NCBI GenBank assembly: GCA_903835235.1
Contig: CAILMF010000079.1
Location: 1 to 64,000 of the forward strand
Origin: an uncultured Rhodospirillales bacterium
GTDB lineage: Bacteria > Pseudomonadota > Alphaproteobacteria > Acetobacterales > Acetobacteraceae
Direction of reading: 5' to 3'
Length of the DNA stretch: 64,000 nt
The notes under the pieces are model-generated. The model ran no database searches, was not told the DNA's origin, and worked only from the letters and a program-made list of their open reading frames with translations. Positions 1 through 64,000 of the stretch are shown piece after piece; within the stretch, counting starts at the first letter, position 1, and every line of letters begins with the position of its first letter. A program made the position numbers and the translations under genes.

Positions 1-136
1 ACTCCGAAAGGCTGCAGCCAGGACCAGCGACGCGGTCTGCGCGACTATCGGCACACTCCTCGGCACCTACACACCAGCAGAGTGCACCAATTACCTAACC
101 CATTCAGGATATAGCCGAACCTAAACGCATCATGCT
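1..136. other. Window edge, no gene seen
   Basis: I see no supported gene, strong hairpin or repeat in these bases. The stretch is less GC-rich than the genes around it. It lies downstream of the leftward racemase-family gene, so it may hold that gene's terminator, but no stem with a T-tract is visible. Confidence 0.5.
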
Positions 137-859
137 CTAGCCCAACGCCCAGCGCCGCGGCCGCAGCCCCGCCTGGAACCAGCAGATCATGCTGTAGATG
201 TCGTAGACCGGCAGCCCGATCTCAGCCGCCAGGTCGGCGGCGTAGGGCGGCATGTTGGTGCATTCCAGCACCACTGCGCCCACCTCCGGATGCGCCGCCA
301 CCAGCGCCCGCCCGGCGTCCAGAATGTCGGCGCGGGCCAGGTCGACATCCATGTCGTCGCGCTCGGCCTTGATCAGCACGCGGAAGAACTCGCGCCCGCC
401 TTCGGTGCCGGTGACCGGCGTGTCCAGCGGCACGCCGGCGGCAGCCAGGTGGCGCGGGGTCAGCCCCGCCTTGTTCACCGTCACCACACCCACCCGCTTG
501 CCCGCCGGCAGCGTCGCCTGCACCCAGGGCACCTGCATCAGGCTGGAGGTCGCGACAGGCACGCCCACCGCCGCCGCCAGCTCCGCCTGGAACAGGCTGA
601 GGAAGCCGCAATTGGTCGTGATGGCCTCGGCGCCCAGCCGCACCAGCTCCTGTGCCGCGGCGACGAAGTCCGGCAGCAGCCCGGCGGCGCCGCCCACCAC
701 CACGCGCTCCGGGCTGGCGCCGGGCACCACCTTGAACAGCACCGGGAAGGGCCAGGTGGTGCCATTGCCCATGTCGCCGGGAATGCGCGGGAAGCGCGCC
801 TCCAGCATCAGGATGCCCAGGGGGGCGCCGTAGATGGCCTTGCCGCCTCGCGCGATCAC
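137..859 (-). CDS. Aspartate/glutamate racemase family protein
   Basis: A 240-residue cytosolic protein. The two catalytic cysteines expected in the Asp/Glu/hydantoin racemase superfamily are visible in TTNCGFL (first half) and LECTNMPPYA (near residue 200), which fits a cofactor-independent two-base racemase or a related arylmalonate-decarboxylase-type enzyme; the substrate cannot be read from sequence. The start is GTG at 859, preceded by GGAGG (866-870) with a six-base spacer. That site lies in a 26-bp tandem duplication, and the gene is chained to the upstream membrane-protein gene through two nine-codon minicistrons, so it is probably translationally coupled. No ATG alternative keeps the conserved N-terminal GGKAIYGAPLG stretch. 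Confidence 0.82.
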   Translation of the reverse strand: MIARGGKAIYGAPLGILMLEARFPRIPGDMGNGTTWPFPVLFKVVPGASPERVVVGGAAGLLPDFVAAAQELVRLGAEAITTNCGFLSLFQAELAAAVGVPVATSSLMQVPWVQATLPAGKRVGVVTVNKAGLTPRHLAAAGVPLDTPVTGTEGGREFFRVLIKAERDDMDVDLARADILDAGRALVAAHPEVGAVVLECTNMPPYAADLAAEIGLPVYDIYSMICWFQAGLRPRRWALG

Positions 860-911
860 GCGCGGCCTCCGATGGTTGCGATCACGCGCGGCCTCCGATG
901 GTTGCGATCAC
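860..911 (-). repeat. 26-bp tandem duplication carrying RBS and GTG start
   Basis: On the minus strand GTGATCGCAACCATCGGAGG plus CCGCGC (26 bases) occurs twice in a row, at 911-886 and 885-860, and is followed by the GTG start of the racemase-family gene at 859. Each copy starts with GTG, reads V-I-A-T-I-G-G-R-A, and ends with a TGA that overlaps the next GTG. The first GTG also overlaps the TGA stop of the upstream membrane-protein gene. Each unit contains GGAGG placed correctly for the next GTG. The unit loosely resembles the GATC-ended hairpin half of repeat family B, but that link is weak. Confidence 0.85.
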
Positions 912-1306
912 GCCGCCATCCTCCTCTCGTCGCCGCTGCGGGCCACCATCAGGAAGGCGGCGCCGAAGCCGATCATGCCGAGGAAGCCCTGCAGGCTCAG
1001 CGTCGCCTCGACGCCCTGCTGCTGCCAGAACCGGTGCACCATGACAGCGCCGAGGATGCTGACCAGCCCCAGCCACAGCGCGCCCAACTGCCGCGCCTTG
1101 CCCTCGAACAGCACAATGGCCACCGCCGCCAGCGCGTTGATCACCATCAGTCCCGCCACCGGCCCGGCCTTGGCGACGTGGTGGTGCCCGCCGGCCAGCA
1201 CCGCCATGGTCGCGGGGTCGCTCAGCGCGATGAAGCCGCCCTGCATCCAGCCGAGGCAGAGCGCCATCAGCAGCGCCCGCGTCACCCAGGTTGAAGACTG
1301 TTCCAT
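908..1306 (-). CDS. Small four-helix membrane protein, unknown function
   Basis: A 132-residue protein with about four hydrophobic segments (starting MEQSSTWVTRALLMALCLGW; later segments near AGLMVINALAAVAIVLF, LGALWLGLVSILGAVMV and LQGFLGMIGFGAAFLMVA). I do not recognise a named family; it resembles small DoxX- or DUF-type inner-membrane proteins only in size and topology. The start at 1306 was preferred over an upstream in-frame start at 1375 because the extra residues are basic and proline-rich, without membrane character. Its TGA stop overlaps a GTG that begins the minicistron chain leading to the racemase-family gene, so the two are probably co-transcribed. Confidence 0.65.
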   Translation of the reverse strand: MEQSSTWVTRALLMALCLGWMQGGFIALSDPATMAVLAGGHHHVAKAGPVAGLMVINALAAVAIVLFEGKARQLGALWLGLVSILGAVMVHRFWQQQGVEATLSLQGFLGMIGFGAAFLMVARSGDERRMAA

Positions 1307-1323
1307 ATCGCCCCTGCTCCCAA

Positions 1324-1343
1324 GGGGCCGTCTGGGCGGCCCC
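1324..1343. other. Inverted repeat between divergent genes
   Basis: GGGGCCG (1324-1330) and CGGCCCC (1337-1343) form a perfect seven-base stem with a six-base loop. It lies in the 141-bp gap between the leftward membrane-protein gene and the rightward Bug receptor. It could be an operator or a transcript hairpin in either leader. With this GC content a chance stem is also possible. Confidence 0.3.
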
Positions 1344-1447
1344 GTAGCGGCCACGGTAACAGAAGCCGTGATCACTGGGCATCAGCCCTGTTGCGTCCCC
1401 GGCCCCGCTTCGTGTCTGCTTGGGGAAATCACCGTGGAGTTGCCGGG

Positions 1448-2431
1448 ATGCTGCCTCGCCTGCTGCTGAGCCTGCTGATGCTTGCCGCGACCCCCTGGGC
1501 GGCGCTGGCGCAGGAAGCCCCCTGGCCGAACCGGCCCATCACCATCCTGGGCGGCTTCCCCAATGGCGCGGGCACCGAGATCTATGCCCGCCGGCTCAGC
1601 GACCCGCTGTCCCGCGCGCTGGGCGTGCCTGTCGTGGTGGACAACAAGTCCGGCGCCGGCGGCAACATCGCCAGCGATTTCGTCGCCAAGGCGCGGCCGG
1701 ATGGCTACCTGTTCCTGCTGGGCACCGCCGGCACCCACGCCATCAACGCCACGCTGTACCGCAACCTGCCATTCAACCCGCTGCGGGATGTCACGCATAT
1801 CGCCCTGCTGGGGGATGTGCCCAACGTGATGCTGGTGAACCAGCAGCACACGCCGGGCTTCCGCAGCTGCGCCGACGTGCTGGCCGCCGCCCGCGCCCGC
1901 CCCGGTGCGCTGAACTATGGCAGCACCGGCAATGGTGCCTCCACCCACCTGGCCGGTGCCGCCTTCGCCACCGCCTTCGGCCTGCAACTCCAGCACATCC
2001 CCTATCGCGGCCAGCCCGGCGCCATGGAGGCGCTGCTGAAGGGCGATGTGCAGTTGTTCTTCAACCAGACCGGCCCGGCGATCGCGCTGATCCAGCAGGG
2101 CCAGGCCCAGGGCCTGACGGTGATGCAGAACACCCGCGTCCCCGCGCTGCCGGACCTGCCCACCGTCACCGTCGCCTGCGGGCAGGAGATGAACACCAGC
2201 ACCTGGTACGGGCTGTTCGCCCCGCCCGGGCTGCCCGCCGCCATCCAGGCGCGGATGAACGCGGAAGTCGCGAAGATCATCCGCACCCCCGCCTTCACCG
2301 ATTGGCTGGTGATGAACCAGGGCATTGTCCCGCCCACCGACCTGACGCCGGAGGGCTTCCGCCGCACGCATGAGGCCGACATCGCCCGCTGGGCCACGGT
2401 GGTGCGCGCTTCCGGCGCGCAGGTGGATTGA
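1448..2431 (+). CDS. Bug-family tripartite tricarboxylate receptor
   Basis: A 327-residue periplasmic solute-binding protein. From the ATG at 1448 it has a clear Sec signal (MLPRLLLSLLMLAATPWAALA) and then the Bug/TctC signatures: PNRPITILGGFPNGAGTE, VVVDNKSGAGGNIAS, and GALNYGSTGNGASTHLAG in the middle. A TTG 57 bases upstream would add a non-signal extension, so it was not chosen. Bug proteins bind carboxylates for TctABC transporters or act as sensors. No tctA/tctB genes are nearby, so this is an orphan receptor, as is common in this group. Its TGA overlaps the ATG of the following hydrolase gene, suggesting one operon with the hydrolase and the FAD oxidase. Confidence 0.9.
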   Translation: MLPRLLLSLLMLAATPWAALAQEAPWPNRPITILGGFPNGAGTEIYARRLSDPLSRALGVPVVVDNKSGAGGNIASDFVAKARPDGYLFLLGTAGTHAINATLYRNLPFNPLRDVTHIALLGDVPNVMLVNQQHTPGFRSCADVLAAARARPGALNYGSTGNGASTHLAGAAFATAFGLQLQHIPYRGQPGAMEALLKGDVQLFFNQTGPAIALIQQGQAQGLTVMQNTRVPALPDLPTVTVACGQEMNTSTWYGLFAPPGLPAAIQARMNAEVAKIIRTPAFTDWLVMNQGIVPPTDLTPEGFRRTHEADIARWATVVRASGAQVD

Positions 2432-3300
2432 TGCGCGCGCTGCTGCTGGCCCTGCTGCTGATGCTGAGCATGTCCCCCGCCGGCGCGGAACTCCCCGCCG
2501 GCTCCAGCCGGATCGAGATTGCCGAGCCGACCGGCGCCCAGCCGGAGCTGCCGCTGCCGGTCTGGCTGCATCGCCCCGCCACCTGGCGCCCGGGCGGCCC
2601 GGTGCTGGCGGTGATGCACGGCAACCAGCGCAACGGCGACCACTACCGCGACGACTGGGCGCCGCTGGCCGAGCAGCACGGCCTGCTGCTGGTGGTGCCC
2701 GAGTTCAGCCAGGCCAAGTATCCCGGGATCGCCAACTACAATTACGGCGGCGCGGTGGATGCCGAAGGCCGCCCCCGCCCGCGCGAGGCCTGGAGCTTCT
2801 TCGCGCTGGACCGCGCCGTGGCCGCCGCCCAGCGCGCCGCCGGCGCGGCCGAGGGACCCTTCGCCCTGTTTGGCCATTCCGCCGGCAGCCAATTCGTGCA
2901 TCGCTACCTGCTGCTGACCGGCGCGCCCCGGGTTGGCGCCATCGTCATCGCCAATGCCGGCAGCTACACCCTGCCACTGACCGACCGCCCCTTCCCGGAA
3001 GGGCTGGCCGGGCTGCCCGGCGCCGAGGCGAGCCTGCGTGCCGCCTTCGCCCGCCCCGTGGTGGTGGAGCTGGGGGAGGCCGATACCGACCCGAACCACG
3101 ACAGCCTGCCCACCCAGCCCTGGGCCCGCGCCCAGGGCAGCCACCGCTACGCCCGCGGCTGGCACTTCTTCGACCTGGCCCGCCGCCAGGCCGCGGCGCT
3201 CGGCGCGCCCTTCGCCTGGCGGGTGGTCAGCGTGCCCGGGGTGGGCCACCAGAATGCCGGCATGGCCCGCGCCGCCATCGGGGTGCTGGCCGGGCGCTGA
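2431..3300 (+). CDS. Exported alpha/beta hydrolase
   Basis: A 289-residue secreted hydrolase. It begins with a signal peptide (about residues 1-19, ending SPAGA). The nucleophile elbow GHSAG places the catalytic serine near residue 150. The probable acid is in ELGEADTDPNH, and the probable histidine is in GVGHQNAG near the C-terminus. An HGNQRNGDHY motif follows the first core strand and likely forms the oxyanion region. The family (dienelactone-hydrolase or PHB-depolymerase-like) suggests ester or polyester cleavage in the periplasm; the substrate is unknown. The start ATG overlaps the stop of the Bug receptor gene as TGATG, so translation is probably coupled. Confidence 0.75.
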   Translation: MRALLLALLLMLSMSPAGAELPAGSSRIEIAEPTGAQPELPLPVWLHRPATWRPGGPVLAVMHGNQRNGDHYRDDWAPLAEQHGLLLVVPEFSQAKYPGIANYNYGGAVDAEGRPRPREAWSFFALDRAVAAAQRAAGAAEGPFALFGHSAGSQFVHRYLLLTGAPRVGAIVIANAGSYTLPLTDRPFPEGLAGLPGAEASLRAAFARPVVVELGEADTDPNHDSLPTQPWARAQGSHRYARGWHFFDLARRQAAALGAPFAWRVVSVPGVGHQNAGMARAAIGVLAGR

Positions 3301-3339
3301 CCCCTTGCCGTGGCGCCCCGCTGGCCCCAGCATGCCGGC

Positions 3340-4647
3340 ATGACCACCGCCGCGATGCCGCCCAGCCTCTGGGCCGCCACCGCCCCGCCGCCGCCGCCGA
3401 CCGAGCCCCTGCAAGGCGACCACCGCACCGATGTCGCGGTCATCGGGGCTGGCTTCACCGGGCTGTCGGCCGCGCTGTACCTGGCGCAGCACGGCATTGC
3501 CTGCACCGTGCTGGAAGCCGCCGAGATCGGCTTCGGCGCCTCCGGCCGCAACAACGGCCAGGTCATCCCCAACATCTCCGGCGCCGACCCGGATGCGCTG
3601 GTGGCCGGCGTGCCCCCGGAACTCGGCGGCGCCGAGAAGGGCGAGGCGCTGGTGGCGCTGATCCGCGACAGCGCCAGCCTGGTCTTCGACCTGATCCGCC
3701 AGCACGGCATCCAGGCCGAGGCGGTGCAGAATGGCTGGATCCAGCCCGCGCATCGCGAATCGCGCATGAAGCTGGTGGAAAGCCGGGTGCGCCAATGGGG
3801 CAGCCGGGGCGCCCCGGTGCGCGTGGTGGGGCGGGAGGAGATGGCCGCGCTGACCGGCACCGACCATTGGCATGGTGGGTGGGAGAACCCGACGGGCGGC
3901 CGGATCAACCCGCTGGCCTTCGCCCGCGGCCTGGCCCGCGCCGCCATGGATGCCGGGGCGCAGATAAAAACCCGCAGCCCGGCCCAGGGCCTCAGCCGCA
4001 CCGGCGGTGGTTGGCAGGTGCAGACCCCCGGCGGCACGCTGCAGGCGCAGCGCGTCATCATCGCCACCGCCGCCTATACCCCGCCCGGGCTGTGGCCCAG
4101 GCTGGCGCGCAGCCTGGTGCCGGTGCGCAGCTACCAGATGGCCACCAGCGTGCTGAGCGACAACATCCGCAAGTCGATCCTGCCGCGCGGCCACGCCATG
4201 AGCGACACCCGCGGCGACCTGTATTTCTGCCGCTTCGACGAAAGCGGGCGCCTGGTGACCGGCGGCGGGCTGGTGGTGCCCTTCGGCTGGGAAGGCCGCA
4301 TCCGCGACCGCCTGGCGGAGCGCCTCAGCCGCGTCTTCCCGCAGATCGGGCAGGAGGTGCGGTTCGACTACGTCTGGTGGGGCCACCTGGCCGGCACTGC
4401 CGACAAGCGCCCGCATGTGTACGACCTGGCGCCGGGCGTGCTGGCCTGGAATGGCTGCAACGGCCGCGGCGTGGGCCTGGCGACGGCGCTGGGCCAGGAA
4501 CTGGCCAAGGCCAGCGCCGGCGTGCCGCTGCGGGAGATTGCGGCCCCGGTGGAAAGCCGGCTCAACACCATCCTGGGCCATGAATTCCGCGCGCTGGGCG
4601 TGGCCTGGAACGTGGCGCGGGCCCGGGCCAGGGACCGGCAGGACTGA
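3340..4647 (+). CDS. FAD-dependent amine/amino-acid oxidoreductase (DAO family)
   Basis: A 435-residue flavoenzyme of the DAO fold. The dinucleotide-binding motif VIGAGFTGLSAALYLA lies near residues 34-49, and SGRNNGQV follows it. The SGRNNGQ element is typical of the PuuB/gamma-glutamylputrescine-oxidase and glycine-oxidase-like branch. The C-terminal part has the expected WWGHLAGTADKRPHV and GCNGRGVGLA segments that close over FAD. It likely oxidises a secondary or primary amine; the substrate is not determined. ATG at 3340 was chosen over a GTG at 3310, and another ATG at 3355 is possible. It is the last gene of the rightward Bug-hydrolase-oxidase cluster. Confidence 0.85.
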   Translation: MTTAAMPPSLWAATAPPPPPTEPLQGDHRTDVAVIGAGFTGLSAALYLAQHGIACTVLEAAEIGFGASGRNNGQVIPNISGADPDALVAGVPPELGGAEKGEALVALIRDSASLVFDLIRQHGIQAEAVQNGWIQPAHRESRMKLVESRVRQWGSRGAPVRVVGREEMAALTGTDHWHGGWENPTGGRINPLAFARGLARAAMDAGAQIKTRSPAQGLSRTGGGWQVQTPGGTLQAQRVIIATAAYTPPGLWPRLARSLVPVRSYQMATSVLSDNIRKSILPRGHAMSDTRGDLYFCRFDESGRLVTGGGLVVPFGWEGRIRDRLAERLSRVFPQIGQEVRFDYVWWGHLAGTADKRPHVYDLAPGVLAWNGCNGRGVGLATALGQELAKASAGVPLREIAAPVESRLNTILGHEFRALGVAWNVARARARDRQD

Positions 4648-4671
4648 ACCCTTGATCGTCGCCCTACCGTT

Positions 4672-4693
4672 GTATATACATATTTGTCTATAC
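4672..4693. promoter_or_regulatory. Candidate BrnA operator upstream of brnT
   Basis: GTATATACA (4672-4680), spacer TATT, TGTCTATAC (4685-4693): nine-base arms with one mismatch in an AT-rich island just upstream of brnT. BrnA antitoxins are known to bind palindromes in their own promoter and repress the operon. The placement 33 bases before the brnT ATG fits an operator overlapping the -10 region. This is inferred from position and symmetry. Confidence 0.6.
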
Positions 4694-4725
4694 GATATCG
4701 CACGGTATCGGCGGCCCCTCAGGCG

Positions 4726-5013
4726 ATGATCTTCGAGTGGGATCCGGCCAAGGAAGCCACCAACCGGCTGAAGCATGGGTTGGACTTCTCCTTCGCCGCC
4801 CTGGTCTTCGGGGACCCGCTGGTGACCCTGGTGTTCGACCGGCATGTCGGCGCCGAGGAACGCTGGCATGCCATCGGCGTGGTCGGCGGCGTGACGTTGG
4901 TGCTGGTGGTGCACAGCTATCCGGACCCCGACGACGACCAGCGCGTGCGGGTCATCGGTCTGCGAAAGGCGACGACGCATGAAAGACGACGCTATGAAGG
5001 CTTCGGCCCCTGA
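4726..5013 (+). CDS. brnT: BrnT family ribonuclease toxin
   Basis: A 95-residue type II toxin. The N-terminus MIFEWDPAKEATNRLKHGL is the characteristic BrnT start, followed by FSFAALVFGDP, the HVGAEERWHAIGVV strand region and the C-terminal VRVIGLRKATTHERRRYE. BrnT folds like RelE-type RNases and cleaves mRNA when freed from BrnA. The family's active-site basic and acidic residues (the RW pair and the terminal R/E-rich helix) appear intact. The gene overlaps brnA by 35 bases, the usual toxin-first order. A TTG 42 bases upstream is open, but it lies within the likely operator. Confidence 0.92.
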   Translation: MIFEWDPAKEATNRLKHGLDFSFAALVFGDPLVTLVFDRHVGAEERWHAIGVVGGVTLVLVVHSYPDPDDDQRVRVIGLRKATTHERRRYEGFGP

Positions 5014-5260
5014 CCCCGCGCTGAGCCCGGACCAACAGGCGCAACTCAAGGCGCTGGAGGCCCGCGCCGTCGACACCGACGACATTCCCGAGGCGCCGGC
5101 CGAGCATTGGCAGCGCGCCTTCCGTCCGCGGAAGGAGGCGATCTCCCTGCGCCTGGACATGGACGTGCTCGCCTGGCTGCGCCAGCGCGGCCCGCACTAC
5201 CAGACCGAAATCAACCGCATCCTGCGCGACCGCATGCAGGCCGAGGGTGGCGGCCGGTAG
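4979..5260 (+). CDS. brnA: BrnA family antitoxin
   Basis: A 93-residue antitoxin. The N-terminal half is acidic and proline-rich and should wrap the toxin. The C-terminal half, KEAISLRLDMDVLAWLRQRG followed by HYQTEINRILRDRMQ, is a ribbon-helix-helix DNA-binding domain as in BrnA. It should neutralise BrnT and repress the operon through the palindrome upstream of brnT. Its TAG stop (5258-5260) is also the first three bases of the palindromic repeat element that fills the gap to the next gene, so the present C-terminus GGGR may have been set by that insertion. Confidence 0.92.
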   Translation: MKDDAMKASAPDPALSPDQQAQLKALEARAVDTDDIPEAPAEHWQRAFRPRKEAISLRLDMDVLAWLRQRGPHYQTEINRILRDRMQAEGGGR

Positions 5261-5362
5261 AGCATTTTCAAGGCGAGCGGATACGCTCGCCGACTCGGAA
5301 AATGCGACCCTCCCAAATGGTGGAGCCGTTTCATCGCGCAGGGTCGCGGTGAAACGGCTCTA
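5258..5362. repeat. Two-hairpin palindromic element between converging genes (family A-like)
   Basis: The element starts TAGAGC and ends GCTCTA. Hairpin 1 pairs GCATTTTC (5262-5269) with GAAAATGC (5298-5305), and inside it GGCGAGCG (5272-5279) pairs with CGCTCGCC (5284-5291). Hairpin 2 pairs GAGCCGTTTCA (5323-5333) with TGAAACGGCTC (5350-5360). It fills the whole gap between brnA and the leftward hydratase gene, and its two TAG ends serve as both genes' stop codons. Architecture matches the A element at 30.4 kb, but the arm sequences differ. A MITE-like origin with TA ends is inferred. Confidence 0.75.
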
Positions 5363-6130
5363 AAGCCCGCGCGGCCGCCAGATGGCGTTGTGCCGCACCC
5401 GCGCCAGCATCCGGCCATCCTCGCCCAGCACCACCACGTCCAACTCGGCCAGCCTGTGCCCCTTGTGGTCGCCCTCGGCCAGCACCAGGCCGCGCGCCGT
5501 CACCACCTCCCCCAGGCGTCCCGCGCTGAAGTTTCGCACGGCGCTGCCGACATGGATCCACACGCCCATGACCACATTCTCGGTCAGCACGCGGTTGCAC
5601 AGCCGCAGGATCTGGCCGGGGTGGGCCAGCCCTTCGGCGAGGTAGAGCGCCTCGGTCTCGCGCACGCTGTCCAGGTAGTCCGAGGCCAGCATCTGCGGCG
5701 CGGCGCAGAGCACGGTGCCCGGCGCCAGCAGCGCCTCGGTGGCGGCGGGGCGTTCGGGCGGCGGGTCGCGCCAGGCCCAGGCGGCGGCATCCGGTGCGGC
5801 CTTGGGCGGGGGCAGGGCGGCGCTGCCGCGGGCGCACTCCACGCCGGCGCTCTCCACCAGCAGTGCCAGGCCCTCTCCGGCCGGGGTGGCGCTGACCTGC
5901 ACCATCGCCTCATCATAGACCGGCTTGAAGAAGCGCGCCTCGGCGCTGCCGTGCTCCAGCCAGGCCCGGCCCCAGCGCGCCACGGCGGGATGGATGGCGT
6001 AGGCATAAACCTCCACCCCCGGCACCAGCGCCCCGGTGAAGCCGAATTTCTGCGCCACGTCGTCGGCGTGGATGCGGTTCTCCGACGCCTTGGAGAGGTT
6101 GTGCGCCCGAACCTCGTAGGCGGCGCTCAT
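5360..6130 (-). CDS. MaoC-like double-hotdog hydratase
   Basis: A 256-residue cytosolic protein. The N-terminal hotdog half contains SENRIHADDVAQKFGFTG followed by ALVPGVEVYAYA, which resembles the hydratase-2 motif (Asn, His-x-Asp, Gly-Phe) of MaoC dehydratases. A second hotdog-like half follows after a proline-rich linker. The likely role is hydration or dehydration of an acyl-CoA or related thioester, but the substrate is unknown. Its ATG overlaps the TGA of the upstream flavin monooxygenase gene by four bases, so the two enzymes probably act in one pathway. The TAG stop is supplied by the repeat element at 5258-5362. Confidence 0.7.
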   Translation of the reverse strand: MSAAYEVRAHNLSKASENRIHADDVAQKFGFTGALVPGVEVYAYAIHPAVARWGRAWLEHGSAEARFFKPVYDEAMVQVSATPAGEGLALLVESAGVECARGSAALPPPKAAPDAAAWAWRDPPPERPAATEALLAPGTVLCAAPQMLASDYLDSVRETEALYLAEGLAHPGQILRLCNRVLTENVVMGVWIHVGSAVRNFSAGRLGEVVTARGLVLAEGDHKGHRLAELDVVVLGEDGRMLARVRHNAIWRPRGL

Positions 6131-7260
6131 GCTGAAACCTGCTGCGCGACTGATTCACCGCTCCGGCGATCCCGCCTGCGCGGATCAGGCGCGGCCTCCG
6201 GCTCGCCGATGCGGTCCAGCGGACCCAGCGCCTTTTCCAGCAGCGGCCGCACCTGGGTCGCAAAGCGTTCGATGCTGCGCAGCGCCAGCGCCAGGCTGGT
6301 GCCGCTGGCCTGGAATTGCAGCAGGTAGTGGCAGGGGTTGGCGGCCTTGATCTCGGCCACCAGGCGCTCCGCGATGGTGTGCGCGTCGCCGACCATGAAG
6401 CTCTCGGCCATCTGCTCCAGCGTCGGCTCGCCCACCCAGGGCTTCTCCACGAGGATGCCGCCCTGGAGGGCCTGCTCGCGTAGCCGCAGGTTCTGGCTCA
6501 TCCGCATCTGGTAGCGGACATGGTCCAGGAAGTGCATCGCCTCGGCCTTGTCGTCGGTCACGCACATGTGCCGCAGCGTGGCGAAGCGCATCGCCCCCGC
6601 ATCGGCGCCGGCGGCGGCCCAGGTGGTGGCCAGCTTGGCCTTGGCGGCGGCCAGCAGGGCGGGGGTGAAGTGGCGCGGCGTGACCATCACCGGCCAGCCC
6701 TTGCGCGCCGCCAGAGCGTGCAGCGCCGGGTTGTCGCCGGCCACCCACACCGGCGGCACGCCAGGCCGCACCGGCCGGCTGGCGATGTGGGTTTCCGCCA
6801 TGCGGTAGTGCTGGCCTTCGTAGCTGAAGCTGTCCCGCGTCAGCGCCAGGTCCAGCATCTCCATGAACTCCAGCGTCTTCGCGGTGGCGTCCTTCAAATC
6901 CTCGCCGAAGCGCTCGAACTCATAGGGCTGGTAGCCATTGCCGATGCCGAGCACGAGCCGCCCATGGGTCAGCGCATCCGCCATGCCCACTTCGGAAAGC
7001 AGCCGCGCCGGCTGGTACATCGGCACGATGACGACGCCGCTGGCCAGCTTGATCCGCGTGGTTTCCCCGGCGCAGCGCGCCACCATCATCAGCGGGCTGG
7101 GGCAGACCGAATAGTTGGAGAAGTGATGCTCGGCGAACCAGGCGGTGCTGAAGCCGGCCTGCTCGGCGGCCTTCACCTGCGCCACGGCCAGGTCGTACAC
7201 GTCGGCGGCGCGGGTGCCCGCGTCGCGATAGCTCATCAGGTTGAACTGGCCAAAATCCAT
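6127..7260 (-). CDS. LLM class flavin-dependent monooxygenase
   Basis: A 377-residue TIM-barrel enzyme of the bacterial luciferase superfamily. The start MDFGQFNLMSYRD, the AEHHFSNYSVCPSPLMMVA segment and LVLGIGNGYQPYEFERFG are hallmarks of the alkanal/F420-like LLM group. It needs reduced FMN from a separate reductase and probably oxygenates a small organic substrate. It is coupled (ATGA) to the MaoC-like hydratase. The last 20 or so residues, from APDPRRRDRRSGESV on, are encoded by a copy of repeat family B (6149-6192), so the original C-terminus was likely replaced or extended. Confidence 0.88.
   Translation of the reverse strand: MDFGQFNLMSYRDAGTRAADVYDLAVAQVKAAEQAGFSTAWFAEHHFSNYSVCPSPLMMVARCAGETTRIKLASGVVIVPMYQPARLLSEVGMADALTHGRLVLGIGNGYQPYEFERFGEDLKDATAKTLEFMEMLDLALTRDSFSYEGQHYRMAETHIASRPVRPGVPPVWVAGDNPALHALAARKGWPVMVTPRHFTPALLAAAKAKLATTWAAAGADAGAMRFATLRHMCVTDDKAEAMHFLDHVRYQMRMSQNLRLREQALQGGILVEKPWVGEPTLEQMAESFMVGDAHTIAERLVAEIKAANPCHYLLQFQASGTSLALALRSIERFATQVRPLLEKALGPLDRIGEPEAAPDPRRRDRRSGESVAQQVSA
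6149..6192 (-). repeat. Family B repeat copy inside a coding region
   Basis: ACTGATTCACCGCTCCGGCG followed by ATCCCGCCTGCGCGGATCAG and GCGC aligns with the GATC-ended half of the family B element at 51.4 kb (36 of 45 bases by my hand count). It lies within the 3' end of the luciferase-like monooxygenase gene and encodes an Arg-rich tail. Confidence 0.6.
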
Positions 7261-7363
7261 GGCGGCGCTTCCTCTGCTTTTGGCCGAGTGTTACGCGCGC
7301 TGCGCCTGCCGCCAAGGGGGCGTGCCGGGTCCCCGGCAGCACGGCGCATCCGGCCGGGCAACC

Positions 7364-7747
7364 TCAATCCGGCCGGACGATCTTCCAGTAGGTGTCCTTC
7401 TTCCAGATCAGCCCGTCGCGGAACTCGAACAGGTCGCAGCCCTGGGCGTCCAGCCTGGTGCCATCGGCATGCGTGCCGGTAACGCGCCACACGCTGACGC
7501 CGTTGTTGGGCCCGGCCACCAGGTCGTATTCCGGCGCCCAGTACATGTCGGGGATCACCGCGAACCGGTCCGCCAGCACCTTGTGAATGGCGGCCTTGCC
7601 GACGATCGTGCGGCCCACCGCCTCCGGCCCTGATGCCATGTAGAAGATCGCGTCCTCGGTGAAGTAGCTCATGATCCGGTCGACATCCCGGCTGCAGAAG
7701 GCCAGGCCGATCTGCTTCAGCAATTCCAGTGTCACGGGCTTGGACAT
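7364..7747 (-). CDS. SnoaL/NTF2-like domain protein
   Basis: A 127-residue single-domain protein starting MSKPVTLELLKQIGLAFCSRD. The pattern DVDRIMSYFTEDAIFY, then GKAAIHKVLADRFAVIPDM, and the C-terminal FEFRDGLIWKKDTYWKI is the usual SnoaL-like / nuclear-transport-factor-2 cone fold. Such proteins are small isomerases, hydrolases or ligand binders; no catalytic residue can be assigned with confidence. The short length fits a complete protein: a longer frame extends upstream across the divergent Bug gene but has no support. It is transcribed divergently from the second Bug receptor. Confidence 0.75.
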   Translation of the reverse strand: MSKPVTLELLKQIGLAFCSRDVDRIMSYFTEDAIFYMASGPEAVGRTIVGKAAIHKVLADRFAVIPDMYWAPEYDLVAGPNNGVSVWRVTGTHADGTRLDAQGCDLFEFRDGLIWKKDTYWKIVRPD

Positions 7748-7823
7748 CGCTTGAACTCCCCCTGTTTGCGCCGCCGGCGCCAGGTGGCAGCATGGCCCGC
7801 AAGAACAGCCGGAGGAAACCCCC

Positions 7824-8765
7824 ATGCGCGCCATCCTGGCCGCCTTGATGCTGGCGCTGGCCACCCTGCCGGCCCGGGCACAGCCCATTTCAATCGTCGT
7901 GCCCTTCCCACCCGGCGGCCTGGCGGATGTCATGGCCCGCCTGGTGGGGGAAGCACTGCGCGAACGGCTCGGCCAGCCCGTGGTCATCGACAACCGCCCC
8001 GGTGCCGGCGGCATCGTCGGCGCCCGCGTCGTCGCCCAGGCGGCGCCGGATGGCACCACGCTGCTGCTGGGCAACACCAACCTGGCGGTGAACCCCAGCC
8101 TGTACAAATCCCTGCCCTACGAAACGCTGGTCGCCTTCGCGCCGATCATCCAGGCCGTCGCGGTGCCCAACTTCATCCTGGTGCACGGCGCCACGCCCTA
8201 CCGGACCCTGGCCGATTTCATCGCCGATGCCCGCGCCCGCCCCGGCGCGCTGAACTTCAGCAGCGCCGGCAACGGCACCTTCCCGCATCTGGCCTTCGTG
8301 CTGTTCACCCTGCGCGCGGGCATCCAACTGACGCATGTGCCCTATAGCGGCGCCGCCCCGGCGCTGCAGGCATTGCTGGGCCACCAGGTGGAGGCGTTGT
8401 CCAACGACCCGCCGACCTCCCTGCCGCAGATGCGCAGCGGCGCGGTGCGCGCGCTGGGCATCACCAGCGCCCAGCGCCTGCCCCAGGCGCCGGACGTGCC
8501 GACCCTGGCCGAGCAGGGCGTCACGGGCTTCGACGCTGTGGGCTGGCAGGGCTTCCTCGCCCCCGGTGGCACCCCGCCCGCGGTCATCGCCCGGCTGCAC
8601 GGCGCCATCCAGGCGGCCATGACCAGCCCGGCGATGCGCGAGAAGCTGGAGCCGCAGGGCGTGCGGATCGTCGCCGGCAGCAGCGCGGAATTCGCCGCCT
8701 TCCTGCGCGCCGATATCGAACGCTGGCGCGAGGCGGTGCGGGCTTCCGGCGCGACGGTGGAATAG
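7824..8765 (+). CDS. Bug-family tripartite tricarboxylate receptor (second copy)
   Basis: A 313-residue periplasmic binding protein with a signal peptide (MRAILAALMLALATLPARA). It has the Bug markers ISIVVPFPPGGLADVMARL, VVIDNRPGAGGIVGARVV and GALNFSSAGNGTFPHLAFVL, and ends in the usual AFLRADIERWREAVRASGATVE helix. It is complete and has normal length. The ligand is unknown. There are no TctA/TctB membrane genes beside it, so this is another orphan receptor. AGGA lies a few bases upstream of the ATG. A convergent outer-membrane-protein gene follows after 61 bases. Confidence 0.9.
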   Translation: MRAILAALMLALATLPARAQPISIVVPFPPGGLADVMARLVGEALRERLGQPVVIDNRPGAGGIVGARVVAQAAPDGTTLLLGNTNLAVNPSLYKSLPYETLVAFAPIIQAVAVPNFILVHGATPYRTLADFIADARARPGALNFSSAGNGTFPHLAFVLFTLRAGIQLTHVPYSGAAPALQALLGHQVEALSNDPPTSLPQMRSGAVRALGITSAQRLPQAPDVPTLAEQGVTGFDAVGWQGFLAPGGTPPAVIARLHGAIQAAMTSPAMREKLEPQGVRIVAGSSAEFAAFLRADIERWREAVRASGATVE

Positions 8766-8790
8766 CCGCGCTTCTCTGGCCTTATGTACC

Positions 8791-8806
8791 CGCCCGCCTC
8801 CGGGCG
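8791..8806. terminator. Possible bidirectional terminator hairpin
   Basis: CGCCCG (8791-8796), loop CCTC, CGGGCG (8801-8806) lies in the 61-bp gap between converging genes. There is no long T-tract on either side, so it is a weak candidate; position is the main support. Confidence 0.35.
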
Positions 8807-8826
8807 CGCTTAAGCCGGCGTGACCT

Positions 8827-9582
8827 TCAGAAGCTGAAGCCGAAGATCGTCTTCACCATCCAGCGGTCGCTGGCCGGGGTGACGCCGCGGCCCACGCCGA
8901 AATTCACGTCCAGCCCGAACAGCTGGAAATCGGCGGCGGCGAAGACCTGGTGGGCCTGCTGGTTGAACTTGCCGAAATGGCCGAAGCTGCCCATGTCGGA
9001 ATAGGTCTCCACGCCCACCGCCAGGTCTTCCCGCACGGTGTAGAAGATGCGGTTGGCCGGCAGGAAGGCATCCGGCTGCTTGCCGCCCAGACCAATGCCA
9101 ACGATCGGGTTGCTCACGATCTGCCAGCGCCCCAGGTTCAGCCCCAGGATCGGCCGGAACTCCACGTTCCAGCGGCTGCGGGAGAAGCGCTGCGGCGCCC
9201 AGGAAATCTCGGTGTTGAGGCCGTAGAAGAAGGTGCGGTTCGGCGCATCCGGGGAGACGAACAGGTTGCGGAACTTGGCCCCGCCCGGGAAGAACCGGTC
9301 ATCCCGCGCGGCGAAGGGCAGGTACAGGCCGGTCTCGTACCAATCGGTCACGCCATAGGCCAGCTCCGGCGTGCCGTTCACGGTCCGGAAGGCGTTGATC
9401 ATGCTGCGGTCGGTGCCCTTGCGGCGGGTGAAGCCGTAATTCAGGTGCTGCAGCAGGGACCATTCGCCAGGCGCGGCGACCTCCCCGGTATAGACCTGGA
9501 TCTCGTCGGTGGCCCGCGCCGGTGGGGCGGCCAGCAGCAGCAGCGCGCCGAGCAGGGCCGGCAGCAGGGTCTTCAAGCGCAT
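8827..9582 (-). CDS. Outer-membrane beta-barrel protein, conserved hypothetical
   Basis: A 251-residue protein. The chosen ATG (9582) gives a proper signal peptide (MRLKTLLPALLGALLLLAAPPARA); the longer frame to 9645 would bury it. The mature part has alternating aromatic and polar strands (WSLLQHLNYGFTRR, WYETGLYLPFA, RWNVEFRPILGLNLG, LFGLDVNFGVGRG) and ends IFGFSF, with the terminal phenylalanine used by the BAM machinery. This fits a small outer-membrane barrel, perhaps a porin-like uptake protein. No specific family name is certain. It is followed by no downstream partner on its strand. Confidence 0.7.
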   Translation of the reverse strand: MRLKTLLPALLGALLLLAAPPARATDEIQVYTGEVAAPGEWSLLQHLNYGFTRRKGTDRSMINAFRTVNGTPELAYGVTDWYETGLYLPFAARDDRFFPGGAKFRNLFVSPDAPNRTFFYGLNTEISWAPQRFSRSRWNVEFRPILGLNLGRWQIVSNPIVGIGLGGKQPDAFLPANRIFYTVREDLAVGVETYSDMGSFGHFGKFNQQAHQVFAAADFQLFGLDVNFGVGRGVTPASDRWMVKTIFGFSF

Positions 9583-9651
9583 GATATCGATTCCCGGTTG
9601 ACGGCATTGTAGGGATGACAGCCAGGCAATGGAATGCCCGGCCACCCTCGG

Positions 9652-10068
9652 CTACTTCGCCACGGCCCAGGTGGTGGTGACATGGGCCAATACATCCTCG
9701 GCGCCTTCGCTGCGGATATTCACCTCGCCATAGGCCAGGGTACGGCCGCGCTTCAGCACCCGCGCCTCCGCCAGCACGGCGCGTGGCGGCACCCGGCGCA
9801 AAAAGCTGATGCTGAGGTTGCTGGTCAGGCTCTCGTCCTTGCCCTCGCTCAGCGACAGCATGGCGCACCAGAAGGCGGCATCCGCCAGGCCCATCAGCGC
9901 CGGGCCGGAGATGACCCCGCCGGGCCGCAGCAGCACCGGCGCATGCGGCAGGCGCAGCAACGCCACGCCATCGGCGGCGCTCAGCACCTCCACGCCCCAG
10001 GCTTCGGTCAGCGGTACGCCGGCGCGCATGGTGGCCTGGATGGCCGCGGGGGAAACGGTCTCGGTCAT
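9652..10068 (-). CDS. PaaI-type acyl-CoA thioesterase
   Basis: A 138-residue hotdog thioesterase. LRPGGVISGPALMGLADAA corresponds to the family's HG-x-x-H-G-G-x-x-A-D-A helix region, and LTSNLSISFLRR is the matching central strand. PaaI-family enzymes hydrolyse aromatic or short acyl-CoAs. The usual His in the helix motif is not obvious here, so the catalytic residue may differ from PaaI itself. It is divergent from the SDR gene, with 80 bases between the starts. Confidence 0.75.
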   Translation of the reverse strand: MTETVSPAAIQATMRAGVPLTEAWGVEVLSAADGVALLRLPHAPVLLRPGGVISGPALMGLADAAFWCAMLSLSEGKDESLTSNLSISFLRRVPPRAVLAEARVLKRGRTLAYGEVNIRSEGAEDVLAHVTTTWAVAK

Positions 10069-10148
10069 GGCGCGCGCCTTACCACGCCAGGCCAGGTTGC
10101 ACAGCCGCCCCGGCTGCGGTTCCCTGGTGGCCGAAACGGAGACCGCGC

Positions 10149-10904
10149 ATGAACCCGCACCCCCTCGCCGGCAAGGTCGCCTACGTCACCGGCGGCAGCC
10201 GCGGCATTGGCCGCGCCATCGCGCTCGCCTTCGCCGATGCCGGCGCCGATGTGGCGATCTGCGCCATGGACGATGCCGAGCACGCCGCCAGCCTGTGCGC
10301 TGAAGTTACCGCCATGGGCCGCCGCGCCTTTGCCTTCGACGCCGACGTCTCCGACATCGCCGCCACCAGGCGCTTCGCCGAGGCCGCCGAAGCCGCGCTC
10401 GGCCCCTGCGACATCCTGATGAACAACGCCGGCATCAATATCCGCGGCCCGTTCGAGGGCGTGACCGAGGCGACCTACGACCGCATGATGGATGTGCATG
10501 TGAAGGGCATGTTCTTCATGGCGCAGCACGTCTTCGCCGGCATGGTAACGCGCGGCCGCGGCAAGATCATCAACCAGTGCAGCCAGCTGGTGTTCAAGGG
10601 CGGCCCGAACATCACGCCCTACATCACCGCCAAGGGCGCCATCCTCGGCTTCACCCGTGCCCTGGCGTGGGAGGGAGCGCCGCGCGGCGTGCTGGTCAAC
10701 GCCATCGCCCCAGGGCCGGTCGACACCGACCTGACCCGCGCCCGCGGCCCGGAATGGCAGGCGATGATCGCCAGGCAACTCCCGGTCGGCCGCATCGGCC
10801 GGGTGGAGGATATCGCCGCCACCGCGCTGCTGCTGGCCGGGCCTGGGGGCGACTTCTATGTCGGTGCCTGCCTGTCGCCCAATGGTGGGGACGTGATGGT
10901 GTGA
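10149..10904 (+). CDS. SDR family NAD(P)-dependent oxidoreductase
   Basis: A 251-residue classical short-chain dehydrogenase. Visible motifs are TGGSRGIG (cofactor loop, near residues 14-21), NNAG (near 95), a catalytic region with Ser in INQCSQLVF and Tyr-x-x-x-Lys in TPYITAKGA, and the PG motif in NAIAPGPVDTDLT. The Asp-Asp after the second strand (ICAMDDAE) favours NAD over NADP. It likely acts on a hydroxy or keto acid, alcohol or sugar; the substrate is unknown. The TGA overlaps the GTG start of the following acetyltransferase, indicating coupling. Confidence 0.9.
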   Translation: MNPHPLAGKVAYVTGGSRGIGRAIALAFADAGADVAICAMDDAEHAASLCAEVTAMGRRAFAFDADVSDIAATRRFAEAAEAALGPCDILMNNAGINIRGPFEGVTEATYDRMMDVHVKGMFFMAQHVFAGMVTRGRGKIINQCSQLVFKGGPNITPYITAKGAILGFTRALAWEGAPRGVLVNAIAPGPVDTDLTRARGPEWQAMIARQLPVGRIGRVEDIAATALLLAGPGGDFYVGACLSPNGGDVMV

Positions 10905-11779
10905 CCACGCCCGACCTGCCGGGGGCCGCGCCGCCGGCCAACTACCGCTGCCGCCCGATGATCCGCCCCGAGCTGGACCTGGCCATCGCCTGGGCCGCCG
11001 CGGAAGGCTGGAACCCTGGCCCGCGGGACGCCGAGGCCTTCTGGGCCGCCGACCCCGGTGGCTTCTGGCTGGGTGAGCTGGACGGCACCCCCGTCGCCAG
11101 CATCAGCGTGGTGCGCTACGGCGCCGATTACGGCTTCCTCGGCTGCTATATCGTCCGGCCGGAACACCGTGGCAGCGGCCTGGGCCTGGCGCTGTGGCAG
11201 CGCGCCATGCGCCATTTGGAAGGCCGCTGCGTCGGCCTGGATGGCGTGGTGGCGCAGCAGGACAATTACCGCCGCGCCGGCTTCACCCTGGCCCACCGCA
11301 ACATCCGCTACGGCATGCAGGGCGCCCGCCCGGCCCCGCCACCCGCCGGCGCCGTGGTGCCCGCGGCCACGCTGCCCTTCGCCGCCATCGCCGCCTATGA
11401 CCGCGCCTGCGTCCCGGCCGAGCGCGAGGCCTTCCTGCGCGCCTGGCTGACCCAGCCTGGCCATGTCGCGCTCGCCGTGGTGCGGGACGGCGCCATCGCC
11501 GGCCTCGGCGTCATGCGGCCCTGTCCGGCCGGCGCCAAGCTCGGCCCGCTCTTCGCCGACGACCAGGCCGCCGCCGAGACGCTGTTCGCCGCCCTGGCCA
11601 GCGCCGCGCCGCCCGGCCCGCTCTTCCTGGACGTGGCCGAGCCACACCGCGCCGCCGTGGCCCTGGCCGAGCGCGCCGGCATGGCCCCGGTGTTCGAGAC
11701 CGCGCGGATGTACACCCGCCCGCCGCTGGCCTTCGCCGCCGCCCGGGTCTGGGGCATCACCAGCTTCGAGCTGGGCTGA
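10901..11779 (+). CDS. Two-domain GNAT acetyltransferase
   Basis: A 292-residue protein if the GTG at 10901 is used (it overlaps the SDR stop); an internal ATG at 10958 would remove 19 residues. The N-terminal GNAT domain shows GCYIVRPEHRGSGLGLALWQ, the R/Q-x-x-G-x-G/A acetyl-CoA loop, and then DNYRRAGFTLAHRNIRY. The C-terminal half, AALALVRDGAIAG-like, is a degenerate second GNAT fold of the Acetyltransf_18 type seen in this family. The acceptor is unknown; related enzymes modify small amines. It is the last gene before the flagellin leader region. Confidence 0.85.
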   Translation: MTTPDLPGAAPPANYRCRPMIRPELDLAIAWAAAEGWNPGPRDAEAFWAADPGGFWLGELDGTPVASISVVRYGADYGFLGCYIVRPEHRGSGLGLALWQRAMRHLEGRCVGLDGVVAQQDNYRRAGFTLAHRNIRYGMQGARPAPPPAGAVVPAATLPFAAIAAYDRACVPAEREAFLRAWLTQPGHVALAVVRDGAIAGLGVMRPCPAGAKLGPLFADDQAAAETLFAALASAAPPGPLFLDVAEPHRAAVALAERAGMAPVFETARMYTRPPLAFAAARVWGITSFELG

Positions 11780-12133
11780 ACCGGTGGCCGCTGCCGGGCG
11801 TGCCCCGCTGCCGGAGAGCGCCGACCAGAATTTCCCGCGCGGCAATTCCGACGCGGCCCGAGGGCGGTATCCCGTTCGCATCCCAATAGGAAAGAGTGCA
11901 AAAAATAATATAAAATCACAAAAACTATACTTTTGAATGGAGTATGCTTCAAATTTCGCTCAAAAAGTCGAAAATTACGATATTGACCCCACATCGCCGG
12001 AAATAGAAAAGGGTGAAGCGCGAACGGTTGGCGGCGCGACGCATCGGGTAATGCCTGAGTACTTGCGTCGGAACATTGCCGGGCGATTTTAGTTGCTGCT
12101 TTAAGCGATTGTTAGATTTGACGATCCAACCTG
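11780..12133. other. AT-rich intergenic region upstream of flagellin
   Basis: There is no gene in this stretch. The first hundred bases are GC-rich; 11880-12130 is much more AT-rich than the rest of the window (for example runs such as caaaaaataatataaaatca). This should hold the flagellin promoter. TTGACC at 11983-11988 is a possible -35 box, but no convincing -10, sigma-54 or sigma-28 site could be fixed by eye. Confidence 0.5.
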
Positions 12134-12163
12134 TTGTTGCCCCGAAGATCGGGGTGGCAACAA
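12134..12163 (+). promoter_or_regulatory. Hairpin in flagellin 5' leader, abutting the RBS
   Basis: TTGTTGCC-CCGA (12134-12145), loop AGA, TCGG (12149-12152), bulge GGT, GGCAACAA (12156-12163). The twelve-base stem ends on the A-rich start of the Shine-Dalgarno AAGGGA, 14 bases before the flagellin ATG at 12177. In Caulobacter, flagellin leader RNA is the target of FlbT for translation and stability control. A similar role here is inferred from position and structure only. Confidence 0.55.
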
Positions 12164-12176
12164 GGGAAAATCCTCA

Positions 12177-13007
12177 ATGACCTTCTCGATCAACACCAAC
12201 AACAGCGCCATGGTGGCGCTGCAGTCGCTGACCGACACCACGGCCGACCTGCAGGCAACCCAGAAGCGCATCGCCACGGGTTACCGGGTGGCCGACGCCA
12301 AGGATGACGGCGCCGCCTATGCGGTGGCCGAGCGCATCCGCGGCGATATCGGCGCGACACAGTCCGCCAACCAGCAGCTGGGCTCGGCTTCCGGCCTGCT
12401 GAAGGTGACCAGCGTGGCGATGCAGAACGTCTCCGACCAGTTGCAGCAGTTGCAGAGCGTGACGGTGAAGCTAGCCGACGGCACGCTGACCGCAAGCCAG
12501 CGCAGCCAGTATCAGGCGCAGGTCAAGCAGCTGACCAACGCGATGAACAGCTTCATCAAGGATGCCACCTACAACGGAGTGAACATTCTGAACGACCCGG
12601 CGACGACGCTGGTCAGCGTGGTGCAGGATGGCTCCGGCACCTATTACACCTTCAACGGCTACAAGGCCGTGACCAACATCTACGACGCGGTATCTGCGGC
12701 GAATACCTGGACCGCCGGCGATGCGGTGGCGGCGCTGACCACGACCGGCGTGCTGACCGCGACGATCAACAGCACGCTGACGCAGATGAACATGTTCGGC
12801 AGCTACGCGAACTACGTGGATGCGCAGGTGACCTACAACAACAATGTGGTGGACGCGCAGAGCAGCGGCCTGGGCGCGCTGGTGGACGCCGACATGGCGA
12901 AGGAATCCGCCAAGCTGCAGGCCATGCAGATCCGCCAGCAGCTGGGCACCCAGGCGTTGAGCATCGCCAACCAGTCGCCCTCCATCCTCCAGAGCCTGTT
13001 CCGCTGA
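12177..13007 (+). CDS. Flagellin
   Basis: A 276-residue flagellar filament subunit. The conserved N-terminal D0/D1 helices (SINTNNSAMVALQSL, QKRIATGYRVADAKDDGAAY) and C-terminal helices (SGLGALVDADMAKESAKLQ, ALSIANQSPSILQSLFR) flank a short, threonine-rich variable centre (about residues 140-200). The size is typical of the small alphaproteobacterial flagellins. It is exported by the flagellar type III apparatus and polymerises outside the cell. No other flagellar structural gene, FlaF or FlbT is in the window, so this is a detached flagellin locus. The leader hairpin suggests post-transcriptional control. Confidence 0.95.
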   Translation: MTFSINTNNSAMVALQSLTDTTADLQATQKRIATGYRVADAKDDGAAYAVAERIRGDIGATQSANQQLGSASGLLKVTSVAMQNVSDQLQQLQSVTVKLADGTLTASQRSQYQAQVKQLTNAMNSFIKDATYNGVNILNDPATTLVSVVQDGSGTYYTFNGYKAVTNIYDAVSAANTWTAGDAVAALTTTGVLTATINSTLTQMNMFGSYANYVDAQVTYNNNVVDAQSSGLGALVDADMAKESAKLQAMQIRQQLGTQALSIANQSPSILQSLFR

Positions 13008-13115
13008 TTTCCCTGAGCAGAGACGGAATATGGTGCGGACTTCCGCCGAGGCGCCTTGCTGGACGAACCGCGCAAAGCGTGAACTGCGCTGGTTCGTGCA
13101 GCTTTGGCGGCGACG

Positions 13116-13127
13116 CCCCCCCCCCCC
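13116..13127. repeat. Homopolymer of 12 cytosines
   Basis: An unbroken run of 12 C (13116-13127) lies in the 270-bp gap between the flagellin gene and the small gene at 13278. Such tracts slip readily during replication and can alter promoter spacing. No coding frame here is supported, so any effect would be on expression or on sequencing accuracy. Confidence 0.9.
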
Positions 13128-13277
13128 TCGGCCGAACATGCAAGCGATACCAAAACGAGTGCTTGGGTGAATGGATTATCCTTCGAATATACTGATTGAC
13201 GGTATGTTCCCGTTAAGGTTGTAATCACGTCGCGAGTTTCGCCAAAAGGCGATTCTCCCTTCGAGGAGGCGAGGGCT

Positions 13278-13535
13278 ATGGACCACCTGATCGATGAGTA
13301 TAAATCTGACCCCGTTGCTGTGAATGCAATGCAGATTTTTGATGAATTGATGGATATAGAATCAGCATTGATACAGAAAGGAAGGTTCGATCGAGCGAAA
13401 TCGGTTCTTGAGGCTGCGGAAGCATTATTAGTGTTTTGCCGAGATGACGTTCGAGAAGAGTTCCTGTCAAAAATAGTATTTTCATATAGGCTGATTTGGC
13501 AGTATAAATATAATGAAATCGACATAGAAGATTGA
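13278..13535 (+). CDS. Small AT-rich hypothetical gene downstream of flagellin
   Basis: An 85-residue acidic, helical protein (AVNAMQIFDELMDIESALIQ, KSVLEAAEALLVFCRDDVRE, LSKIVFSYRLIWQYKYNEID). The start is well supported: GGAGG at 13264-13268, nine bases before the ATG. Its codon use is strongly AT-rich compared with neighbours, which suggests transfer or weak codon selection. I cannot assign a family. The all-helical make-up and place beside flagellin are reminiscent of small flagellar export chaperones (FliS/FliT-like), but no motif proves it. Confidence 0.6.
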   Translation: MDHLIDEYKSDPVAVNAMQIFDELMDIESALIQKGRFDRAKSVLEAAEALLVFCRDDVREEFLSKIVFSYRLIWQYKYNEIDIED

Positions 13536-13554
13536 TATTTACTGTCTGTTCTGC

Positions 13555-13568
13555 AAAATAGCTATTTT
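13555..13568. repeat. Perfect 14-bp palindrome
   Basis: AAAATAGCTATTTT, just after the small AT-rich gene, with no loop. It could act as a weak terminator or a protein site. Nothing else supports a function. Confidence 0.3.
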
Positions 13569-13710
13569 CATAGCATGACGCAATGAATGGAAATCGGTGG
13601 CGTCACGCAGCGGCAGGCGGCTTCCGAACTGGCCAAGCCAGCTGAACGAAGGCATAGTCGTTCTGGGGAGCACCACGCCGGGACCACACCATATCGGAGA
13701 CGATCAGGTG

Positions 13711-14709
13711 ATGATCTTGCGCGCCCCTTTCCTCAGCCGGCGGTCGCTGCTGGCCCTGCCCCTGGCCGCCGCCCTGCCGGCCGGTGCCCTGGCCCAGACC
13801 CGCTGGACCATGGCCACCGCCTACCCGGAGGCCAATTACCACACCCAGGCCATCCGCGGCATGATCACCGAGGTCGAGGCCGCCAGCCATGGCAGCCTCG
13901 GCATCACCCTGCACAGCAATGCCAGCCTGATGCCGCTGGCCCAGATCAAGCGCGCGGTGCAGACCGGCCAGGCGCAGATGGGCGAGGTGCTGCTGGGCGC
14001 CTATGGCAATGAAGACCCGCTGTTCGAAATGGATTTCATCCCCTTCCTGGCGGACAACTGGGACAAGATCCTGAAGTTCAACGAGGTGACGGTCCCGGCG
14101 CTGGAAGCCCGCATGGCGCGGCAGGGGCTGACGCTGCTCTACGTGGCCAGCTGGCCGTCCCAGGCCTTCTATTCCAAGACCGAGCTGAAGACGGTGGACG
14201 ACCTGCGCGGCGTCCGCTTCCGCGCCCAGTCGCCCATCATCTCCCGCATGGCGGAGCTGTTGGGGGCCACGCCGGTGACGGTGCAGGCCGCCGACGTGCC
14301 GCAGGCCTTCGCCACCGGCATTGCCAACACCATGATCACCAGCGCGCAGACCGGCGTGGACAGCGCGGCCTGGGATTATTGCCGCTATGTCTATGATGTC
14401 GGCTTCACGCTGACCCGCAACGCGGTCTTCGTGAACACCCGCGCCTTCCAGGCCCTTTCGCCGGAACTGCAGGCGGCCTTCCGCACCGCCGCCACCAAGG
14501 CCGCCGCCCGCGCCCGCGCCGGCGCGCAGGAAAGCGAGACGGTGATGACCCAGCGCCTGCGCAGCCAGGGCATGGTCGTCTCCCGCGCGCCGGAATCCCT
14601 GCTGGTGGGCCTGCGCCGCATTGGCGACACCCAGCGCGAGGAATGGGCGCAGAAGGCCGGCCCCGAAGGCCGCGCCTTGCTGGAGCGCTACCTCGCCGCC
14701 ATCAGGTAG
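13711..14709 (+). CDS. TRAP transporter substrate-binding protein (DctP family)
   Basis: A 332-residue periplasmic receptor. ATG 13711 follows GGAG at 13696-13699 and gives a Tat/Sec-like signal (MILRAPFLSRRSLLALPLAA then ALPAGALA). Family features include the ANYHTQAIRGMITEVEAAS first helix, QTGQAQMGEVLLGAYGNEDP, and VRFRAQSPIISRMAELLGATPV with the conserved arginine that binds the ligand carboxylate. It should deliver a carboxylic acid to a DctQM permease, but neither permease gene is adjacent, so it is an orphan or works with a remote TRAP system. An in-frame extension upstream to 13597 has no signal character. Confidence 0.88.
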   Translation: MILRAPFLSRRSLLALPLAAALPAGALAQTRWTMATAYPEANYHTQAIRGMITEVEAASHGSLGITLHSNASLMPLAQIKRAVQTGQAQMGEVLLGAYGNEDPLFEMDFIPFLADNWDKILKFNEVTVPALEARMARQGLTLLYVASWPSQAFYSKTELKTVDDLRGVRFRAQSPIISRMAELLGATPVTVQAADVPQAFATGIANTMITSAQTGVDSAAWDYCRYVYDVGFTLTRNAVFVNTRAFQALSPELQAAFRTAATKAAARARAGAQESETVMTQRLRSQGMVVSRAPESLLVGLRRIGDTQREEWAQKAGPEGRALLERYLAAIR

Positions 14710-14789
14710 CGGTTTGCCCCTGCGGGGGAACATGCCAAAACCCCCTCGCGAATGTGCCATCGCGGGGGGATACGGCCTTGGGTTTCTTC

Positions 14790-15449
14790 ATGTCCGCCCG
14801 CGATATCGGGTTGTTCCTGCAAAGCGCCCGGACCGACGCGAAGATCGAGAAGCGTCGGGCCAAGCTGGGCCAGGCCGCGGCGCTGGAAAGCGTCTATGCC
14901 GAAAGCGCCGACCCTTGGGCCTCCGGCTCCTCCCGCTACCGCTACCAGGCCCGCAAGTATGAGGTGCTGGCCAGCCTGCTGCCGAACCGCCGCTTCAGCC
15001 ATGCGCTGGACCTGGGCTGCGGCCTGGGCCTGCTGAGCCGGCACCTGGCCAGCCGCGCCGACCAGGTGCTGGGCGTGGACATCGCCCCCTCAGCCCTGGT
15101 GGAAGCCGCCCGCCGCAGCGCCGACCTGCCGAACATCAGCTACGCCTGCCACGACATCACCGCCCTGCCGGAGGCGCTGGACGGCCAGTTCGACCTCGTG
15201 ACCGTGGCGGACGTGCTCTACTACCTCTCGCCACTGCCGGATGCGCTGCTGAAGGCCATGGCCATGCGGGTGGCGCGGCTGCTGAAGCCGGGCGGGGTCT
15301 GCCTGCTGGCCAACCACTACTTCTTCCGCGCCGACCCCGAGAGCCGCCGCAGCACCCGCATCCACGACGCCTTCCGCTGGTGCCCGGCGCTCAGCATCAC
15401 CGCCGAGCACCGGAAGCCGTTCTATTTGGCGACGCTGCTGCAGGCGTGA
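14790..15449 (+). CDS. NodS-like SAM-dependent methyltransferase
   Basis: A 219-residue class I methyltransferase. YAESADPWASGSSRYRYQ near residues 36-53 is the NodS-family N-terminal signature, and HALDLGCGLGLLSRHLA (71-87) is motif I for SAM. VTVADVLYYL is the motif II/post-I region. NodS N-methylates the glucosamine end of chitin oligomers during Nod-factor synthesis; here there are no other nod genes, so the substrate is open. A polysaccharide deacetylase lies 3 kb away but in a different operon. The last 53 bases overlap the 3' end of the convergent patatin-like gene. Confidence 0.85.
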   Translation: MSARDIGLFLQSARTDAKIEKRRAKLGQAAALESVYAESADPWASGSSRYRYQARKYEVLASLLPNRRFSHALDLGCGLGLLSRHLASRADQVLGVDIAPSALVEAARRSADLPNISYACHDITALPEALDGQFDLVTVADVLYYLSPLPDALLKAMAMRVARLLKPGGVCLLANHYFFRADPESRRSTRIHDAFRWCPALSITAEHRKPFYLATLLQA

Positions 15450-17610
15450 GGGGCAGCAGCGCCCTCGGAATTGGACTGGCGTTGTCCACGGAGCAGTTCT
15501 CGGCCGGCAGCATGTAGGCATCCTCAGGCCTTGATTCCCGCTGGTCCCGTACCGCAGACATGAAGTCGGTGATGCGCGTTCGCTCCGCTGCGTCGTCCTC
15601 TTCGTCCAGCATGTTGCAATGCAAAGGCGGGAGCTCTTCCAGTAAGCGCAGCGCGCCATTGCGGCAGGCCTGATCGAAGGGGCCGGGATGGTTCAACGGC
15701 TTCTGTGCCTGGGCGATGTCGTTGCACAGTTCCTGGACGCGGAGCGCCGTTGCCCAGCGTGCCGCGGCCCTGACGCATTGCGACTGGTTGGCCGTAATCC
15801 CCAGCATCCCGCCCGTACTGTCCGCAGCCTTGCTCTTTTCGAACAGGCATTGCGGGTGGATGCCGCCACTCCCCGCCTGGGCCGTCGCAGTCGCTGGGAG
15901 CAGAGATAGGGCTCGTTGAGCGGCGGGTGTTCGCAACCGTGCCCAAGCGCGCTGATGCGTGTCCCGGCGATAGGCCAGCCCGCGCCGATTTTCAGGGTCG
16001 GTCCCGTCGACATCCGGGTTCTCTCCCAGTGCCAGCGCGTCGTTGACCGCAGCGCGGCCTCCGCCGGCATATCCATCCAGCGTTACCAGGCCGATCTCCA
16101 TCGCCCTGATGGGCAGCCCGTCTTCCTTATTGATGACGCCGCTGCGGTAGAGCTGGGTCAGGGCGCGCCCCAACTGCCCCTGGTAGCCTTCCTCGTGGGC
16201 GCTGTTCTGGATAGCTGAATACACGTCGATCGAGGTCAATGCCGGATCGAGCATGGATGCCGGCGGCAGGATCGTTGTCAGCAAACTCGGACGATAGCGG
16301 CCGCTGGGGGAGACCCCTGTCGCCTGTACAAGCCCAGAGTTGATCGCGAAGATCAGCGCCCGGTCGGTCGGACCGAAGGCCTCCAGGCAGGTGCGCTCAT
16401 TCTCCTTCCGGTTGGCAACGCAGTCTGCATTGTTGGCCTGAAAGTGCGGATTGGTGTCGGAGCGACGCTGCCGGTTGATGATCTCCTGCATGACCATAGC
16501 GACTTCCATGTAGCCCTGGTTGTCCACGTTGCCGCCGTCGCTGAGGAGATAAAATGGAGGCTGGCGGGGTTGCGACTGCCGATGGTCCTTCAGGCGCAGA
16601 TACTCGATCAGCAAGGGATGGGCTGAGGCACCAGCAATTCCCAGGCTCAGCGGAAACTCCGAAATTCTTGAGCCGAGCTGGCGAAAGTAGAAATCAGTAA
16701 ATGCAAAATGGAGTTGTTCCTCAGGGGTGCGCCGCCGAAGGAAGCATTCGTCGAGGCTTGGCTGCCTGGCCGCTCGGTTGCAGTTTTGCCCAGGCTTTTC
16801 GATTTCGAAGCGGTTGGCGGTGGAGACGGTTGAGTTGAGGAAAAGGTGGGGCCGTCGCGGGTTGAGGTCGCCAAAGGTATACTGCGGCCGCGGCCCCGAC
16901 GACGGTAGCTGTGAGCTGAGGTAGTTGCGTTCCAGAAATTCAGCGAATCCATTGGTACTGACATTGAACGGGGCGCCTGGCGTGAGCACGCGCTGGCCAA
17001 GCTGGCCCAGCAGGCCGTGGTTGCCGAATTCCAGTGCCTTCATGATCCGCGCGTAATCCCAAGCGGGCCGGGGCGAGCGGCCCGGGCGTGCCGCAAGGCA
17101 GCGTTCGTCGTCCCGGTCGCAGGAGAGCGCATACAACGCCGCAGCATAGGAACCACCTGATACCGCGGAGAGCATGTCAGTCTGGCCGAGCAGGCCCAGG
17201 CGATCAAGCATGAACATCGCCTCGCCAGCGAAGATGGATGCCTTGCTGCCACCGCCAGAGAGCGCGATGGCAATGAAATCGGCATACAGGTTGACACTCG
17301 GGTCATTCCGCGAAGCATTCGCTTGGGCGCAGAGGCGCGCCAGGGACTGTCGGGAAACACCGGGGTCGGGCAGATTGCCCGGCGACAGGCAGGCCGGGTC
17401 GATCCGCCATCGCACCGGGGTGGTGGGCCATTCCCGATCAAAATGCGCCGCTGCAGATGGCGATAGCGGGTTAACCTGCAGCAATGATGTAGCATCCTGA
17501 TTCGGCGCATCGAAATGCGCTGTGCAGGCCACCATTAACGTACTGACCAACGTCATCGCCATGACCAGTGCCAGGCGTTTCCAGCCTGGGCCACGGTTGT
17601 TCCCGCCCAT
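15397..17610 (-). CDS. Patatin-like phospholipase, lipoprotein
   Basis: A 737-residue protein. A lipobox (STLMVAC, Cys29) ends a short signal, so it should be anchored in a membrane facing the periplasm or outside. The patatin elements are IALSGGGSKASIFAGE (oxyanion loop, about 114-129), a nucleophile elbow SAVSGGSYAA with Ser near 151, and LLSDGGNVDNQGY giving the catalytic Asp. The elbow's first glycine is replaced by alanine, as in some remote patatin-like proteins. The C-terminal 300 residues match no family I know. Base composition is visibly less GC-rich than its neighbours, suggesting acquisition. RBS GGAGG precedes ATG 17610. Confidence 0.8.
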   Translation of the reverse strand: MGGNNRGPGWKRLALVMAMTLVSTLMVACTAHFDAPNQDATSLLQVNPLSPSAAAHFDREWPTTPVRWRIDPACLSPGNLPDPGVSRQSLARLCAQANASRNDPSVNLYADFIAIALSGGGSKASIFAGEAMFMLDRLGLLGQTDMLSAVSGGSYAAALYALSCDRDDERCLAARPGRSPRPAWDYARIMKALEFGNHGLLGQLGQRVLTPGAPFNVSTNGFAEFLERNYLSSQLPSSGPRPQYTFGDLNPRRPHLFLNSTVSTANRFEIEKPGQNCNRAARQPSLDECFLRRRTPEEQLHFAFTDFYFRQLGSRISEFPLSLGIAGASAHPLLIEYLRLKDHRQSQPRQPPFYLLSDGGNVDNQGYMEVAMVMQEIINRQRRSDTNPHFQANNADCVANRKENERTCLEAFGPTDRALIFAINSGLVQATGVSPSGRYRPSLLTTILPPASMLDPALTSIDVYSAIQNSAHEEGYQGQLGRALTQLYRSGVINKEDGLPIRAMEIGLVTLDGYAGGGRAAVNDALALGENPDVDGTDPENRRGLAYRRDTHQRAWARLRTPAAQRALSLLPATATAQAGSGGIHPQCLFEKSKAADSTGGMLGITANQSQCVRAAARWATALRVQELCNDIAQAQKPLNHPGPFDQACRNGALRLLEELPPLHCNMLDEEDDAAERTRITDFMSAVRDQRESRPEDAYMLPAENCSVDNASPIPRALLPLTPAAASPNRTASGARR

Positions 17611-17706
17611 TTATCCCTCCCGATCGTACTACCTTACGCTATCGGAAAGGATGGAATGCTTATCGTTCTGGGTAAAGCGTCAAGTTGTGTGGCGCGCGAG
17701 GCAGCG

Positions 17707-18231
17707 TTATCGCGCCGCCTGCGTGGTCCACTTCAACCGCGCCGTATCGAAGCCCTGCGCCTTCGCACTCTCCATCGCCGCGGCGAAGGCACCGGCCGGC
17801 AGCACGGCGGTGCGCGACAGCACCCACAGGTAGTCCCGCCCGGGGTCGCCCACCACGGCCCAGCTGTAGTCCGGCGCCAGGCCCAGCACCCAGTAGTCGC
17901 CATAGAACGGCCAGAAGAAGCTGACCCGCAGCTTCGCCCCCGCCGCGCCTTCCACCGCATAGGCGGTGCCGCGGGCGTCCCGGCGTTCGCCATCCGCCAG
18001 GTTGCGGCAGCGGTTGATGACGCTGACCTGGCCATCCGGCCGCAGCGCGTAGTCGGCGGTCACGTCGGCGCAGTCCAGCCGGCTGCCATCCTCGAAGCGA
18101 TTGGGGTAGCGCGCCACCTCGTACCAGGTGCCGACATAGCGGTTCAGGTCCACCGTCGGCACGGTCCGCACGGTGCTCTCGCCCCCGGCGCAACCACCGA
18201 GGGTCAGCAGCAGCAGGGCAAGGCGCTTCAT
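17707..18231 (-). CDS. Bacterial lipocalin lipoprotein (Blc-like)
   Basis: A 174-residue protein with lipobox LTLGGC at the N-terminus. The lipocalin G-x-W signature is in LNRYVGTWYEVARYPNRFE, followed by INRCRNLADGE and the C-terminal YLWVLSRTAVLPAGAF. Blc lipocalins sit on the inner face of the outer membrane, bind lysophospholipids or fatty acids, and help membrane repair. Its ATG overlaps the TGA of the upstream deacetylase by four bases, so both are one operon. The pairing with a nearby patatin-like phospholipase on the same strand is suggestive, but they are probably separate transcripts. Confidence 0.9.
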   Translation of the reverse strand: MKRLALLLLTLGGCAGGESTVRTVPTVDLNRYVGTWYEVARYPNRFEDGSRLDCADVTADYALRPDGQVSVINRCRNLADGERRDARGTAYAVEGAAGAKLRVSFFWPFYGDYWVLGLAPDYSWAVVGDPGRDYLWVLSRTAVLPAGAFAAAMESAKAQGFDTARLKWTTQAAR

Positions 18232-19130
18232 GGGATGTTTCCTTCGGGCAGGCCCAGCATGTGGTCGCAGATGCCGCCGGCGGTTGTAACCCAAACGGCG
18301 TCCTTCCGTTCCAGCATGGCCTGCAACGCCCGCCGCAGCGCCCGCAGCCGATAGGGCTGCCCGACGATATACGGGTGCAGCGCCACGCCCATCACCTGCG
18401 GAATGCCGTCGCGCGAAACCTGGTCCAGCCGCTCCTCGAAATCCGCCAGCACCAGGTCGGCATATTGCTGCGCGCCGTCCTTGCGGCCGACGATGGCGGG
18501 AATGTCGTTGGCCTCCTGCGGGTAGGGAATGCTGAGCAGCCGGCCGGCGCGCGTCCGCATCCACACCGGCTGGTCGTCCATGCACCAGTTCAGGGTGTAG
18601 GCGTAGCCGGCCTCGGCCAGCAGGTCCGGCGTTGTCAGGCTCTCGGCGATCCAAGGGGAGAGCCAGCCGCGCGGCGCGCGGCCTTCGTGGCGGGTCATCT
18701 CGGCGGTGCTCTCGGCAATCAACGCGCGCTCGCCGGCCTCGTCCAGCACGCTCTGGCGTTCCGAATTGGTCCGGCCGTGCCCGGCCATCTCGTCGCCGCG
18801 CGCCCGATGCGCTGCCACCAGCTGCGGCGCGTAGCCGTACATCGCGGTGTTCAGCAGCACGGTGGCCGGCAGCGCCAGCTCGTCCAAAAGCTCCAGCAGG
18901 CGCCAGCCGCCGACGCGGTTGCCGTAGTCCCGCCAAGCGTAGTTCATCACGTCCGGCTGCGGCCCGCCGGGGGCCAGTTCGGCGCCCAGGCCCTCGCCGA
19001 AGGCGAAGTGCTCCAGGTTCACCCCCAGGTACAGCGCCAGCTTCGCCCCGTCGGGCCAGGTGTAGCGCGGCCGCTCGGGCCAGGGGGCGTAGGTGTAGCG
19101 GCCATGGGAGGGCAGGGGCGATGCGGTCAT
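18228..19130 (-). CDS. Polysaccharide deacetylase-fold hydrolase (PuuE-like)
   Basis: A 300-residue cytosolic protein without a signal peptide. AKLALYLGVNLEHFAFG starts the NodB fold, GDEMAGHGRTNSERQSVL carries the central histidine motif, and VMGVALHPYIVGQPYRL the C-terminal histidine. The metal Asp and His spacing resembles the PuuE/allantoinase and cyclic-imide hydrolase branch more than secreted chitin deacetylases, so the substrate may be a cyclic amide. The start at 19130 was chosen over a longer, Arg/Pro-rich extension to 19484 that overlaps the start of the divergent cydD. It is co-transcribed with the lipocalin gene. Confidence 0.8.
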   Translation of the reverse strand: MTASPLPSHGRYTYAPWPERPRYTWPDGAKLALYLGVNLEHFAFGEGLGAELAPGGPQPDVMNYAWRDYGNRVGGWRLLELLDELALPATVLLNTAMYGYAPQLVAAHRARGDEMAGHGRTNSERQSVLDEAGERALIAESTAEMTRHEGRAPRGWLSPWIAESLTTPDLLAEAGYAYTLNWCMDDQPVWMRTRAGRLLSIPYPQEANDIPAIVGRKDGAQQYADLVLADFEERLDQVSRDGIPQVMGVALHPYIVGQPYRLRALRRALQAMLERKDAVWVTTAGGICDHMLGLPEGNIP

Positions 19131-19222
19131 GCCGCACAATCTGCCGCCGCTGCCGCTTTCCGCAAGCGTCCTCCGCCGCGCCCCGTCGCCAGCCGCGCGC
19201 CGATGGCGTAGAGAACCGCCCC

Positions 19223-20869
19223 ATGGATTCCACTTCCTCCGAACGCCCGGAGGCTTCGCCCGGCCGAGTGCTGCAGCGCGAGGCCCGGGCGATGGGTTCC
19301 CGCGTGCTGGCGCCGGTGCTGCTGGGCCTGGCTGGCATAGGCTGCGGCATCGCCCAGGCCTGGCTGTTGGCGCGGCTGCTCGGCGCGCTGCTGGGGCGCG
19401 ATGACGCCGGCTGGGACGAGCTTTACGCCGCCGCCGGCCTGGCGCTGGCCATGGCGGCGCTTGCCCTGGCGCAGGAACGCGCACAGCTGGCCGCCGGCGC
19501 CGCCGCCCGCGCCAGCCTGCGCCGCCGAATCTTCGCGCGGCTGCTGAACACCGAGGATCCGCGTTCGGTCGGCGAACGCACCGCCCTGGCGGTGGACCGG
19601 GTGGAGGCGCTGGACGGCTATTTCTCGAAGTGGCTGCCCGCCGCGGCGCTGGCGGTGCTCGGCCCGCTCGCCATCGCCGCCGCCGCTGCCGTGGTGGATT
19701 GGCAGGCCGGCCTGCTGCTGCTGGGCGCCGGGCTGCTGGTGCCGGTGGCGCAGGCCATCACCGGCATCGGCGCCGCCCAGGCCAGCCGCCGCCAATTCGA
19801 CGCGCTGTCACGCCTCTCCGGCCGCTTCCTGGACCGGATGCGCGGCCTGCCGATCATCGTGCTGTTCAACCGGCAGGAGGACGAGGCCGAGGCGCTGCGC
19901 CTGGCCGCCGACGACCTGCGCCGCCGCACCATGAAGGTGCTGCGCGTCGCCTTCCTGTCCTCGGTGGCGCTGGAACTGCTTTCGGCCGCCGCGCTGGCGC
20001 TGATGGCCTGGCAGCGGCCGGGCGGGTCGCTGTTCCCGCTGCTGCTGGTGCCCGCCTTCTTCGCGCCGCTGCGCGCCTTCTCGGCCGCCTACCATGAGGC
20101 GATGAGCGCCCGCGGCGCCGCCGCCGCCCTGGCGCCCTTGCTGGCCCAACCCGAACCGCAGGGCCTGCTGTTGCAGGAAGTGCCGAAGAAGGTGGTGCTG
20201 ACCGCGCAGGACCTTCGCCTGACCTACGACGCGCTGCGCGGCCCGGCGCTGGATGGCGTCTCCTTCCACGTCAATGCCGGTGAGGCGTTGGTGCTGTGGG
20301 GGCCGTCCGGCAGCGGCAAGACCAGCCTGCTCCGCCTGCTGATGGGGTTCCGCAGTGCCGACAGCGGCCGCCTCGCCATCAATGGCCGCGACATCCTGGC
20401 CCTCAAGCCCTCGGAACTGCGCCGGCTTTCGGCCTATGTCGGCCAGCGCGCCCACCTGTTCCGCGCCACGCTGCGCGACAACATCCGCTTCGCCCGGCCC
20501 GACGCCACCGACGCCCAGGTGGAGGCCGCTGCGAAGGCCGCCCGGGTGACGGACTTCGCCGCCGACCTGCCTGACGGCCTGGACACGCTGATGGGCGAGG
20601 CCGGCTGGGGGCTTTCCGGCGGCCAGGCGCAGCGCGTGGCGCTGGCCCGCGCCTTCCTGCGCAACAGTCCGCTGGTGCTGCTGGACGAACCCACCGCCCA
20701 CCTGGACCCCGCCACCGAGGCCGAGGTGATCGAGAGCCTGCAACGCCTGGCGGTCGGCCGCACCGTGGTCATCGCCAGCCATTCGCCGCTGCTGCGCGCC
20801 GCCTTCCCGAAGGTGCTGGAACTCGACGCCGGCCGCCCGGCGGCGTTGGCCCGCGCGGCGGGGGATTAG
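19223..20869 (+). CDS. cydD: Thiol reductant ABC exporter subunit CydD
   Basis: A 548-residue half-transporter. The N-terminal part has about six membrane segments (such as LLGLAGIGCGIAQAWLLARLL and AALAVLGPLAIAAAAAVVDW). The C-terminal ATPase carries Walker A GPSGSGKTSLLRLL, signature LSGGQAQRVALARAF and Walker B LVLLDEPTAHLD. With CydC it should export cysteine/glutathione to the periplasm, which cytochrome bd maturation needs. No cydAB genes are in the window. The start ATG at 19223 was chosen; the open frame upstream is Arg/Pro noise. CydC follows after a 205-bp gap filled with short repeats. Confidence 0.88.
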   Translation: MDSTSSERPEASPGRVLQREARAMGSRVLAPVLLGLAGIGCGIAQAWLLARLLGALLGRDDAGWDELYAAAGLALAMAALALAQERAQLAAGAAARASLRRRIFARLLNTEDPRSVGERTALAVDRVEALDGYFSKWLPAAALAVLGPLAIAAAAAVVDWQAGLLLLGAGLLVPVAQAITGIGAAQASRRQFDALSRLSGRFLDRMRGLPIIVLFNRQEDEAEALRLAADDLRRRTMKVLRVAFLSSVALELLSAAALALMAWQRPGGSLFPLLLVPAFFAPLRAFSAAYHEAMSARGAAAALAPLLAQPEPQGLLLQEVPKKVVLTAQDLRLTYDALRGPALDGVSFHVNAGEALVLWGPSGSGKTSLLRLLMGFRSADSGRLAINGRDILALKPSELRRLSAYVGQRAHLFRATLRDNIRFARPDATDAQVEAAAKAARVTDFAADLPDGLDTLMGEAGWGLSGGQAQRVALARAFLRNSPLVLLDEPTAHLDPATEAEVIESLQRLAVGRTVVIASHSPLLRAAFPKVLELDAGRPAALARAAGD

Positions 20870-20928
20870 CGATGACGGCACGGAACCTTTTTCGTGCCGA
20901 GCGCCCGGAGGGGCGCCGCCGGCAGTCC

Positions 20929-21057
20929 GGCGTCACGCCGCGGGCGTGCCCGGGCGCGATGCCATCGCGCTCCGAAGGGGCCAAGGGCGCCGATGCGCCC
21001 GCGTCACGCCTCAGGCGTGCCTTCGGCGCGATCCAAAGGCGTGCCTTCGGCGCGACG
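20929..21057. repeat. Short GC-rich repeats in the cydD-cydC gap
   Basis: AGGCGTGCCTTCGGCGCGA occurs at 21013-21031 and again at 21037-21055, and a degenerate version (GGGCGTGCCCGGGCGCGA) lies near 20940. GTCACGCC precedes two of them. The gap between the two genes is otherwise without a supported gene; a 67-codon frame across it looks like low-complexity noise. Such repeats probably accumulated by slippage or REP-like transposition. Confidence 0.7.
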
Positions 21058-21074
21058 CGATTGAGGGCAAAATA

Positions 21075-22706
21075 ATGTGGGCCGACCTCTCCCGCGTCCT
21101 CTCGCTCTGGCACAGCCGCCGCTTGTGGCTGTGGGGTGGTGCGGGCGTTGCCGTGCTGGCCATGCTGGCGGGCCTGGCGCTGCTCGGCCTGGCCGGGCAG
21201 GGCGCCGCCGCGGCGCTGGCGGGTGGCTCGGTCCTGGCCCTGCTGTGGCTGCGCCCGCTGATCCTGCTGCGCCCGGCGCTGCGCTGGGCCGAGCGCATGG
21301 TCACCCATGCCGCCACCTTCCGGGCGCTGGCGGACACGCGCGTCTGGTTCTTCCAGCGCCTGGCGGAACGCCTGCCGGCCGGGCTCGGCCTCAACCGCGC
21401 CGGCGACCTGCTGGGCCGCATGGTCACGGATGTGGAGGCGCTGGACGGCCTGTATCTGCGTGCCCTGGTGCCGGCCGCCGCCGCGCTGGCCGCCGTGCTG
21501 GCGGTGGCGGTGGTGCTGGCCGGCGCGCCTGTCCTGGCGCTGATCCTCGGCCTGCCCCTGCTGCTGGCGCTGCTGCTGCCGCTGCTGCTGGCCCCCGCCG
21601 CCGCCCGCGACGGCACCGCCCTGGCCGAGGCGCAAGGCGCGCTCCGTGCCGCCGTGGTGGACCCGCTGACCGGCCTTGAGGACACCCTGGCCGCCAATGC
21701 CGAACCCCGCGCCCTGGCCGCGGTGGACCAGGCCGGCGCCACCCTGGTCCGCGCCCAGCATGCCCTGCACTGGCGCACCGCGCTGGCCGGCGCCGGCGGC
21801 GGCCTGCTGGCCCAGGGCGCGCTGCTGGGCGCGCTGGCCTGGGGTCTCGCGGGTGGCCAGGTCGCGCTGGCCATCGCCGCGCTGTTCCTGGCGCTGGCCG
21901 CCGCCGAGCCGCTGGGCGCCATGCCGCGCGCCGGGGCCGCCCTGGCCAGCGCCGCCGCCAGCGCCCGCCGGCTGTTCCAGGCCGCCGACCAGGCGCCGCC
22001 GGTGCCCGATCCGCGCGGCCTGCCGATGCAGCCCGAAGGTTTTTCCCTGTCGCTCAAGGGCGTCGAGTTCCGCTGGTCGCCCGACCGCCCGCCGGTGCTG
22101 CAGGGGCTGGACCTGGAACTGCCGGAGGGCAGCCGCATCGCCATCCTCGGCCAGTCCGGTGCCGGCAAATCCTCCCTGGCGGCGCTGCTGCTGAAGCTGG
22201 CGGAGCCCCAGGCCGGCAGCATCACCCTGGGCGGCACCGACCTGGCCACCCTGCCAGGCGCCGATGTCCGCCGCCGCGTCACCTGCCTGACCCAGCAGGC
22301 CCGGCTGTTCGACGATACCATCGCCGCCAACCTGCGCATCGCCGCGCCCCTGGCGCCGGACGCTGCGCTGTGGCGCGCGCTGGACCGCGCCGGCATCGCC
22401 GAACTGGTGCACGCCCTGCCGGACGGGCTGCAAACCCAATGCGGCGAAGGCGGTGCCCGGTTCTCCGGCGGCCAGGCGCGGCGCATCGCGCTGGCCCGGG
22501 TGCTGCTTTCCGCCGCGCCCATCCTGATCCTGGACGAGCCCACCGCCGGCCTGGATGCCGCCACCGAGCGCGCCTTCCTCAGCACGCTGGAGCACAATAC
22601 CGAGGGCCGCACGGTGATCCTGATCACCCACCGGCTGACCGGGGTGGAAAAGCCGCAGCGCGTGCTGCGCCTGGCCGGCGGCCGGCTGCTGACCGCCGCG
22701 GGGTAG
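21075..22706 (+). CDS. cydC: Thiol reductant ABC exporter subunit CydC
   Basis: A 543-residue partner of CydD. It starts MWADLSRVLSLWHSRRLWLW, with about six hydrophobic segments in the first 290 residues. The ATPase has Walker A GQSGAGKSSLAALLL, signature FSGGQARRIALARVLL and Walker B ILILDEPTAGLD. The heterodimer exports low-molecular-weight thiols. The ATG at 21075 lies close after the repeats; no strong Shine-Dalgarno is visible (only GAGGG), so translation may be modest. The stop is one base before the ATG of the following GNAT gene, implying co-transcription. Confidence 0.88.
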   Translation: MWADLSRVLSLWHSRRLWLWGGAGVAVLAMLAGLALLGLAGQGAAAALAGGSVLALLWLRPLILLRPALRWAERMVTHAATFRALADTRVWFFQRLAERLPAGLGLNRAGDLLGRMVTDVEALDGLYLRALVPAAAALAAVLAVAVVLAGAPVLALILGLPLLLALLLPLLLAPAAARDGTALAEAQGALRAAVVDPLTGLEDTLAANAEPRALAAVDQAGATLVRAQHALHWRTALAGAGGGLLAQGALLGALAWGLAGGQVALAIAALFLALAAAEPLGAMPRAGAALASAAASARRLFQAADQAPPVPDPRGLPMQPEGFSLSLKGVEFRWSPDRPPVLQGLDLELPEGSRIAILGQSGAGKSSLAALLLKLAEPQAGSITLGGTDLATLPGADVRRRVTCLTQQARLFDDTIAANLRIAAPLAPDAALWRALDRAGIAELVHALPDGLQTQCGEGGARFSGGQARRIALARVLLSAAPILILDEPTAGLDAATERAFLSTLEHNTEGRTVILITHRLTGVEKPQRVLRLAGGRLLTAAG

Positions 22707-22707
22707 C

Positions 22708-23151
22708 ATGTTCCGTCGCGCCACCCCGGCCGACGCCGCCGCGGTGCGCGACCTGACGCGCGCCGCCTATGCCAAATGGGTGCCGCTGCTCGGCCGCGAA
22801 CCCAAGCCGATGGGCGCCGACTACGCCGCCGCGCTGCGCGACCACTTGGTGGAACTGCTGTACCAGGGCGACACCTTGGCAGGCCTGGCCGAGATGATCC
22901 CGCAGCCCGACCACCTGCTGCTGGAGAACATCGCCGTCGCGCCCGCCTGGCAGGGCAGGGGCCTGGGCCGCGCGCTGATGGCGCGGGTGGAGGCGATCGC
23001 CGCCGAGCGCGGCCAGGCCGAGGTGCGGCTCTACACCAATGCCCGCTTCGTCGAGAACATCGCCCTCTACCGGCGCCTGGGCTACCGGGTGGACCGGGAG
23101 GAGGTGGTCCCCGCCGGCACCGTCACCCACATGAGCAAGCGCCTGGGCTGA
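22708..23151 (+). CDS. GNAT family N-acetyltransferase
   Basis: A 147-residue single GNAT domain. It starts MFRRATPADAAAVRDLTRAAY, has the acetyl-CoA loop IAVAPAWQGRGLGRALM (Q-x-x-G-x-G, near residues 74-90), and the C-terminal LYTNARFVENIALYRRLGY strand-helix. The acceptor is unknown; the sequence resembles small-molecule acetyltransferases. The ATG is two bases after the cydC stop, so it is the third gene of that operon, although no functional link to thiol export is known. Confidence 0.88.
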   Translation: MFRRATPADAAAVRDLTRAAYAKWVPLLGREPKPMGADYAAALRDHLVELLYQGDTLAGLAEMIPQPDHLLLENIAVAPAWQGRGLGRALMARVEAIAAERGQAEVRLYTNARFVENIALYRRLGYRVDREEVVPAGTVTHMSKRLG

Positions 23152-23189
23152 GGCCGCCGGCGCGCGTATCCGCTCGGCTTGAACATGCT

Positions 23190-23244
23190 CCAGGGTCTGT
23201 CGTGTGATTCACGTCTCCGGCGATGCCGCCTCCGCCGATCACAC
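23190..23244 (-). repeat. Family B repeat, shortened copy
   Basis: CCAGGGTCTGTC (23190-23201) is joined directly to GTGTGATTCACG... and ends GATCACAC (23237-23244). GTGTGAT (23202-23208) pairs with ATCACAC (23238-23244). Compared with the copies at 51.4 and 55.3 kb, the rest of the first hairpin is missing, while the outer pairs of the second hairpin have changed on both sides so that pairing is kept. Confidence 0.65.
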
Positions 23245-23262
23245 TCCCGGGCAATGCCCGCC

Positions 23263-23925
23263 TCAGGCCGGCCGCGTCTCCGCCGCCAGCCAGCGCCACA
23301 GCGCCGCCGCCGCCAGCGCCGCCGCCACCTGCACCAGCGCGAAGGCCGCCACATCGCCCAGCGCAATGCCCGCGAAACTGGTGGTGAAGCCGCGTGCCAG
23401 CGTCACCGCCGGGTTGGCGAAGCTGGTGGAGGCGGTGAACCAATAGGCGGCGGTGATGTACAGCCCCACCGCATAGGGCGTGGCCGCTCGTGGCGTGCCC
23501 AGGATGGTGAAGACCAGCCCCGCCGTCGCCACCGCCTCGGCCAGCCACAGCGCCGAGCCGGTGCGCGGCTGGGTGCCGATCTCCAGCAGCGGCAGCCCGA
23601 ACATGCCATGCGCCAGCGCCACGCCGGCGATGCCGCCGGCAACCTGCGCCAGGCAATAGGCCAGGCTCGCGCTGCGGCCCAGCTCGCCGCGCAAGGCCAT
23701 CACCAGAGTCACGGCCGGGTTGAAATGCGCGCCCGAGATTGGCCCGAACACCAGGATCAGCACCGGCAGGGCGCAGCCGGTGGCCAGCGCATTGGCCAGC
23801 AGCGCCAGGCCGACATTCCCGCCGGACAGCCGCTGCGCCATGATCCCGGAGCCAACGACGACGGCCAGCAGCAGGCAGGTGCCCAGCGCCTCGGCCACCA
23901 GGCGGCGGTTCAGCGTCGGGCTCAT
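23263..23925 (-). CDS. aqpS: Aquaglyceroporin of the arsenic operon (AqpS-like)
   Basis: A 220-residue MIP channel with six membrane segments and two NPA boxes: GAHFNPAVT (first half) and SFANPAVTLARG (second half), the latter with the selectivity arginine. It is the last gene of the ars operon and overlaps arsC by four bases. In Sinorhizobium meliloti, AqpS replaces ArsB and lets arsenite leave the cell down its gradient after arsenate reduction. The same role is likely here, since no ArsB, Acr3 or ArsJ gene is in the window. Passage of methylarsenicals is possible but unproven. Confidence 0.88.
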   Translation of the reverse strand: MSPTLNRRLVAEALGTCLLLAVVVGSGIMAQRLSGGNVGLALLANALATGCALPVLILVFGPISGAHFNPAVTLVMALRGELGRSASLAYCLAQVAGGIAGVALAHGMFGLPLLEIGTQPRTGSALWLAEAVATAGLVFTILGTPRAATPYAVGLYITAAYWFTASTSFANPAVTLARGFTTSFAGIALGDVAAFALVQVAAALAAAALWRWLAAETRPA

Positions 23926-24347
23926 TTAACGCGCTTCCCGGCGGCATCCACCACCGGCTCGCCATCCTCCTTGGCGAAGGCGCCACGCTGCGCCTCGGTC
24001 AGCAGGTCCAGCACGCGCTCGGAGGGCCGGCACAGCGCGGTGCCCAGCGGCGTCACCACGAAGGGGCGGTTCAGCAGGATCGGATGCTGCTCGATGGCGT
24101 CCAGCATCTGCGCCTCGGTCACGCCGGCCTCGCCCAGGCCCAACTCGGCAAAGGGCGTGCCTTTCTCGCGCAGCGCCTGGCGCAGCGTCAGCCCGGCGGC
24201 GAAGACCATGGCCTGCACCTCCAGCCGGCTGGGCGGCGTCTTCAGGTATTCCACCACGCGCGGCTCGATGCCGGCATTGCGGATCATCGCCAGCGTGTTG
24301 CGGGACGTGCCGCAGGCCGGGTTGTGGAAGATGGTGACGTCGGTCAT
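23922..24347 (-). CDS. arsC: Arsenate reductase, glutaredoxin-coupled type
   Basis: A 141-residue ArsC of the plasmid R773/YffB family. The active cysteine lies in FHNPACGTSRNTL (Cys12), and the arsenate-binding arginines are in LLNRPFVVTPLG and CRPSERVLDLL. It reduces arsenate to arsenite using glutathione and glutaredoxin. It overlaps the next gene aqpS (ATGA) and the preceding second arsenate reductase (ATGA), so all three are translationally coupled. The presence of a second reductase of a different fold in the same operon is notable. Confidence 0.92.
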   Translation of the reverse strand: MTDVTIFHNPACGTSRNTLAMIRNAGIEPRVVEYLKTPPSRLEVQAMVFAAGLTLRQALREKGTPFAELGLGEAGVTEAQMLDAIEQHPILLNRPFVVTPLGTALCRPSERVLDLLTEAQRGAFAKEDGEPVVDAAGKRVK

Positions 24348-24838
24348 TGGCGGCCGATCTCCTTCAGGCGGGCGGTAAGCGTCAATTGGTCCAGCGCGGC
24401 CAGCGGCAAGGCGGCGAAGGCGCGTAGCCGGCGGTCCAGCGCCGCCCAGGTCTGGCGGAAGGCCAGCATTTTTTCCACATCGGTCCCCGGCCCGGCCGAA
24501 GGGTCCGGCATGCCCCAATGGGCGGTTATCGGCAGGCCGGGCCAGACCGGGCAGACCTCGCCGGCGGCGTCGTCGCAGACGGTGAAGATGAAGTCCATCC
24601 GCGGTGCGCCGGGCCTGGCGAAATCGTCCCAGGACTTGCTGCGCAGGCCATCGGTGGCAATGCCAAGCTCGGCCAGCAGGGCCAGCGCCATCGGGTTGAT
24701 CCGCCCGCTGGGCGTGCTGCCGGCCGAGAAGCCCTTGAACCGCCCACCGCCGACCGCCTCGATGCAGCGTTCCGCCAGAACGCTCCGTGCGGAGTTGTGG
24801 GTGCAGAGGAACAATACGTTGAACACGCGGTCGACCAT
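24344..24838 (-). CDS. arsC: Arsenate reductase, low-molecular-weight phosphatase type
   Basis: A 164-residue protein of the LMW-PTP-like ArsC class. The P-loop C-x5-R is in LFLCTHNSARSVLAE (Cys12-Arg18). Two further cysteines, in VCDDAAGEVCPVW (about residues 88 and 96), fit the Cys82/Cys89 pair used by thioredoxin-coupled ArsC. An MPDPS region near residue 110 supplies the Asp general acid. It should reduce arsenate with thioredoxin or a mycothiol/glutaredoxin system. Eight bases separate it from arsI, and it overlaps the glutaredoxin-type arsC. Confidence 0.92.
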   Translation of the reverse strand: MVDRVFNVLFLCTHNSARSVLAERCIEAVGGGRFKGFSAGSTPSGRINPMALALLAELGIATDGLRSKSWDDFARPGAPRMDFIFTVCDDAAGEVCPVWPGLPITAHWGMPDPSAGPGTDVEKMLAFRQTWAALDRRLRAFAALPLAALDQLTLTARLKEIGRQ

Positions 24839-24846
24839 CGCTTGCC

Positions 24847-25362
24847 TCAGGCCACCTGGACGGGGGCGCAGCAGGCGGCGACCGGCGCCGGCGCGGCGGC
24901 AGGGGCGCAGCAGCCGGTCTTCACCGCGGCTTCCGGCACCGCGCCGCGGACCCGCGGCTGGCCGATGACGCCATCGCCATAGGTTGTCGCCTCGCCATGG
25001 GTCAGGAAGGCTTCCCAGGCGATACCCTGCGGGTCGTTGATCCAGCTCTTTTCCGACTGATGGTAGCAGCAGGTCACGGCGCCTTCCTCCAGCACCGGGG
25101 CATCGGCCGCCTGCAGCCGGCCATAGACCTCGGCCAGTTCAGCCTGGTCCTCCACCTGGATGCCCAGGTGGTCCAACCCGGGGGCGCGGCTACCCGCCGT
25201 GACGCCCTTGGTGGAAACCGCGAAGTTCACCCGCGGGTCTTCCAGCATCCACTTGGCGTAGTCCGGCTTCACCACGCTGGGCGCGGCGCCGAACAAGCCA
25301 GTGTAGAACCGTATCGTGGCCTCCAGGTCGGTCACGGCCAGGTTGACGTGCAGGCGCTTCAT
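24847..25362 (-). CDS. arsI: ArsI/CadI-family dioxygenase, C-As lyase
   Basis: A 171-residue vicinal-oxygen-chelate protein. The three iron ligands of characterised ArsI are in place: His5 (MKRLHVNLAV), His65 (APGLDHLGIQV) and Glu117 (GIAWEAFLT). A Cys-Cys pair in AVTCCYHQSEKSW (98-99) matches the trivalent organoarsenical site. The C-terminus adds two more Cys pairs (KTGCCAPA and ACCAPVQVA), a usual feature. ArsI cleaves the carbon-arsenic bond of methylarsenite, giving arsenite for export by the channel. The start ATG overlaps the arsR stop. Confidence 0.9.
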   Translation of the reverse strand: MKRLHVNLAVTDLEATIRFYTGLFGAAPSVVKPDYAKWMLEDPRVNFAVSTKGVTAGSRAPGLDHLGIQVEDQAELAEVYGRLQAADAPVLEEGAVTCCYHQSEKSWINDPQGIAWEAFLTHGEATTYGDGVIGQPRVRGAVPEAAVKTGCCAPAAAPAPVAACCAPVQVA

Positions 25363-25721
25363 GCGCGGTCTCCTTCGGCAGGGCAGCAGGCGGCAAGGGG
25401 CAACAGGCGGTCCAGCAGCGGGGCGCAGGTGTCGGGCTGGCCGCCGCAGCAATCCCGCAGCAGGAAATCCAGCAGCGCCCGCAGGCCGCCCAGGTCGGCG
25501 GTGCAATGGATCACGCGGCCTTCGCGCCGCTGCGCCGCCAGCCCGGCCCGCACCAGAATGGCCAGGTGGCCCGACAGCGTATTGGCGGGAATGCCCAGGC
25601 GCCGGGCCAATTCGCCGGCCGGCAGCCCCTCGGGCGCAGCCTCCACCAGCAGGCGGAAGCCGCGCAGCCGGGTTTCCTGCGCCAAGGCGCCCAGTGCTTC
25701 GATGGCTCCAGACATATCCAT
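25359..25721 (-). CDS. arsR: ArsR-family arsenic-responsive repressor
   Basis: A 120-residue winged-helix regulator starting MDMSGAIEALGALAQETRLR (a second ATG lies two codons in). The recognition region is PANTLSGHLAILVRAGLA. Three cysteines in RDCCGGQPDTC (about residues 91, 92 and 99) are arranged like the C-terminal As(III) site of Acidithiobacillus ferrooxidans ArsR, rather than the helix-3 CVC site of R773. A further AACC pair is near the end. It should repress the operon through the palindrome just upstream and release it on binding arsenite or methylarsenite. Confidence 0.93.
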   Translation of the reverse strand: MDMSGAIEALGALAQETRLRGFRLLVEAAPEGLPAGELARRLGIPANTLSGHLAILVRAGLAAQRREGRVIHCTADLGGLRALLDFLLRDCCGGQPDTCAPLLDRLLPLAACCPAEGDRA

Positions 25722-25723
25722 AG

Positions 25724-25739
25724 TTCGAGAGTTCTCGAA
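25724..25739. promoter_or_regulatory. ArsR operator
   Basis: TTCGAGA (25724-25730), two-base spacer GT, TCTCGAA (25733-25739): perfect seven-base arms, two bases upstream of the arsR start codon and between the divergent arsR and radical SAM genes. The TTCGA..TCGAA arrangement fits proteobacterial ArsR sites. It could control both directions. Confidence 0.75.
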
Positions 25740-25826
25740 ATACGGATCAAAGTCAAGCTTGCGTCCGCCGCAACCTGTGGCAAGGCTGCCGCGAACCCCC
25801 TGCAGCACCGCCAAGGACACCCCCGC

Positions 25827-26759
25827 TTGACCGTCGAGTTCCGCACCCTGGACCCCGCGAAGTTCCAGGATCCCTTCACCACCGCCCGCGGCGAAACCAG
25901 GGCCAGCGTGGCGCTAACGGGCCTGCGCACGCTTTGGGTCAATACCGGCACGCTGTGCAACATCACCTGCCAGCATTGCTACATCGAAAGCAGCCCGCGC
26001 AACGACGCGCTGGTCTACCTCTCGGCCGCCGAAGTTGCCGCCACCTTGGCCGAGCCTGAGGCCAGGACGCTGGAGGAGGTCGGCTTCACCGGCGGCGAGC
26101 CCTTTCTCAACAAGGACCTGCCGGCCATGCTGGCGGATGTGCTGGGCCGCGGCCTGCACGCGCTGGTGCTGACCAACGCGATGAAGCCCATGCGCAACCA
26201 CGCCGCGGCCCTGCTGTCCCTGCCACGCGAAGGCCTGACGATCCGCGTCAGCCTGGACCACTACGCGCCCGCCATCCACGACGAGGAGCGCGGCGCCGGT
26301 GGCTTCGCCGCCAGCCTGGACGGCCTGCGCTGGTTGGTGGCCCAGGGCTTCACCGTCAACGTGGCGGGCCGCCTGGCCTTCGGTGGCGAACCGGAGGCCG
26401 CCATCCGCGCCGGCTTCGCCCGACTGTTTGCGGAGAACGCGATCCCGATCGACGCCGCCGACCCTGTCGCCCTGATGCTGTTCCCGGAGATGGATGCCCG
26501 GGTGGATGTGCCGGAGATCACCACCGCCTGCTGGGGCATCCTGCACAAAAGCCCTGACAGCCTGATGTGCGCCAGCGCCCGCATGCTGGTGAAGCGGAAG
26601 GGCGCCGCCGCCCCGGCCCTGGTGGCCTGCACCCTGCTGCCCTACGACCCCGGCTTCGAGCTGGGCGCCACCCTGGCCGAGGCCGCCGCCCCGGTGCAGC
26701 TGAACCACCCGCATTGCGCCAGGTTCTGCGTGCTGGGCGGGGCCGCCTGCTCGCGATAA
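25827..26759 (+). CDS. Radical SAM protein divergent from the ars operon
   Basis: A 310-residue protein starting with TTG at 25827, supported by AAGGA at 25813-25817. The radical SAM motif C-x3-C-x2-C is in GTLCNITCQHCYIESSP (Cys44, 48, 51), and EEVGFTGGEPFLNKDLP is the GGE motif. The C-terminal third has at least five more cysteines (CWGI, MCAS, CTLLPYD, CARFCVLGGAACS), which suggests an auxiliary iron-sulfur cluster. It does not look like ArsS, the arsenosugar enzyme, in its C-terminal part. Shared regulation with arsR is inferred from the common 105-bp promoter region. Function is unknown: an organoarsenical enzyme or a peptide-modifying enzyme are both possible. Confidence 0.82.
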   Translation: MTVEFRTLDPAKFQDPFTTARGETRASVALTGLRTLWVNTGTLCNITCQHCYIESSPRNDALVYLSAAEVAATLAEPEARTLEEVGFTGGEPFLNKDLPAMLADVLGRGLHALVLTNAMKPMRNHAAALLSLPREGLTIRVSLDHYAPAIHDEERGAGGFAASLDGLRWLVAQGFTVNVAGRLAFGGEPEAAIRAGFARLFAENAIPIDAADPVALMLFPEMDARVDVPEITTACWGILHKSPDSLMCASARMLVKRKGAAAPALVACTLLPYDPGFELGATLAEAAAPVQLNHPHCARFCVLGGAACSR

Positions 26760-26786
26760 CCCCGCCCCTGTTGCCAAGCGTGAAGC

Positions 26787-26810
26787 GGCAGGCACCTGGC
26801 CTGCCTTGTT
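26787..26810 (+). terminator. Probable terminator after the radical SAM gene
   Basis: GGCAGGC (26787-26793), loop ACCTG, GCCTGCC (26799-26805), followed by TTGTT. The stem is perfect and lies 28 bases after the stop; the T-tract is short. Confidence 0.5.
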
Positions 26811-26864
26811 GATGCCGCCTTCGGGGGGGAAATATCGGCTCATGCTGCACTGCAAGGTCCACGC

Positions 26865-27104
26865 ATGATGCAAATGCCCCGCGCCAAGGGTTCGCCCGCC
26901 ACCCTCTCCGGCGTGCTGCTGCAGGTCTGGCAGGCGGCCGATGGCGCCACGCCGGTCAGCCATATCGCCGCCGCGCTTCAATGCCCGGTGGACGCGGTCT
27001 GGACCGCGCTGGACCTGCTGGACCATGTCGGCCTGCTCGCCGAGCCCGGCGGCTTTGCCCCGCTGGTCCACGGGGCTGCCCAGGTTTCGCCATCGCACGG
27101 TTGA
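26865..27104 (+). CDS. Small winged-helix-like protein, unknown
   Basis: A 79-residue protein. The core LSGVLLQVWQAADGATPVSH followed by IAAALQCPVDAVWTALDLLD and HVGLLAE has the helix-turn-helix and wing spacing of PqqD-type (RiPP recognition element) or small transcription-factor domains. The ATG at 26865 is preceded by AAGG (26854-26857). It lies on the same strand as the upstream radical SAM gene but after a probable terminator. Whether it is a peptide-binding partner of that enzyme, a DNA-binding protein or neither cannot be decided from sequence. Confidence 0.5.
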   Translation: MMQMPRAKGSPATLSGVLLQVWQAADGATPVSHIAAALQCPVDAVWTALDLLDHVGLLAEPGGFAPLVHGAAQVSPSHG

Positions 27105-27169
27105 CGCGGCGGCCCATTTACTCGACCAATCCAGCGCCGCATCCTTTAGCGGCTGCCTGGGAGAGAAGA

Positions 27170-27571
27170 ATGATGCGTCGCCTGCTGCTTACCGCCCCGC
27201 TGCTGCTCGCGCTCGGGGCCTGCGCCAACATGGATGGCATGTTCGGCACCACGCCGGCGCGCACCTTCCCCGTCTTCTTCGCCGAGGACAGCGCCGCGAT
27301 GGGTGACAATGCCCGCGGCATCGTCGCGATGGCGTCGGACGCGGCCAAGGCCAACCCGCAGGCCAAGGTCACCGTGCGCGGCTTCGCCTCCAACGACACC
27401 GGCACCGCCGCCTTCAACCGCGTCCTGTCCGAAGCCCGCGCCCGCGCGGTGGCGGATGCGCTGATCGCCAGCGGCATCCCCTCCAGCCGCATCGGCGTGG
27501 AGCCGCGCGGCGCCATTTCCGGCGCCATGCCGACCGAGGCGCGCCGCGTGGAAATCCACGTCGGCGGCTGA
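27170..27571 (+). CDS. OmpA-like lipoprotein
   Basis: A 133-residue protein with lipobox LALGAC (Cys18) after the MMRRLLLTAPLLL signal. The rest is a compact OmpA-C-like domain: TFPVFFAEDSAAMGDNAR, then KVTVRGFASNDTGTAAFNRV and LSEARARAVADALIASGIPS, ending EARRVEIHVGG. The peptidoglycan-binding Asp and Arg normally found in OmpA_C (TDxxG, NxxLSxxRA) appear as SNDTG and FNRVLSEARA, so the site is roughly kept. It probably links the outer membrane to the cell wall. An alternative start 189 bases upstream lies inside the previous gene. Confidence 0.8.
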   Translation: MMRRLLLTAPLLLALGACANMDGMFGTTPARTFPVFFAEDSAAMGDNARGIVAMASDAAKANPQAKVTVRGFASNDTGTAAFNRVLSEARARAVADALIASGIPSSRIGVEPRGAISGAMPTEARRVEIHVGG

Positions 27572-27588
27572 ACCGCCAGGCGCGATGT

Positions 27589-27614
27589 CGGCCTGGGCGG
27601 CAGCGCCCGGGCCG
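27589..27614 (+). terminator. Hairpin downstream of the OmpA-like lipoprotein gene
   Basis: CGGCCTGGGCG (27589-27599), loop GCAG, CGCCCGGGCCG (27604-27614): an eleven-base stem with one G-T pair, 17 bases after the stop. No T-tract follows, so it may act as an mRNA 3' stabiliser instead. Confidence 0.4.
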
Positions 27615-27779
27615 ATCCGCCGCGCCGGGCGACATGGCATCCACGGCCTGGGCGCCCTTGGCCGGCGCGCGACCGGAGCGGTTATTGCGGCTGCGCCGGG
27701 CTTGAACCGGCGCCGCGCCGCAGTACCTGCTTGGCGGCGGTTGGTGTAGTCTCCGCCACCCGCTCCCGGAGACCGCCGC

Positions 27780-28352
27780 ATGCCGCGCCTTGCCCTGCTG
27801 CTGTTCGGCCTGCTGCTGGCCGCCGCGCCCGCGCCCGCACAGCAGGCTCCCGCCCCGGCCGAAAAGCCCGCCGAGGCCGAGCAGGCCCCCACGCCCGAGC
27901 CGCCGGTGCAGGTCTTCGGCCTGCGCGTCGAGATCGTCGAGCGTGGCCTGTACCAGACCTCCACCGGGGTGATCCGGCAGATGCCCAACGGCATCGGCGA
28001 GAACCTGGTCGATGCGGTGGAGCTGGAACGCAGCACCACCCATATCCCCGCCCGCCCCGGCGTCAGCTTCGGGCTGGAGTTCGTGGTGCATGGCCGCCCC
28101 GCCGGCACGATGCTGGAGCTGACCACCACGGTGGTCTTCCCACCCCCCGGCCTGCACCCGCCGGGGCAGCCGGCCCCGGTTGCCTCCTCCACCACGCCGA
28201 TGGTGGTGGAGGTCGGCTCCGACGGCGCGATCTATCGCGGCTACACCTTCGACTACGACTGGGAGGTGGCGCCTGGCCCCTGGCGCTTCGAGATCCGCCT
28301 GGGCGACCGGCTGCTGGCGGTACAGAGCTTCGTCATCACCAGCGAGAGCTGA
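27780..28352 (+). CDS. DUF3859 domain protein, exported
   Basis: A 190-residue protein with a signal peptide (MPRLALLLFGLLLAAAPAPA) and a Pro/Ala/Glu-rich linker to about residue 42. The remaining domain (VQVFGLRVEIVERGLYQTST, then GVSFGLEFVVHGRPAGTML, and YDWEVAPGPWRFEIRLGDRL near the end) matches the DUF3859 beta-sandwich pattern. The function of the family is unknown. It likely sits in the periplasm. It is separated from RecQ by 147 bases and has its own ATG with an upstream GGAGA. Confidence 0.75.
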   Translation: MPRLALLLFGLLLAAAPAPAQQAPAPAEKPAEAEQAPTPEPPVQVFGLRVEIVERGLYQTSTGVIRQMPNGIGENLVDAVELERSTTHIPARPGVSFGLEFVVHGRPAGTMLELTTTVVFPPPGLHPPGQPAPVASSTTPMVVEVGSDGAIYRGYTFDYDWEVAPGPWRFEIRLGDRLLAVQSFVITSES

Positions 28353-28499
28353 GGCGGCAACCGCGGCGCGTGCCGCCCGGCGCAAAGTCGGGCATGGACC
28401 CTGTCGGCGCGGCGCGCCCCGGCGCATACTAGGGCTATGCGCGACTCGCGGCCCCACCACCCACAGCTTGTTCCACCCCCCGCCCCGGGCGCGGCCTGA

Positions 28500-30338
28500 A
28501 TGGCCTCGCTCGCCCTTGCCATGGAAGCGGCGCCCGACCCCGAGGAGGTACTGCATCGCGTCTTCGGCCATCCCGGCTTCCGCGGCCGCCAGGCCGAGAT
28601 CGTGCATCACGTCATGGAAGGCGGCTCCGGCCTGGTGCTGATGCCGACCGGCGGCGGCAAGTCGCTTTGCTTCCAGGTGCCGGCGCTGTGCCGGGAAGGC
28701 CTCGGCGTCGTGGTCTCGCCGTTGATCGCGCTGATGGAGGACCAGGTCGCCGCGCTCCGCCAGCAGGGCGTCGCCGCCGCCGCGCTGCACTCCGACCTGG
28801 ATGAGGACGTGGCGCGGGAGGTCCGCCGCGACCTGGCCCGCGGCGCGCTGAAGCTGCTCTACGTCTCCCCGGAACGCCTGCTGCTGGACAGCACGCAGCA
28901 GCGGCTCAGCGAACAGCGCATCGCCCTCTTCGCCATCGACGAAGCGCATTGCGTCAGCCAATGGGGCCACCACTTCCGGCCGGAATACCGCGCCCTGACC
29001 AGCCTGGCGGAGCGCTTCCCCGGCGTGCCGCGCCTGGCGCTGACCGCCACGGCGGACCAGCGCACGGTGGAGGATATCCGTAGCCAGCTCGGCCTGGAGG
29101 ACGCGCCGGTCTTCCGCGGCGGCTTCGACCGCCCCAACATTTTCATCAGCTCCGCCCCACGAGAGAGCGAACGCGGGCAGTTGCGGGAATTCGTCAAGGC
29201 GGCCAGCGATGGCTCCGGGGCCGGCATCGTCTATTGCGGCAGCCGCGCGAAGACCGAGAGCACCGCCGAATGGCTGCGCGCCGATGGCCATGACGCGCTC
29301 TGCTTCCACGCGGGCATGGAGGCCGAGGCCAAGCGCGCCGCGCACCACCGCTTCGCCCGCGGCGACAACGTCATCATGGCCGCCACCATCGCCTTCGGCA
29401 TGGGCATCGACCGGCCGGATGTGCGCTGGGTGGCGCATCTGGACCTGCCCCGCAGCCCCGAGAGCTGGTACCAGGAGATCGGCCGCGCCGGCCGCGACGG
29501 CCTGCCCGCCCGCGCCCTGCTGATGTACGGCGCCGGCGACATCGCGCTCGCCCGCCACCGCATCACCGAAAGCCCCGCCGGCGACGACCAGAAGCGCATC
29601 GAGCGCATGCGCCTCGACGCCATGGTCTCCATCGCGGAGGCCGCGACCTGCCGCCGCCGCATCCTGCTGCGCTGCTTCGGCGAGGACGGCCCCGAGAATT
29701 GCGGTGCCTGCGATGTCTGCCGCACCCCGCCCAAGCTGTGGGACGGCACCGTCGCCGCGCAGAAACTGCTCAGCGCCGTGCTGCGCACCGGCCGCCGCTT
29801 CGGTGTAGGGCACATCGTGGACGTGCTGCGCGGCCGCATGACCGACAAGGTCGCCCAATTCGCCCATGACAAGCTGCCGACCTATGGTGTGGGCAAGGAC
29901 CTGCCGGATGCCACCTGGCGCGGCGTGGCCCGGCAGCTCGTCTCCATGGGGGCGCTGGATGTCGCGGTGGAAAACCACGGCGAACTGGTGCCGACCGACG
30001 GTGCCCGGCCGATCCTGAAGGGCGAGCAGAAGGTGCTGCTGCGCGAGGATATCGCTGCCCCCGGGGCCAGCGCCAAGTCGGCCGCCAAGGACCGCGGCGC
30101 CCGCACGGCCGTGCCCTCCGGCGACGCATTGTTCGAGGCCCTGCGCGCCTGGCGCCGTGCCGAAAGCAGCCGCCAGGGCCTGCCCGCCTACATGATCTTC
30201 TCCGACGCCACGCTGGTCGCGATCACCGAGGCGAAGCCGGATGACGAGGGCGAACTCTCGCTGATCCCCGGCGTGGGCCGCAGCAAGTTGGAACGCTACG
30301 CGGATGACGTGCTGCGCGTGGTGGCGGAAAACGGCTGA
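28500..30338 (+). CDS. recQ: ATP-dependent DNA helicase RecQ
   Basis: A 612-residue superfamily 2 helicase. Visible motifs are Walker A MPTGGGKSLCF, motif II AIDEAHCVSQWG, motif III LTATAD, motif V-VI AFGMGIDRPDVRW and QEIGRAGRDG. The zinc site is formed by CRRRILLRCFG and CGACDVC, followed by a winged-helix RQC region and a C-terminal HRDC domain (about residues 540-612). It unwinds recombination and stalled-fork intermediates 3' to 5'. In the aromatic-rich loop the usual WGHDFRPEY reads WGHHFRPEY, an Asp-to-His change next to residues that couple DNA binding to ATP hydrolysis. Confidence 0.95.
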   Translation: MASLALAMEAAPDPEEVLHRVFGHPGFRGRQAEIVHHVMEGGSGLVLMPTGGGKSLCFQVPALCREGLGVVVSPLIALMEDQVAALRQQGVAAAALHSDLDEDVAREVRRDLARGALKLLYVSPERLLLDSTQQRLSEQRIALFAIDEAHCVSQWGHHFRPEYRALTSLAERFPGVPRLALTATADQRTVEDIRSQLGLEDAPVFRGGFDRPNIFISSAPRESERGQLREFVKAASDGSGAGIVYCGSRAKTESTAEWLRADGHDALCFHAGMEAEAKRAAHHRFARGDNVIMAATIAFGMGIDRPDVRWVAHLDLPRSPESWYQEIGRAGRDGLPARALLMYGAGDIALARHRITESPAGDDQKRIERMRLDAMVSIAEAATCRRRILLRCFGEDGPENCGACDVCRTPPKLWDGTVAAQKLLSAVLRTGRRFGVGHIVDVLRGRMTDKVAQFAHDKLPTYGVGKDLPDATWRGVARQLVSMGALDVAVENHGELVPTDGARPILKGEQKVLLREDIAAPGASAKSAAKDRGARTAVPSGDALFEALRAWRRAESSRQGLPAYMIFSDATLVAITEAKPDDEGELSLIPGVGRSKLERYADDVLRVVAENG

Positions 30339-30374
30339 GACCGGGCGTCAGAAGTGCTGACTTCTGTCGACCGG

Positions 30375-30488
30375 TAGAGCAATATCCGTTCTGATGAAAT
30401 CATCAGAACGGATTTCTTGCTCTGCAACCTAATAAAGCTACAGCACTATCCGCTCACGCTGATTCAGTGTGAGCGGATAGTGCTGTAG
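30375..30488. repeat. Family A repeat, full two-hairpin copy
   Basis: Starts TAGAGCAATATCC and ends GGATAGTGCTGTAG. Hairpin 1: GAGCAATATCCGTTCTGATG, loop AAAT, CATCAGAACGGATTTCTTGC followed by TC. The spacer is TGCAACCTAATAAAG. Hairpin 2 is a 47-bp palindrome (30440-30486) with one G-T mismatch. Hairpin 2 differs by one base from the palindrome at 55363-55409, and both hairpins plus the spacer match, in inverse orientation, the copy at 52177-52273. Confidence 0.92.
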
Positions 30489-30532
30489 CAGGCGCGCAGG
30501 GTTGGTGTGGCGGCTGCGCGCGAAAGAAGACT

Positions 30533-30564
30533 CATACGGGTCATCATTTTTGATGGCCCGTATG
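30533..30564 (-). terminator. Hairpin terminator of the YihY gene
   Basis: CATACGGGTCATCA (30533-30546), loop TTTT, TGATGGCCCGTATG (30551-30564): 14-base arms with one wobble, starting one base after the stop of the leftward YihY gene. Reading leftward, a pyrimidine-rich TCTTCTTTC follows nearby. Good stem, weak T-tract. Confidence 0.6.
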
Positions 30565-30565
30565 A

Positions 30566-31408
30566 TCAGCGCCCGCGCTGGGTCGCCCAGGCCTTGGTGA
30601 ACTCGGCGCCCAGCAGCAGGATCTGCGCGGAGTAGTAGACCCACAGCAGCAGCACCATCACGGCGCCGGCCGCGCCATAGGTGCTGGCGAAGCCGCTGCT
30701 GCCGACATACCAGCTGATGCCGTTCTTCCCCACGGTGAACAGCGCCGCGGTCAGCAGCGCGCCCACCGCCACATCGGCCCAGGCCACCCGGCGGTCCGGC
30801 AAGACCTTGTAGATGGCGGCGAACAGCGCGGCGACCAGCAGGAAGGAAAGCGCCGCATCCGCCAGCGCCAGCACGTGCTGCGCCATCGGCAGCAGGTGCC
30901 CGGCCCAGGTGCCCACCGCCACCAGCGCCGTGGACGCCACCAGGGAGACGCTCAGCAGGAAGCCGGTGGCCAGCACCAGGCCGACACCCGCCGCCCGCGC
31001 CCGCAGGTACTGCGCGACAGCGCCGCGCAGGTTGGGCCGCGGCGGCACCCGCCAGATATGGTTCAGCGCCTGCTGCAATTCCCCGAACACCGCGCTGGCG
31101 CCCAGCACCAGGGTGGCGACGCCCAGCGCGGTGGCCAGCACGCCATTGGTGCGGTTGGCTGCGCCGCGGACCATGGTCTGCACCGCCTGCGCCGCCTCCG
31201 GCCCCAGCAGGTCCGCCAGTTCCTCGGCAATGGCGCCGCGCACCGCGGTTTCGCCGAAGGCCAGCCCGGCCACGGCAATGGCAATCACCAGGATCGGTGC
31301 AATCGAGAACACCGTGTAGTAGGCGATGGCCGCGCCACGGCCGACCGCGCCATCAGCCAGGAAGCCGGCGATCGTCTGCTGCAGCAGGGCCAGCGCGGCA
31401 CGGCGCAT
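30566..31408 (-). CDS. YihY/BrkB family inner-membrane protein
   Basis: A 280-residue protein with six predicted membrane helices. RGAAIAYYTVFSIAPILVIA is the family's first helix, followed by the FGELQQALNHIWRVPPRPN loop and the C-terminal TYGAAGAVMVLLLWVYYSAQ helix leading to LLGAEFTKAWA. The length matches YihY. The family was once annotated as ribonuclease BN in error; its real function, perhaps a transporter or flippase, is unknown. The ORF is monocistronic with a probable terminator just after its stop. Confidence 0.88.
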   Translation of the reverse strand: MRRAALALLQQTIAGFLADGAVGRGAAIAYYTVFSIAPILVIAIAVAGLAFGETAVRGAIAEELADLLGPEAAQAVQTMVRGAANRTNGVLATALGVATLVLGASAVFGELQQALNHIWRVPPRPNLRGAVAQYLRARAAGVGLVLATGFLLSVSLVASTALVAVGTWAGHLLPMAQHVLALADAALSFLLVAALFAAIYKVLPDRRVAWADVAVGALLTAALFTVGKNGISWYVGSSGFASTYGAAGAVMVLLLWVYYSAQILLLGAEFTKAWATQRGR

Positions 31409-31491
31409 CGGGCGGCAGGTCCTTCATTTCCCGCGCGGATCATGCAGGGCCATGGCGGCCCGAGGCAAGCGCGGCCCGAAGCAAGCGCGGC

Positions 31492-33225
31492 TCAGATCGC
31501 CCCCGCCACCAGATGCCCGCCCTGTACCCGCAACGCCCGGTCGTGGAACTGCGCCACGCTCGGCCGGTGGGCGATGCTGATCAGCGCCGTCCCCGGCAGC
31601 CGCTCGCGCAGCAACTCGTAGAAGCGGGTCTCGGCCTCGGGGTCCAGGCTGGCGGTGGCTTCGTCCAGGAACAGCCAGTCCGGCTTCAGCAGCAGGGCGC
31701 GAGCCAGCGCCACGCGCTGCTGCTCGCCGCCGGAAAGCCGGCGGTCCCAGGCATCCTCCTCATCCAGCCGTGGCGCCAGATGGCCCAGGCCGCAATCGCT
31801 CAGCACGGCCAAAATCTCGGCCTCGGTGAACCGGTCCTCGCCGCGCGGGTAGCACAGCGCGTGGCGCAGGCTGCCCAGTGGCAGATAGGCGCGCTGCGGC
31901 AGGAACAGCACATGGCCGGCGGCCGGCACATGCACGGTGCCGCTGCCGAACGGCCAGATGCCGGCGATGGCGCGGAACAGCGTGGACTTGCCGGAACCGG
32001 AAGGCCCGGAGATCAGCACCTTCTCGCCCGGCGCAATCTCGGCGGTGGCGTCCGCCAGCAGCACGCGGCCATCCGGCAGCGCCAGGGTCACGCCTTCCAG
32101 CCGCAGGGTGGCGCCTTCTTCCGGCACGGCATGCACACCCCCGGCCTGTTCGGCATGGGCGCTGGCCAGCGCACTGCGAAACCCGCTCAGGCGGGTCACG
32201 GTGGCCCGCCATTCCGCCACACTACGATAATTGTCGACGAACCATGAAAGCGCGCCCTGCACCTCGCCGAAGGAAGACGCGGTCTGGCTCAGCACGCCCA
32301 GCGGCACCGCGCCGGAGAAGTAGGCCGGCGAGGCCACCACATAGGGGAAGATATTGGCCACCTGGTTGAAGCCGGCGGTGAAGAAGGTCAGTTGCTTGGT
32401 GGCGACCATGATCGACCACCAATTGCCCACCAGCGCGTTGAAGCGCCGCACCAGCCCGGCCTTCTCCTCGGCCTCGCCGCCATACAGCGCCACGCCCTCG
32501 GTATTCTCCCGCAGCCGCACCAGGGCGAAGCGGAAATCCGCCTCCACCTTCTGCTGGTTGAAGTTCAAGGGGATCAGCCGCCGGCCGATCCAATGCGCGA
32601 AGGCGGTGCCTAGGATGGAATAGACCAGCGCCACCCACACCAGGTAGCCGGGGATGCTGATGCCGAACAGCGTCATCGCCCCACTCAGGCTCCACAGCAC
32701 CGCGACGAAGCTGACCAGCGTTACCACGTTGCGCAGCATGCCGAAGCCCAGCACCAGCGTGTCATCGACGAAGGCGCGGATATCCTCGGCAATGCGCTGG
32801 TCCGGGTTGTCGGTGCCCGGGTCGGTCAGGGCCACGCGATAATAGGCGCGGGCGTCCATCCAGTTGTCCAGGTAGTAACGGGTCAGCCAGCGCCGCCAGC
32901 GGATCTGCAGCGCCATGCGCAGGTACAGCTGGTACACTGCCACCAGGATGAAGACGGCGGCGATCCAGACGAAGCCCGGCAGCAGCCCGGTCTCGCCGCG
33001 GTGCCAGAACAGCAGCAGGTTGATGAAGGCTTCCTGGTCCTTGTTCTGCAGGCTGTTGAAGAACTCCCGCCCCCAGAAGCTGTTCAGCACGTTCATCGCC
33101 ACCAGGAACAGGTTCAGCCCGACCAGGCCGCCCAGCATCAGCAGGGCGCGGCCGCGCTCCTCGCTCTTCCAGAACGGCGCGGCCAGGGCCCAGGCGTCCC
33201 GCAGCGAAGCCAGCACTCGGCGCAT
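31492..33225 (-). CDS. SbmA/YddA-type ABC transporter, permease fused to ATPase
   Basis: A 577-residue protein. The N-terminal half has the SbmA/BacA-like fold with six helices (NSFWGREFFNSLQNKDQEAF is a typical segment, followed by YYLDNWMDARAYYRVAL). The C-terminal ATPase has Walker A GPSGSGKSTLFRAI, signature LSGGEQQRVALARALLL and LFLDEATASLD. Relatives include YddA of E. coli, mycobacterial BacA-like B12/bleomycin transporters and Brucella BacA relatives. It may move peptides, corrinoids or very-long-chain fatty acids; the direction is not certain. It stands 17 bases downstream of the DUF1499 gene and is probably transcribed with it. Confidence 0.88.
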   Translation of the reverse strand: MRRVLASLRDAWALAAPFWKSEERGRALLMLGGLVGLNLFLVAMNVLNSFWGREFFNSLQNKDQEAFINLLLFWHRGETGLLPGFVWIAAVFILVAVYQLYLRMALQIRWRRWLTRYYLDNWMDARAYYRVALTDPGTDNPDQRIAEDIRAFVDDTLVLGFGMLRNVVTLVSFVAVLWSLSGAMTLFGISIPGYLVWVALVYSILGTAFAHWIGRRLIPLNFNQQKVEADFRFALVRLRENTEGVALYGGEAEEKAGLVRRFNALVGNWWSIMVATKQLTFFTAGFNQVANIFPYVVASPAYFSGAVPLGVLSQTASSFGEVQGALSWFVDNYRSVAEWRATVTRLSGFRSALASAHAEQAGGVHAVPEEGATLRLEGVTLALPDGRVLLADATAEIAPGEKVLISGPSGSGKSTLFRAIAGIWPFGSGTVHVPAAGHVLFLPQRAYLPLGSLRHALCYPRGEDRFTEAEILAVLSDCGLGHLAPRLDEEDAWDRRLSGGEQQRVALARALLLKPDWLFLDEATASLDPEAETRFYELLRERLPGTALISIAHRPSVAQFHDRALRVQGGHLVAGAI

Positions 33226-33241
33226 CAGGCGTATCCTTGGT

Positions 33242-33739
33242 TCAGGGCTTCAGCGCGGCGTCGAGCGCGGCCAGCCAGCGCTCCGCCCGCGCCTTGTTGA
33301 CGCCGAGGTCCGACCAGCCGAACAGGCTGCGGCTGTACAGCAGCAGCGCCGCGCCCTCAGGGGCGGCGCGGACCTCGGCGGCGATGATGTCGGGGTAGTT
33401 CATCAGCGCGGAGCGTTCGACCCATTGCGCCTGCGCGCGCCCGATGGCCGGAGCGCCGCCAGGTGCGGAGGGCTGAATCGGCCGCCCATCCAGATCCGGA
33501 AACTCGCCCAGCTTCCAGGTGCGCGGGAAGCCGGCGGCGACGCGGTTCAGCGTGGCCCACAGCACCGCCGGCGTCACCGGCCAGGGCGCCTGGGTCAGGT
33601 GCTTCGGCCCGGCATAGCTGGCCGGCCCCACCAGGCAGGTATTGGGGGAGGCCGGCAGTTCCAGCCCATCAAACACCACCGGCGTCACCGGCGTCAGCCC
33701 ACCGGCACCCCGGCGCAGCAGCAGCAGCGGGTTGGTCAT
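33242..33739 (-). CDS. DUF1499 family protein
   Basis: A 165-residue protein. The middle ASPNTCLVGPASYAG, with a conserved PNxC near residue 33, and the C-terminal YSRSLFGWSDLGVNKARAER are the marks of DUF1499. There is no signal peptide. The family has no settled function; it is often found near membrane-transport or lipid genes. It overlaps the next upstream DUF3253 gene by four bases (ATGA), and the SbmA-like transporter follows, so the three probably form an operon. Confidence 0.75.
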   Translation of the reverse strand: MTNPLLLLRRGAGGLTPVTPVVFDGLELPASPNTCLVGPASYAGPKHLTQAPWPVTPAVLWATLNRVAAGFPRTWKLGEFPDLDGRPIQPSAPGGAPAIGRAQAQWVERSALMNYPDIIAAEVRAAPEGAALLLYSRSLFGWSDLGVNKARAERWLAALDAALKP

Positions 33740-34056
33740 GCGTCGTCTCCCGGTATCGCCAGGCGGATCACGCCCTTCACGCCCTCGGGCTCCACCGGCT
33801 TGCCCTTGCGCAGCACCAGCAGCCGGCCTTCCCGCGCCAGCGCGAAGGCGGCGTTGCGCACCGGCGCCATCAGCGGGTGCCAGTCCTCGCCACCCAGCGC
33901 ACGGGCCACGTCTTCCGGGGTGATGGAGCGCCCGCCGCCAGCCTGGCGCAGGATCTCGGCGGTCAGTGCCTCGGCGGAGGGCAGGGCGCGCGGCGGGGGC
34001 GGGCCGTAGGGGGCCTCGGGGGCGGGGCTCAGGTCGTCAGGGGCGGGAAGGGGCAT
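33736..34056 (-). CDS. DUF3253 family protein
   Basis: A 106-residue protein with a proline-rich N-terminus (MPLPAPDDLSPAPEAPYGPP) and a winged-helix-like domain: EALTAEILRQAGGGRSITPE, DVARALGGEDWHPLMAPVRN, and a basic strand REGRLLVLRKGKPVEPEG. This matches DUF3253, a small family of unknown function often read as DNA-binding. An upstream extension to 34200 is rich in Arg and lacks support. The start was chosen at 34056. It is the first gene of the DUF3253-DUF1499-transporter group. Confidence 0.7.
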   Translation of the reverse strand: MPLPAPDDLSPAPEAPYGPPPPRALPSAEALTAEILRQAGGGRSITPEDVARALGGEDWHPLMAPVRNAAFALAREGRLLVLRKGKPVEPEGVKGVIRLAIPGDDA

Positions 34057-34099
34057 TGGCCCCAGGGTAGCCGCCGCAAGCCGCGCCGGCCAGCCTTGC

Positions 34100-35035
34100 C
34101 TAACCCTCCCGCAGGGTCTTCCGCAGATGCTCCGCCGCCGCCGGGCGGCCGAACAGATACCCCTGCGCCTCGCCGCAGCCGATGCCGCTGAGGAAGGCAC
34201 GCTGGTCCTCGGTCTCCACGCCCTCGGCCACCACGTCCAGCTTCAGCGCCCGGGCAATGCTCTGCACCGCGCGGACAATGGCGGTATCCTCGGCGTCATG
34301 CGGCAAATCCCGCACGAAGGCGCGGTCCAGCTTGATGGTGTTCAGCGGCAGCCGCTTCAGCACGGAAAGCGAGGCATAGCCGGTGCCGAAATCATCCAGC
34401 GCCAGCCCCACGCCCAGGTCGCGGATCGCCGCCAGGGTCAACAGCGTGTCGGTGGAGCCGTCCACCAGCATGCTCTCGGTCAGTTCCAGTTCCAGCCGTT
34501 CCGGCGGCAGCCCGCTTTCCTCCAGCGCGCGAGCCACCTGGCCCAGCAGCACGCCGCCACGCAACTGCCGCGCCGAGACATTCACCGAAACCACCGCCGG
34601 CACCTGCTTGGCCTCGGGGTTCTGCAACCAGCCCGCGGCCTCCTTGGTGGCCTGCTTCAGCACCCAGCCGCCGATATCGGTGATCAGGTCGGACGCCTCG
34701 GCGATGGGGATGAACAGGCCGGGCGGGATATTGCCGCGCCTGGCGTGGTTCCAGCGCAGCAGCGCCTCGGCGCCACAGGCGCGGCCATCATCCAGGGTGA
34801 CGCGCGGCTGATAGTGCAACGCCAGGGTGCCGGCCTCCAGCGCGCCGCGCAGTTCCTGAGAAAGCCGGCGCCGCAGCGCGCGGGAAAGCTGCCCGGCGGC
34901 CAGGTCCAGGCTGGGTTGGATGGCCTGCCGCAACGCAGCCTGCGGGGGGCCGGGCGGCGCGGCATCCGCCATCCTGGCGGGCGCCGACTGCGCGTCGGTC
35001 GCGGGTTTTTCCGGCCCCGGCTGGTCGAAGGGCAT
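34100..35035 (-). CDS. EAL-domain cyclic-di-GMP phosphodiesterase
   Basis: A 311-residue protein with a single EAL domain. The catalytic set is intact: CGAEALLRWNH (EAL), VSVNVSARQL (Asn), LELELTESML (Glu), LDDFGTGYASL (Asp-Asp, loop 6), IKLDRAFVRDL (Lys, Asp) and VVAEGVETEDQ (Glu). It should hydrolyse c-di-GMP to pGpG. There is no GGDEF, PAS or membrane segment, so control must come from its N-terminal 60 residues or a partner. The start at 35035 was chosen for GGAGGGG just upstream. It may affect the MCP-PilZ receptor 20 kb away. Confidence 0.9.
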   Translation of the reverse strand: MPFDQPGPEKPATDAQSAPARMADAAPPGPPQAALRQAIQPSLDLAAGQLSRALRRRLSQELRGALEAGTLALHYQPRVTLDDGRACGAEALLRWNHARRGNIPPGLFIPIAEASDLITDIGGWVLKQATKEAAGWLQNPEAKQVPAVVSVNVSARQLRGGVLLGQVARALEESGLPPERLELELTESMLVDGSTDTLLTLAAIRDLGVGLALDDFGTGYASLSVLKRLPLNTIKLDRAFVRDLPHDAEDTAIVRAVQSIARALKLDVVAEGVETEDQRAFLSGIGCGEAQGYLFGRPAAAEHLRKTLREG

Positions 35036-35100
35036 CCTGCCCCCTCCGTAAGGCCTTGATGGCCAGCCGACAGGCAACACGGATTAGGTGAAGAATTGGC

Positions 35101-35140
35101 TAGCGTCTGATCGTCGCCGGTGGAATCACTGGCGGCGCGA
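35101..35140. repeat. Family B repeat, half copy
   Basis: TAGCGTCTGATCGTCGCCGG followed by TGGAATCACTGGCGGCGCGA matches the start of the element at 51432 with only two or three differences by eye. It lies between the EAL gene and the DUF1194 gene. The TCTGTCAGGCGC hairpin is absent. Confidence 0.75.
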
Positions 35141-35158
35141 GGTGACGGGAAGCGGCGG

Positions 35159-35905
35159 CTACACGACCACCCGTTCCACCAGCGGCCCGGCCGGGGCGTT
35201 CAGCGCAATCTCGCGGATGATCTTGCGCCGCACCGCGGTCTCGAAACTCTCGAACCCCTCGGCCACCACCAGGAAGGCGCCGGGGCCGCCGATCACCTCG
35301 TCGCGGTAGTAATCCTCCAGCGGCGGCAGGCCGGCGGCCAGCGCCGGGGGCAGGGGGGTGTTGTCGATCACCGCCAGCCCGTTCAGCACAATGCCGCGGG
35401 CCAGCGCGGCCTCGCGGGCCTCCGCCACCGGCCGGCCGGAATTGTTCACCCCGTCGCCGGAGATATCCACCACCTGGCGCGTGCCTTCATAGACCTTGCC
35501 GAACTGCTGCGCGGCAAAGTCCATGGCGCCGGAAATGCTGGTGTAGAGGTGGGTCTTGCGTGGCGCCTCGGCCAGCGCCTCGGCGAAGGCGTGGCAATCC
35601 GCCGGGCCGGCAAGCCGGGTCCAGGGCACCAGGATTTCCTGCTGGTTCCAGCCCGACCAGGTGAAGAACAGCACGCCGATGCTGCCGACCGGCCCACCAG
35701 CCACGCCTTCGGCCAGGCGCGGGTCGCGGAAGGCGGCCTCATAGCCCTTGAACTGCAATTCCTGTTCCTGCGTATCAACCGAGCGGCTGACATCCACGGC
35801 CAGGATCAACTCGACATCCACTGGCTGGGCGGCGCGCAGGGCGCGGGGGCGCAGCAGCAGGGTGGGCGCGGCCAGCGTACTGGCCAGAAAAAAGCGTCGG
35901 TGCAT
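35159..35905 (-). CDS. DUF1194 von Willebrand A-like exported protein
   Basis: A 248-residue protein with a Tat/Sec-type signal (MHRRFFLASTLAAPTLLLRP). The MIDAS-type D-x-S-x-S motif is AVDVSRSVD, and DISGDGVNNSG carries the second metal-site Asp. The remainder fits DUF1194, a von Willebrand factor A-like family of unknown role in the alphaproteobacterial periplasm. It likely binds a protein partner through a divalent metal. No operon partner is evident; the gene is preceded by the 15-base-stem palindrome. Confidence 0.8.
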   Translation of the reverse strand: MHRRFFLASTLAAPTLLLRPRALRAAQPVDVELILAVDVSRSVDTQEQELQFKGYEAAFRDPRLAEGVAGGPVGSIGVLFFTWSGWNQQEILVPWTRLAGPADCHAFAEALAEAPRKTHLYTSISGAMDFAAQQFGKVYEGTRQVVDISGDGVNNSGRPVAEAREAALARGIVLNGLAVIDNTPLPPALAAGLPPLEDYYRDEVIGGPGAFLVVAEGFESFETAVRRKIIREIALNAPAGPLVERVVV

Positions 35906-35972
35906 CGGTACCCCGCATGGTTAAGGCCCGTGACCCGCGTTACTCCCCAACATCACGACAGTTTAGCTGACC

Positions 35973-36012
35973 CATGCTGCGCTGCAAGATATAAATGTTG
36001 CAGCGCAGCATG
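35973..36012. repeat. Perfect 15-bp inverted repeat
   Basis: CATGCTGCGCTGCAA (35973-35987), ten-base AT-rich centre, TTGCAGCGCAGCATG (35998-36012). It lies between the GST gene (stop at 36026) and the DUF1194 start. No T-tract follows on either strand. One arm, CATGCTGCACTGCAAG, recurs with a single change at 26841-26856. It could be an operator pair as well as a hairpin. Confidence 0.7.
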
Positions 36013-36025
36013 AGCCGCGATGATC

Positions 36026-36634
36026 TCAGCCCTTGAAGCCGGTCGAGCCGATCGCCGGGATGGCGTTGAGCCGGTCGCGCAGCGCCTTCAGCTTGGGCAG
36101 GCGGCCCTCATAGGCCGGCTTGTTGAACATCTCGGCCGAATCCAGCGCAATGCCGGTGGTCACGTCGGCCTGGGTCATGCGCCCCAGCACCAGCCAGTCC
36201 CCGGTCAGCTGCGCCTCCAGCGCCTCGAACCCGCCGCGCGCCTGGCCCAGCAGCTTGTCCACCTGCTCCGGCCAGACCTTGTCCGCGGGGCGGCGGTCCT
36301 TCTCATAGGTCGCAAGCACTGCCTTTTCCACCGCACCCAGCGCCAGCGCCAGGCACTTCGTCACCGCGAAGCGCTCCGGCCCGGCCAGCGGCGTCAGCGC
36401 CCGCGAAGGACCAACCTGATGGTCCAGCCAGTCGAGGATGGCAGCGGAATCCACGATGGTCTCGCCGGCATCGGTCACCAGCGCGGGCACCCGCCCCACC
36501 GGGTTGAACCGGGCAATCTCGGCCCCCTGCGTCGCGGTGGCGAAGGGCAGGTTCTCATAGGTATAGCCGTAGAGATTGAGCGTCGCCGCCACCCGGCGGA
36601 CGAAGGGGCTCATGGTGCGGCCGATCAACTGCAT
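36026..36634 (-). CDS. Glutathione S-transferase
   Basis: A 202-residue protein of the GST fold. The N-terminal thioredoxin-like domain starts MQLIGRTMSPFVRRVAATLN (the Ser/Thr near residue 9 is the likely glutathione-activating residue), and NPVGRVPALVTDAGETIVD holds the cis-Pro and the E-S/D-S contact for glutathione. The C-terminal helical domain includes LVLGRMTQADVTTGIAL, the usual N-capping box. It may conjugate or reduce xenobiotics. Monocistronic, with the perfect palindrome just after it. Confidence 0.9.
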   Translation of the reverse strand: MQLIGRTMSPFVRRVAATLNLYGYTYENLPFATATQGAEIARFNPVGRVPALVTDAGETIVDSAAILDWLDHQVGPSRALTPLAGPERFAVTKCLALALGAVEKAVLATYEKDRRPADKVWPEQVDKLLGQARGGFEALEAQLTGDWLVLGRMTQADVTTGIALDSAEMFNKPAYEGRLPKLKALRDRLNAIPAIGSTGFKG

Positions 36635-36774
36635 CGGGACATATCCTCCGGTTGAATTGCAATGGGCGGCAGGCTGCCGTCCGCGGCCTGGTTTGTGAAG
36701 CCATGCGCGACCGGTTTCGGCATCGCGCTTCCGGCGCCGAGGCGTCCAGGCGGGCCCGCGCCGCCCACAAAAAG

Positions 36775-36798
36775 AAAGGGCGCCCGAAGGCGCCCTTT
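36775..36798 (-). terminator. Rho-independent terminator of the leftward ompA-type gene
   Basis: AAAGGGCGCC (36775-36784), loop CGAA, GGCGCCCTTT (36789-36798). On the minus strand the stem is followed by TTTCTTTTT. It lies about 30 bases after the stop of the porin gene. This is the best intrinsic terminator in the window. Confidence 0.9.
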
Positions 36799-36825
36799 CC
36801 CAACTCAGCGAAGAGTTCGAACTGC

Positions 36826-37995
36826 TTAGCGCAGGACGATCTCGACGCGGCGATTCTGCGGCTCGCGGACGTTGTCGGCGGTCGGCACCAGCGGGCGGCT
36901 CTCGCCGAAGGCCTGGACGCTGATCGCGCCGCGGGCAACGCCATCACGCACCAGCTGGGCGGCAACCGCCTCGGCCCGGCGCATCGACAGGCGCTGGTTG
37001 TAGGCGGCGTCGCCCGAGCGGTCGGCATGGCCGGCCACTTCGATGCGGGTGACGTTGGCGCGCTGCGCGTTGGTCGCGGCTTCCTTGATGATCTCGCGGG
37101 CGCGGGCCGTCAGGTCGGCACGGTCCCAGTCGAAGAACACCAGGTAGGTGCGGGCCACGCCCGGCGCCGCGGCGGGGGCAGGGGCCGGGGCGGCGGCCGG
37201 CGTCGGCGCCGGGGTGGCACCGAAGGCGTAGCGCAGGCCCAGCATCAGGCTGTTGTCGTGGCAGCAATTCGGCTGCGTGGTGCGGTGCAGCGTGGCGTTG
37301 TTGCCGATCGGCGAGGTGCCGGGATTGTTGACGTAGGTCTGCTGCGGCAGGTTGATGGCGGTGTAGTAGCGCCATTCCAGCGTGGCCGAGAGGCCCGGGG
37401 TCACGCTGTCCAGCCCGAAGCTGGTGCCGGCCATCAGGTTGTAGGCCAGGGTGGCGTTGGACTGGCTGTCGATGCGGGTGCTGGTGTTGTTGCTGGCCAG
37501 CCGGCCGCCCACCCGCTCGAACTGCACATTGGCGAAGCCCATGCCGGCGCCGATATAGGGCGTCAGCGCAACGCCGGCCAAGCGGCCGACCGGGAAGTCG
37601 CCATAGACATTGGCGATGGCGCCATAGCTGCGCGTGGTGCCGCTGACGCGCGTCAGGTTCTGGCCGAATTCCTTCAGCTTGCTGATGTCGTTGGCGCGGT
37701 AGTTGCCTTCCAGCTCCACCCGCAGACCGTTGCGGAAGCCGAGCCAGTCGGTGCGCCAGCCGTAGCCGACCGCCGCCACGCCGGTCCAGCCGAGTTCGCT
37801 GGTCGCCACGGCCTTGCCGCTGCGCTGCGCCGGCGAGCCCATCAGGCCGCTCATCGCCTGGGCGCCCGAGATGGTGAAGCTTTCCCGCATGTTCGGGCCG
37901 GCGGCCCCGGACACGTAGAAGCCCTGCGTCTGTGCCCCCGCCGCGACGGGCAACAGCAGCGACGCCGCGAGGACAGCCTTATGAGCGATGCGCAT
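36826..37995 (-). CDS. OmpA-family outer-membrane protein (first)
   Basis: A 389-residue protein: signal peptide (MRIAHKAVLAASLLLPVAAG), an eight-strand-type beta-barrel (GFYVSGAAGPNMRESF at the start, then TPYIGAGMGFANVQFERVGG and ATLEWRYYTAINLPQQTY), a Pro/Ala-rich hinge (near residues 265-280) and an OmpA_C domain. The C-terminal domain has GHADRSGDAAYNQRLSMRRA, the peptidoglycan-binding Asp and Arg. It anchors the outer membrane to the wall. RBS AGGAGA precedes the ATG, and a classic terminator follows. Its upstream region is unusually AT-rich. Confidence 0.92.
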   Translation of the reverse strand: MRIAHKAVLAASLLLPVAAGAQTQGFYVSGAAGPNMRESFTISGAQAMSGLMGSPAQRSGKAVATSELGWTGVAAVGYGWRTDWLGFRNGLRVELEGNYRANDISKLKEFGQNLTRVSGTTRSYGAIANVYGDFPVGRLAGVALTPYIGAGMGFANVQFERVGGRLASNNTSTRIDSQSNATLAYNLMAGTSFGLDSVTPGLSATLEWRYYTAINLPQQTYVNNPGTSPIGNNATLHRTTQPNCCHDNSLMLGLRYAFGATPAPTPAAAPAPAPAAAPGVARTYLVFFDWDRADLTARAREIIKEAATNAQRANVTRIEVAGHADRSGDAAYNQRLSMRRAEAVAAQLVRDGVARGAISVQAFGESRPLVPTADNVREPQNRRVEIVLR

Positions 37996-38097
37996 GCAAT
38001 TTCTCCTGGGCTCGTTTTGCCCACATTTCGCTGTGGACAGTACACAAACGACCGGTATTCCTCAAGAAATTGAAATGTATCAAAAAATAATGAGGAT

Positions 38098-38127
38098 ATT
38101 GTACACAAAAGGTTAAAGTCAAAACAA
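38098..38127 (-). promoter_or_regulatory. Candidate promoter of the first OmpA gene
   Basis: On the minus strand TTGTTT (38127-38122), 18-base spacer, TACAAT (38103-38098). A better -35 match, TTGACT (38122-38117), is only 13 bases from this -10 and so would need another -10. The region 38040-38200 is strongly AT-rich, fitting an active promoter. Confidence 0.4.
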
Positions 38128-38212
38128 ACGTGCCGATGAGGCAACAAGGCTTACCAAAGCTGGCGAAATTTATATGCGGAAAGCAAACGTCACGCTTGCG
38201 GCGCGAGGAAAC

Positions 38213-38236
38213 CACTGTGGCCCATCAGCCACAGTG
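38213..38236 (-). terminator. Hairpin downstream of the second OmpA gene
   Basis: CACTGTGG (38213-38220), loop CCCATCAG, CCACAGTG (38229-38236). It lies about 46 bases past the stop of the leftward gene, and TTTCC follows the stem on that strand. Weak U-tract. Confidence 0.5.
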
Positions 38237-38282
38237 CGACACAGGATTGGTGATGCCGCGCCCGAAGGCGGCGGCCGCCGCT

Positions 38283-39494
38283 TCAGCGCAGGGTGATATC
38301 GACCCGACGCGCCTGCGGGTCCGCGCTGCTGGAGCCGGCCGCACCGGTGCCCATGCCGGAAATGGCGCTGCGCGGCACGCCCAGCCGCGCGAGTTCCGCG
38401 GTCACGCTCTGCACCCGCTGGCTGGACAGGGACTGGTTGTGCGGGTTGCGGCCGGTGCCATCGGCATGGCCCATCAGCTGGATGCTCGTGGTCGGCACGG
38501 TCCGGGCGGACTGCACGGCCTCCGCCACCACCTGGCGGGCGGCAATGTCCAGCGCGGCGCTATTGTTGGCGAAGAACACCATATAGGTGCGCGCCGCCGG
38601 TGCCGCGGCCGGGGCAGACCAGCCCACCGGCAGGTTGGGCGCCGCGGCCGGGCTGTTGTCCGGCTCCAGCGCGTAGCGAATGCCGACCATCACGGCGCTG
38701 CCGCGCAGCGAGGGCCGGAAGCTGTCGGAGGAAGCCAGCCGCTGCGTGGTGCCCTGGCCGCTGTTGTTGTTGACCTGGTAGACCTTGGCCTGCACCGGCG
38801 CGCCCAGCATGCCCAGGTAGCGATACTCCGTGGTGATCGCCAGGCCGGGGGCCACGCTGTCGATGGCGAAGGCAGCACCGATGATGCCCTGGTAGGCCAG
38901 GTTGCCGGCGCCGGCGCCCAGTCGGCTTTCCAGGTAGTTGGTCTGTTGCTGGTTTTGATTCTGGTTCAGGTTCGGCTCGCGCGCATTCACCCCCTGGAAC
39001 TGGGCATAGCCGTAGCCCAGGCCGACACCGATATAGGGCTGGAAGAACCGGGCGCCCTCGGGGAAGAAGTTCGGGTCAACGTCGTAGTAGGCGTTGAGCA
39101 TGAAGCCGTAATTGCGCAGCGTGCCGGCATTGGTGGTCAGGTTACCCTGGCCGACCTTGCCGGTATACATGGTGATGTTGGTGACGCCATTGCTGCGGTA
39201 GAAGCCTTCCATTTCCGCGCGGAAGCCGTTGCCGAAGCCATAGCCCATGTTGACCACGCCACCGAAGCCGGTGCCGAAGCTGCCCTTGAAGCCGGTGCCG
39301 AAGGTGTTGCTCGACTGGCTCTGGTCCTGGCTGTAGAGGCCGATCGGGTGGTTCTTGGTCGAGGCCGCGGAGGCGAAGGCGACGCCGGCCGCAGTGCCGA
39401 TGTAGAGCCCGCTGACCTGCGCCTGCGCGCCGGTCGCCGCCATCAGCGGCAGCCCGAACATCGTCGCGGCCACCAGCATGTGCCTGAACTGCAT
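38283..39494 (-). CDS. OmpA-family outer-membrane protein (second)
   Basis: A 403-residue paralogue of the first OmpA protein. It has a signal (MQFRHMLVAATMFGLPLMAA), a barrel with SGLYIGTAAGVAFASA and FQPYIGVGLGYGYAQFQG, and a loop unusually rich in Asn/Gln (LNQNQNQQQTNYLE) that probably faces outward. A hinge (about 285-305) leads to an OmpA_C domain with GHADGTGRNPHNQSLSSQRV and terminal RRVDITLR. The arginine in the wall-binding motif is retained. Two copies in tandem on the same strand suggest a duplication that then diverged, and the long leader upstream holds the 57-bp array. Confidence 0.92.
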   Translation of the reverse strand: MQFRHMLVAATMFGLPLMAATGAQAQVSGLYIGTAAGVAFASAASTKNHPIGLYSQDQSQSSNTFGTGFKGSFGTGFGGVVNMGYGFGNGFRAEMEGFYRSNGVTNITMYTGKVGQGNLTTNAGTLRNYGFMLNAYYDVDPNFFPEGARFFQPYIGVGLGYGYAQFQGVNAREPNLNQNQNQQQTNYLESRLGAGAGNLAYQGIIGAAFAIDSVAPGLAITTEYRYLGMLGAPVQAKVYQVNNNSGQGTTQRLASSDSFRPSLRGSAVMVGIRYALEPDNSPAAAPNLPVGWSAPAAAPAARTYMVFFANNSAALDIAARQVVAEAVQSARTVPTTSIQLMGHADGTGRNPHNQSLSSQRVQSVTAELARLGVPRSAISGMGTGAAGSSSADPQARRVDITLR

Positions 39495-39619
39495 ACAGCC
39501 AACCCTCCGGCCACGGGGCGCGGGCGCCCCGGTCGATTCCCTTGGCCCCAGGTCTAGCAGAGGCCGGGTTAATGATCACCAGGGCTTGATCGGCTTACCC
39601 ACAGCTATCAGGAGGCCAG
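39495..39619. other. Leader region of the second OmpA gene
   Basis: This GC-rich stretch lies between the 57-bp array and the OmpA start. GGAGGGT is close before the ATG (at 39497-39512 on the minus strand). I see no clear -10/-35 pair. The array and this segment together form a 394-bp gap without a supported gene. Confidence 0.4.
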
Positions 39620-39883
39620 CGCCCGGTCCGCGCAGGCGCGCAGCGGCCGGAGCGGTGAACCGGCCGCTGATACACGCGCCCGGTCCGCGCAGGCGCGCAG
39701 CGGCCGGAGCGGTGAACCGGTCGCTGATACACGGGCCCGGTCCGCGCAGGCGCGCAGCGGCCGGAGCGGTGAACCGGTCGCTGATACACGCGCCCGGTCC
39801 GCGCAGGCGCGCAGCGGCCGGAGCGGTGAACCGGTCGCTGATACACGCGCCCGGTCCGCGCAGGCGCGCAGCGGCCGGAGCGG
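39620..39883. repeat. 57-bp tandem repeat, 4.6 copies
   Basis: Units start CGCCCGGTCCGCGCAGGCGC at 39620, 39677, 39734, 39791 and 39848 (the last is 36 bases). The units differ by single bases only. Each holds AGCGGCCGG and CCGGTCGCT, which form a stem (the first unit has CCGGCCGCT, a perfect match). The array ends five bases before the stop codon of the leftward dehydrogenase gene and precedes the second ompA-type gene. Because 57 is a multiple of three, frames stay open through it on both strands, giving false coding signals. Confidence 0.95.
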
Positions 39884-39888
39884 CCGCC

Positions 39889-42801
39889 CTATGCCAGCGC
39901 CTGGTCCAGCAGCCGCACGCTGTGCAGCGCCGCCCGCCCGGCCAACCCTTCGATCTGATGCCGGCACGACGTGCCATCGGCCAGCACGTAGTCCCCGGCC
40001 ACGGCCGCGCGCACCGCCGGCAACAGGTTGAGTTCCGCCATGGCGCGGGATGTCGCCTGGTTCGCCGCCTCATAGCCGAAGGACCCGGCCATGCCGCAGC
40101 AGGAGGAGGTGATCGGCTTCACCGTAAGCCCCGGCACCCGCTGCAACAGCGCCAGCGTGGGCGCGAAGGCGGCGAAGGCCTTCTGGTGGCAATGCCCATG
40201 CACGTGCACGGTGGCCTCCACCCGGCCCAGCTTCAGCGTCGCCTTCTCGCGCGCCAGAAACTCCGCCAGCAGGAAGCTGCGCGCCGCCAGCGCCTCGGCC
40301 GCCGGGCCAGGCAGCAGCGCCAGGAACTCATCGCGCAGCGTCAGCAGGCAGGAGGGTTCGATGCCCACCACCGGCGTGTTGGGGAAAGCATCCAGCGCCG
40401 CCAGGGTCCGCGCCGCCTCTTCCCGCGCCTTGGCCACCAGCCCGGCGGCCAGCAGTGTGCGCCCTTCATCCAGCGGCCGGGCGCCGCGGGCCGGCCGCGC
40501 CACCACGGGGGTATAGCCGGCGGCGCGCAGCACCCGGGCGGCGGCGCGCAGGTTCTCGGGTTCGTAGTAGCGGTTGAACAGGTCCGGCAGCAGGATCACC
40601 TCGCCCGCCGCGCCCGAAGGCCAGGGCAACTCGGCGTCGTGGAAGGCGTCTCGCCGGAAGCGCGGCAGGGCGCGCGTGGCGCTGATGCCGAGCAGGGCCT
40701 GCGCCACCCAGCGCGCCCCGGGCACCCATTCCCGCGCATTGCTCAGCGGCGCCAGCATGGCGGCAAACGGCGCCCAATGCGGCATGCCCGCCAGCACCCG
40801 GTCCTTCAGCGAAAGCCCATGCGACGCCACCCGTGCCGCCAGGTGCTCGATCTTCAGCTTGGCCATGTCCACGCCGGTCGGGCATTCCCGCCGGCAGCCC
40901 TTGCAGGAAACGCACAGTGCCATTGCCGCCGCCACGTCGTCGCCGCCCAGCCCGCCGGGAATCTGCCCGGTCAGTGCCAGCCGCAGCGTATTAGCCCGGC
41001 CGCGCGTCAAATGCTGTTCGTCGCGCGTGGCGCGGAAGCTCGGGCACATCACCGCCGCGTCGAATTTCCGGCAGGTGCCGTTGTTGTTGCACATCTCCAC
41101 GGCGCTCAGCAGGCCCTGCTGCGGCCCGGGATAGGCGCTCCAATCCAGCGCCGGCGTCACGTTGATCGGCGCGTAGTCCGGCGCGTAGCGGAACAGGCTG
41201 CGGTCATCCATCCGCGGTGGCCGCACCACGCGGTTGGGGTTCAGCATCCCCGCGGGATCAAACGCGTCCTTCACCTGCTCGAAGGCGCGGGCGATGCGGC
41301 TGCCGAACATCGTCTCGTTGAACTCGGACCGCACGATGCCGTCGCCATGCTCGCCGGAATGGCTGCCCTTGTACTCCCGCACGAGAGCAAAACATTCCTC
41401 CGCGATGGTCCGCATCAGCTTTACGTCGCTGCCATCCTTCATGTTCAGCACCGGCCGCACATGCAGGCAGCCGACGCTGGCATGGGCGTACCAGGTGCCC
41501 TTGGTGCCGTGCTTCGCAAACACGTCGTTCAGTCGCTCGGTGTAATCGGCCAGGTCGTCCAGCGCGACGGCGCAATCCTCAATGAAGGAGACCGGCTTCC
41601 CGTCCCCCTTCATGGACATCATGATGTTCAGCCCGGCCTCGCGCACCTCCGCAATGGCGGCCATGAAGGCCGGGTCCACCACCCGCACCACCTGCTTCGG
41701 GTGGCCCAGGTCGGCCATCATCACCTCCAGCGCATCCAACTGGCGCAGCAGGGTGGCATCGTCCTCGCCGTGGAACTCCACGATCAGCAGGCTGTCCGGC
41801 TCACCGATCAGGATGCTGTCGATGGTGCTGCGGAACATGGCGATGGACCGGCCCAGGTCGATCATCGTCCGGTCCACCAGCTCCACCGCTTCCGGCATCA
41901 GCGTCACCAGGTGCTGGCTGGCTTCCATCGCCTTGCGGAAGGTCGGGAACTGGCAGATGCCCATCACCTTGCGCGGCTTCACCCGGTGCAGTTGCAGGGT
42001 CAGCGCGGCGGAATAGGCCAGCGTCCCCTCGCTGCCCACCAGCAGGCGGGCCAGGTTGCTGCGGCCATTCTGCCGCGCGGCCGGCGTCAGCGCATCGATG
42101 TTGTAGCCGCCCACGCGGCGCAGCTGCTTCGGGAAGCGCGCCTCGATCTCGGCGGCCTCGCGCGCGCCCAGCGCCCGCAACCGCTGGATCAGGTCGGCGG
42201 TCGCCGCCGGCACCTCGGCGCCCAGATTGTCCGGCAACTCGCCAAACCGGAACTGCGAGCCATCCGCCAGCAGCGCGTCGATGGACAGCACGTTGTCGGC
42301 CATGAGCCCGTAGCGGATCGACTTGCCGCCGCACGAGTTATTGCCGGCCATGCCGCCGATGGTGCAGCGCGCATGCGTGGAAGGATCGACCGCGAAGAAC
42401 AGCTTGTGCCGCGCGATCTCCCCATTCAGCGCGCCCAGCGCGATGCCGGGCTCAACCGTCGCGGTCTGCGCTGCCGCATCCACGCTCAACACGCGGCGCA
42501 GATATTTGGAAGTATCGATCACCAGCGCGCGGTTCACCGTCTGCCCGCACTGGCTGGTGCCGCCGCCGCGCGGCAGCACCGGGATGCCTTCCTCCCGGCA
42601 GATCGCCATCGCCGCCTGCACATCGCCGATGCTGCGTGGGATCAGCACGCCCACCGGCTCCATCTGGTAGATGCTGGCGTCGGTCGCGTAGCGCCCGCGG
42701 TCGGCGGCGCCGAACAGCACCTCGCCCTCGGTTTCGCGCTGCAAACGCCCGGCCAGCTTGCTGTCGCCGATGCGGTCCTTGGGAATGGTGAAGGCGTCCA
42801 T
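39889..42801 (-). CDS. FAD-linked oxidase / Fe-S dehydrogenase (YdiJ-like, D-2-hydroxyacid)
   Basis: A 970-residue fusion. Residues about 1-500 form a GlcD-type FAD domain (VLPRGGGTSQCGQTVNRALV, then CTIGGMAGNNSCGGKSIRYG). A 4Fe-4S motif CVSCKGCRRECPTGVDMAKL follows near residue 635, and the C-terminal CCG-type domain has HGHCHQKAFAAF and SSCCGMAGSFGYE. This is the layout of E. coli YdiJ, which oxidises D-2-hydroxyglutarate or a similar D-2-hydroxyacid and passes electrons to a carrier. Only one Fe-S motif is seen. It is divergent from the M24 peptidase gene. The 57-bp tandem array follows its stop. Confidence 0.9.
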   Translation of the reverse strand: MDAFTIPKDRIGDSKLAGRLQRETEGEVLFGAADRGRYATDASIYQMEPVGVLIPRSIGDVQAAMAICREEGIPVLPRGGGTSQCGQTVNRALVIDTSKYLRRVLSVDAAAQTATVEPGIALGALNGEIARHKLFFAVDPSTHARCTIGGMAGNNSCGGKSIRYGLMADNVLSIDALLADGSQFRFGELPDNLGAEVPAATADLIQRLRALGAREAAEIEARFPKQLRRVGGYNIDALTPAARQNGRSNLARLLVGSEGTLAYSAALTLQLHRVKPRKVMGICQFPTFRKAMEASQHLVTLMPEAVELVDRTMIDLGRSIAMFRSTIDSILIGEPDSLLIVEFHGEDDATLLRQLDALEVMMADLGHPKQVVRVVDPAFMAAIAEVREAGLNIMMSMKGDGKPVSFIEDCAVALDDLADYTERLNDVFAKHGTKGTWYAHASVGCLHVRPVLNMKDGSDVKLMRTIAEECFALVREYKGSHSGEHGDGIVRSEFNETMFGSRIARAFEQVKDAFDPAGMLNPNRVVRPPRMDDRSLFRYAPDYAPINVTPALDWSAYPGPQQGLLSAVEMCNNNGTCRKFDAAVMCPSFRATRDEQHLTRGRANTLRLALTGQIPGGLGGDDVAAAMALCVSCKGCRRECPTGVDMAKLKIEHLAARVASHGLSLKDRVLAGMPHWAPFAAMLAPLSNAREWVPGARWVAQALLGISATRALPRFRRDAFHDAELPWPSGAAGEVILLPDLFNRYYEPENLRAAARVLRAAGYTPVVARPARGARPLDEGRTLLAAGLVAKAREEAARTLAALDAFPNTPVVGIEPSCLLTLRDEFLALLPGPAAEALAARSFLLAEFLAREKATLKLGRVEATVHVHGHCHQKAFAAFAPTLALLQRVPGLTVKPITSSCCGMAGSFGYEAANQATSRAMAELNLLPAVRAAVAGDYVLADGTSCRHQIEGLAGRAALHSVRLLDQALA

Positions 42802-42886
42802 GCGGCCAATCTACCCTGGGGTGCGGGGGTTGTCCGATGGAATATCCTGATGGAACCTACAAGCAGGCTTCATCGGGAGACGACCA

Positions 42887-44077
42887 ATGGCATTCCTCGG
42901 CAAGGCGGTGCGCGACTGGCGCTGGGGCCTGATGCGCGACGCCATGGACCGCAACAATTGGGACGCCATCGGCTTCACCACGGCGGATTTCTTCCAATTC
43001 GCCAGCAACTTCCACACAGATGTGCAGACCTGGGAACGCCCGATCCTGATGGTGCTGCCGCGCAACGGCGAGCCCTTCGCCCTGCTCAACGAACTCAGCA
43101 CCAACCATTGGCGCTTCGGCGCCGAGGCCCACAAGCTGTGGGTGAGCGACACCCAATTCTACGCCGAGCACCCGCGCCTGACCAACCGCGTGCCGCTGCT
43201 GCCGCAATGGGCGGAGATGTGCGCCGAGGCGCTGAAGGCCCGCGGCCTGGGGCGCGCCCGGATCGGCCTGGACGCCATGAACGGCCCGCTCGCCCGCGTC
43301 CCCGGCATGCTCCCCGGCCTGACCCTGCAACCCGCCACCGGCGAGATGCGGGCGCTTCGCCTGGTCAAGCACCCCGAGGAACTCGCCCTGATGCGCGAGA
43401 TCGCCAGCCTGACCGACTGGGTGCAGGACCGCTACCGCGAGAACATCCGTGAAGGCGCGCAAACCATGGTGCTGGATATGGAAATGGCGGCCCTGCTGGC
43501 CGATGAAGCCGGCCGCCGCTTCCCTGGCGAACAAGTAGAGATCCTGCGCTGCTGGACCCTCTCCGGCCCCGCCAGCGCCGCCCCGCATGGCGATGGCCGC
43601 AGCGCCGGCGCCCGCATCGAGCGCGGCCACGGCATCGTCAACATCGTCATCCCCAGGGTGAACGGCCTGGTGGTGGAAAACGAGCGCACCTGGTTCGTCG
43701 GCCCGCCGAGCGACCGCCAGCGCCTGCTGTTCGAGACTGCCCGCGCCGCCAACGAGGCCGCCTGCGAGGCGGCGGTGACCGGCCGCCCGGTCTGCGGCAT
43801 CGACGAAGCCGCCCAGGCCGTCATCGAAAAGGCCGGCCTGGCCCACCTCATGCTGCACCGCACCGGCCACGGCATGGGCACGCTGGGCCATGAATTCCCC
43901 GAAGACATGGCCTTCAACACCCGCGCGCTGATGGCCAACGAAGTCTATTCCGCCGAACCCGGCCTGTACGAATGGGGCCTCGGCGGCTTCCGCCTGGACG
44001 ACACGGTGGTGGTGGGCGAGGTGCCGGAGGTGCTGACCCGCGCGCCCAAGGATATCCGCAGCCAGACCATCACCTGA
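42887..44077 (+). CDS. M24-family (creatinase/Xaa-Pro peptidase-like) hydrolase
   Basis: A 396-residue protein of the pita-bread fold. The conserved segments are HRTGHGMGTLGHEFPED (His ligand) and VYSAEPGLYEWGLGGFRLDD (Glu ligand). Where metal M24 enzymes have two Asp ligands (D-x-G ... D), this protein has VIPRVNGLVVENERTWFVG, and the last Glu position reads RLDD. Metal binding therefore looks incomplete, as in creatinase, which needs no metal. It may be a C-N hydrolase. It is followed after 25 bases by the M20 amidohydrolase, suggesting shared use on N-acyl or peptide substrates. Confidence 0.85.
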   Translation: MAFLGKAVRDWRWGLMRDAMDRNNWDAIGFTTADFFQFASNFHTDVQTWERPILMVLPRNGEPFALLNELSTNHWRFGAEAHKLWVSDTQFYAEHPRLTNRVPLLPQWAEMCAEALKARGLGRARIGLDAMNGPLARVPGMLPGLTLQPATGEMRALRLVKHPEELALMREIASLTDWVQDRYRENIREGAQTMVLDMEMAALLADEAGRRFPGEQVEILRCWTLSGPASAAPHGDGRSAGARIERGHGIVNIVIPRVNGLVVENERTWFVGPPSDRQRLLFETARAANEAACEAAVTGRPVCGIDEAAQAVIEKAGLAHLMLHRTGHGMGTLGHEFPEDMAFNTRALMANEVYSAEPGLYEWGLGGFRLDDTVVVGEVPEVLTRAPKDIRSQTIT

Positions 44078-44102
44078 CCCGCCAGCGATCGGAGACGCCC
44101 GG

Positions 44103-45491
44103 ATGCGCCTGTTCCCCCCCGCCGCCGCCCGCCAGGGCCTCAGCGCCCAGCCGGTCTTCGCCCGCCGCGGGCTGTTCGGCGCCGCCTGCGCCTGTGCGGT
44201 GCTCGGCTTTGGCGCCGGCCGCGCCCTCGCCATTACCCCCGCCGCCGCGAAGCCGCTGCACGCCAAGCTCGACGCCGCCGCCCAGGCGGTTGGCCCAAAG
44301 CTGCTTGCCTGGCGCCGCGACATCCACCAGCACCCCGAGCTCGGCAACCAGGAAACCCGCACCGCCGGCCTGGTCGCCGCCCATCTGCGCGCCCTTGGCT
44401 ACGAAGTCCGCGAGCGCGTCGCCGTCACCGGCCTGGTCGCCCGCCTGCAGGGCGGCGCTGGCCCCGGCCCGCATGTGGCGCTGCGGGCCGACATGGACGC
44501 GCTGCCGGTGGCGGAGGAGGTGGACCTGCCCTTCCGCAGCCAGGCCCGTGCACGTTGGGAAGGCGCCGAGGTCCCGGTCATGCATGCCTGCGGGCATGAC
44601 TGCCACACCGCCATCCTGATGGCCGCGGCCGAGGTGCTGGCCGCCAACAAGGCGCAGCTCAAGGGCCAGGTCACGCTGCTGTTCCAGCCCGCCGAGGAAG
44701 GCGCCCCCACCGGAGAAACCGGCGGCGCCAGGCGCATGCTGGCCGAGGGCGCCTTCAGCCACGGCAAGCCGGATGCCGTCTTCGGCCTGCACGTGGTCAG
44801 CGGCTTGCCGGCGGGCATGCTCGGCTTCTGCCCCGGCCCGGCGCATGCCTCGTCGGACACCTTCCGCATCGTGGTGCATGGCCGCCAGACCCATGGCGCC
44901 CGCCCCTGGGCCGGGGTGGACCCCATCGTCATCGGCGCCCAGGTCGTCTCCGCGCTTCAGACCATCCAGTCCCGCCAGGTGGATGTGGACCAGCCCTCGG
45001 TGCTCACCGTCGGCACCTTCCATTCCGGCGCCCGCCACAACATCGTGCCCGAACAGGCCGTGATGACCGGCACGCTGCGCACCTATGACGAAGCCCGGCG
45101 CGACTACATGCAGCGCCGGGTGAAGGAAGTGGCCGAGGGCGTCGCCAGCGGCATGGATGGCCGGGCCGAGGTAACCTGGGCACCCAACGGCTACCCCACC
45201 ACGGTCAACGACCGTGTCCTCGGCGACCGCATGCTGCCCAGCCTGGCCCGCGTGGTCGGCGAGGCCAACCTGCGCATGGCGCCGCGCAGCACCGCCAGCG
45301 AGGACTTCTCCTACTTCGCGCAGCAGGCGCCGGGGATGTTCTTCTGGGTCGGCGTCGGCCCGCGCGACCAGAACCTGCGCGACAACCCGACCAACCATTC
45401 TCCCCGCTTCCGGGTGGAGGAGGACGGCCTGCTGCCCGGCCTGCGCGGGTTGCTGCACCTGGTGGCGGACTATACCGGCAGCGCGGTGTAG
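44103..45491 (+). CDS. M20 family amidohydrolase, exported
   Basis: A 462-residue metal-dependent amidohydrolase (AbgB/IAA-amino-acid hydrolase type). Metal site motifs are RRDIHQHPELGNQET, ADMDALPV, MHACGHDCHTAIL and LLFQPAEEGAP; the C-terminal SEDFSYF supplies another ligand. The first 45 residues (ARRGLFGAACACAVLGFGAG region) look like a Tat-type signal, so it likely acts in the periplasm. It would release amino acids from N-acyl or aryl conjugates. The neighbouring M24 gene is co-transcribed, and the convergent ABC importer may take up the products. Confidence 0.9.
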   Translation: MRLFPPAAARQGLSAQPVFARRGLFGAACACAVLGFGAGRALAITPAAAKPLHAKLDAAAQAVGPKLLAWRRDIHQHPELGNQETRTAGLVAAHLRALGYEVRERVAVTGLVARLQGGAGPGPHVALRADMDALPVAEEVDLPFRSQARARWEGAEVPVMHACGHDCHTAILMAAAEVLAANKAQLKGQVTLLFQPAEEGAPTGETGGARRMLAEGAFSHGKPDAVFGLHVVSGLPAGMLGFCPGPAHASSDTFRIVVHGRQTHGARPWAGVDPIVIGAQVVSALQTIQSRQVDVDQPSVLTVGTFHSGARHNIVPEQAVMTGTLRTYDEARRDYMQRRVKEVAEGVASGMDGRAEVTWAPNGYPTTVNDRVLGDRMLPSLARVVGEANLRMAPRSTASEDFSYFAQQAPGMFFWVGVGPRDQNLRDNPTNHSPRFRVEEDGLLPGLRGLLHLVADYTGSAV

Positions 45492-45498
45492 CGCTGCG

Positions 45499-45548
45499 CG
45501 GCTGAAGCACGCCGCCGGCCGCTGCGCGCCTCCGGCGATCAGACGCTA
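45499..45548 (-). repeat. Family B repeat, half copy at a stop codon
   Basis: GGCTGAAGCACGCCGCCGGC ... TCCGGCGATCAGACGCTA matches the GATC-ended half of family B. On the minus strand its TAG end (45548-45546) is the stop codon of the ABC permease gene. It fills the gap between the M20 gene and that permease. Confidence 0.65.
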
Positions 45549-46373
45549 CCGACGATACTTCCGCCCGACCACGGCGCTGCCCAGCACGGTCAGCGCCAGG
45601 GTCACCACCAGCAGCAGGAAGGCCAGCGCGGCGCCGAACGGCCAGTTGGTGCCGCGCACGAACTGGTCGTACACCGCCGGCGCCATCATCTTGAACTGCG
45701 GCCCGCCCAGCAGCACCGGCGTGGCATAGGCGTTCATGCACAGGATGAACACCAGCACGCTGCCGGCCACCACGCCCGGCACCGCCAGCGGCAGCACCAC
45801 GCGGCGAAACGCCGTGAGCGGCCCGGCGCCCAGGTTGGCGGCGGCCTCCTCCAGGTTGCGCGGTATCCCCTCGATCACCGCCGACAGCGTCAGGATCATG
45901 TAGGGCGCCACCACCGCGACAATGCCGACGATGACGGCGCCTTGCGTATACAGCAACTGCAATGGCTCGCTGATGATGCCCAGACCGCGCAGCGCCGCGT
46001 TGATCGCGCCATCCCGCCCCAGCAACGCCATCCACCCGGCCGAGCGCACCACATTGCCCACCAGCAGCGGAAACACGGTCAGGATCACCGCCAGCGACTT
46101 CTGCTTGCTGTCCATCCGCGCCAGCCACCAGGCCGCCGGAAAACCGATGACCAGGCAGATGGCGGTGCAGGAAAGCGCCACCGTCATCGTGGTGCCCATG
46201 ACGCCCTGGTAGTAGGGGTCTGCCAGGGCGCGCAGGTAGTTGCCGGGTTGCAGCGCCTCCAGCATCAGCTGGGTCGGGCTGTATTCGTTCAGGCTGATCC
46301 GGAACAGCATGGCCATCGGCGCCACCAGCAGCAGCAGCACCAGCAACCCGGCGGGCAGGACAAGGGCAGCCAT
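45546..46373 (-). CDS. ABC transporter permease (PotB-like)
   Basis: A 275-residue membrane subunit with six helices. The EAA loop is EEAAANLGAGPLTAFRRVVL (followed by PLAVPGV), as in PotB-type permeases of spermidine/putrescine-like importers. It starts MAALVLPAGLLVLLLLVAPM at 46373; no earlier in-frame start is convincing, and the RBS is poor. It is the last gene of the operon, 25 bases after the third binding-protein gene. It pairs with the PotC-like permease at the other end of the same operon. Its stop TAG lies in a family B repeat. Confidence 0.85.
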   Translation of the reverse strand: MAALVLPAGLLVLLLLVAPMAMLFRISLNEYSPTQLMLEALQPGNYLRALADPYYQGVMGTTMTVALSCTAICLVIGFPAAWWLARMDSKQKSLAVILTVFPLLVGNVVRSAGWMALLGRDGAINAALRGLGIISEPLQLLYTQGAVIVGIVAVVAPYMILTLSAVIEGIPRNLEEAAANLGAGPLTAFRRVVLPLAVPGVVAGSVLVFILCMNAYATPVLLGGPQFKMMAPAVYDQFVRGTNWPFGAALAFLLLVVTLALTVLGSAVVGRKYRR

Positions 46374-46398
46374 CAGCGGGTACCGTGACCGCGTCGCA

Positions 46399-47409
46399 TC
46401 AGCCCTTGAACTCCTTGTTCCAGAAGTCCAGCAGCCGCCCGGCCATGCTGGCCTGATAGGCATAATCCGGCGTGCGCAGCTTTGCCTGCTGCGCTTCGGT
46501 CAGGCTGATCTGGCGGGCGAGCTCTGCCGGCAGCGGCGCGTCGGTCACGGTCGGCACATAGCCCATGCGCGCGGCGAAGGCCGCCTGTCCCCGCACATCC
46601 AGCATGGCGTCCACATAGCGCCAGCCGCCTTCCTTGTTGCGGGCGTTCTTCGGCACCGCCATTTCATAGGTGATGCTGGTGGCGCCTTCGTCGGGCACCA
46701 CATGTTCCAGCGGAATGCCGGCCTGCTTCCACATGAAGCCACGCGCCAGCCACATCACCGTCACGGCCACTTCCTCGCTCTTCAGCGCGGCGGCCAGTTG
46801 CTCGTTGGAGGAATAGACCCGCGCCCCCAGCGCCTTCCATTCCCGCAGCTTCTGCCACGCCGGCTCGAAGTTGCTGGGACCACCGCCGCCGACAATCGCC
46901 GCCGTCTCGACATATTGCGCATACAGCAGGTCCGAGAGCCCGACCTTGCCGCGATACTTCGCGTCCCACAGGTCGGCGTAGCTCCGCGGCGGCACCGGCA
47001 CCAGGTTGGGGTTGTACAGGATGACCCGCGCCGAATAGATGTGCGGCACCGCATAGGCACGCTTCAGCGAGGGGATCACCCGCCCCAGCCCCGGCACCGC
47101 GCCCTCCGGCACCGGCTCGAACAGCCCCAACTGCGCCAACTCGTACATGTCCACGTCGGAGAGGCCCACCACGTCCATGCTGCCGCGCCGCGCCTGGCGT
47201 TCCGCCAGCAGCTTGGTCTTGCGGGTCGGCGCCGGCGCAATCTCCTGCACCACCTCCAACCCGCGCGGCGTGGCCACGGCTTGATCCACGCCCTGGCGCA
47301 GGATCTCGCCATAGTCGCCGCCCCAGGTGCCCATCACCACGCGCGCGTCCTGCGCGCGCGCGGCAACCGGCAGCAGCGCGGCGGCACCAAGGGCGCGGCG
47401 GCTGATCAA
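46399..47409 (-). CDS. Extracellular solute-binding protein (PotD-like), copy 3 of 3
   Basis: A 336-residue periplasmic binding protein. The start is TTG at 47409, which overlaps the TGA of the preceding paralogue (TTGA). The signal is ISRRALGAAALLPVAARAQ, then VVMGTWGGDYGEILRQGVD, the family's first strand. PHIYSARVILYNPNLVP and GFMWKQAGIPLEHVVPDEG are shared with its two neighbours, and it ends LLDFWNKEFKG. It is similar over its whole length to copy 2 and less so to copy 1. It should deliver a cationic or amino-acid-like ligand to the PotBC permeases of the operon. Confidence 0.88.
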   Translation of the reverse strand: MISRRALGAAALLPVAARAQDARVVMGTWGGDYGEILRQGVDQAVATPRGLEVVQEIAPAPTRKTKLLAERQARRGSMDVVGLSDVDMYELAQLGLFEPVPEGAVPGLGRVIPSLKRAYAVPHIYSARVILYNPNLVPVPPRSYADLWDAKYRGKVGLSDLLYAQYVETAAIVGGGGPSNFEPAWQKLREWKALGARVYSSNEQLAAALKSEEVAVTVMWLARGFMWKQAGIPLEHVVPDEGATSITYEMAVPKNARNKEGGWRYVDAMLDVRGQAAFAARMGYVPTVTDAPLPAELARQISLTEAQQAKLRTPDYAYQASMAGRLLDFWNKEFKG

Positions 47410-48428
47410 CCCTTGAACTCCTTGTTCCAGAAGTCGAGGTATTCCGCCGTATGCGCCGCGGTGTACGCATAGTCCGGCGTCCGCAGTTTTGCTTGTTGCG
47501 CCGGGTTCAGGGTGATCTGCGCCGCCAGTTCCGGCGGCAGCGTCGCGTTGGTGACGGTCGGCGCATAGCCCATGCGGTCGGCGAAGCCGGCCTGCGCCCG
47601 CGGGTCCAGCGCCGCGTTCAGGTACTTCATCGCGCCTTCCTTGTTGCGCGAGTTCTTCGGCACCGACATCTCGAAGGTGATGCTCGTCGCCCCTTCCTCC
47701 GGCACCGCGTGCTGCACCGGAATGCCCGCCTTCTTCCACATGAAGCCGCGCGCCATCCACATGATGGTCAGCCAGACCTCCTCGCTCTTCAGCGCGGCGG
47801 CCAGTGCCTCGTTGGACGGATACAGCTTCACGTCGTTGCGGCGCAGCTCCATCAGCTTGCCCTTAGCCGGCGCCCAATTGGTCTCGCTGCCGCCACCGAC
47901 CAGCGCCGCCGCCTCGGTATTCGCCAGGTAGAGGATATCGACCAGGCCGACGCGGCCGCGATACTTCGGGTCCCACAGATCGGCATAGCCCTTGGGCGCC
48001 ACCGGCACCTTGGACGGATTATAAAGTATAACCTTGGCCGAATAGATGTGCGGTGCGCTGTAGGGCCGCTTCAGCGTGGGGATCGCATGCGCCAGGTTCG
48101 GCACCTGCGCCTGGGTGATCGGCTCGAACACGTCCTGCTGCGCCATGCTGTACATGTCCACGTCGGACAGGCAGCAGATATCCATGGTGCCGCGCCGGCT
48201 CTGCCGTTCCGCGATCAGCTTGGTCTTGCGCGGGTCCTGCGGCCCGACATCCTGCTGCACCTCCACGCCCGCCGGGCGCAGGATCGGCACATCGATATTG
48301 CTGGCCAGCAGCTCGCCATAATCGCCGCCCCAGGTGCCCACGATGACCGGCGCGGCCTGCGCGCTGGCGCGACCGATGAGCGGCGCGGCCAGGGCTGCGC
48401 CCAGCGCGGTACGACGGGTGATGTTCAT
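47406..48428 (-). CDS. Extracellular solute-binding protein (PotD-like), copy 2 of 3
   Basis: A 340-residue protein starting MNITRRTALGAALAAPLIGR with a strong RBS, AAGGAG, seven bases upstream. It contains VIVGTWGGDYGELLASNID, PHIYSAKVILYNPSKVPVAP and GFMWKKAGIPVQHAVPEEG, and ends YLDFWNKEFKG. It is closest to copy 3. The only gap between paralogues (29 bases) is the one upstream of this gene. It has no obvious defect, so all three receptors appear usable; different ligand residues suggest different substrates. Confidence 0.88.
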   Translation of the reverse strand: MNITRRTALGAALAAPLIGRASAQAAPVIVGTWGGDYGELLASNIDVPILRPAGVEVQQDVGPQDPRKTKLIAERQSRRGTMDICCLSDVDMYSMAQQDVFEPITQAQVPNLAHAIPTLKRPYSAPHIYSAKVILYNPSKVPVAPKGYADLWDPKYRGRVGLVDILYLANTEAAALVGGGSETNWAPAKGKLMELRRNDVKLYPSNEALAAALKSEEVWLTIMWMARGFMWKKAGIPVQHAVPEEGATSITFEMSVPKNSRNKEGAMKYLNAALDPRAQAGFADRMGYAPTVTNATLPPELAAQITLNPAQQAKLRTPDYAYTAAHTAEYLDFWNKEFKG

Positions 48429-48457
48429 GCCAGTCTCCTTCTTGCTGCCCTTGGGGG

Positions 48458-49471
48458 TCATGCCTTGAACTCGCGTTCCCAGAACGCCAGGATTTCCGCC
48501 GCATTGCGCGCGGTATAGCCAAAATCCGGCCGCCGCAGCTTCGCCAACTGCTCCGCTGGCACGCCAATCTCGGCCAGCAGTGGCGCCGGCAGCGTCGCCA
48601 GCGTCGTCGTCGGCAGGTAGCCCATGCGTTCGCCGAAGCCGAGCGCGGCGCGCGGGTCCAGCATGGCGTTCAGATAAGCATAGGCGGCCTGCTTGTTGCG
48701 CGCATTCTTCGGCACCACGGCGGCCGAGACATAGGGCGTCGCCCCCTCGGCCGGGAAGGTCGGCTGCACGGCAATGCCGGCGCGTCGCCAGGCATAGCCG
48801 CGCGCCAGCCACATGATGGTCGCCGCGACCTCGCCGGATTTCAGCGCGGCGGCCAGGTTCTCGTTGGCGCTGTACACCCGGACGCCCAGCGCCTTCAGCG
48901 CCCGCAGCCGCGCCTGGCCCGGCGCGAAGTCGCTCTCGTTGCCGCCGCCGGCCAGCGCCGCGGCCTCGCTGATGCTCTGGTACAGCAGGTCGGAAAAGCC
49001 GATGCGGTTGCGGAAGCGCTCATCCCACATATCGGCGTAGCTGACCGGCGCCGGCGAGATCACCGCCGGGTTGGTCAACATGACCCGCACCGAATAGATA
49101 TGCGGCAGCACAAAGGGTGAGCGCAGCGCCGGCAGCACATGCGCGATGTTCGGCACCTTGTCCGGCGTCAACTCCTCCACCAGCCCGAGTTCGGCCATGG
49201 CGTAGCAATCCGCGTCGCCCAGGCAGACCACGTCCTGGCTGCCACGCCGGGCGCTGCGCTCGGCGATCAGCTTGGTCTTGCGCGCGGCAGGGGTGCCGAG
49301 GTCCTGCACCGGGGTCAGGCCGAGCGGCCGGACCAGTGGCGCATCCACCTCGCTGGCCAGCAGCGCGCCGTAGTCGCCGCCCCAGGTGCCGATGATCACC
49401 TCATTCGCCTGGGCATGGGCGATGGCCGGCGCCGCCAGCGCCGCACCCAGCAACCCCCGTCGAGCAATCAT
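48458..49471 (-). CDS. Extracellular solute-binding protein (PotD-like), copy 1 of 3
   Basis: A 337-residue protein starting MIARRGLLGAALAAPAIAHA. It has VIIGTWGGDYGALLASEVD, PHIYSVRVMLTNPAVISPAP and GYAWRRAGIAVQPTFPAEG, ending LAFWEREFKA. It is more diverged than copies 2 and 3. Its ATG overlaps the TGA of the ATPase gene. The family binds polyamines, opines, iron complexes or similar ligands; no ligand can be read here. It is the first of three consecutive receptor genes in an otherwise ordinary importer operon. Confidence 0.88.
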   Translation of the reverse strand: MIARRGLLGAALAAPAIAHAQANEVIIGTWGGDYGALLASEVDAPLVRPLGLTPVQDLGTPAARKTKLIAERSARRGSQDVVCLGDADCYAMAELGLVEELTPDKVPNIAHVLPALRSPFVLPHIYSVRVMLTNPAVISPAPVSYADMWDERFRNRIGFSDLLYQSISEAAALAGGGNESDFAPGQARLRALKALGVRVYSANENLAAALKSGEVAATIMWLARGYAWRRAGIAVQPTFPAEGATPYVSAAVVPKNARNKQAAYAYLNAMLDPRAALGFGERMGYLPTTTLATLPAPLLAEIGVPAEQLAKLRRPDFGYTARNAAEILAFWEREFKA

Positions 49472-50526
49472 GGCACAGCCTCCGGCAGCAGGCGGGCATC
49501 CTCGCCCAGCCAATCCAGCGTCACCTGGTCGCCCGGCCGCAGGCTGCGCAGCCGGTCGCCTTCCGGCGGCGTCTCGCGCAGCGCCATCACCGCCATGCCG
49601 GCCAGGGTGAAGTGATATTCGGTCTGCCCGCCCAGATAGACGGTGCGCTCCAGCTTCGCCGGCACGCCCGCGCTGGCCCAGGGCTGAAAGCGCAGCTTTT
49701 CCGGCCGCAGGCACAGCGTGGCGCGGCCGGGCGCGGCGTCGCGCGGGCAGGGCAGGGTGGTGCCATCGGTGGTGCGGAACGCGCCGGGCGCCGAGACCTC
49801 GCCCGCCAGCGCATTCACCCGCCCGATGAAGTTGGCGACGAACAGGTCCGCCGGCCGCTCATACAGCTCCTCGGCGGTGCCGACCTGGCGCACCCGCCCG
49901 CCCTCCATCACCACCAGGCGGTCGGCCATGGTCAGCGCCTCCTCCTGGTCATGCGTCACGAACAGCGTGGTCAGCCCCAGCCGCTGCTGCAGGTTGCGGA
50001 TTTCCACCCGCACTTCGGCCCGCAGCTTGGCATCCAGGTTGGACAGCGGCTCATCCAGCAGAAACACCGCGGGGTTCACCACCAGCGCCCGGGCCAGCGC
50101 CACGCGCTGCTGCTGGCCGCCGGAAAGCTGGCGCGGCAGCCGCTCGGCCAGCCCGTCCAGCCGCACCAGGCGCAGCGCCTCCAGCACGCGCGCCTCGCGC
50201 TCGGCCTTGGCCACGCCGCGCATCTCCAGCCCGAAGGCGACATTCCCCGCCACCGTCATGTGCGGGAACAGCGCGTAGCTCTGGAACACCATGCCGGTGT
50301 CCCGCCCATGCGGCGGCGCCCGGGTCACGTCCCGCCCGGCTATCCGCACCGTGCCGGCGGAAGGCTCCACGAAGCCGGCGACCATCCGCAGCGTGGTGGT
50401 CTTGCCGCAGCCCGAAGGCCCCAGCAGCGCCACCAACTCGCCCTCGGCCACGTCCAGGTCCACGCCATCCACCACCGTGTTGGCGCCGTAGCGGCGGGTC
50501 AGCCCTTCCAGTTGCAGCGTGCCCAT
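49468..50526 (-). CDS. ABC transporter ATP-binding protein (PotA-like)
   Basis: A 352-residue ATPase. Walker A is LLGPSGCGKTTTLRMVAGF, Q-loop MVFQSYALFPHMTV, signature LSGGQQQRVALARALV, Walker B VFLLDEPLSNLDAKLR and switch His in VTHDQEEALTMADR. The C-terminal 110 residues form the TOBE/OB domain seen in PotA, UgpC and FbpC. It energises the importer formed by the two permeases in this operon. It overlaps the upstream permease stop (TGATG) and the next receptor gene. Confidence 0.92.
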   Translation of the reverse strand: MGTLQLEGLTRRYGANTVVDGVDLDVAEGELVALLGPSGCGKTTTLRMVAGFVEPSAGTVRIAGRDVTRAPPHGRDTGMVFQSYALFPHMTVAGNVAFGLEMRGVAKAEREARVLEALRLVRLDGLAERLPRQLSGGQQQRVALARALVVNPAVFLLDEPLSNLDAKLRAEVRVEIRNLQQRLGLTTLFVTHDQEEALTMADRLVVMEGGRVRQVGTAEELYERPADLFVANFIGRVNALAGEVSAPGAFRTTDGTTLPCPRDAAPGRATLCLRPEKLRFQPWASAGVPAKLERTVYLGGQTEYHFTLAGMAVMALRETPPEGDRLRSLRPGDQVTLDWLGEDARLLPEAVP

Positions 50527-51332
50527 CACACCACCCGGGACAGCGAGACGAAGCGGTCGGTGATCAGCATCAAGGCTCCCACAAGCACGATCTGCACGGT
50601 GGCCACGGCGGCCAGCGTCGGGTCCACGCGGAATTCCAGGTAGTTCAGCATGGCCACCGGCAGGGTGATCCGCCCCGGCCCCACCAGCAGCAAGGTCAGC
50701 TCCAGGTTCTCGAAGCTCTGGATGAAGCTGAACAGGCAGGCTGCCACCACGCCGGGCCGCAGCATCGGCAGCGTCACGCGGCGGAACACGGTGAAGGGCC
50801 GCGCGCCGAGGTTGGCGGCGGCTTCCTCGGCGCTGCGGTCCAGCCCGGCCAGCGCGGCGGAAACCAACCGCACCGTCCACGGAATGGTCAGCAGCACATG
50901 CGCCGCCACCAGCCCCAGCGTGGTGCCCTTGATGTCGTCATCCACCCAGAACTCGGCCCGCACATAGAACAGGTACAGCGCCGTCCCCGCCACCACGCCC
51001 GGCACCGCCAGCGGGCCGAGCAGCAGGGTGTTCAGCGCCTCCTTCCCCGGCAGCCTGGCCCGCGCCAGGGCATAGGCGGCAGCGGTGCCGAAGGGCACCC
51101 CGATGGCCGTTGCCACCAGCGCCACCTGCAGGCTGGTCATGAAGCCGCGGGCGAATTCCCGCTTCTCCCAGGCATTGGCGTACCAGCGCAGGGTGAAGCC
51201 CTCGGGCGGGAAGCTCACGATCTCCTGCTGGAAGACGCTGATGACCACCACGGCCAGCACCGGCGCCAGCACCAGCGCATAGGCGCCCGCCACCGATGCG
51301 CCGAACAGCATGCGCGCGCCGCGAACCGCCAT
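50526..51332 (-). CDS. ABC transporter permease (PotC-like)
   Basis: A 268-residue membrane subunit, six helices, starting MAVRGARMLFGASVAGAYAL. The EAA loop is EEAAANLGARPFTVFRRVTL, and FPPEGFTLRWYANAWEKREF is the usual extracellular loop after the first helix. It is the first gene of the importer operon, and the partner permease is the last, with the ATPase and three receptors between. The order permease-ATPase-receptors-permease is unusual for PotABCD-like loci. It has a repeat element about 100 bases upstream. Confidence 0.88.
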   Translation of the reverse strand: MAVRGARMLFGASVAGAYALVLAPVLAVVVISVFQQEIVSFPPEGFTLRWYANAWEKREFARGFMTSLQVALVATAIGVPFGTAAAYALARARLPGKEALNTLLLGPLAVPGVVAGTALYLFYVRAEFWVDDDIKGTTLGLVAAHVLLTIPWTVRLVSAALAGLDRSAEEAAANLGARPFTVFRRVTLPMLRPGVVAACLFSFIQSFENLELTLLLVGPGRITLPVAMLNYLEFRVDPTLAAVATVQIVLVGALMLITDRFVSLSRVV

Positions 51333-51431
51333 GAAGCCTCCGTGATCCCCGCCGCATCCTGCGGTGTCAGCCAAGCCCGGGTCAATGCAACAGGCGAAGG
51401 CGCGTGCTTGCGCCAGCCCGGCCTTGCCCGA

Positions 51432-51535
51432 TAGCGTCTGATCGTCGCAGGTGGAATCACCGGCGGCGTGAATCAGTCGCTCGAAAAAGCGCCAGGGCCT
51501 GTCAGGCGCTTCTGCCTGCGCCTGACAGACCCTGG
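51432..51535 (-). repeat. Family B repeat, full copy (inverse)
   Basis: On the plus strand TAGCGTCTGATCGTCGCAGG ... ends with a hairpin CCAGGGCCTGTCAGGCGC (51492-51509), loop TTCTGCCT, GCGCCTGACAGACCCTGG (51518-51535). Reversed, it aligns over its whole length with the copy at 55260-55361. It lies between the divergent PotC-like and DUF938 genes, so it would sit in the leader region of one or both. Confidence 0.9.
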
Positions 51536-51545
51536 GGCAGCAGCC

Positions 51546-52151
51546 ATGACCCAAACCGCCGCCGATGCCCGCCGCCACGCCCCCGCCACCCTGCGCAACC
51601 GGGAAGCCATCCTGGCCGTGCTCCGCGGCGTGCTGCCCGCGGCAGGCCTGGCGCTGGAAGTCGCCAGCGGCTCCGGCGAGCATTGCGCCTTCCTGGCGGA
51701 GGCCCTGCCGGCGCTGCGCTTCCAGCCCAGCGACCCCGACCCCGAGGCCCGCACCAGCATCGACGCCTGGTGCGCCGGCCTGGCCAACGTGGCCCCGGCC
51801 CTGGCGCTGGACTGCCTGGCCCCCTGGCCCGCCTTGAAGGCCGATGCCGTGTTGTGCATCAACATGATCCACATCAGCCCCTGGGCCGCGACCCTGGGCC
51901 TGCTGGCCGGCGCCGCCGCCACCCTGCCACCGGGCGCGCCGCTCTACCTCTACGGACCCTATCGCCAGGCCGGGCAGCCCTTCGCCGAGAGCAACGCCGC
52001 CTTCGACGCCAGCCTGCGCGCCCGCAACCCCGCCTGGGGCATCCGCGAGCTGGAGGCCGTCGCCACCGCCGCCGCCGCCCAGGGCTTCGGCCCGCCGGCG
52101 GTCACGCCGATGCCGGCCAACAACCTCTCGGTGGTGTTCCGCCGCGGCTGA
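51546..52151 (+). CDS. DUF938 family SAM-dependent methyltransferase
   Basis: A 201-residue protein. It has the DUF938 features: RHAPATLRNREAILAVL at the start, LALEVASGSGEHCAFLAEALP (motif I), FQPSDPDPEARTSIDAW, INMIHISPW, and GPYRQAGQPFAESNAAFDAS. The family is called methyltransferase-like 26 and has no known substrate. The ATG at 51546 was chosen over an upstream open frame that lies inside the repeat. GCAGCC just before it is a poor Shine-Dalgarno, so translation may be weak. Confidence 0.85.
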   Translation: MTQTAADARRHAPATLRNREAILAVLRGVLPAAGLALEVASGSGEHCAFLAEALPALRFQPSDPDPEARTSIDAWCAGLANVAPALALDCLAPWPALKADAVLCINMIHISPWAATLGLLAGAAATLPPGAPLYLYGPYRQAGQPFAESNAAFDASLRARNPAWGIRELEAVATAAAAQGFGPPAVTPMPANNLSVVFRRG

Positions 52152-52176
52152 ACGCGGCTACGGCACCAGCCATTCC

Positions 52177-52273
52177 CACTGAAGCAGTGTGAACGGATTT
52201 CGTGCTGTAGCTTCAATAGGTTGCAGAGCACGAAATCCGTTCTGCTGATGCCATCAGACCGGATAATGCCCTA
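52177..52273 (-). repeat. Family A repeat, inverse copy lacking one arm
   Basis: On the minus strand: TAGGGCATTATCCGGTCTGA then TGGCATCAGCAGAACGGATT and TCGTGCTCTGCAACCTATTG, then AAGCTACAGCACGAAATCCG and TTCACACTGCTTCAGTG. It aligns with 30375-30465 up to the centre of hairpin 2 and then stops, so the last arm is lost. Its TAG end (52273-52271) is the stop codon of the HWE kinase gene. Confidence 0.88.
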
Positions 52274-55045
52274 TTCCGCCGCCGCTTGCGTCGGGGCCGG
52301 CAGGGCGGCGGCGAAGCCCGGCGCGTGCGGCACGCTGAACTCCACCAGCAGCCCGCCCGTTGTCCATTGCCGCGCCAGCGTGCCGCCCAGCTGGCCCTGG
52401 ATGGTCTGCTCGATCACGCGGGAGCCGAAGCCGCGCCGCGTCGGCTCGGCCGCCGGCGGCCCGCCACTCTCGCGCCAGCTCAGCCACAGCCGCCGCTCCG
52501 CCAGCCGCCAGGTCACCGCAACCAACCCGCCCGGCTGCGACAGCGCGCCATACTTCACCGCATTGGTCGCCAGTTCGTGCAGCGCCATGCACAGCGCCTG
52601 GGTCGAACCCGCCTCCAGCATCACCGGCGGCCCCACCAGCTCGGCGCGGGACCCCGTCGCCCCCGGCGCGGTCGCCAGGAAGGGCGTCAGCTCGCCCTCC
52701 AGCAGCGCGCGCAGCTCGGCGCCCTGCCAGCGGCGCTGCGCCAGCACGGTATGGGCGCGGGCCAGCGCGGCAACGCGGCCCTCCACCGCGCGGATATAGT
52801 CCGGCTGGTTGTTCGCCTTGGTCAGCCGCAGCGCCGCCTGCACCACCGCCAGCGCGTTCTTGGCGCGGTGATCCACCTCGCGCATCAGCAGCGCGCTGTG
52901 CGCCTCCGCCCGCTTGCGTTCGGTGATGTCGTAATGCACCCCCAGCAGCCGGCGCCCCTGCCCGCCAGGGGCGGGGAAGCAGCGCCCCAGCCCGGCCAGC
53001 CACACCTCCCGCGCGCCGCCATCGGCCTGCGGGTGCAGCACGCGGAACTCGCTGCGGAACTCGGCGCCGGCCATGCCCGCCGCCAGCTCGGCGGCCACGC
53101 GGCGGCGGTCCTGCGGATGCACCCGGGCCAGCGCCTCCGGCCCGGTCGGCTGCGGGCCGTGCGGCGGAAAGCCCCACAGCGCGAAGCTCTGCGCCGACCA
53201 GCGCATCTCCACCCCCGGCGCCAGCACCTCCCAGGTGCCTATCCCCGCCGCCTCCTGCGCCAGGCGCAGCCGGTTCTCGCTCTCGGCCAGGGCTTCCTCG
53301 GCCAGCTTGCGGTCGGTGATGTCGTCCACCGCGAAGATGAAATGCAGCGGCCGCCCGCCATGGTCATGCAGCACCGAGGCCGTCAGGTTCACCCAGGTCG
53401 TCGCGGCATCGCGCCGCTGGTAGCGGCACTCCAGGAAGATCACCACTTCCTCGCCGGCCAGCAGCCGTTGCACCCGCGCCACGCTCTCGGCCAGGTCCTC
53501 GGCATGGGTGGTGTCCTGGAAGCGGCTGGCCAGCAGCTCGGCCCGGGTATAGCCCAGCATGGCGCAGAGCTGGTCATTCACCCGCAGCCAGCGGCCGTCC
53601 AGCGCCACATGCGCCATGCCGATCGCCGCCTGCTCGAAGGTGGCGCGGAAGCGCTCCTCGCTCTGCGCCAGCGCCGTCTGCAACCGGCGCTGCGGGGTGA
53701 TGTCGGTCTGGTTCACCACCAGGCGCATGCCGTCCGCGGCCTCCCGCGCGATCCATTGGGAGAGCACGACCATCGCCGTGCCGTCCTTGTGGCGCTGGGG
53801 CAATTCGCCGCGCCATTCGCCGTACCGCTCCACCGCGGCCAGGATCGCCTCGCGCTGGCCCGGCATGTAGTCGGTCAGCATGCGCCGCTGGTGGCCCTCG
53901 ATCTCGGCCGCGGTGTAGCCGTACATCCGCTCGCAGCCCAGCGACCAGTGCTGGATGGTGCCGTCCGGCAGCATGATCAGCGTGGCCGAAAGGTCCAGCG
54001 CGTCGGACAGCTCGCGCAGGTCCGTGGTGCGCGCCTCCACCCGCCGCTCCAGCGACGTATTGGTCCGCACCAGCCGCCAATGGTCACGCCGCACCTTCAG
54101 GCTCAGCAGCAGCAGCGCCAGCGTGGCCGGCAGCCCGAACATCGCATGCGTGGTGACGTTGTCCTGCCACTCCGTCACGATCGCCGAGCGTGGCCGGCCC
54201 ACATTGGCGTAGAGCGCGAATCCGTCCAGCTGGCGGGAGGCAACCAGCACGGTTTCCCCGGTGATGCCTGAGTTCATCATATAGACCGCATCCCGCCGCC
54301 CCGCGGCCGCGAAGGCGCTGAACTCGGTGCTGGCGCGCAGTACCGGCTGCGGGCCGTTCTCCCGGTGGGTGCGGACCAGCATCTGGCCATCGGCGCGCAG
54401 CAGGGCGGCGGTGTCCGCCCGGCCGCCCAATAGGCTGCGCATGGTCTCGGCCAGCTGCGCCGGCCGCACCGAGACATTGACCAGCCCCTCGAAGCCGCTG
54501 GCGCCGGGCAGGTTGCCGGTGCCTTCCCGCCGCCGGCTGACGGCGAAGAACGGCAGGTTGTCCAGCCGGCCGATATAGGTCCGGCTGATATGCACCGCTG
54601 GTGTGCCCGGTTGCGACAGGGCGAGGAAGAAGTCCCGGTCCGCCGCCACCTGCATGCCCCGCGGCATCGGGAAGACGTTGCTGCTGACCAGGCCTTCGCC
54701 GCCGGCGCTGACGACATAGGCGGCATCGGCCTGCGGCAATTCGGTCAACAGCTGCTTCAGCGCCGCGTGCAGCCGCGCTTCCTCCCGCAGGATCTGCTCG
54801 TCGCTCATGCCCCGCAGCAGGTCGTTCATGCGCCCGGTCAGCAGCACATGGGCGTTCAGCACGCGCGTCGCGTATTCGGCCGCCGCGTCGGCGCTGCGCA
54901 CCAGCTCCGCCTGGCTGTCGCGCCAGACCGAGCGCCAGCTGACCAGCGCGCCGACCGCCATGATCAGCAGCGGCAGCAGCACCGCGGCCCAGGGCAGCAG
55001 GCGCACCAGGACCGGCAATCTAGGCGAGGCGTAAGGCTGTGACAT
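52271..55045 (-). CDS. Membrane HWE-family sensor histidine kinase with PAS domains
   Basis: A 924-residue kinase. It has an N-terminal membrane helix (PWAAVLLPLLIMAVGALVSW), a large periplasmic dCache-like region (about 50-290), a second helix (MFGLPATLALLLLSL), then three PAS units (starting near ELSDALDLSATLIMLPDG, EERFRATFEQAAIGMAHVAL and AESENRLRLAQEAAGIGTWE). The catalytic part has the H-box LLMREVDHRAKNALAV, N-box HELATNAVKYGALS and the W-x-E of LSWRESGGP that names the HWE class. It has no receiver domain and no adjacent response regulator. A TTG one codon before ATG 55045 is open but unlikely. The stop comes from a family A repeat. Confidence 0.9.
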   Translation of the reverse strand: MSQPYASPRLPVLVRLLPWAAVLLPLLIMAVGALVSWRSVWRDSQAELVRSADAAAEYATRVLNAHVLLTGRMNDLLRGMSDEQILREEARLHAALKQLLTELPQADAAYVVSAGGEGLVSSNVFPMPRGMQVAADRDFFLALSQPGTPAVHISRTYIGRLDNLPFFAVSRRREGTGNLPGASGFEGLVNVSVRPAQLAETMRSLLGGRADTAALLRADGQMLVRTHRENGPQPVLRASTEFSAFAAAGRRDAVYMMNSGITGETVLVASRQLDGFALYANVGRPRSAIVTEWQDNVTTHAMFGLPATLALLLLSLKVRRDHWRLVRTNTSLERRVEARTTDLRELSDALDLSATLIMLPDGTIQHWSLGCERMYGYTAAEIEGHQRRMLTDYMPGQREAILAAVERYGEWRGELPQRHKDGTAMVVLSQWIAREAADGMRLVVNQTDITPQRRLQTALAQSEERFRATFEQAAIGMAHVALDGRWLRVNDQLCAMLGYTRAELLASRFQDTTHAEDLAESVARVQRLLAGEEVVIFLECRYQRRDAATTWVNLTASVLHDHGGRPLHFIFAVDDITDRKLAEEALAESENRLRLAQEAAGIGTWEVLAPGVEMRWSAQSFALWGFPPHGPQPTGPEALARVHPQDRRRVAAELAAGMAGAEFRSEFRVLHPQADGGAREVWLAGLGRCFPAPGGQGRRLLGVHYDITERKRAEAHSALLMREVDHRAKNALAVVQAALRLTKANNQPDYIRAVEGRVAALARAHTVLAQRRWQGAELRALLEGELTPFLATAPGATGSRAELVGPPVMLEAGSTQALCMALHELATNAVKYGALSQPGGLVAVTWRLAERRLWLSWRESGGPPAAEPTRRGFGSRVIEQTIQGQLGGTLARQWTTGGLLVEFSVPHAPGFAAALPAPTQAAAE

Positions 55046-55259
55046 CAACGCCTGGCTGAAAGGGGAAGTGGTATCCGCACCAAAGCATTTCGGCCCACCC
55101 GCCGCACGGCCGAACCGACCCTTCGGCGCCAGGCTCAGCCGAACGTGATCCGGCGTCGCGCCAGGCGAGGGGTCCGTTGCGCAGGTGCCTGCCAGGGCAT
55201 GTTATTCGCCTGCCGAAGCGGCAGCCGATTCCGCGTGGCTGGCCCCTGCCGCAGCCAGC
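55046..55259. other. Upstream region of the HWE kinase gene
   Basis: This part of the 404-bp gap has no supported gene. It should hold the kinase promoter, but no convincing -35/-10 pair or operator is visible. The rest of the gap is made of repeats. Confidence 0.4.
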
Positions 55260-55361
55260 TAGAGTCTGTCAGGCGCAGACAGAAGCGCCTGACAGACTCT
55301 AAGCTGTTGTTTGAGCGGCTGATTCGCGCCGCCGGTGATTCCGCCGGCGACGATCAGACGC
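55260..55361 (+). repeat. Family B repeat, full copy
   Basis: Hairpin 1: TAGAGTCTGTCAGGCGC (55260-55276), loop AGACAGAA, GCGCCTGACAGACTCTA (55285-55301), 17 perfect pairs. A spacer AGCTGTTGTTTGAGCGG follows, then hairpin 2: CTGATTCGCGCCGCCGG, loop TGATT, CCGCCGGCGACGATCAG, and a GACGC end. Reversed, it matches 51432-51535 throughout. Confidence 0.92.
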
Positions 55362-55362
55362 C

Positions 55363-55409
55363 ACAGCACTATCCGCTCACGCTGATTCAGCGTGAGCGGA
55401 TAGTGCTGT
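55363..55409. repeat. Family A palindrome fused to a B element
   Basis: ACAGCACTATCCGCTCACGC then TGATTCAGCGTGAGCGGATA and GTGCTGT is a perfect 47-bp palindrome (23-base arms around one T). It is identical at 46 of 47 positions to 30440-30486. Here it directly abuts the family B copy, with only one base between. Confidence 0.93.
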
Positions 55410-55449
55410 AGTGCGGCCCTGTGCGTGCAGGAAGCGTGGACGCTGCCGG

Positions 55450-56385
55450 CTAGCCCGGGATCGGCGAGGCAAGCGGCTCGCCCGCCAGGAAGCGGCGGAT
55501 GTTCTCGCGCAGCTGCGCGATCGTCATCTCCCGCGCCTCCGGCGCCCAGCCGGCGATGTGCGGGGTCAGGATGACGTTGCGCATGTCGCACAGCGCGGCG
55601 GGAATCTCCGGCTCGCCCTCATACACGTCCAGCCCGGCACCGCCGATGATGCCCTCGCGCAGCCCCGCCACCAGCGCCGCATTGTCCACCACGCTGCCGC
55701 GGCCGATATTCACCAGCCGGCCGCGCGGGCCGAGCGCGCGGAGCACCGCCGCGTCCACCAGGTGGTGCGTCCCGGCGCCGCCCGGCGCCGCCACCACCAG
55801 GTGGTCCGCCCATTCCGCCAGGGCCAGCGCGCTGGGGAAGGCCCGCCAGGGCAGCGCCGGCTTCGGTGTGCGGGTGTGGTAGCCGACCTGCATTTCGAAG
55901 CCCTCGGCACGGCGGCCGATGCGTTCTCCCACCGCGCCCAGGCCGAGAATGCCCAGGCGCTTGCCAGTGGGGATGGGCTGCGGCGTCAGGCCGCTGCGCC
56001 ACAGGCCGGCGCGCGCATTGGCGTCGAAGCGCGGCAGGTCCCGCAGTTGCGCCAGCAGCAGTGCCATGGCGTGGTCGGCCACCGCCGCCGCGTTGCTGCT
56101 GGCACCATGGGTAATGCCAATGCCACGGGCCCGCGCGGCGGCGACGTCCACCTCGTCGTAGCCCGTGCCGGTGCAGGAGATCAGCCCGAGCTGCGGCAGC
56201 AGCGCGATCTCCGCCGCCGCCAGCCCAATTGAGCCCGCGGTGACCACGATGCGCACCCGGGCGCGGACTTCCGGCGCAAGCGCGGCAACGCCGGCGGCAT
56301 GTGCCTTGTGCACGCGGAAATCGCGGGACAGCGCCTCGCCCACGTCCTGCGTGGCCGAGCGCAGGATGATGTCGACTTCACTCAT
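55450..56385 (-). CDS. D-2-hydroxyacid dehydrogenase (NAD(P)-dependent)
   Basis: A 311-residue enzyme of the D-isomer 2-hydroxyacid family. The cofactor motif is RLGILGLGAVGERIGRRAEG, and the catalytic Arg, Glu and His are in VNIGRGSVVDNAALV, LDVYEGEPEIP and LTPHIAGWAPEARE. The basic residues after the second strand (YHTRTPK) suggest NADPH, as in glyoxylate/hydroxypyruvate reductases. It probably reduces a 2-keto acid. Monocistronic; the family A/B repeats lie just past its stop. Confidence 0.92.
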   Translation of the reverse strand: MSEVDIILRSATQDVGEALSRDFRVHKAHAAGVAALAPEVRARVRIVVTAGSIGLAAAEIALLPQLGLISCTGTGYDEVDVAAARARGIGITHGASSNAAAVADHAMALLLAQLRDLPRFDANARAGLWRSGLTPQPIPTGKRLGILGLGAVGERIGRRAEGFEMQVGYHTRTPKPALPWRAFPSALALAEWADHLVVAAPGGAGTHHLVDAAVLRALGPRGRLVNIGRGSVVDNAALVAGLREGIIGGAGLDVYEGEPEIPAALCDMRNVILTPHIAGWAPEAREMTIAQLRENIRRFLAGEPLASPIPG

Positions 56386-56462
56386 GGCGCCAGCCTAGGC
56401 AAGGCCGGCGGCTGTGGCCAGATTGCCCGAGAGCGGGGCGAGGGCCCTGGGGCCGCCGGCGG

Positions 56463-58508
56463 CTACGCCACCAGCGCGTCCTGATCCTGGCCCATCAGGC
56501 TATTGAGCAGCGCCTGGAGCACGGCGTGCTCGGCCTCATTGAGGTCGAAGCGCAGGCGCGCTGTACCGCCGCCGGACCCAACCACGCAAAAGGCCAGCAT
56601 GGCCCGGGTCCCTTGCACCTGAAGTCGGCCGCGCTGGCCGGCCAACAGGTCCTGGCCGGTGCGGAATGCGGCACCACTGATCGAGATATCGACCAACTCG
56701 CCGTCCAGCCGCATGCCCCCTTCCATCACAACAGCCGCCTGTTTGCCAACCGTCAGCCGCTGGTGGGCACGCCGGTCAACCTCGGGCGTGGCGGTGCGCA
56801 CAATCTGCACCAACACTCGACGCAGTTCTTCAACCGCGGCTCGCGCCTCGCCTGTCCCGCTGCGGGCCTGGACGGCCCGGCTGCCGACATCGCCGCTCGC
56901 GGTGGTCACCTCGCCAATTCGCGCCGATACCGCCCGTGCCGCATCGGAGGTCCGCAACACGGCCTGCACGATCTCCCGCGTCGCAGCGGACTGTTCCTCG
57001 ACCGCGGCAGCGATGGCGGTGGAGGTTCGCTCCATCTCGCCGATGCTGTTGGCAATGCCGCCAATTCCCGCCACCGCCTGGTCGGTCGCCATGGCGATGG
57101 CACGCACCTGCTTGCTGATATCCTCGGTCGCGCGCGCCGTCTGCGCTGCCAGCGCCTTCACCTCGGAAGCGACCACCGCAAAGCCCTTGCCCGCTTCGCC
57201 CGCGCGCGCGGCCTCGATCGTGGCGTTCAGCGCCAGCAGATTGGTCCGCTCGGCGATTTCGCGGATGGTGTTCGCCACGACACCGATCTGGCCCACGGCA
57301 TCGGCCAGGCCGCCGATATTGTCACGGCTGGCTTCACTGCTGGCCGCACCCTCCCGCGCAACGGCCGCCGCCTCGGCGCTGCGCTGGGAGATCTCCTGGA
57401 TCGCCAGCGTCAGTTGTTCGGCCGAGCGGCCCACCGTCTCGGAGTTGTCCAAGGCATCCTGCGCCGAGATCGCCACCGAGCCGCTGTTCACGGCGACGTC
57501 ATTGGCGGCTTCGGCCATTGCGGCGACGTCCTGCTCCATCGCCAGCATCCGCTCGGACATCCTGCCTACTGCGGAGATGGTCTCCCGCTCCACGGCATCG
57601 GCCATGGTGCGCAGCGCCTCGGCACGCGCAATGCCCGCCGCCTGGCGTTCATGCTCAGCGGCCTCGGCCAACGCGGCAATCTGTGCCAGATCGTCGCGGA
57701 TCGCCTCGCGCATCACCTTCAACGCCAGCAGCAACTGTGCGGTCTCGCTGCGCCCCGCCTTCGCCGGCAGCTTCACCGACGTGTCCAGCCGCCGCTCCGC
57801 GACATCCTTGGCCAGTTGCACCGCGCGCCGCAACGCCGGCACGATCGCCTGGGTCAGCGCCACGGTGACCAGCAGGGCCACCAGGCCGGCCACGCCAAGC
57901 GCGATGGTGCCCGCCTTGACGCCGTCTTCGCCCAGCGTCGCCGCGCGGGCCCGCAGCTCGAAGCCATCGGCCAACACGGCTTCGGTGGCCAGGTCTGCCT
58001 GGGCCTGCGCCGCTGCCAGCTGCTCGGCCAGGGCCGCCGGCGCCAGGCTGGTTGCCGCAAGTGGCCGCAGCGCCGCAATCAGGGTTTCCAGCAAGCGCCG
58101 TGTATCCGGCGAAACGGAACGCTCCTGCGCCACGGCGATATCATCGAGAATCTCACCGATCGCCGGTGCCACATCGGGCGCGATCGCGTGCGGTACGGCG
58201 GGCGACGCCACCGCCTGACCGCGTGCCACACCCAGCAGGCGCTGCCGTTCACTGGGCTGCGCGACCGGCGCCGCCGCCAGTGCCTGCGCCGCCAGTGCCT
58301 GCGCTGCCTGCACCGCCACGCGACCCTGCAGATGTGCCAGCTTCGCCTCCGCCGCGCGGATATGGCTGATCGACAGCACCGCTTCGTCGAACACCTGCAC
58401 GCTCAGTCCACCAAGCTGGCGCTCGATACTCAGGGCATGCAGCCCCAGTGCGAGCGTGACGGCCAGCGAACACAGCGCCGACAATAAAATCTTCAGTCTG
58501 ATCGACAT
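56463..58508 (-). CDS. Methyl-accepting chemotaxis protein with C-terminal PilZ domain
   Basis: A 681-residue chemoreceptor. It has a membrane helix at about residues 5-24, a periplasmic four-helix-type region to about 200, a second helix ([20 protein letters not shown]), HAMP, and a signalling domain with the tip [20 protein letters not shown] followed by [20 protein letters not shown]. After residue 578 comes a PilZ domain: RRAHQR (R-x3-R type) and DISISGAAF (D-x-S-x-x-G), the c-di-GMP-binding residues. It should adjust swimming to c-di-GMP levels. No che genes are in the window. Confidence 0.92.
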
Positions 58509-58529
58509 GCGACGGCGCTCCGGGACGAG

Positions 58530-58868
58530 TTACTGGACCTTGACGATCATCCGCATGCGCGGGTGGATGACGCAGCGCACGTCGTTGTCGCCGGAAACGT
58601 TGAACTCGATATCGGTATGGTCGCCCGGGCGCTGCAGCGTGGAGATGCGGCTGGCGCCGGCGGGGTCGCGCACCTGCACGTTGTGGGCGATGACGTCGTC
58701 GTTCTGGAAGCGCACCTGCGCCCCCTTCGCCACGGTCAGCACCTCGGCACTGAAGGCGCGGTCCTTCTGGCCGACCACCTGCAGGCCGGATTGCGCGACG
58801 GCAGCGGCGGAAAGCCCCACCAGCAGCGCAGCGGCGGCGAGGAGCGCGGGCGTGGAAATCCTGATCAT
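58530..58868 (-). CDS. Cupredoxin-like copper protein
   Basis: A 112-residue periplasmic protein. The signal is ISTPALLAAAALLVGLSAAAVA. The type 1 copper ligands can be placed: His62 (DVIAHNVQV), and Cys99, His102 and Met107 in VRCVIHPRMRM, the C-x2-H-x4-M of plastocyanin-like folds. It may carry electrons. It lies seven bases from the di-haem peroxidase gene upstream and is surely co-transcribed, so it could be that enzyme's electron donor. The peroxidase gene is interrupted, which may affect its purpose. Confidence 0.82.
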   Translation of the reverse strand: MIRISTPALLAAAALLVGLSAAAVAQSGLQVVGQKDRAFSAEVLTVAKGAQVRFQNDDVIAHNVQVRDPAGASRISTLQRPGDHTDIEFNVSGDNDVRCVIHPRMRMIVKVQ

Positions 58869-58875
58869 GGCGGGG

Positions 58876-59931
58876 TCATTCCTCGTTGGCGGGCAGGTTG
58901 GGCAGGGGCATCGGGTCGTCCTCGCTGGTCAGGGTGCGGAGGAAGGCGACCAGGTCGGCCACTTCGGCATCGGTCAGCGACAGGCGGCGCATCTCGGCAG
59001 ACAGGCTGGGCCGCTGGATGAAGCCGGTGTCGTAGTGCCGTATCGCCTCGGCCATGGTGGCCACCGAACCGTCGTGCATGTAGGGCGCGCGCTGCGCCAC
59101 GTTGCGCAGCGTGGGCGTCTTGAAGGCGTGCTGCAGCACCGGCACGTCGGGCATCAGCGCGCCGCGGCCGAGGTCCTCGCCGGGCAGGCCGATGTCATGG
59201 AAGCTGTCATCGGTCAGCCGCCAGCCGCTGTGGCAGGCCGCGCAATTGGCCTTGCCGTTGAACAGGCGGAAGCCGTTCTGCGCCGAGGCGCTGATCGCCT
59301 GGGCGTCGCCCGCGACCCAACGGTCGAACGGTGCCAGGTTGCTGACGATGGTGCGCTAGAAGGTGGCGAGCGCGGCGGCGATGCCTTCCCCCGTCACCTG
59401 CTCCTGGCCGAAGGCCTCACCGAACATGCGCCGGTAGCCGGGCACCGCGCCCAGCTCGGCCACCAGTTCGTCCAGCGGCTGGTTCATTTCCCCCGCATCG
59501 GTCACTGGCCCCAGCGCCTGATCCTCAAGGCTGTCCTTGCGGCCGTCCCACATCAGGGGTTCGGCCCAGGCCAGGTTGAGGATGGTCGGGCTGGCCCGGC
59601 GCAAGGTATTCGCATGGTCGCCACGGGCGCGGCGCAGGCCATCCTCCCACCCCAGGGCCGGGTTGTGGCAACTGGCGCAGGAAGTGGCGTTGGAGCGCGA
59701 CAGGCGGGGGTCGAAGAACAACGCCTGGCCCAGCCGAAGCTTGGCATCGGAATAGGGGTTGGCCGCTGGAAACGGAATGGCGGCCGGCCGCCGGTACAGC
59801 GCCTGCAACGAGGCGAGCGTCGGCACCGCAACCTGGTCCGGCGCGCCTTGGGCCGCGGCAAGCCCGAGTCCGATGGCCACCAACCCGGCGAGGGCGCCGC
59901 GCGGAAGGCCGCTCCGGGCCGTCCGAAACAT
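58876..59931 (-). pseudogene. Di-haem cytochrome c peroxidase (MauG/CCP family), interrupted by a TAG codon
   Basis: Reading the minus strand in one frame gives a complete family member: signal region (RGALAGLVAIGLGLAAAQGA), haem site 1 NATSCASCHNPALGWEDG, middle LAWAEPLMWDGRKDSLEDQA, and then ALATF-TAG-RTIVSNLAPFDRW, haem site 2 NGKANCAACHSGWRL and C-terminal TPTLRNVAQRAPYMHDGSVA. Homologues commonly read F-E-R-T at the TAG, so GAG to TAG is the likely change (59356-59358). No frameshift occurs. Function, if readthrough or if the base is wrong, would be periplasmic peroxidase with the cupredoxin as partner. The start at 59931 is likely, 59964 possible. Confidence 0.85.
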
Positions 59932-60198
59932 CTCTTTGAACACGATCGGCCATTCCTCAAGCATCTCGCGGGGGCGACCAGCAACACACTGAGGATCGCC
60001 GCAGCGAGAGGCCCTCTGCGCGCTGCAGCGCTCGAGGTCGGAGCCTATGTGATTGGAATAACCGAACCGTGAAGACGATGCCGGGGCAGCAATGCCGAGT
60101 GAAGCAGGCGCGGCCCTCTCTCCCGTTGCGGCCGCTGACGATTGCCGCCGCCGTCTCAAGGCGTTCAACGACGGAAGGCGGGGTGATGCGGCGACCTG

Positions 60199-60645
60199 CT
60201 ATCCCTGCTTGCGCAGGGGGCGAACGAAACGCGACCCAACCTCCGCAAAGCCAGTCGCCTGGCAGAACGCCTGGAGGAAGGGCGCGCCCGCCGGTACGCC
60301 CATTTCCAGCTTGCTGCAGCCGGCGGAACGCGCGGCCTGGGCGGCGGCCTTCAGCAGCATCCGGCCAATCCCGATCCGCCGTTCCTCGGGGTTCACCAGC
60401 AAGGTCGTGATCTGCGCGGTCGCACGCGCGTCGTCGAGCGTTGGATACCAATGCATCACCAGAAGGCCGCTTGGCGGACCCCAGCGCAGGGCCACCAGCG
60501 CCGCGCCGGGCGCATCGCGCAGGGTCGTCAGCCGATCCGCGAGATCGCGCGGGTCGACCGGGTGTCCTGCCATGCCCAGCAGCGTGGCGATGCCTGGCGC
60601 CTCGGCTGCGGTGGCAGCGCGGATTTCCAACCCGAAGCGCGACAT
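60199..60645 (-). CDS. GNAT family N-acetyltransferase
   Basis: A 148-residue single-domain acetyltransferase. ITTLLVNPEERRIGIGRMLL is the acetyl-CoA-binding loop (R-x-x-G-x-G/A form, near residues 80-99), and the C-terminal LEMGVPAGAPFLQAFCQATG strand-turn-helix completes the fold. The start is MSRFGLEIRAATAAEAPGIA. The substrate is unknown; the sequence looks like a small-molecule or antibiotic-like acetyltransferase. It lies between the peroxidase and the RND pump genes on the same strand, with more than 120 bases on each side, so it is probably separate. Confidence 0.88.
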   Translation of the reverse strand: MSRFGLEIRAATAAEAPGIATLLGMAGHPVDPRDLADRLTTLRDAPGAALVALRWGPPSGLLVMHWYPTLDDARATAQITTLLVNPEERRIGIGRMLLKAAAQAARSAGCSKLEMGVPAGAPFLQAFCQATGFAEVGSRFVRPLRKQG

Positions 60646-60767
60646 CGACGATTCAATCCCCGGCTCAGGTCAGGATCGAATGGATATGCGCCGCTCGACG
60701 CAAAACGCCAGCCCAGGCCTGCAGCGTCAGGGCCGGCGCTGCTGCAGGGTGCCTGCAGGCCCGCACG

Positions 60768-63700
60768 TCATGACGGCCGACCCGTCCGGGTGCCGAGCAG
60801 ACCGCCTCTGCCCCATGCCCGGCCGCCATCGGGCCTGACCCGCTCGCTCGCCGGCTTGCCAAGCAGGTCGATCATGGCCGGGAAAACGATGAGGATGAAG
60901 ATCGGCACCAGGCCGATACCGCCGACCACCACCAGCGCCAGGGGCTTCTGCACATCGGCGCCGATGCCGGTGGCCAGGGCCATCGGCAGCAGCCCGGTGA
61001 AGCTGGCGAAGCAGGTCATGAAGACCGGGCGCATGCGGTCCACGCCGGCCTGGTCCAGCGCGCGGCGCCAAGGCATCCCATCGCTGCGCAGGTGGTTGAA
61101 GTGGGACAGCAGGATGATGCCCTCCATCACCGTGATCCCGAACAGCGCCAGGAAGCCGATGGCCGCGGGCACGCTGAAGTTCAGGCCCGCCACCCAGAGC
61201 GCGACGACGCCGCCGACGATAGACATCGGCACGATGCCGAATACCAGCAGGGTTTCCCGCAGCGTGTTGAACTGCACATAGAGCAGCACGAGAATCAGCG
61301 CGAAGGCCGCCGGCACCACCACCATCAATCGGCCGACGGCTTCCTGCAGGTTGCGGAACTCGCCCACCCAATCCAGCCGGTAGCCGGGCGGCAGCACCAC
61401 CTGCGCCGCCACCAGGCGCTGCGCCTCGGCCACCGTGCTGGCGGGGTCGCGGCCCCGCACGCTGAAGCGGATCGGCACGTAGCGGCTGGCATCCTCGCGG
61501 TAGATGTAGCTGACGCCCGAAACCAGGCGGATATCGGCGACGTCCTCCAGCGTGGCGCCGGTCCTGTCGCCGATGGGAATGCGGCGGATCGAAGCTGTAT
61601 TGTCGCGGGCCTCCTCGGCCAGGCGAACCATGATGGGGAAGTTGCGGTCCGCCCCCGGTTCGTAGAGCCGCCCGGCTTCCCGCCCACCGATGGCGGCCTG
61701 GATCACCTCGTTCACGTCGTTCATGTTCAGCCCGAAGCGGGCGGCCCGGTCGCGGTCGATGGTGATGGCGACCGTCGGCTGGCCGAGCACGCGGAAGGCG
61801 GCCAGGTCGGCCACGCCGCGGACCTCGGCCATGATGGCGCGGATTTCCGCGGCCTTCTGCACGATGATGTCGAGTTCCGGCCCGAACACCTTCACCGCGT
61901 TGGCGCCCTTCACGCCCGAGGCCGCCTCCTGCACGTTGTCGCTGATGGCCTGGGCGTAGCTGAACTCCACGCCCAGGAACTCGCGCGACAGGCGTTCCTG
62001 CATCGCGTGCACCAGGCCGTCGCGGTTGGGGGCCGTGGTCCATTGGTCCGGTGGCTTCAGCGGCAGGAAGAACTCGGCGTTGAAGAAGCCGGCACTGTCG
62101 GTGCCATCATCCGGCCGGCCCTGCTGGCTGGTGGCGGTGATGACCTCGGGGAATTCCTGCAGCACCACACGGATGCGGTTGACCGTGGCGTTGCCCTCCT
62201 CCAGCGAGATGGTGCCGGGCATGGTGGCGCGGACCCACAGGTTGCCTTCCTCCAGCGTCGGCAGGAACTCGGCGCCCAGCGTCGACATCAGCGCGAAGGA
62301 GCTGCCCAGCAGCAGCGCCGCCAGCAGCAGGCAGACCGCGCGCATGGACATGGCGGCGGCATAGAGCCGCGCATGGGCGCGGCGCAGCACCCTGACCAGC
62401 GGCGTGTCGCTCTCCTTGCTGTCCTCGCGCAGCATCAGCGCCGCCAGGGCCGGGGTGATGGTGAAGGTGGCCAGCAGCGCGCCGATGATGGCGTAGGCAT
62501 AGGTCTTCGACATCGGGCCGAAGATGCGGCCCTCGACCCCGCCCAGGGTGAACAGCGGGATGAAGGCGGCGATGATGATCAGCGCCGAGAAGAAGATCGC
62601 CTTGTCCACCTCGCTGGCGGCACGCAGGATCGTCAGCGGCAGGCCGGAAAGCCCCTGCGGCGTGGCCGGCACCACCGGTCTGTTGCCGGTACTTCGGGCC
62701 AGCCTCAGGTGGCGGTATATGTTCTCCACCATGATGACGGTGGCATCCACCAGCAGGCCGAAGTCCAGCGCGCCGAGCGACAGCAGGTTGGCGCTTTCCC
62801 CCCGCACCAGCATGGTGACGATGGCGAAGAGGAAGGCGAAGGGCACGGTCGCCGCCACCACCAGGGCGCCGCGGAAGTCGCCGAGGAACAGCCACTGGAT
62901 CAGCAGGATCAGCGCCACGCCTTCGATGATGTTGTGCACCACGGTGCGGGTGGTGATCTTGACCAGCTCCTCGCGGTCGTACAGCGGCACGATCCGCACG
63001 CCGGGGGGCAGGATGCCGCCGGCGTTGATCCGCGCCACCTCCTGCTGCACGGCGCGAATGGTGGGCAGGGTCTGCTCGCCGCGGCGCATCAGCACCGTGG
63101 CCAGCACCACGTCGTTATCCTCCTCATGCCCGGCCACGCCCAGCCGCGGCAGGTTGCCGATCTGCACCGTGGCGATATCCGAAAGCTGCACCGGCAGGCC
63201 GCGCTCGGCGGAGAGCACCACCTTGCCGAGGTCTTCCAGGCCACGCAGCAGGCCGATGCCCTGCACCACCGCGGCCTGGGGACCGATACGGATGACGCCG
63301 GCACCCACCGTGGCGTTGCCGGCCCGGATGGCCGCGACCACCTGCGGCAGGGTGAGCCCGTGCGCGATCATCCGGTGCAGGTCGATGGAGACGCTGTAAC
63401 TTTTGGACAAGCCACCAAAGGAGGTGACGTCGACCACTCCGGGCACCCGCTTGAAGCGGCGGTTCAGCACCCAGTCCTGCAGGGTCTTCAGGTCGGCCAG
63501 GCCAAAGCCCGGCGGCCCTACCAGGCGATAGCGCATGATCTCGCCGATCGGCGACAGCGGCGAAATGGTGGGATTCGCCGATTCCGGCAGGCCCTCGGTC
63601 TGTGCCAGCCGGTTCAGCACCTGCTGCAAGGCCTGTTCGTAGGTGTAGTTGAAGTTGAACTGCACCCGGACGTCGGACAGGCCGAACAGGCTGGTCGAGC

Positions 63701-63944
63701 GCACCGACGTCAGGTTCGGCATTCCCGCCATGGCCAGTTCCACCGGGATGGTGACGTAGCGTTCGATCTCCTCCGCGCTTTGCCCCGGGTTCTGGGTGAT
63801 GACGACCACCTGGGGCGGCACCGGGTCGGGATAGGCCTCGATGTTGAGCTTGGTGAAGCCGATCAGCCCGACCACGAGGAATGCGAAGAACAGCAGGACA
63901 ACCAAGGGGCGTCGTTGCAGGGAAAACGCGACAACCTGACGCAT
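60768..63944 (-). CDS. CzcA/CusA-type heavy-metal efflux RND permease
   Basis: A 1058-residue inner-membrane pump with twelve helices and two periplasmic loops. The start is MRQVVAFSLQRRPLVVLLFF, and LNIEAYPDPVPPQVVVITQN is the HME-RND opening loop. Helix 4 carries SLGALDFGLLVDATVIMVEN, with the Asp, Asp and Glu proton-relay residues of CzcA. The second half has VPAAIGFLALFGITVMEGII. It should export divalent (or monovalent) cations across the envelope with a membrane-fusion and an outer-membrane partner; these would lie upstream, beyond the window edge. The final 25 residues are Arg/Gly-rich. Confidence 0.92.
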   Translation of the reverse strand: MRQVVAFSLQRRPLVVLLFFAFLVVGLIGFTKLNIEAYPDPVPPQVVVITQNPGQSAEEIERYVTIPVELAMAGMPNLTSVRSTSLFGLSDVRVQFNFNYTYEQALQQVLNRLAQTEGLPESANPTISPLSPIGEIMRYRLVGPPGFGLADLKTLQDWVLNRRFKRVPGVVDVTSFGGLSKSYSVSIDLHRMIAHGLTLPQVVAAIRAGNATVGAGVIRIGPQAAVVQGIGLLRGLEDLGKVVLSAERGLPVQLSDIATVQIGNLPRLGVAGHEEDNDVVLATVLMRRGEQTLPTIRAVQQEVARINAGGILPPGVRIVPLYDREELVKITTRTVVHNIIEGVALILLIQWLFLGDFRGALVVAATVPFAFLFAIVTMLVRGESANLLSLGALDFGLLVDATVIMVENIYRHLRLARSTGNRPVVPATPQGLSGLPLTILRAASEVDKAIFFSALIIIAAFIPLFTLGGVEGRIFGPMSKTYAYAIIGALLATFTITPALAALMLREDSKESDTPLVRVLRRAHARLYAAAMSMRAVCLLLAALLLGSSFALMSTLGAEFLPTLEEGNLWVRATMPGTISLEEGNATVNRIRVVLQEFPEVITATSQQGRPDDGTDSAGFFNAEFFLPLKPPDQWTTAPNRDGLVHAMQERLSREFLGVEFSYAQAISDNVQEAASGVKGANAVKVFGPELDIIVQKAAEIRAIMAEVRGVADLAAFRVLGQPTVAITIDRDRAARFGLNMNDVNEVIQAAIGGREAGRLYEPGADRNFPIMVRLAEEARDNTASIRRIPIGDRTGATLEDVADIRLVSGVSYIYREDASRYVPIRFSVRGRDPASTVAEAQRLVAAQVVLPPGYRLDWVGEFRNLQEAVGRLMVVVPAAFALILVLLYVQFNTLRETLLVFGIVPMSIVGGVVALWVAGLNFSVPAAIGFLALFGITVMEGIILLSHFNHLRSDGMPWRRALDQAGVDRMRPVFMTCFASFTGLLPMALATGIGADVQKPLALVVVGGIGLVPIFILIVFPAMIDLLGKPASERVRPDGGRAWGRGGLLGTRTGRPS

Positions 63945-64000
63945 GTGTGTGGACCTGGACCTGATGGCGGATTATTTGCCCCGATGTTACTACCTGTCCA
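63945..64000. other. Window edge upstream of the RND gene
   Basis: Only 56 bases are visible. No Shine-Dalgarno of good quality is seen right before the RND ATG. The preceding gene, probably a membrane-fusion protein or an outer-membrane factor, is outside the window. Confidence 0.4.

Follow-up and report, generated by a model that had tools for sequence, protein, structure and literature searches.

Apparently duplicated stop/start junctions between bacterial genes form chains of minicistrons that probably preserve translational coupling

A 26-bp sequence stands twice in direct succession on the minus strand (886-911 and 860-885) of the window, the whole 64,000-nt stretch of DNA that was analyzed, and its two identical copies, or units, separate a membrane-protein gene from a racemase-family gene. 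Three 4-nt GTGA overlaps link the TGA of the upstream gene to a pair of 9-codon mini-ORFs and these to the racemase-family GTG, and we consider it probable, with moderate confidence, that self-bridging minicistron chains of this kind preserve termination-reinitiation coupling across a gap that duplication has widened. The array is neither a product of chance nor restricted to one genome. On the minus strand the end of the upstream gene (...GAGAGGAGGATGGCGGC) is followed by the two units (GTGATCGCAACCATCGGAGGCCGCGC and GTGATCGCAACCATCGGAGGCCGCGC) and then by the start of the racemase-family gene (GTGATCGCGCGAGGC...), and the features of the region are as follows, with Shine-Dalgarno (SD) sites given with their duplex energies:

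137 to 859, minus strand: racemase-family gene, 240 aa, GTG at 857-859 (NCBIfam NF005679 PRK07475; Pfam PF01177, Asp-Glu-racemase family)
856 to 885, minus strand: mini-ORF 2, VIATIGGRA-stop (translation)
860 to 885, minus strand: unit 2, 26 bp, identical to unit 1 (sequence, TRF)
866 to 870, minus strand: GGAGG in unit 2, 6 nt ahead of the racemase-family GTG (-9.5 kcal/mol)
882 to 911, minus strand: mini-ORF 1, VIATIGGRA-stop (translation)
886 to 911, minus strand: unit 1, 26 bp (sequence, TRF)
892 to 896, minus strand: GGAGG in unit 1, 6 nt ahead of the unit 2 GTG (-9.5 kcal/mol)
908 to 1306, minus strand: upstream gene, 132-aa predicted small membrane protein (MEQSSTW...RRMAA*), TGA at 908-910 (ORF call)
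920 to 925, minus strand: SD-like AGGAGG for the first GTG, within the 3' end of the upstream gene (-11.3 kcal/mol)
1448 to 2431, plus strand: divergent TctC-type solute receptor gene, a conserved neighbor in the genus (PF03401)

The earlier note had described a 26-bp unit with GGAGG and GTG, present twice on the minus strand between two genes, and our analyses agreed with that description: TRF reported a period of 26, 2.4 copies and 100% matches over 852-913, the upstream TGA (908-910) overlaps the first GTG (909-911), and each unit translates as V-I-A-T-I-G-G-R-A-TGA, the last TGA overlapping the GTG at 857-859 as that note had read it. Its proposal that the minicistrons are chained and might permit serial reinitiation is likewise supported, at the level of sequence, by unbroken overlap chains. 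That GTG is very probably the true start of the racemase-family gene, since no further ATG, GTG or TTG occurs in its frame between the upstream stop and 857-859, and cross-genus conservation of the protein starts at I-A-R-G-G, that is, from the second residue onward. The 132-aa upstream protein had no match in Pfam or NCBIfam; relatives of its gene are present in five of six genomes of the genus. A purine-rich SD stands 6-8 nt before every start of the window's chain, in the preceding ORF as in coupled gene pairs, and the three duplex energies (-11.3, -9.5 and -9.5 kcal/mol) compare with a coding-region 5% point of -7.8 kcal/mol.

The window array is the second-strongest tandem repeat in the window by TRF score, and its unit occurs at a single site in the whole 5.97-Mb assembly (search with up to 3 mismatches). 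Exact tandem repeats with a period of 15-120 are rare in this genome, with four in a 430-kb sample, and the window array is the sole one of the four to separate two genes and coincide with a start. In the same sample, for which gene calls were crude and made by codon GC, a chain of ORFs with 4-nt overlaps was found in 2 of 64 co-directional gaps of 10-120 nt when the window locus was included and in 1 of 63 when it was excluded. Two other repeats were observed in passing. One, at 39619-39883 of the window, is a GC-rich 57-bp unit in 4.6 copies (98% identity) with GCGCGCCTGCGCGG-type cores, and begins a few bases past the stop codon of the ORF at 39889-42801, a minus-strand gene; the other, in the window's genome (contig C55, 148952-149069), is a 24-bp unit, CGCGGAGCGGCACGCGCCTGATTT, in nearly five copies from the end of a called gene.

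Several of these observations would also be expected of a neutral by-product, in which slippage copied the start region, translation of the racemase-family gene begins de novo at the final GGAGG-GTG, the units ahead of it do nothing, and the overlaps exist only because the unit begins with GTGA. We hold this to be a real possibility, though a rather unlikely one. Every window unit has a good SD of its own, and the GGAGG of the last unit could allow the gene to be initiated de novo; other tandem repeats of this genome are also found outside genes; and a 26-bp period gives the overlap chain automatically. Since the chain follows automatically from any 2 mod 3 duplication, finding it unbroken within a single array adds no independent evidence.

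Six genomes of the genus (G000-G005) were compared, G000 being the window's own. An array-type junction was found in four of them, one of which (G003) has two copies, giving five loci with 1 to 4 units whose sequence differs between species, so that the comparison of copy number in relatives proposed in the earlier note did reveal variation. G000 has units of 26+26 bp, G004 of 44+26+26 bp and contig C4 of G003 of 27+26+26+26 bp; contig C117 of G003 has a single unit (MIPNPGDRA*), and the 47 nt of G005 may, on our reading, be a degenerate pair of units, 27 and 20 bp long. In the outgroup, G001, the upstream gene ends in TAG and a GTG follows after a short gap, with no units, and G002 has no upstream gene. 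In 5/5 array-bearing loci the upstream stop is connected to the racemase start by an unbroken chain of ORFs with 4-nt overlaps, and at every step of it, as in the window, the stop/start overlap of termination-reinitiation pairs is present. The gaps measure 22, 43, 48, 92 and 132 nt and the first segments 26, 47, 26, 44 and 110 nt, all five of the latter being 2 mod 3. Unit lengths have thus varied (27, 20, 44, 26) yet total segment lengths remain 2 mod 3, which speaks against inert units, as does the retention of most SDs in the genus, although one degenerate G003 unit has lost most of its SD. In a tree of the racemase gene the five array rows fall together on one side of a branch in 95% of bootstrap trees, the fork itself having support of 83/92. 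The two versions of the locus in G003 differ in state: L025 (contig C4) is intact with four units, and in L005 (contig C117) the upstream gene is without its first third and the racemase frame continues into other sequence.

Units are identical or nearly so within G000 and within G004, whereas the G000 units share 17-22 of 26 bases with the well-kept units of G004 and of contig C4 of G003. The between-species differences fall in positions 8-19 (counted from 0), and all nine genus units compared keep TGA, one C, one G and CCGCGC unchanged. With a variable core beside a constant start, SD spacing and frame, the array itself turns over while those three elements persist. It is very nearly negligible as a probability that the array is an assembly artefact: the window's genome is an 87-contig draft and most relatives are drafts too, several of them MAGs, but separate assemblies show different copy numbers and diverged units, and the window array spans only ~60 bp, which is shorter than ordinary short reads. 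A look-up of the habitats of the related MAGs gave nothing useful. A search with a two-copy unit pattern, which is blind to G005 and to the single-unit copy of G003, matched 3/299 family genomes, all in the window's genus, and no array was found upstream of the racemase in other genera among the 80 named loci screened (L030-L109), where the 26-bp repeat occurred only in L034 and L032, both same-genus records. Three further loci of that set have 15-bp repeats farther upstream and were set aside as unrelated to the array.

The differences among species also bear on the suggestion that the repeats are binding sites for a DNA or RNA regulator, either operator repeats or sites for an RNA-binding protein at GGA motifs. 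The 26-bp spacing is regular, and repeated GGA motifs are of the sort bound by CsrA-type proteins; against this, the units differ strongly between species except in the start, the SD and CCGCGC, there is no excess of RNA structure, and arrays elsewhere share a stop/SD/start logic without a common sequence. We consider such a role highly improbable. Predicted folds of the arrays do pair successive start regions, but folding energies around the arrays were no stronger than those of shuffles, and RNA structure was accordingly dropped as the key to them. An attenuating leader peptide was also rejected, given the same folding result and the fact that the peptides differ between species (VIATIGGRA, VIAPQGGRA, VIAHLECRA and MIPNPGDRA across the genus loci).

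The junction is not the single-locus curiosity that the earlier note would have made of it, as the same type of array was found at further junctions in genomes of the family and the class. A period-26 pattern (GGAG N7 RTGA N11 GGAG N7 RTGA) matched at 8 places in 6/200 family genomes and a reversed control at none, and every match was itself a tandem repeat. A looser pattern with variable gaps matched in 68/299 family and 39/308 class genomes, mostly at non-tandem sites; calling a row tandem when its two spacers agreed at 6 or 7 of 7 positions left 17 loci in the family and 6 in the class. The following junction arrays have flanking genes identified by Pfam on both sides, the last two having been spotted by eye outside the spacer rule:

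psd to pss (G063): 29-bp units, five mini-ORFs, MNSATAGAAP-like
def to COQ9 (G085): two mini-ORFs, MIAPAGDRR
chorismate mutase-like gene to aminotransferase (G193): MMCFGGAVK
greA to ilvA (threonine-dehydratase-like; G019): four mini-ORFs if CTG can start the first; also a 24-bp step
oxidoreductase to DAO (G685): MNELSGAEK
pdxJ to acpS (G535): two mini-ORFs
TssC to ImpE (G221): 24 bp, in-frame, one 48-aa ORF
DAHP synthase to QRPTase (G207): 24 bp, in-frame, N-terminal extension
MaoC to M19 (G217): 17 bp, by eye
M24 peptidase to GST (G221): 23 bp, chain broken, by eye

The chain is unbroken in nine of these ten, the exception being the M24 peptidase-GST junction; among the nine, one requires a CTG start and another has a simple -4 overlap plus an in-frame extension. 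What the arrays at other junctions have in common is their stop/SD/start logic, not their sequence, and such arrays appear to have arisen repeatedly, at the junctions of several unrelated gene pairs, through the duplication of stop/start overlaps. The remaining loci were rejected as junctions: G306 and G198 have no convincing genes at the array, the repeats of G307 lie behind a gene, G483 has no nearby ORF of 70 aa, G051 and G119 have a start-region repeat without a coding gene in front, and the repeats of G121, G233, G062, G246, G129, G567 and G603 are within coding frames. Single bridging minicistrons were also observed, at ~1500 of L113 (G002), between LivH-like and LivM-like permease genes, and at ~1500 of L114 (G001), behind an acyl-CoA-synthetase-like gene, these genes being named by sequence inspection; a single bridge is therefore not remarkable.

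The origin of the arrays is clearest at the def-COQ9 junction, where the mini-ORF of G085 consists of the first residues of COQ9 (MIAP) fused to the last residues of the deformylase (AGDRP/R). Five further genomes of that genus were queried, of which two had no match, and in all three that were readable (G208, G245 and G160) no unit is present and the overlap of the two genes measures exactly 4 nt; on this basis the G085 array is a duplicated overlap, and the sequences indicate that an array is in general a tandem duplication of an RTGA stop/start junction together with its SD. For the window locus the same origin is proposed by analogy, because a direct ancestor with a 4-nt overlap was not found in the window's own clade, the outgroup having the TAG, gap and GTG noted above. 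Such a duplication would have different outcomes according to its length. A copy of 2 mod 3 would be read in the frame of the downstream gene and then in that of the upstream gene, stopping at the next RTGA; one of 0 mod 3 would place an N-terminal extension on the downstream protein; and one of 1 mod 3 would lose the coupling. The 2 mod 3 class is the only one that keeps both proteins plus the coupling.

Of the 23 tandem loci, 12 are 2 mod 3, one is 1 mod 3 (G306, not a junction) and 10 are 0 mod 3, mostly coding repeats. With the junction shared by G000 and G004 counted once, the ratio of 2 mod 3 to 1 mod 3 is 11:1 in tandem loci versus 23:28 among the rows of those searches that are not tandem (Fisher one-sided p = 0.003, the rows from related genomes being not all independent), a bias that counts against the neutral explanation. 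Distinct junctions under the strict rule are few (n = 9) and their status was assigned after the loci were seen; seven are 2 mod 3, two are 0 and none is 1, and the probability of at least seven of nine at one third is 0.008. The frame rule was fixed before the results of the class search had been seen, in which both junctions (G685 and G535) proved to be 2 mod 3, too few to carry weight alone. This excess of 2 mod 3 lengths suggests that selection keeps the hand-over between genes.

We therefore return to the reading that chains preserve coupling. Each extra copy would be a tiny ORF that opens with the first codons of the downstream gene and then enters a copy of the end of the upstream gene, and because that end is read in the upstream gene's own frame the mini-ORF would be open by construction. 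Ribosomes finishing the upstream gene would reinitiate stepwise on each minicistron and reach the downstream start, so that coupling could survive although the gap is 22-135 nt, mostly past the 20-40 nt over which it reportedly fades, and a 2 mod 3 duplication would leave both flanking proteins unaltered. We infer that the mini-ORFs are translated and that coupling is what selection keeps; each reinitiation step may cost some yield. This relay is favored over the neutral explanation because short ORFs, SDs and 4-nt overlaps would satisfy reported coupling conditions step by step. Coupling kept across a widened gap is also a better-supported role than the tuning of the downstream gene proposed in the earlier note. 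We regard as quite unlikely the wider proposition that junction duplication is a general way for operons to absorb sequence without losing coupling and that minicistron number (0 to 5) is a heritable step-wise attenuator, in which each reinitiation would pass on a fixed fraction and slippage would add or remove steps.

The anatomy has a counterpart in the engineered bicistronic design, in which a minicistron leader holds a second SD and its stop overlaps the gene start. That design resembles a one-step version of the array (short ORF, internal SD, stop/start overlap), and the window mini-ORFs match it in anatomy, in that each short putative ORF holds the next SD and has a stop that overlaps the next start; the arrays differ in being natural, serial, derived from junction duplication, and fed by an upstream gene rather than by a promoter-proximal leader. 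Unlike the array, the short upstream ORF of E. coli iraD is not known to have a gene in front. For iraD a natural short ORF is reported whose translation is coupled to that of the following gene; it is a lone uORF controlled by CsrA, with no tandem copies, whereas the window array is tandem (PMC5574718). Termination-reinitiation at 4-nt overlaps, as described in published reports, shares with the arrays the RTGA overlap, the SD in the preceding ORF and a strong need for short distance (PMC6728339, PMC10666635; reviewed by Brown and Wade 2025, PMC12548453). These reports place coupling at its best at -4 to +3 nt, fading over 20-40 nt with exceptions (PMC12548453, PMC10666635) and nearly lost at about 20 nt (Huber et al. 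2023, PMC10666635), and report that the last 15 nt of the upstream gene are enough for reinitiation (Huber et al. 2023, PMC10666635) and that SDs usually help (Huber et al. 2019, PMC6728339). The systems treated there are ordinary gene pairs, whereas the arrays interpose 1-5 duplicated ORFs of 4 to 48 codons as a possible relay. In the non-subscription literature searched, no account of bacterial minicistrons arranged in tandem or in series was found. By analogy, the array may work like termination-reinitiation coupling and bicistronic design in series.

Comparison does not easily show whether the frequent 4-nt overlaps of operons are kept for coupling or simply reflect compact packing. Duplicated junctions offer natural experiments on this question: three frame classes would arise, of which a single one retains both proteins together with the coupling. 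The arrays would then be natural multi-step reinitiation relays, ready-made constructs with which the yield passed on per step may be measured.

Follow-up and report, generated by a model that had tools for sequence, protein, structure and literature searches.

The window, the first 64 kb of a 109.9-kb contig, belongs to a draft genome of 5.97 Mb with about 70% G+C and an Acetobacteraceae-type character, whose named relatives detected in our searches are Acetobacteraceae or Rhodospirillales MAGs. Within it, the gene for a 93-aa BrnA antitoxin (brnA, positions 4979 to 5260, forward strand; PF14384) and a MaoC-like gene encoding 256 aa (5360 to 6130, reverse strand; no Pfam match at an E value of 0.001) face each other across a 105-nt family-A repeat (5258 to 5362, forward strand), which comprises two hairpins and, in that length, the TA at both ends. 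The BrnA stop codon (TAG, 5258 to 5260) and the MaoC-like stop codon (TAG, 5362 to 5360, appearing on the right as CTA) form the opposite ends of this single element. The gene for an HWE histidine kinase (52271 to 55048, reverse strand) terminates in a TAG (52273 to 52271) that is the left end of a degenerate family-B element of about 116 nt (52158 to 52273, reverse strand), 72 nt of which are 88% identical to positions 30375 to 30446. A PotB-like permease gene (45546 to 46463, reverse strand; BPD_transp_1) has its TAG (45548 to 45546) at the end of a 13-nt fragment, TAGCGTCTGATCG (45536 to 45548, reverse strand), that matches the left terminus of family D exactly.

The original prediction named these four sites as places where the outer TAG of a palindromic element serves as the stop codon of the adjacent gene. 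That description is accurate for BrnA, MaoC, and the HWE kinase, but at PotB, where a whole palindromic element was sought, only the terminus was found, and the stretch from 45489 to 45535 is otherwise unrecognized as an element. Matches to this D terminus (with at most one mismatch) number 4 in the window against 0.06 expected, placing them beyond chance. There is also a fifth junction that had been overlooked: the gene at 137 to 859 (reverse strand) stops at a TAG (139 to 137) that coincides with the terminus of an IS630-type insertion sequence (IS; 1 to 139, reverse strand), whose terminal inverted repeat reads TA followed by GAGCATGATGCG.

Three families of two-hairpin repeats, A, B, and D, are recognized, all of them 100 to 116 nt in length and flanked by TA. 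The outer dinucleotide is TA at most element ends, the remainder being mostly CA or TG (single-change derivatives of TA), and elements also occur nested in or abutting one another with TA at the joint. In five of the six end types, the TA is followed by G; the sixth, the right end of family B, has C in this position and cannot make a stop. The hairpins are very stable (z scores of -5 to -15), the terminal bases are paired in family B, and family D, about 104 nt long, carries CGTC close to its end. A genome search returned 9 matches for family A, in which the other copies are 84 to 93% identical to 5258 to 5362, and pattern searches returned at least 115 hits for family B (a figure that includes both ends of short palindromic copies) and 94 for family D. 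Further copies in the window include the family-B reference copy (30375 to 30488, forward strand), which is intergenic and away from any stop codon; an intergenic family-D copy (51432 to 51535, forward strand) with a clean empty site in congener G003; a second family-D copy (55259 to 55363, reverse strand) that abuts half of a family-B element (to 55411); and a family-D left half (35101 to 35140, forward strand), at which the matching TA reads TAC in congeners G003 and G005, with G003 lacking the element. Rfam yielded zero matches across the window, and no description of the three families was found in the open-access literature searched.

Comparison with congeners, which are separate species, so that all empty-site comparisons are made between species, shows that the repeats entered stop codons already present and rebuilt them, leaving protein ends unchanged. 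The HWE kinase has its TAG after the residues AAE in all three congeners without the element, and its flank, once emptied of the repeat, resembles that of congener G004. In congeners, neither PotB nor the gene at 137 to 859 has a shifted end, the stop codon being TGA or TAA in the former and TAA or TAG in the latter, and MaoC ends 0 to 1 residue later. There is no congener copy of BrnA, the C-terminal length of which is similar in homologues from other genera, and the emptied site in brnA reads as an in-frame TAA. Across the genome, the far side can be read for 28 of the ends that form stop codons. Deleting the repeat and one TA brings back TAG or TAA in frame at 26 of these 28 ends (P = 3e-6 in a test against an even split). 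The far TA is followed by G or A in all 26, indicating that TAG or TAA stood in frame there before the insertion.

The two exceptions, which would be tyrosine codons, are a weakly supported open reading frame on contig C55 and MaoC itself. The far side of the MaoC element reads TAC, a nonstop codon, so the junction as it now stands does not represent a straightforward insertion into the stop codon of that gene. The congeners lack brnA; as a guess, the brnTA pair may have been gained later beside MaoC. Four congener copies of MaoC have no recognized repeat at the stop, and two have a D-type element on the same codon. In G003, MaoC and a convergent gene flank this D-type element (L281 5080-5200, G003:C4), which supplies TAG to both, an arrangement that parallels that of BrnA and MaoC here. 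Adjoining brnT, the sequence TGATCGTCGCC (4653 to 4663) is similar to family D, perhaps as the vestige of an older element that lay between MaoC and the gene next to it.

For a genome-wide count of stop-codon junctions, stretches of about 1.4 to 7 kb were fetched around the listed repeat copies, and reading frames were scored with a simple codon model trained on ten window genes, making the gene calls approximate. The counts rest on listed pattern and BLAST hits and cover part of the copies; in the similarity searches for B and D, 40 candidates were scored. By this codon model, 54 repeat ends among the copies listed have a junction triplet that serves as the stop of a strongly coding frame, and 52 of the 54 are TAG. 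Among the matches listed, exact stop junctions occur at 28 of 106 left ends of B, 20 of 84 left ends of D, 3 of 38 right ends of D, and 3 of 15 ends of A, versus none of 44 outer right ends of B.

When the analysis is confined to ends that face a gene stop within 400 nt, again among the matches listed, the distance is zero for 28 of 68 left ends of B (41%) and 20 of 46 left ends of D (43%), with only 1 and 2 ends, respectively, at distances of 1 to 10 nt. This sharp peak at zero is not due to chance. No right end of B is at distance zero (0 of 21 facing ends, compared with the 28 left ends; Fisher P = 1e-4), and a search for genes extended through this end (reading TAC AGC ACT ATC CGC TCA CGC TGA) recovered none in the stop frame and one that enters by another frame. 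In three left-end copies of B (C1:199672, C8:19053, and C26:141041), CT replaces TA and the gene appears to end with a TGA overlapping the GA of the element.

The share of insertions at stop codons can be ascribed to the availability of TAG. In a 167-kb background comprising the window and congener stretches, TAG constitutes 41 of 152 gene stops, and another 47 TAGs occur in noncoding DNA on the strand of the gene within 400 nt downstream. If all available TAGs are used equally, 47% of insertions are expected on the stop; if TAs are used at random, the expectation is 17%. The values of 41% and 43% observed here agree with the TAG model and reject the TA model (P = 3e-6 for left ends of B and 3e-5 for left ends of D), rendering a special attraction to stop codons unnecessary. 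The original expectation of repeated insertion at TA near gene ends is thus borne out by the TA flanks, the clean empty site, and the genome-wide peak at distance zero, and the share of facing left ends of B and D that sit on a stop (41% and 43%) exceeds the 17% expected from random TA.

Nucleotides around insertions away from stop codons suggest that the target is (C)TAG, with TAG a preference at best. Among the matches listed, the base after the far TA is G in 43 of 53 nonstop B copies, against 36% of TAs in the window, and the base before the TA is C in 23 of 40 nonstop left ends of B. The D sites at 51432 and 35101, by contrast with this preference, read TAC in congeners; at 51432 to 51535, the empty sites of G003 and G004 have C after the TA and this genome has G. 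The marked constancy of the far base raised the possibility that B itself encodes a G at its right end. A family-B element nested within a family-A copy (G000:C54:140980-141197) has TA on both sides with G next on the B strand, an arrangement that favors the target as the source of this G, with some doubt left by the empty site at 51432.

These features favor, with a probability of about 0.85, the reading that the repeats are MITEs of the IS630/Tc1-mariner type that insert at TA, preferably within (C)TAG, and rebuild TAG stops. Under such a mechanism, a short nonautonomous element would enter at a TA, doubling the dinucleotide and favoring sites within (C)TAG; with the TA duplicated and G as the first base of the element, TAG would be regained at the same codon, and the insertion would be tolerated, the protein being unchanged. 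In a genome of 70% G+C, noncoding TAGs near gene ends are scarce, such that nearly half of the TAGs facing a gene 3' end are its own stop. The missing stop-changing insertions would reflect either selection against them or an orientation set by the target, and the count of 28 stop-keeping ends against 0 stop-destroying ones may measure the avoidance of even a 7-codon C-terminal extension. If this reading is correct, what looks like repeated gene damage follows one short recipe, in which an element that targets TAG and starts with G leaves the stop intact. For annotation, an element-borne TAG should not be called a truncation.

The assignment draws on TA duplication, evident in the outer TA, the G003 empty site, and the B element nested in A, and on the preference for CTAG at nonstop ends of B, with the two TAC sites of D as departures. 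IS630 of Shigella sonnei prefers the TA in CTAG, as cited in PMC6811581, and ISY100 duplicates TA on insertion (PMC2170065). Like these ISs and the MITEs of their group, the repeats combine TA duplication, CTAG preference, and terminal inverted repeats; unlike them, A, B, and D are mosaics of two hairpins with ends that match only partly. An IS630-type transposase is a candidate for mobilizing the three families. The resident IS is about 1054 nt long, with its transposase split over two frames (L179 1396-2449, at the end of contig C72), and its ends (TA followed by GAGCATGATGCG) agree with those of B (TA followed by GAGCAATATCCG) at only about 8 of 12 bases, TA plus GAGC being common to the IS and, of the families, B only. 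This IS terminates both the present contig and C72, marking an assembly break inside it. The other two DDE_3 loci (L180 and L181) show no convincing inverted ends, and an IS5-type origin was rejected, there being no PF01609 match in the genome. That the leading G, present in five of six end types and in the resident IS, is an adaptation that, in combination with a (C)TAG target, makes stops safe landing sites throughout G+C-rich genomes, with the elements spreading by rebuilding the stop that they hit, is a speculative and rather unlikely extension.

The competing explanations account for parts of this pattern. Under the original prediction, elements inserting ahead of the earlier stops would have cut short native tails off the proteins; element TAGs do serve as stops, and MaoC, which has the TAC far side, is one residue shorter than most of its congeners. 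This possibility is nonetheless very improbable, as the stops of MaoC, the HWE kinase, PotB, and the IS630-flanked gene lie no more than one residue away from those in congeners, the very outcome that was named beforehand as contradicting it, and far sides restore a stop in all but two cases. Retention of the elements at gene ends as transcription terminators or mRNA stabilizers, in the manner of REPs and with the exact junction as a by-product, would explain the stable hairpins and why many copies lie downstream of genes. Under that role, distances would be expected to scatter over short values rather than to spike at zero with almost nothing at 1 to 10 nt, and TAG availability alone predicts the observed share, so we regard it as improbable, although it may still add to retention.

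A third possibility, that the elements are GTAG REPs and owe their movement to a RAYT tyrosine transposase, appeals to the finding of Di Nocera et al. (2013) that GTAG-tagged REP termini often supply a TAG stop to flanking open reading frames (PMC3733652), and the right end of B does read GCTGTAG. The resemblance lies in palindromic repeats near gene 3' ends that provide TAG stops (52 of 54 ends here). But GTAG REPs are hairpins of 20 to 40 nt with an unpaired GTAG head, as opposed to elements of 100 to 116 nt with two hairpins, TA on both sides, and, in B, paired termini; the B end with GTAG is never the one that forms a stop; and the stop here is a demonstrated target site, not a new stop. 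This origin is accordingly most doubtful, and the TA-inserting MITE is preferred. CGTC REPs, short hairpins with a CGTC head that are reported missing from the Acetobacteraceae, also differ from family D, in which the CGTC near the end belongs to a TA-flanked, two-hairpin element of about 104 nt. RIME and Bru-RS are intergenic palindromic elements of about 100 nt in the Rhizobiales, and the present families resemble them in length, intergenic position, and occurrence in alphaproteobacteria. In Coxiella, the MITEs QMITE1 and QMITE2 overlap the 3' ends of genes by between one base and a few tens of bases (PMC5896051) and, like the repeats here, leave protein size little changed; however, a protein can gain C-terminal residues encoded by a QMITE, and direct repeats of 7 to 9 bp are present in QMITE2, whereas here the stop is rebuilt at the junction. 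The supply of TAG stops by REP termini has been known since 2013, and the phenomenon is thus of a known kind, to which families A, B, and D and the quantitative explanation appear to be additions.

Two other repetitive features occur in the window. A repeat scan detected a tandem array with a 57-nt period at 39564 to 39905, and three paralogous genes in tandem, each about 1 kb long (46457 to 49441), adjoin the PotB-like permease gene.
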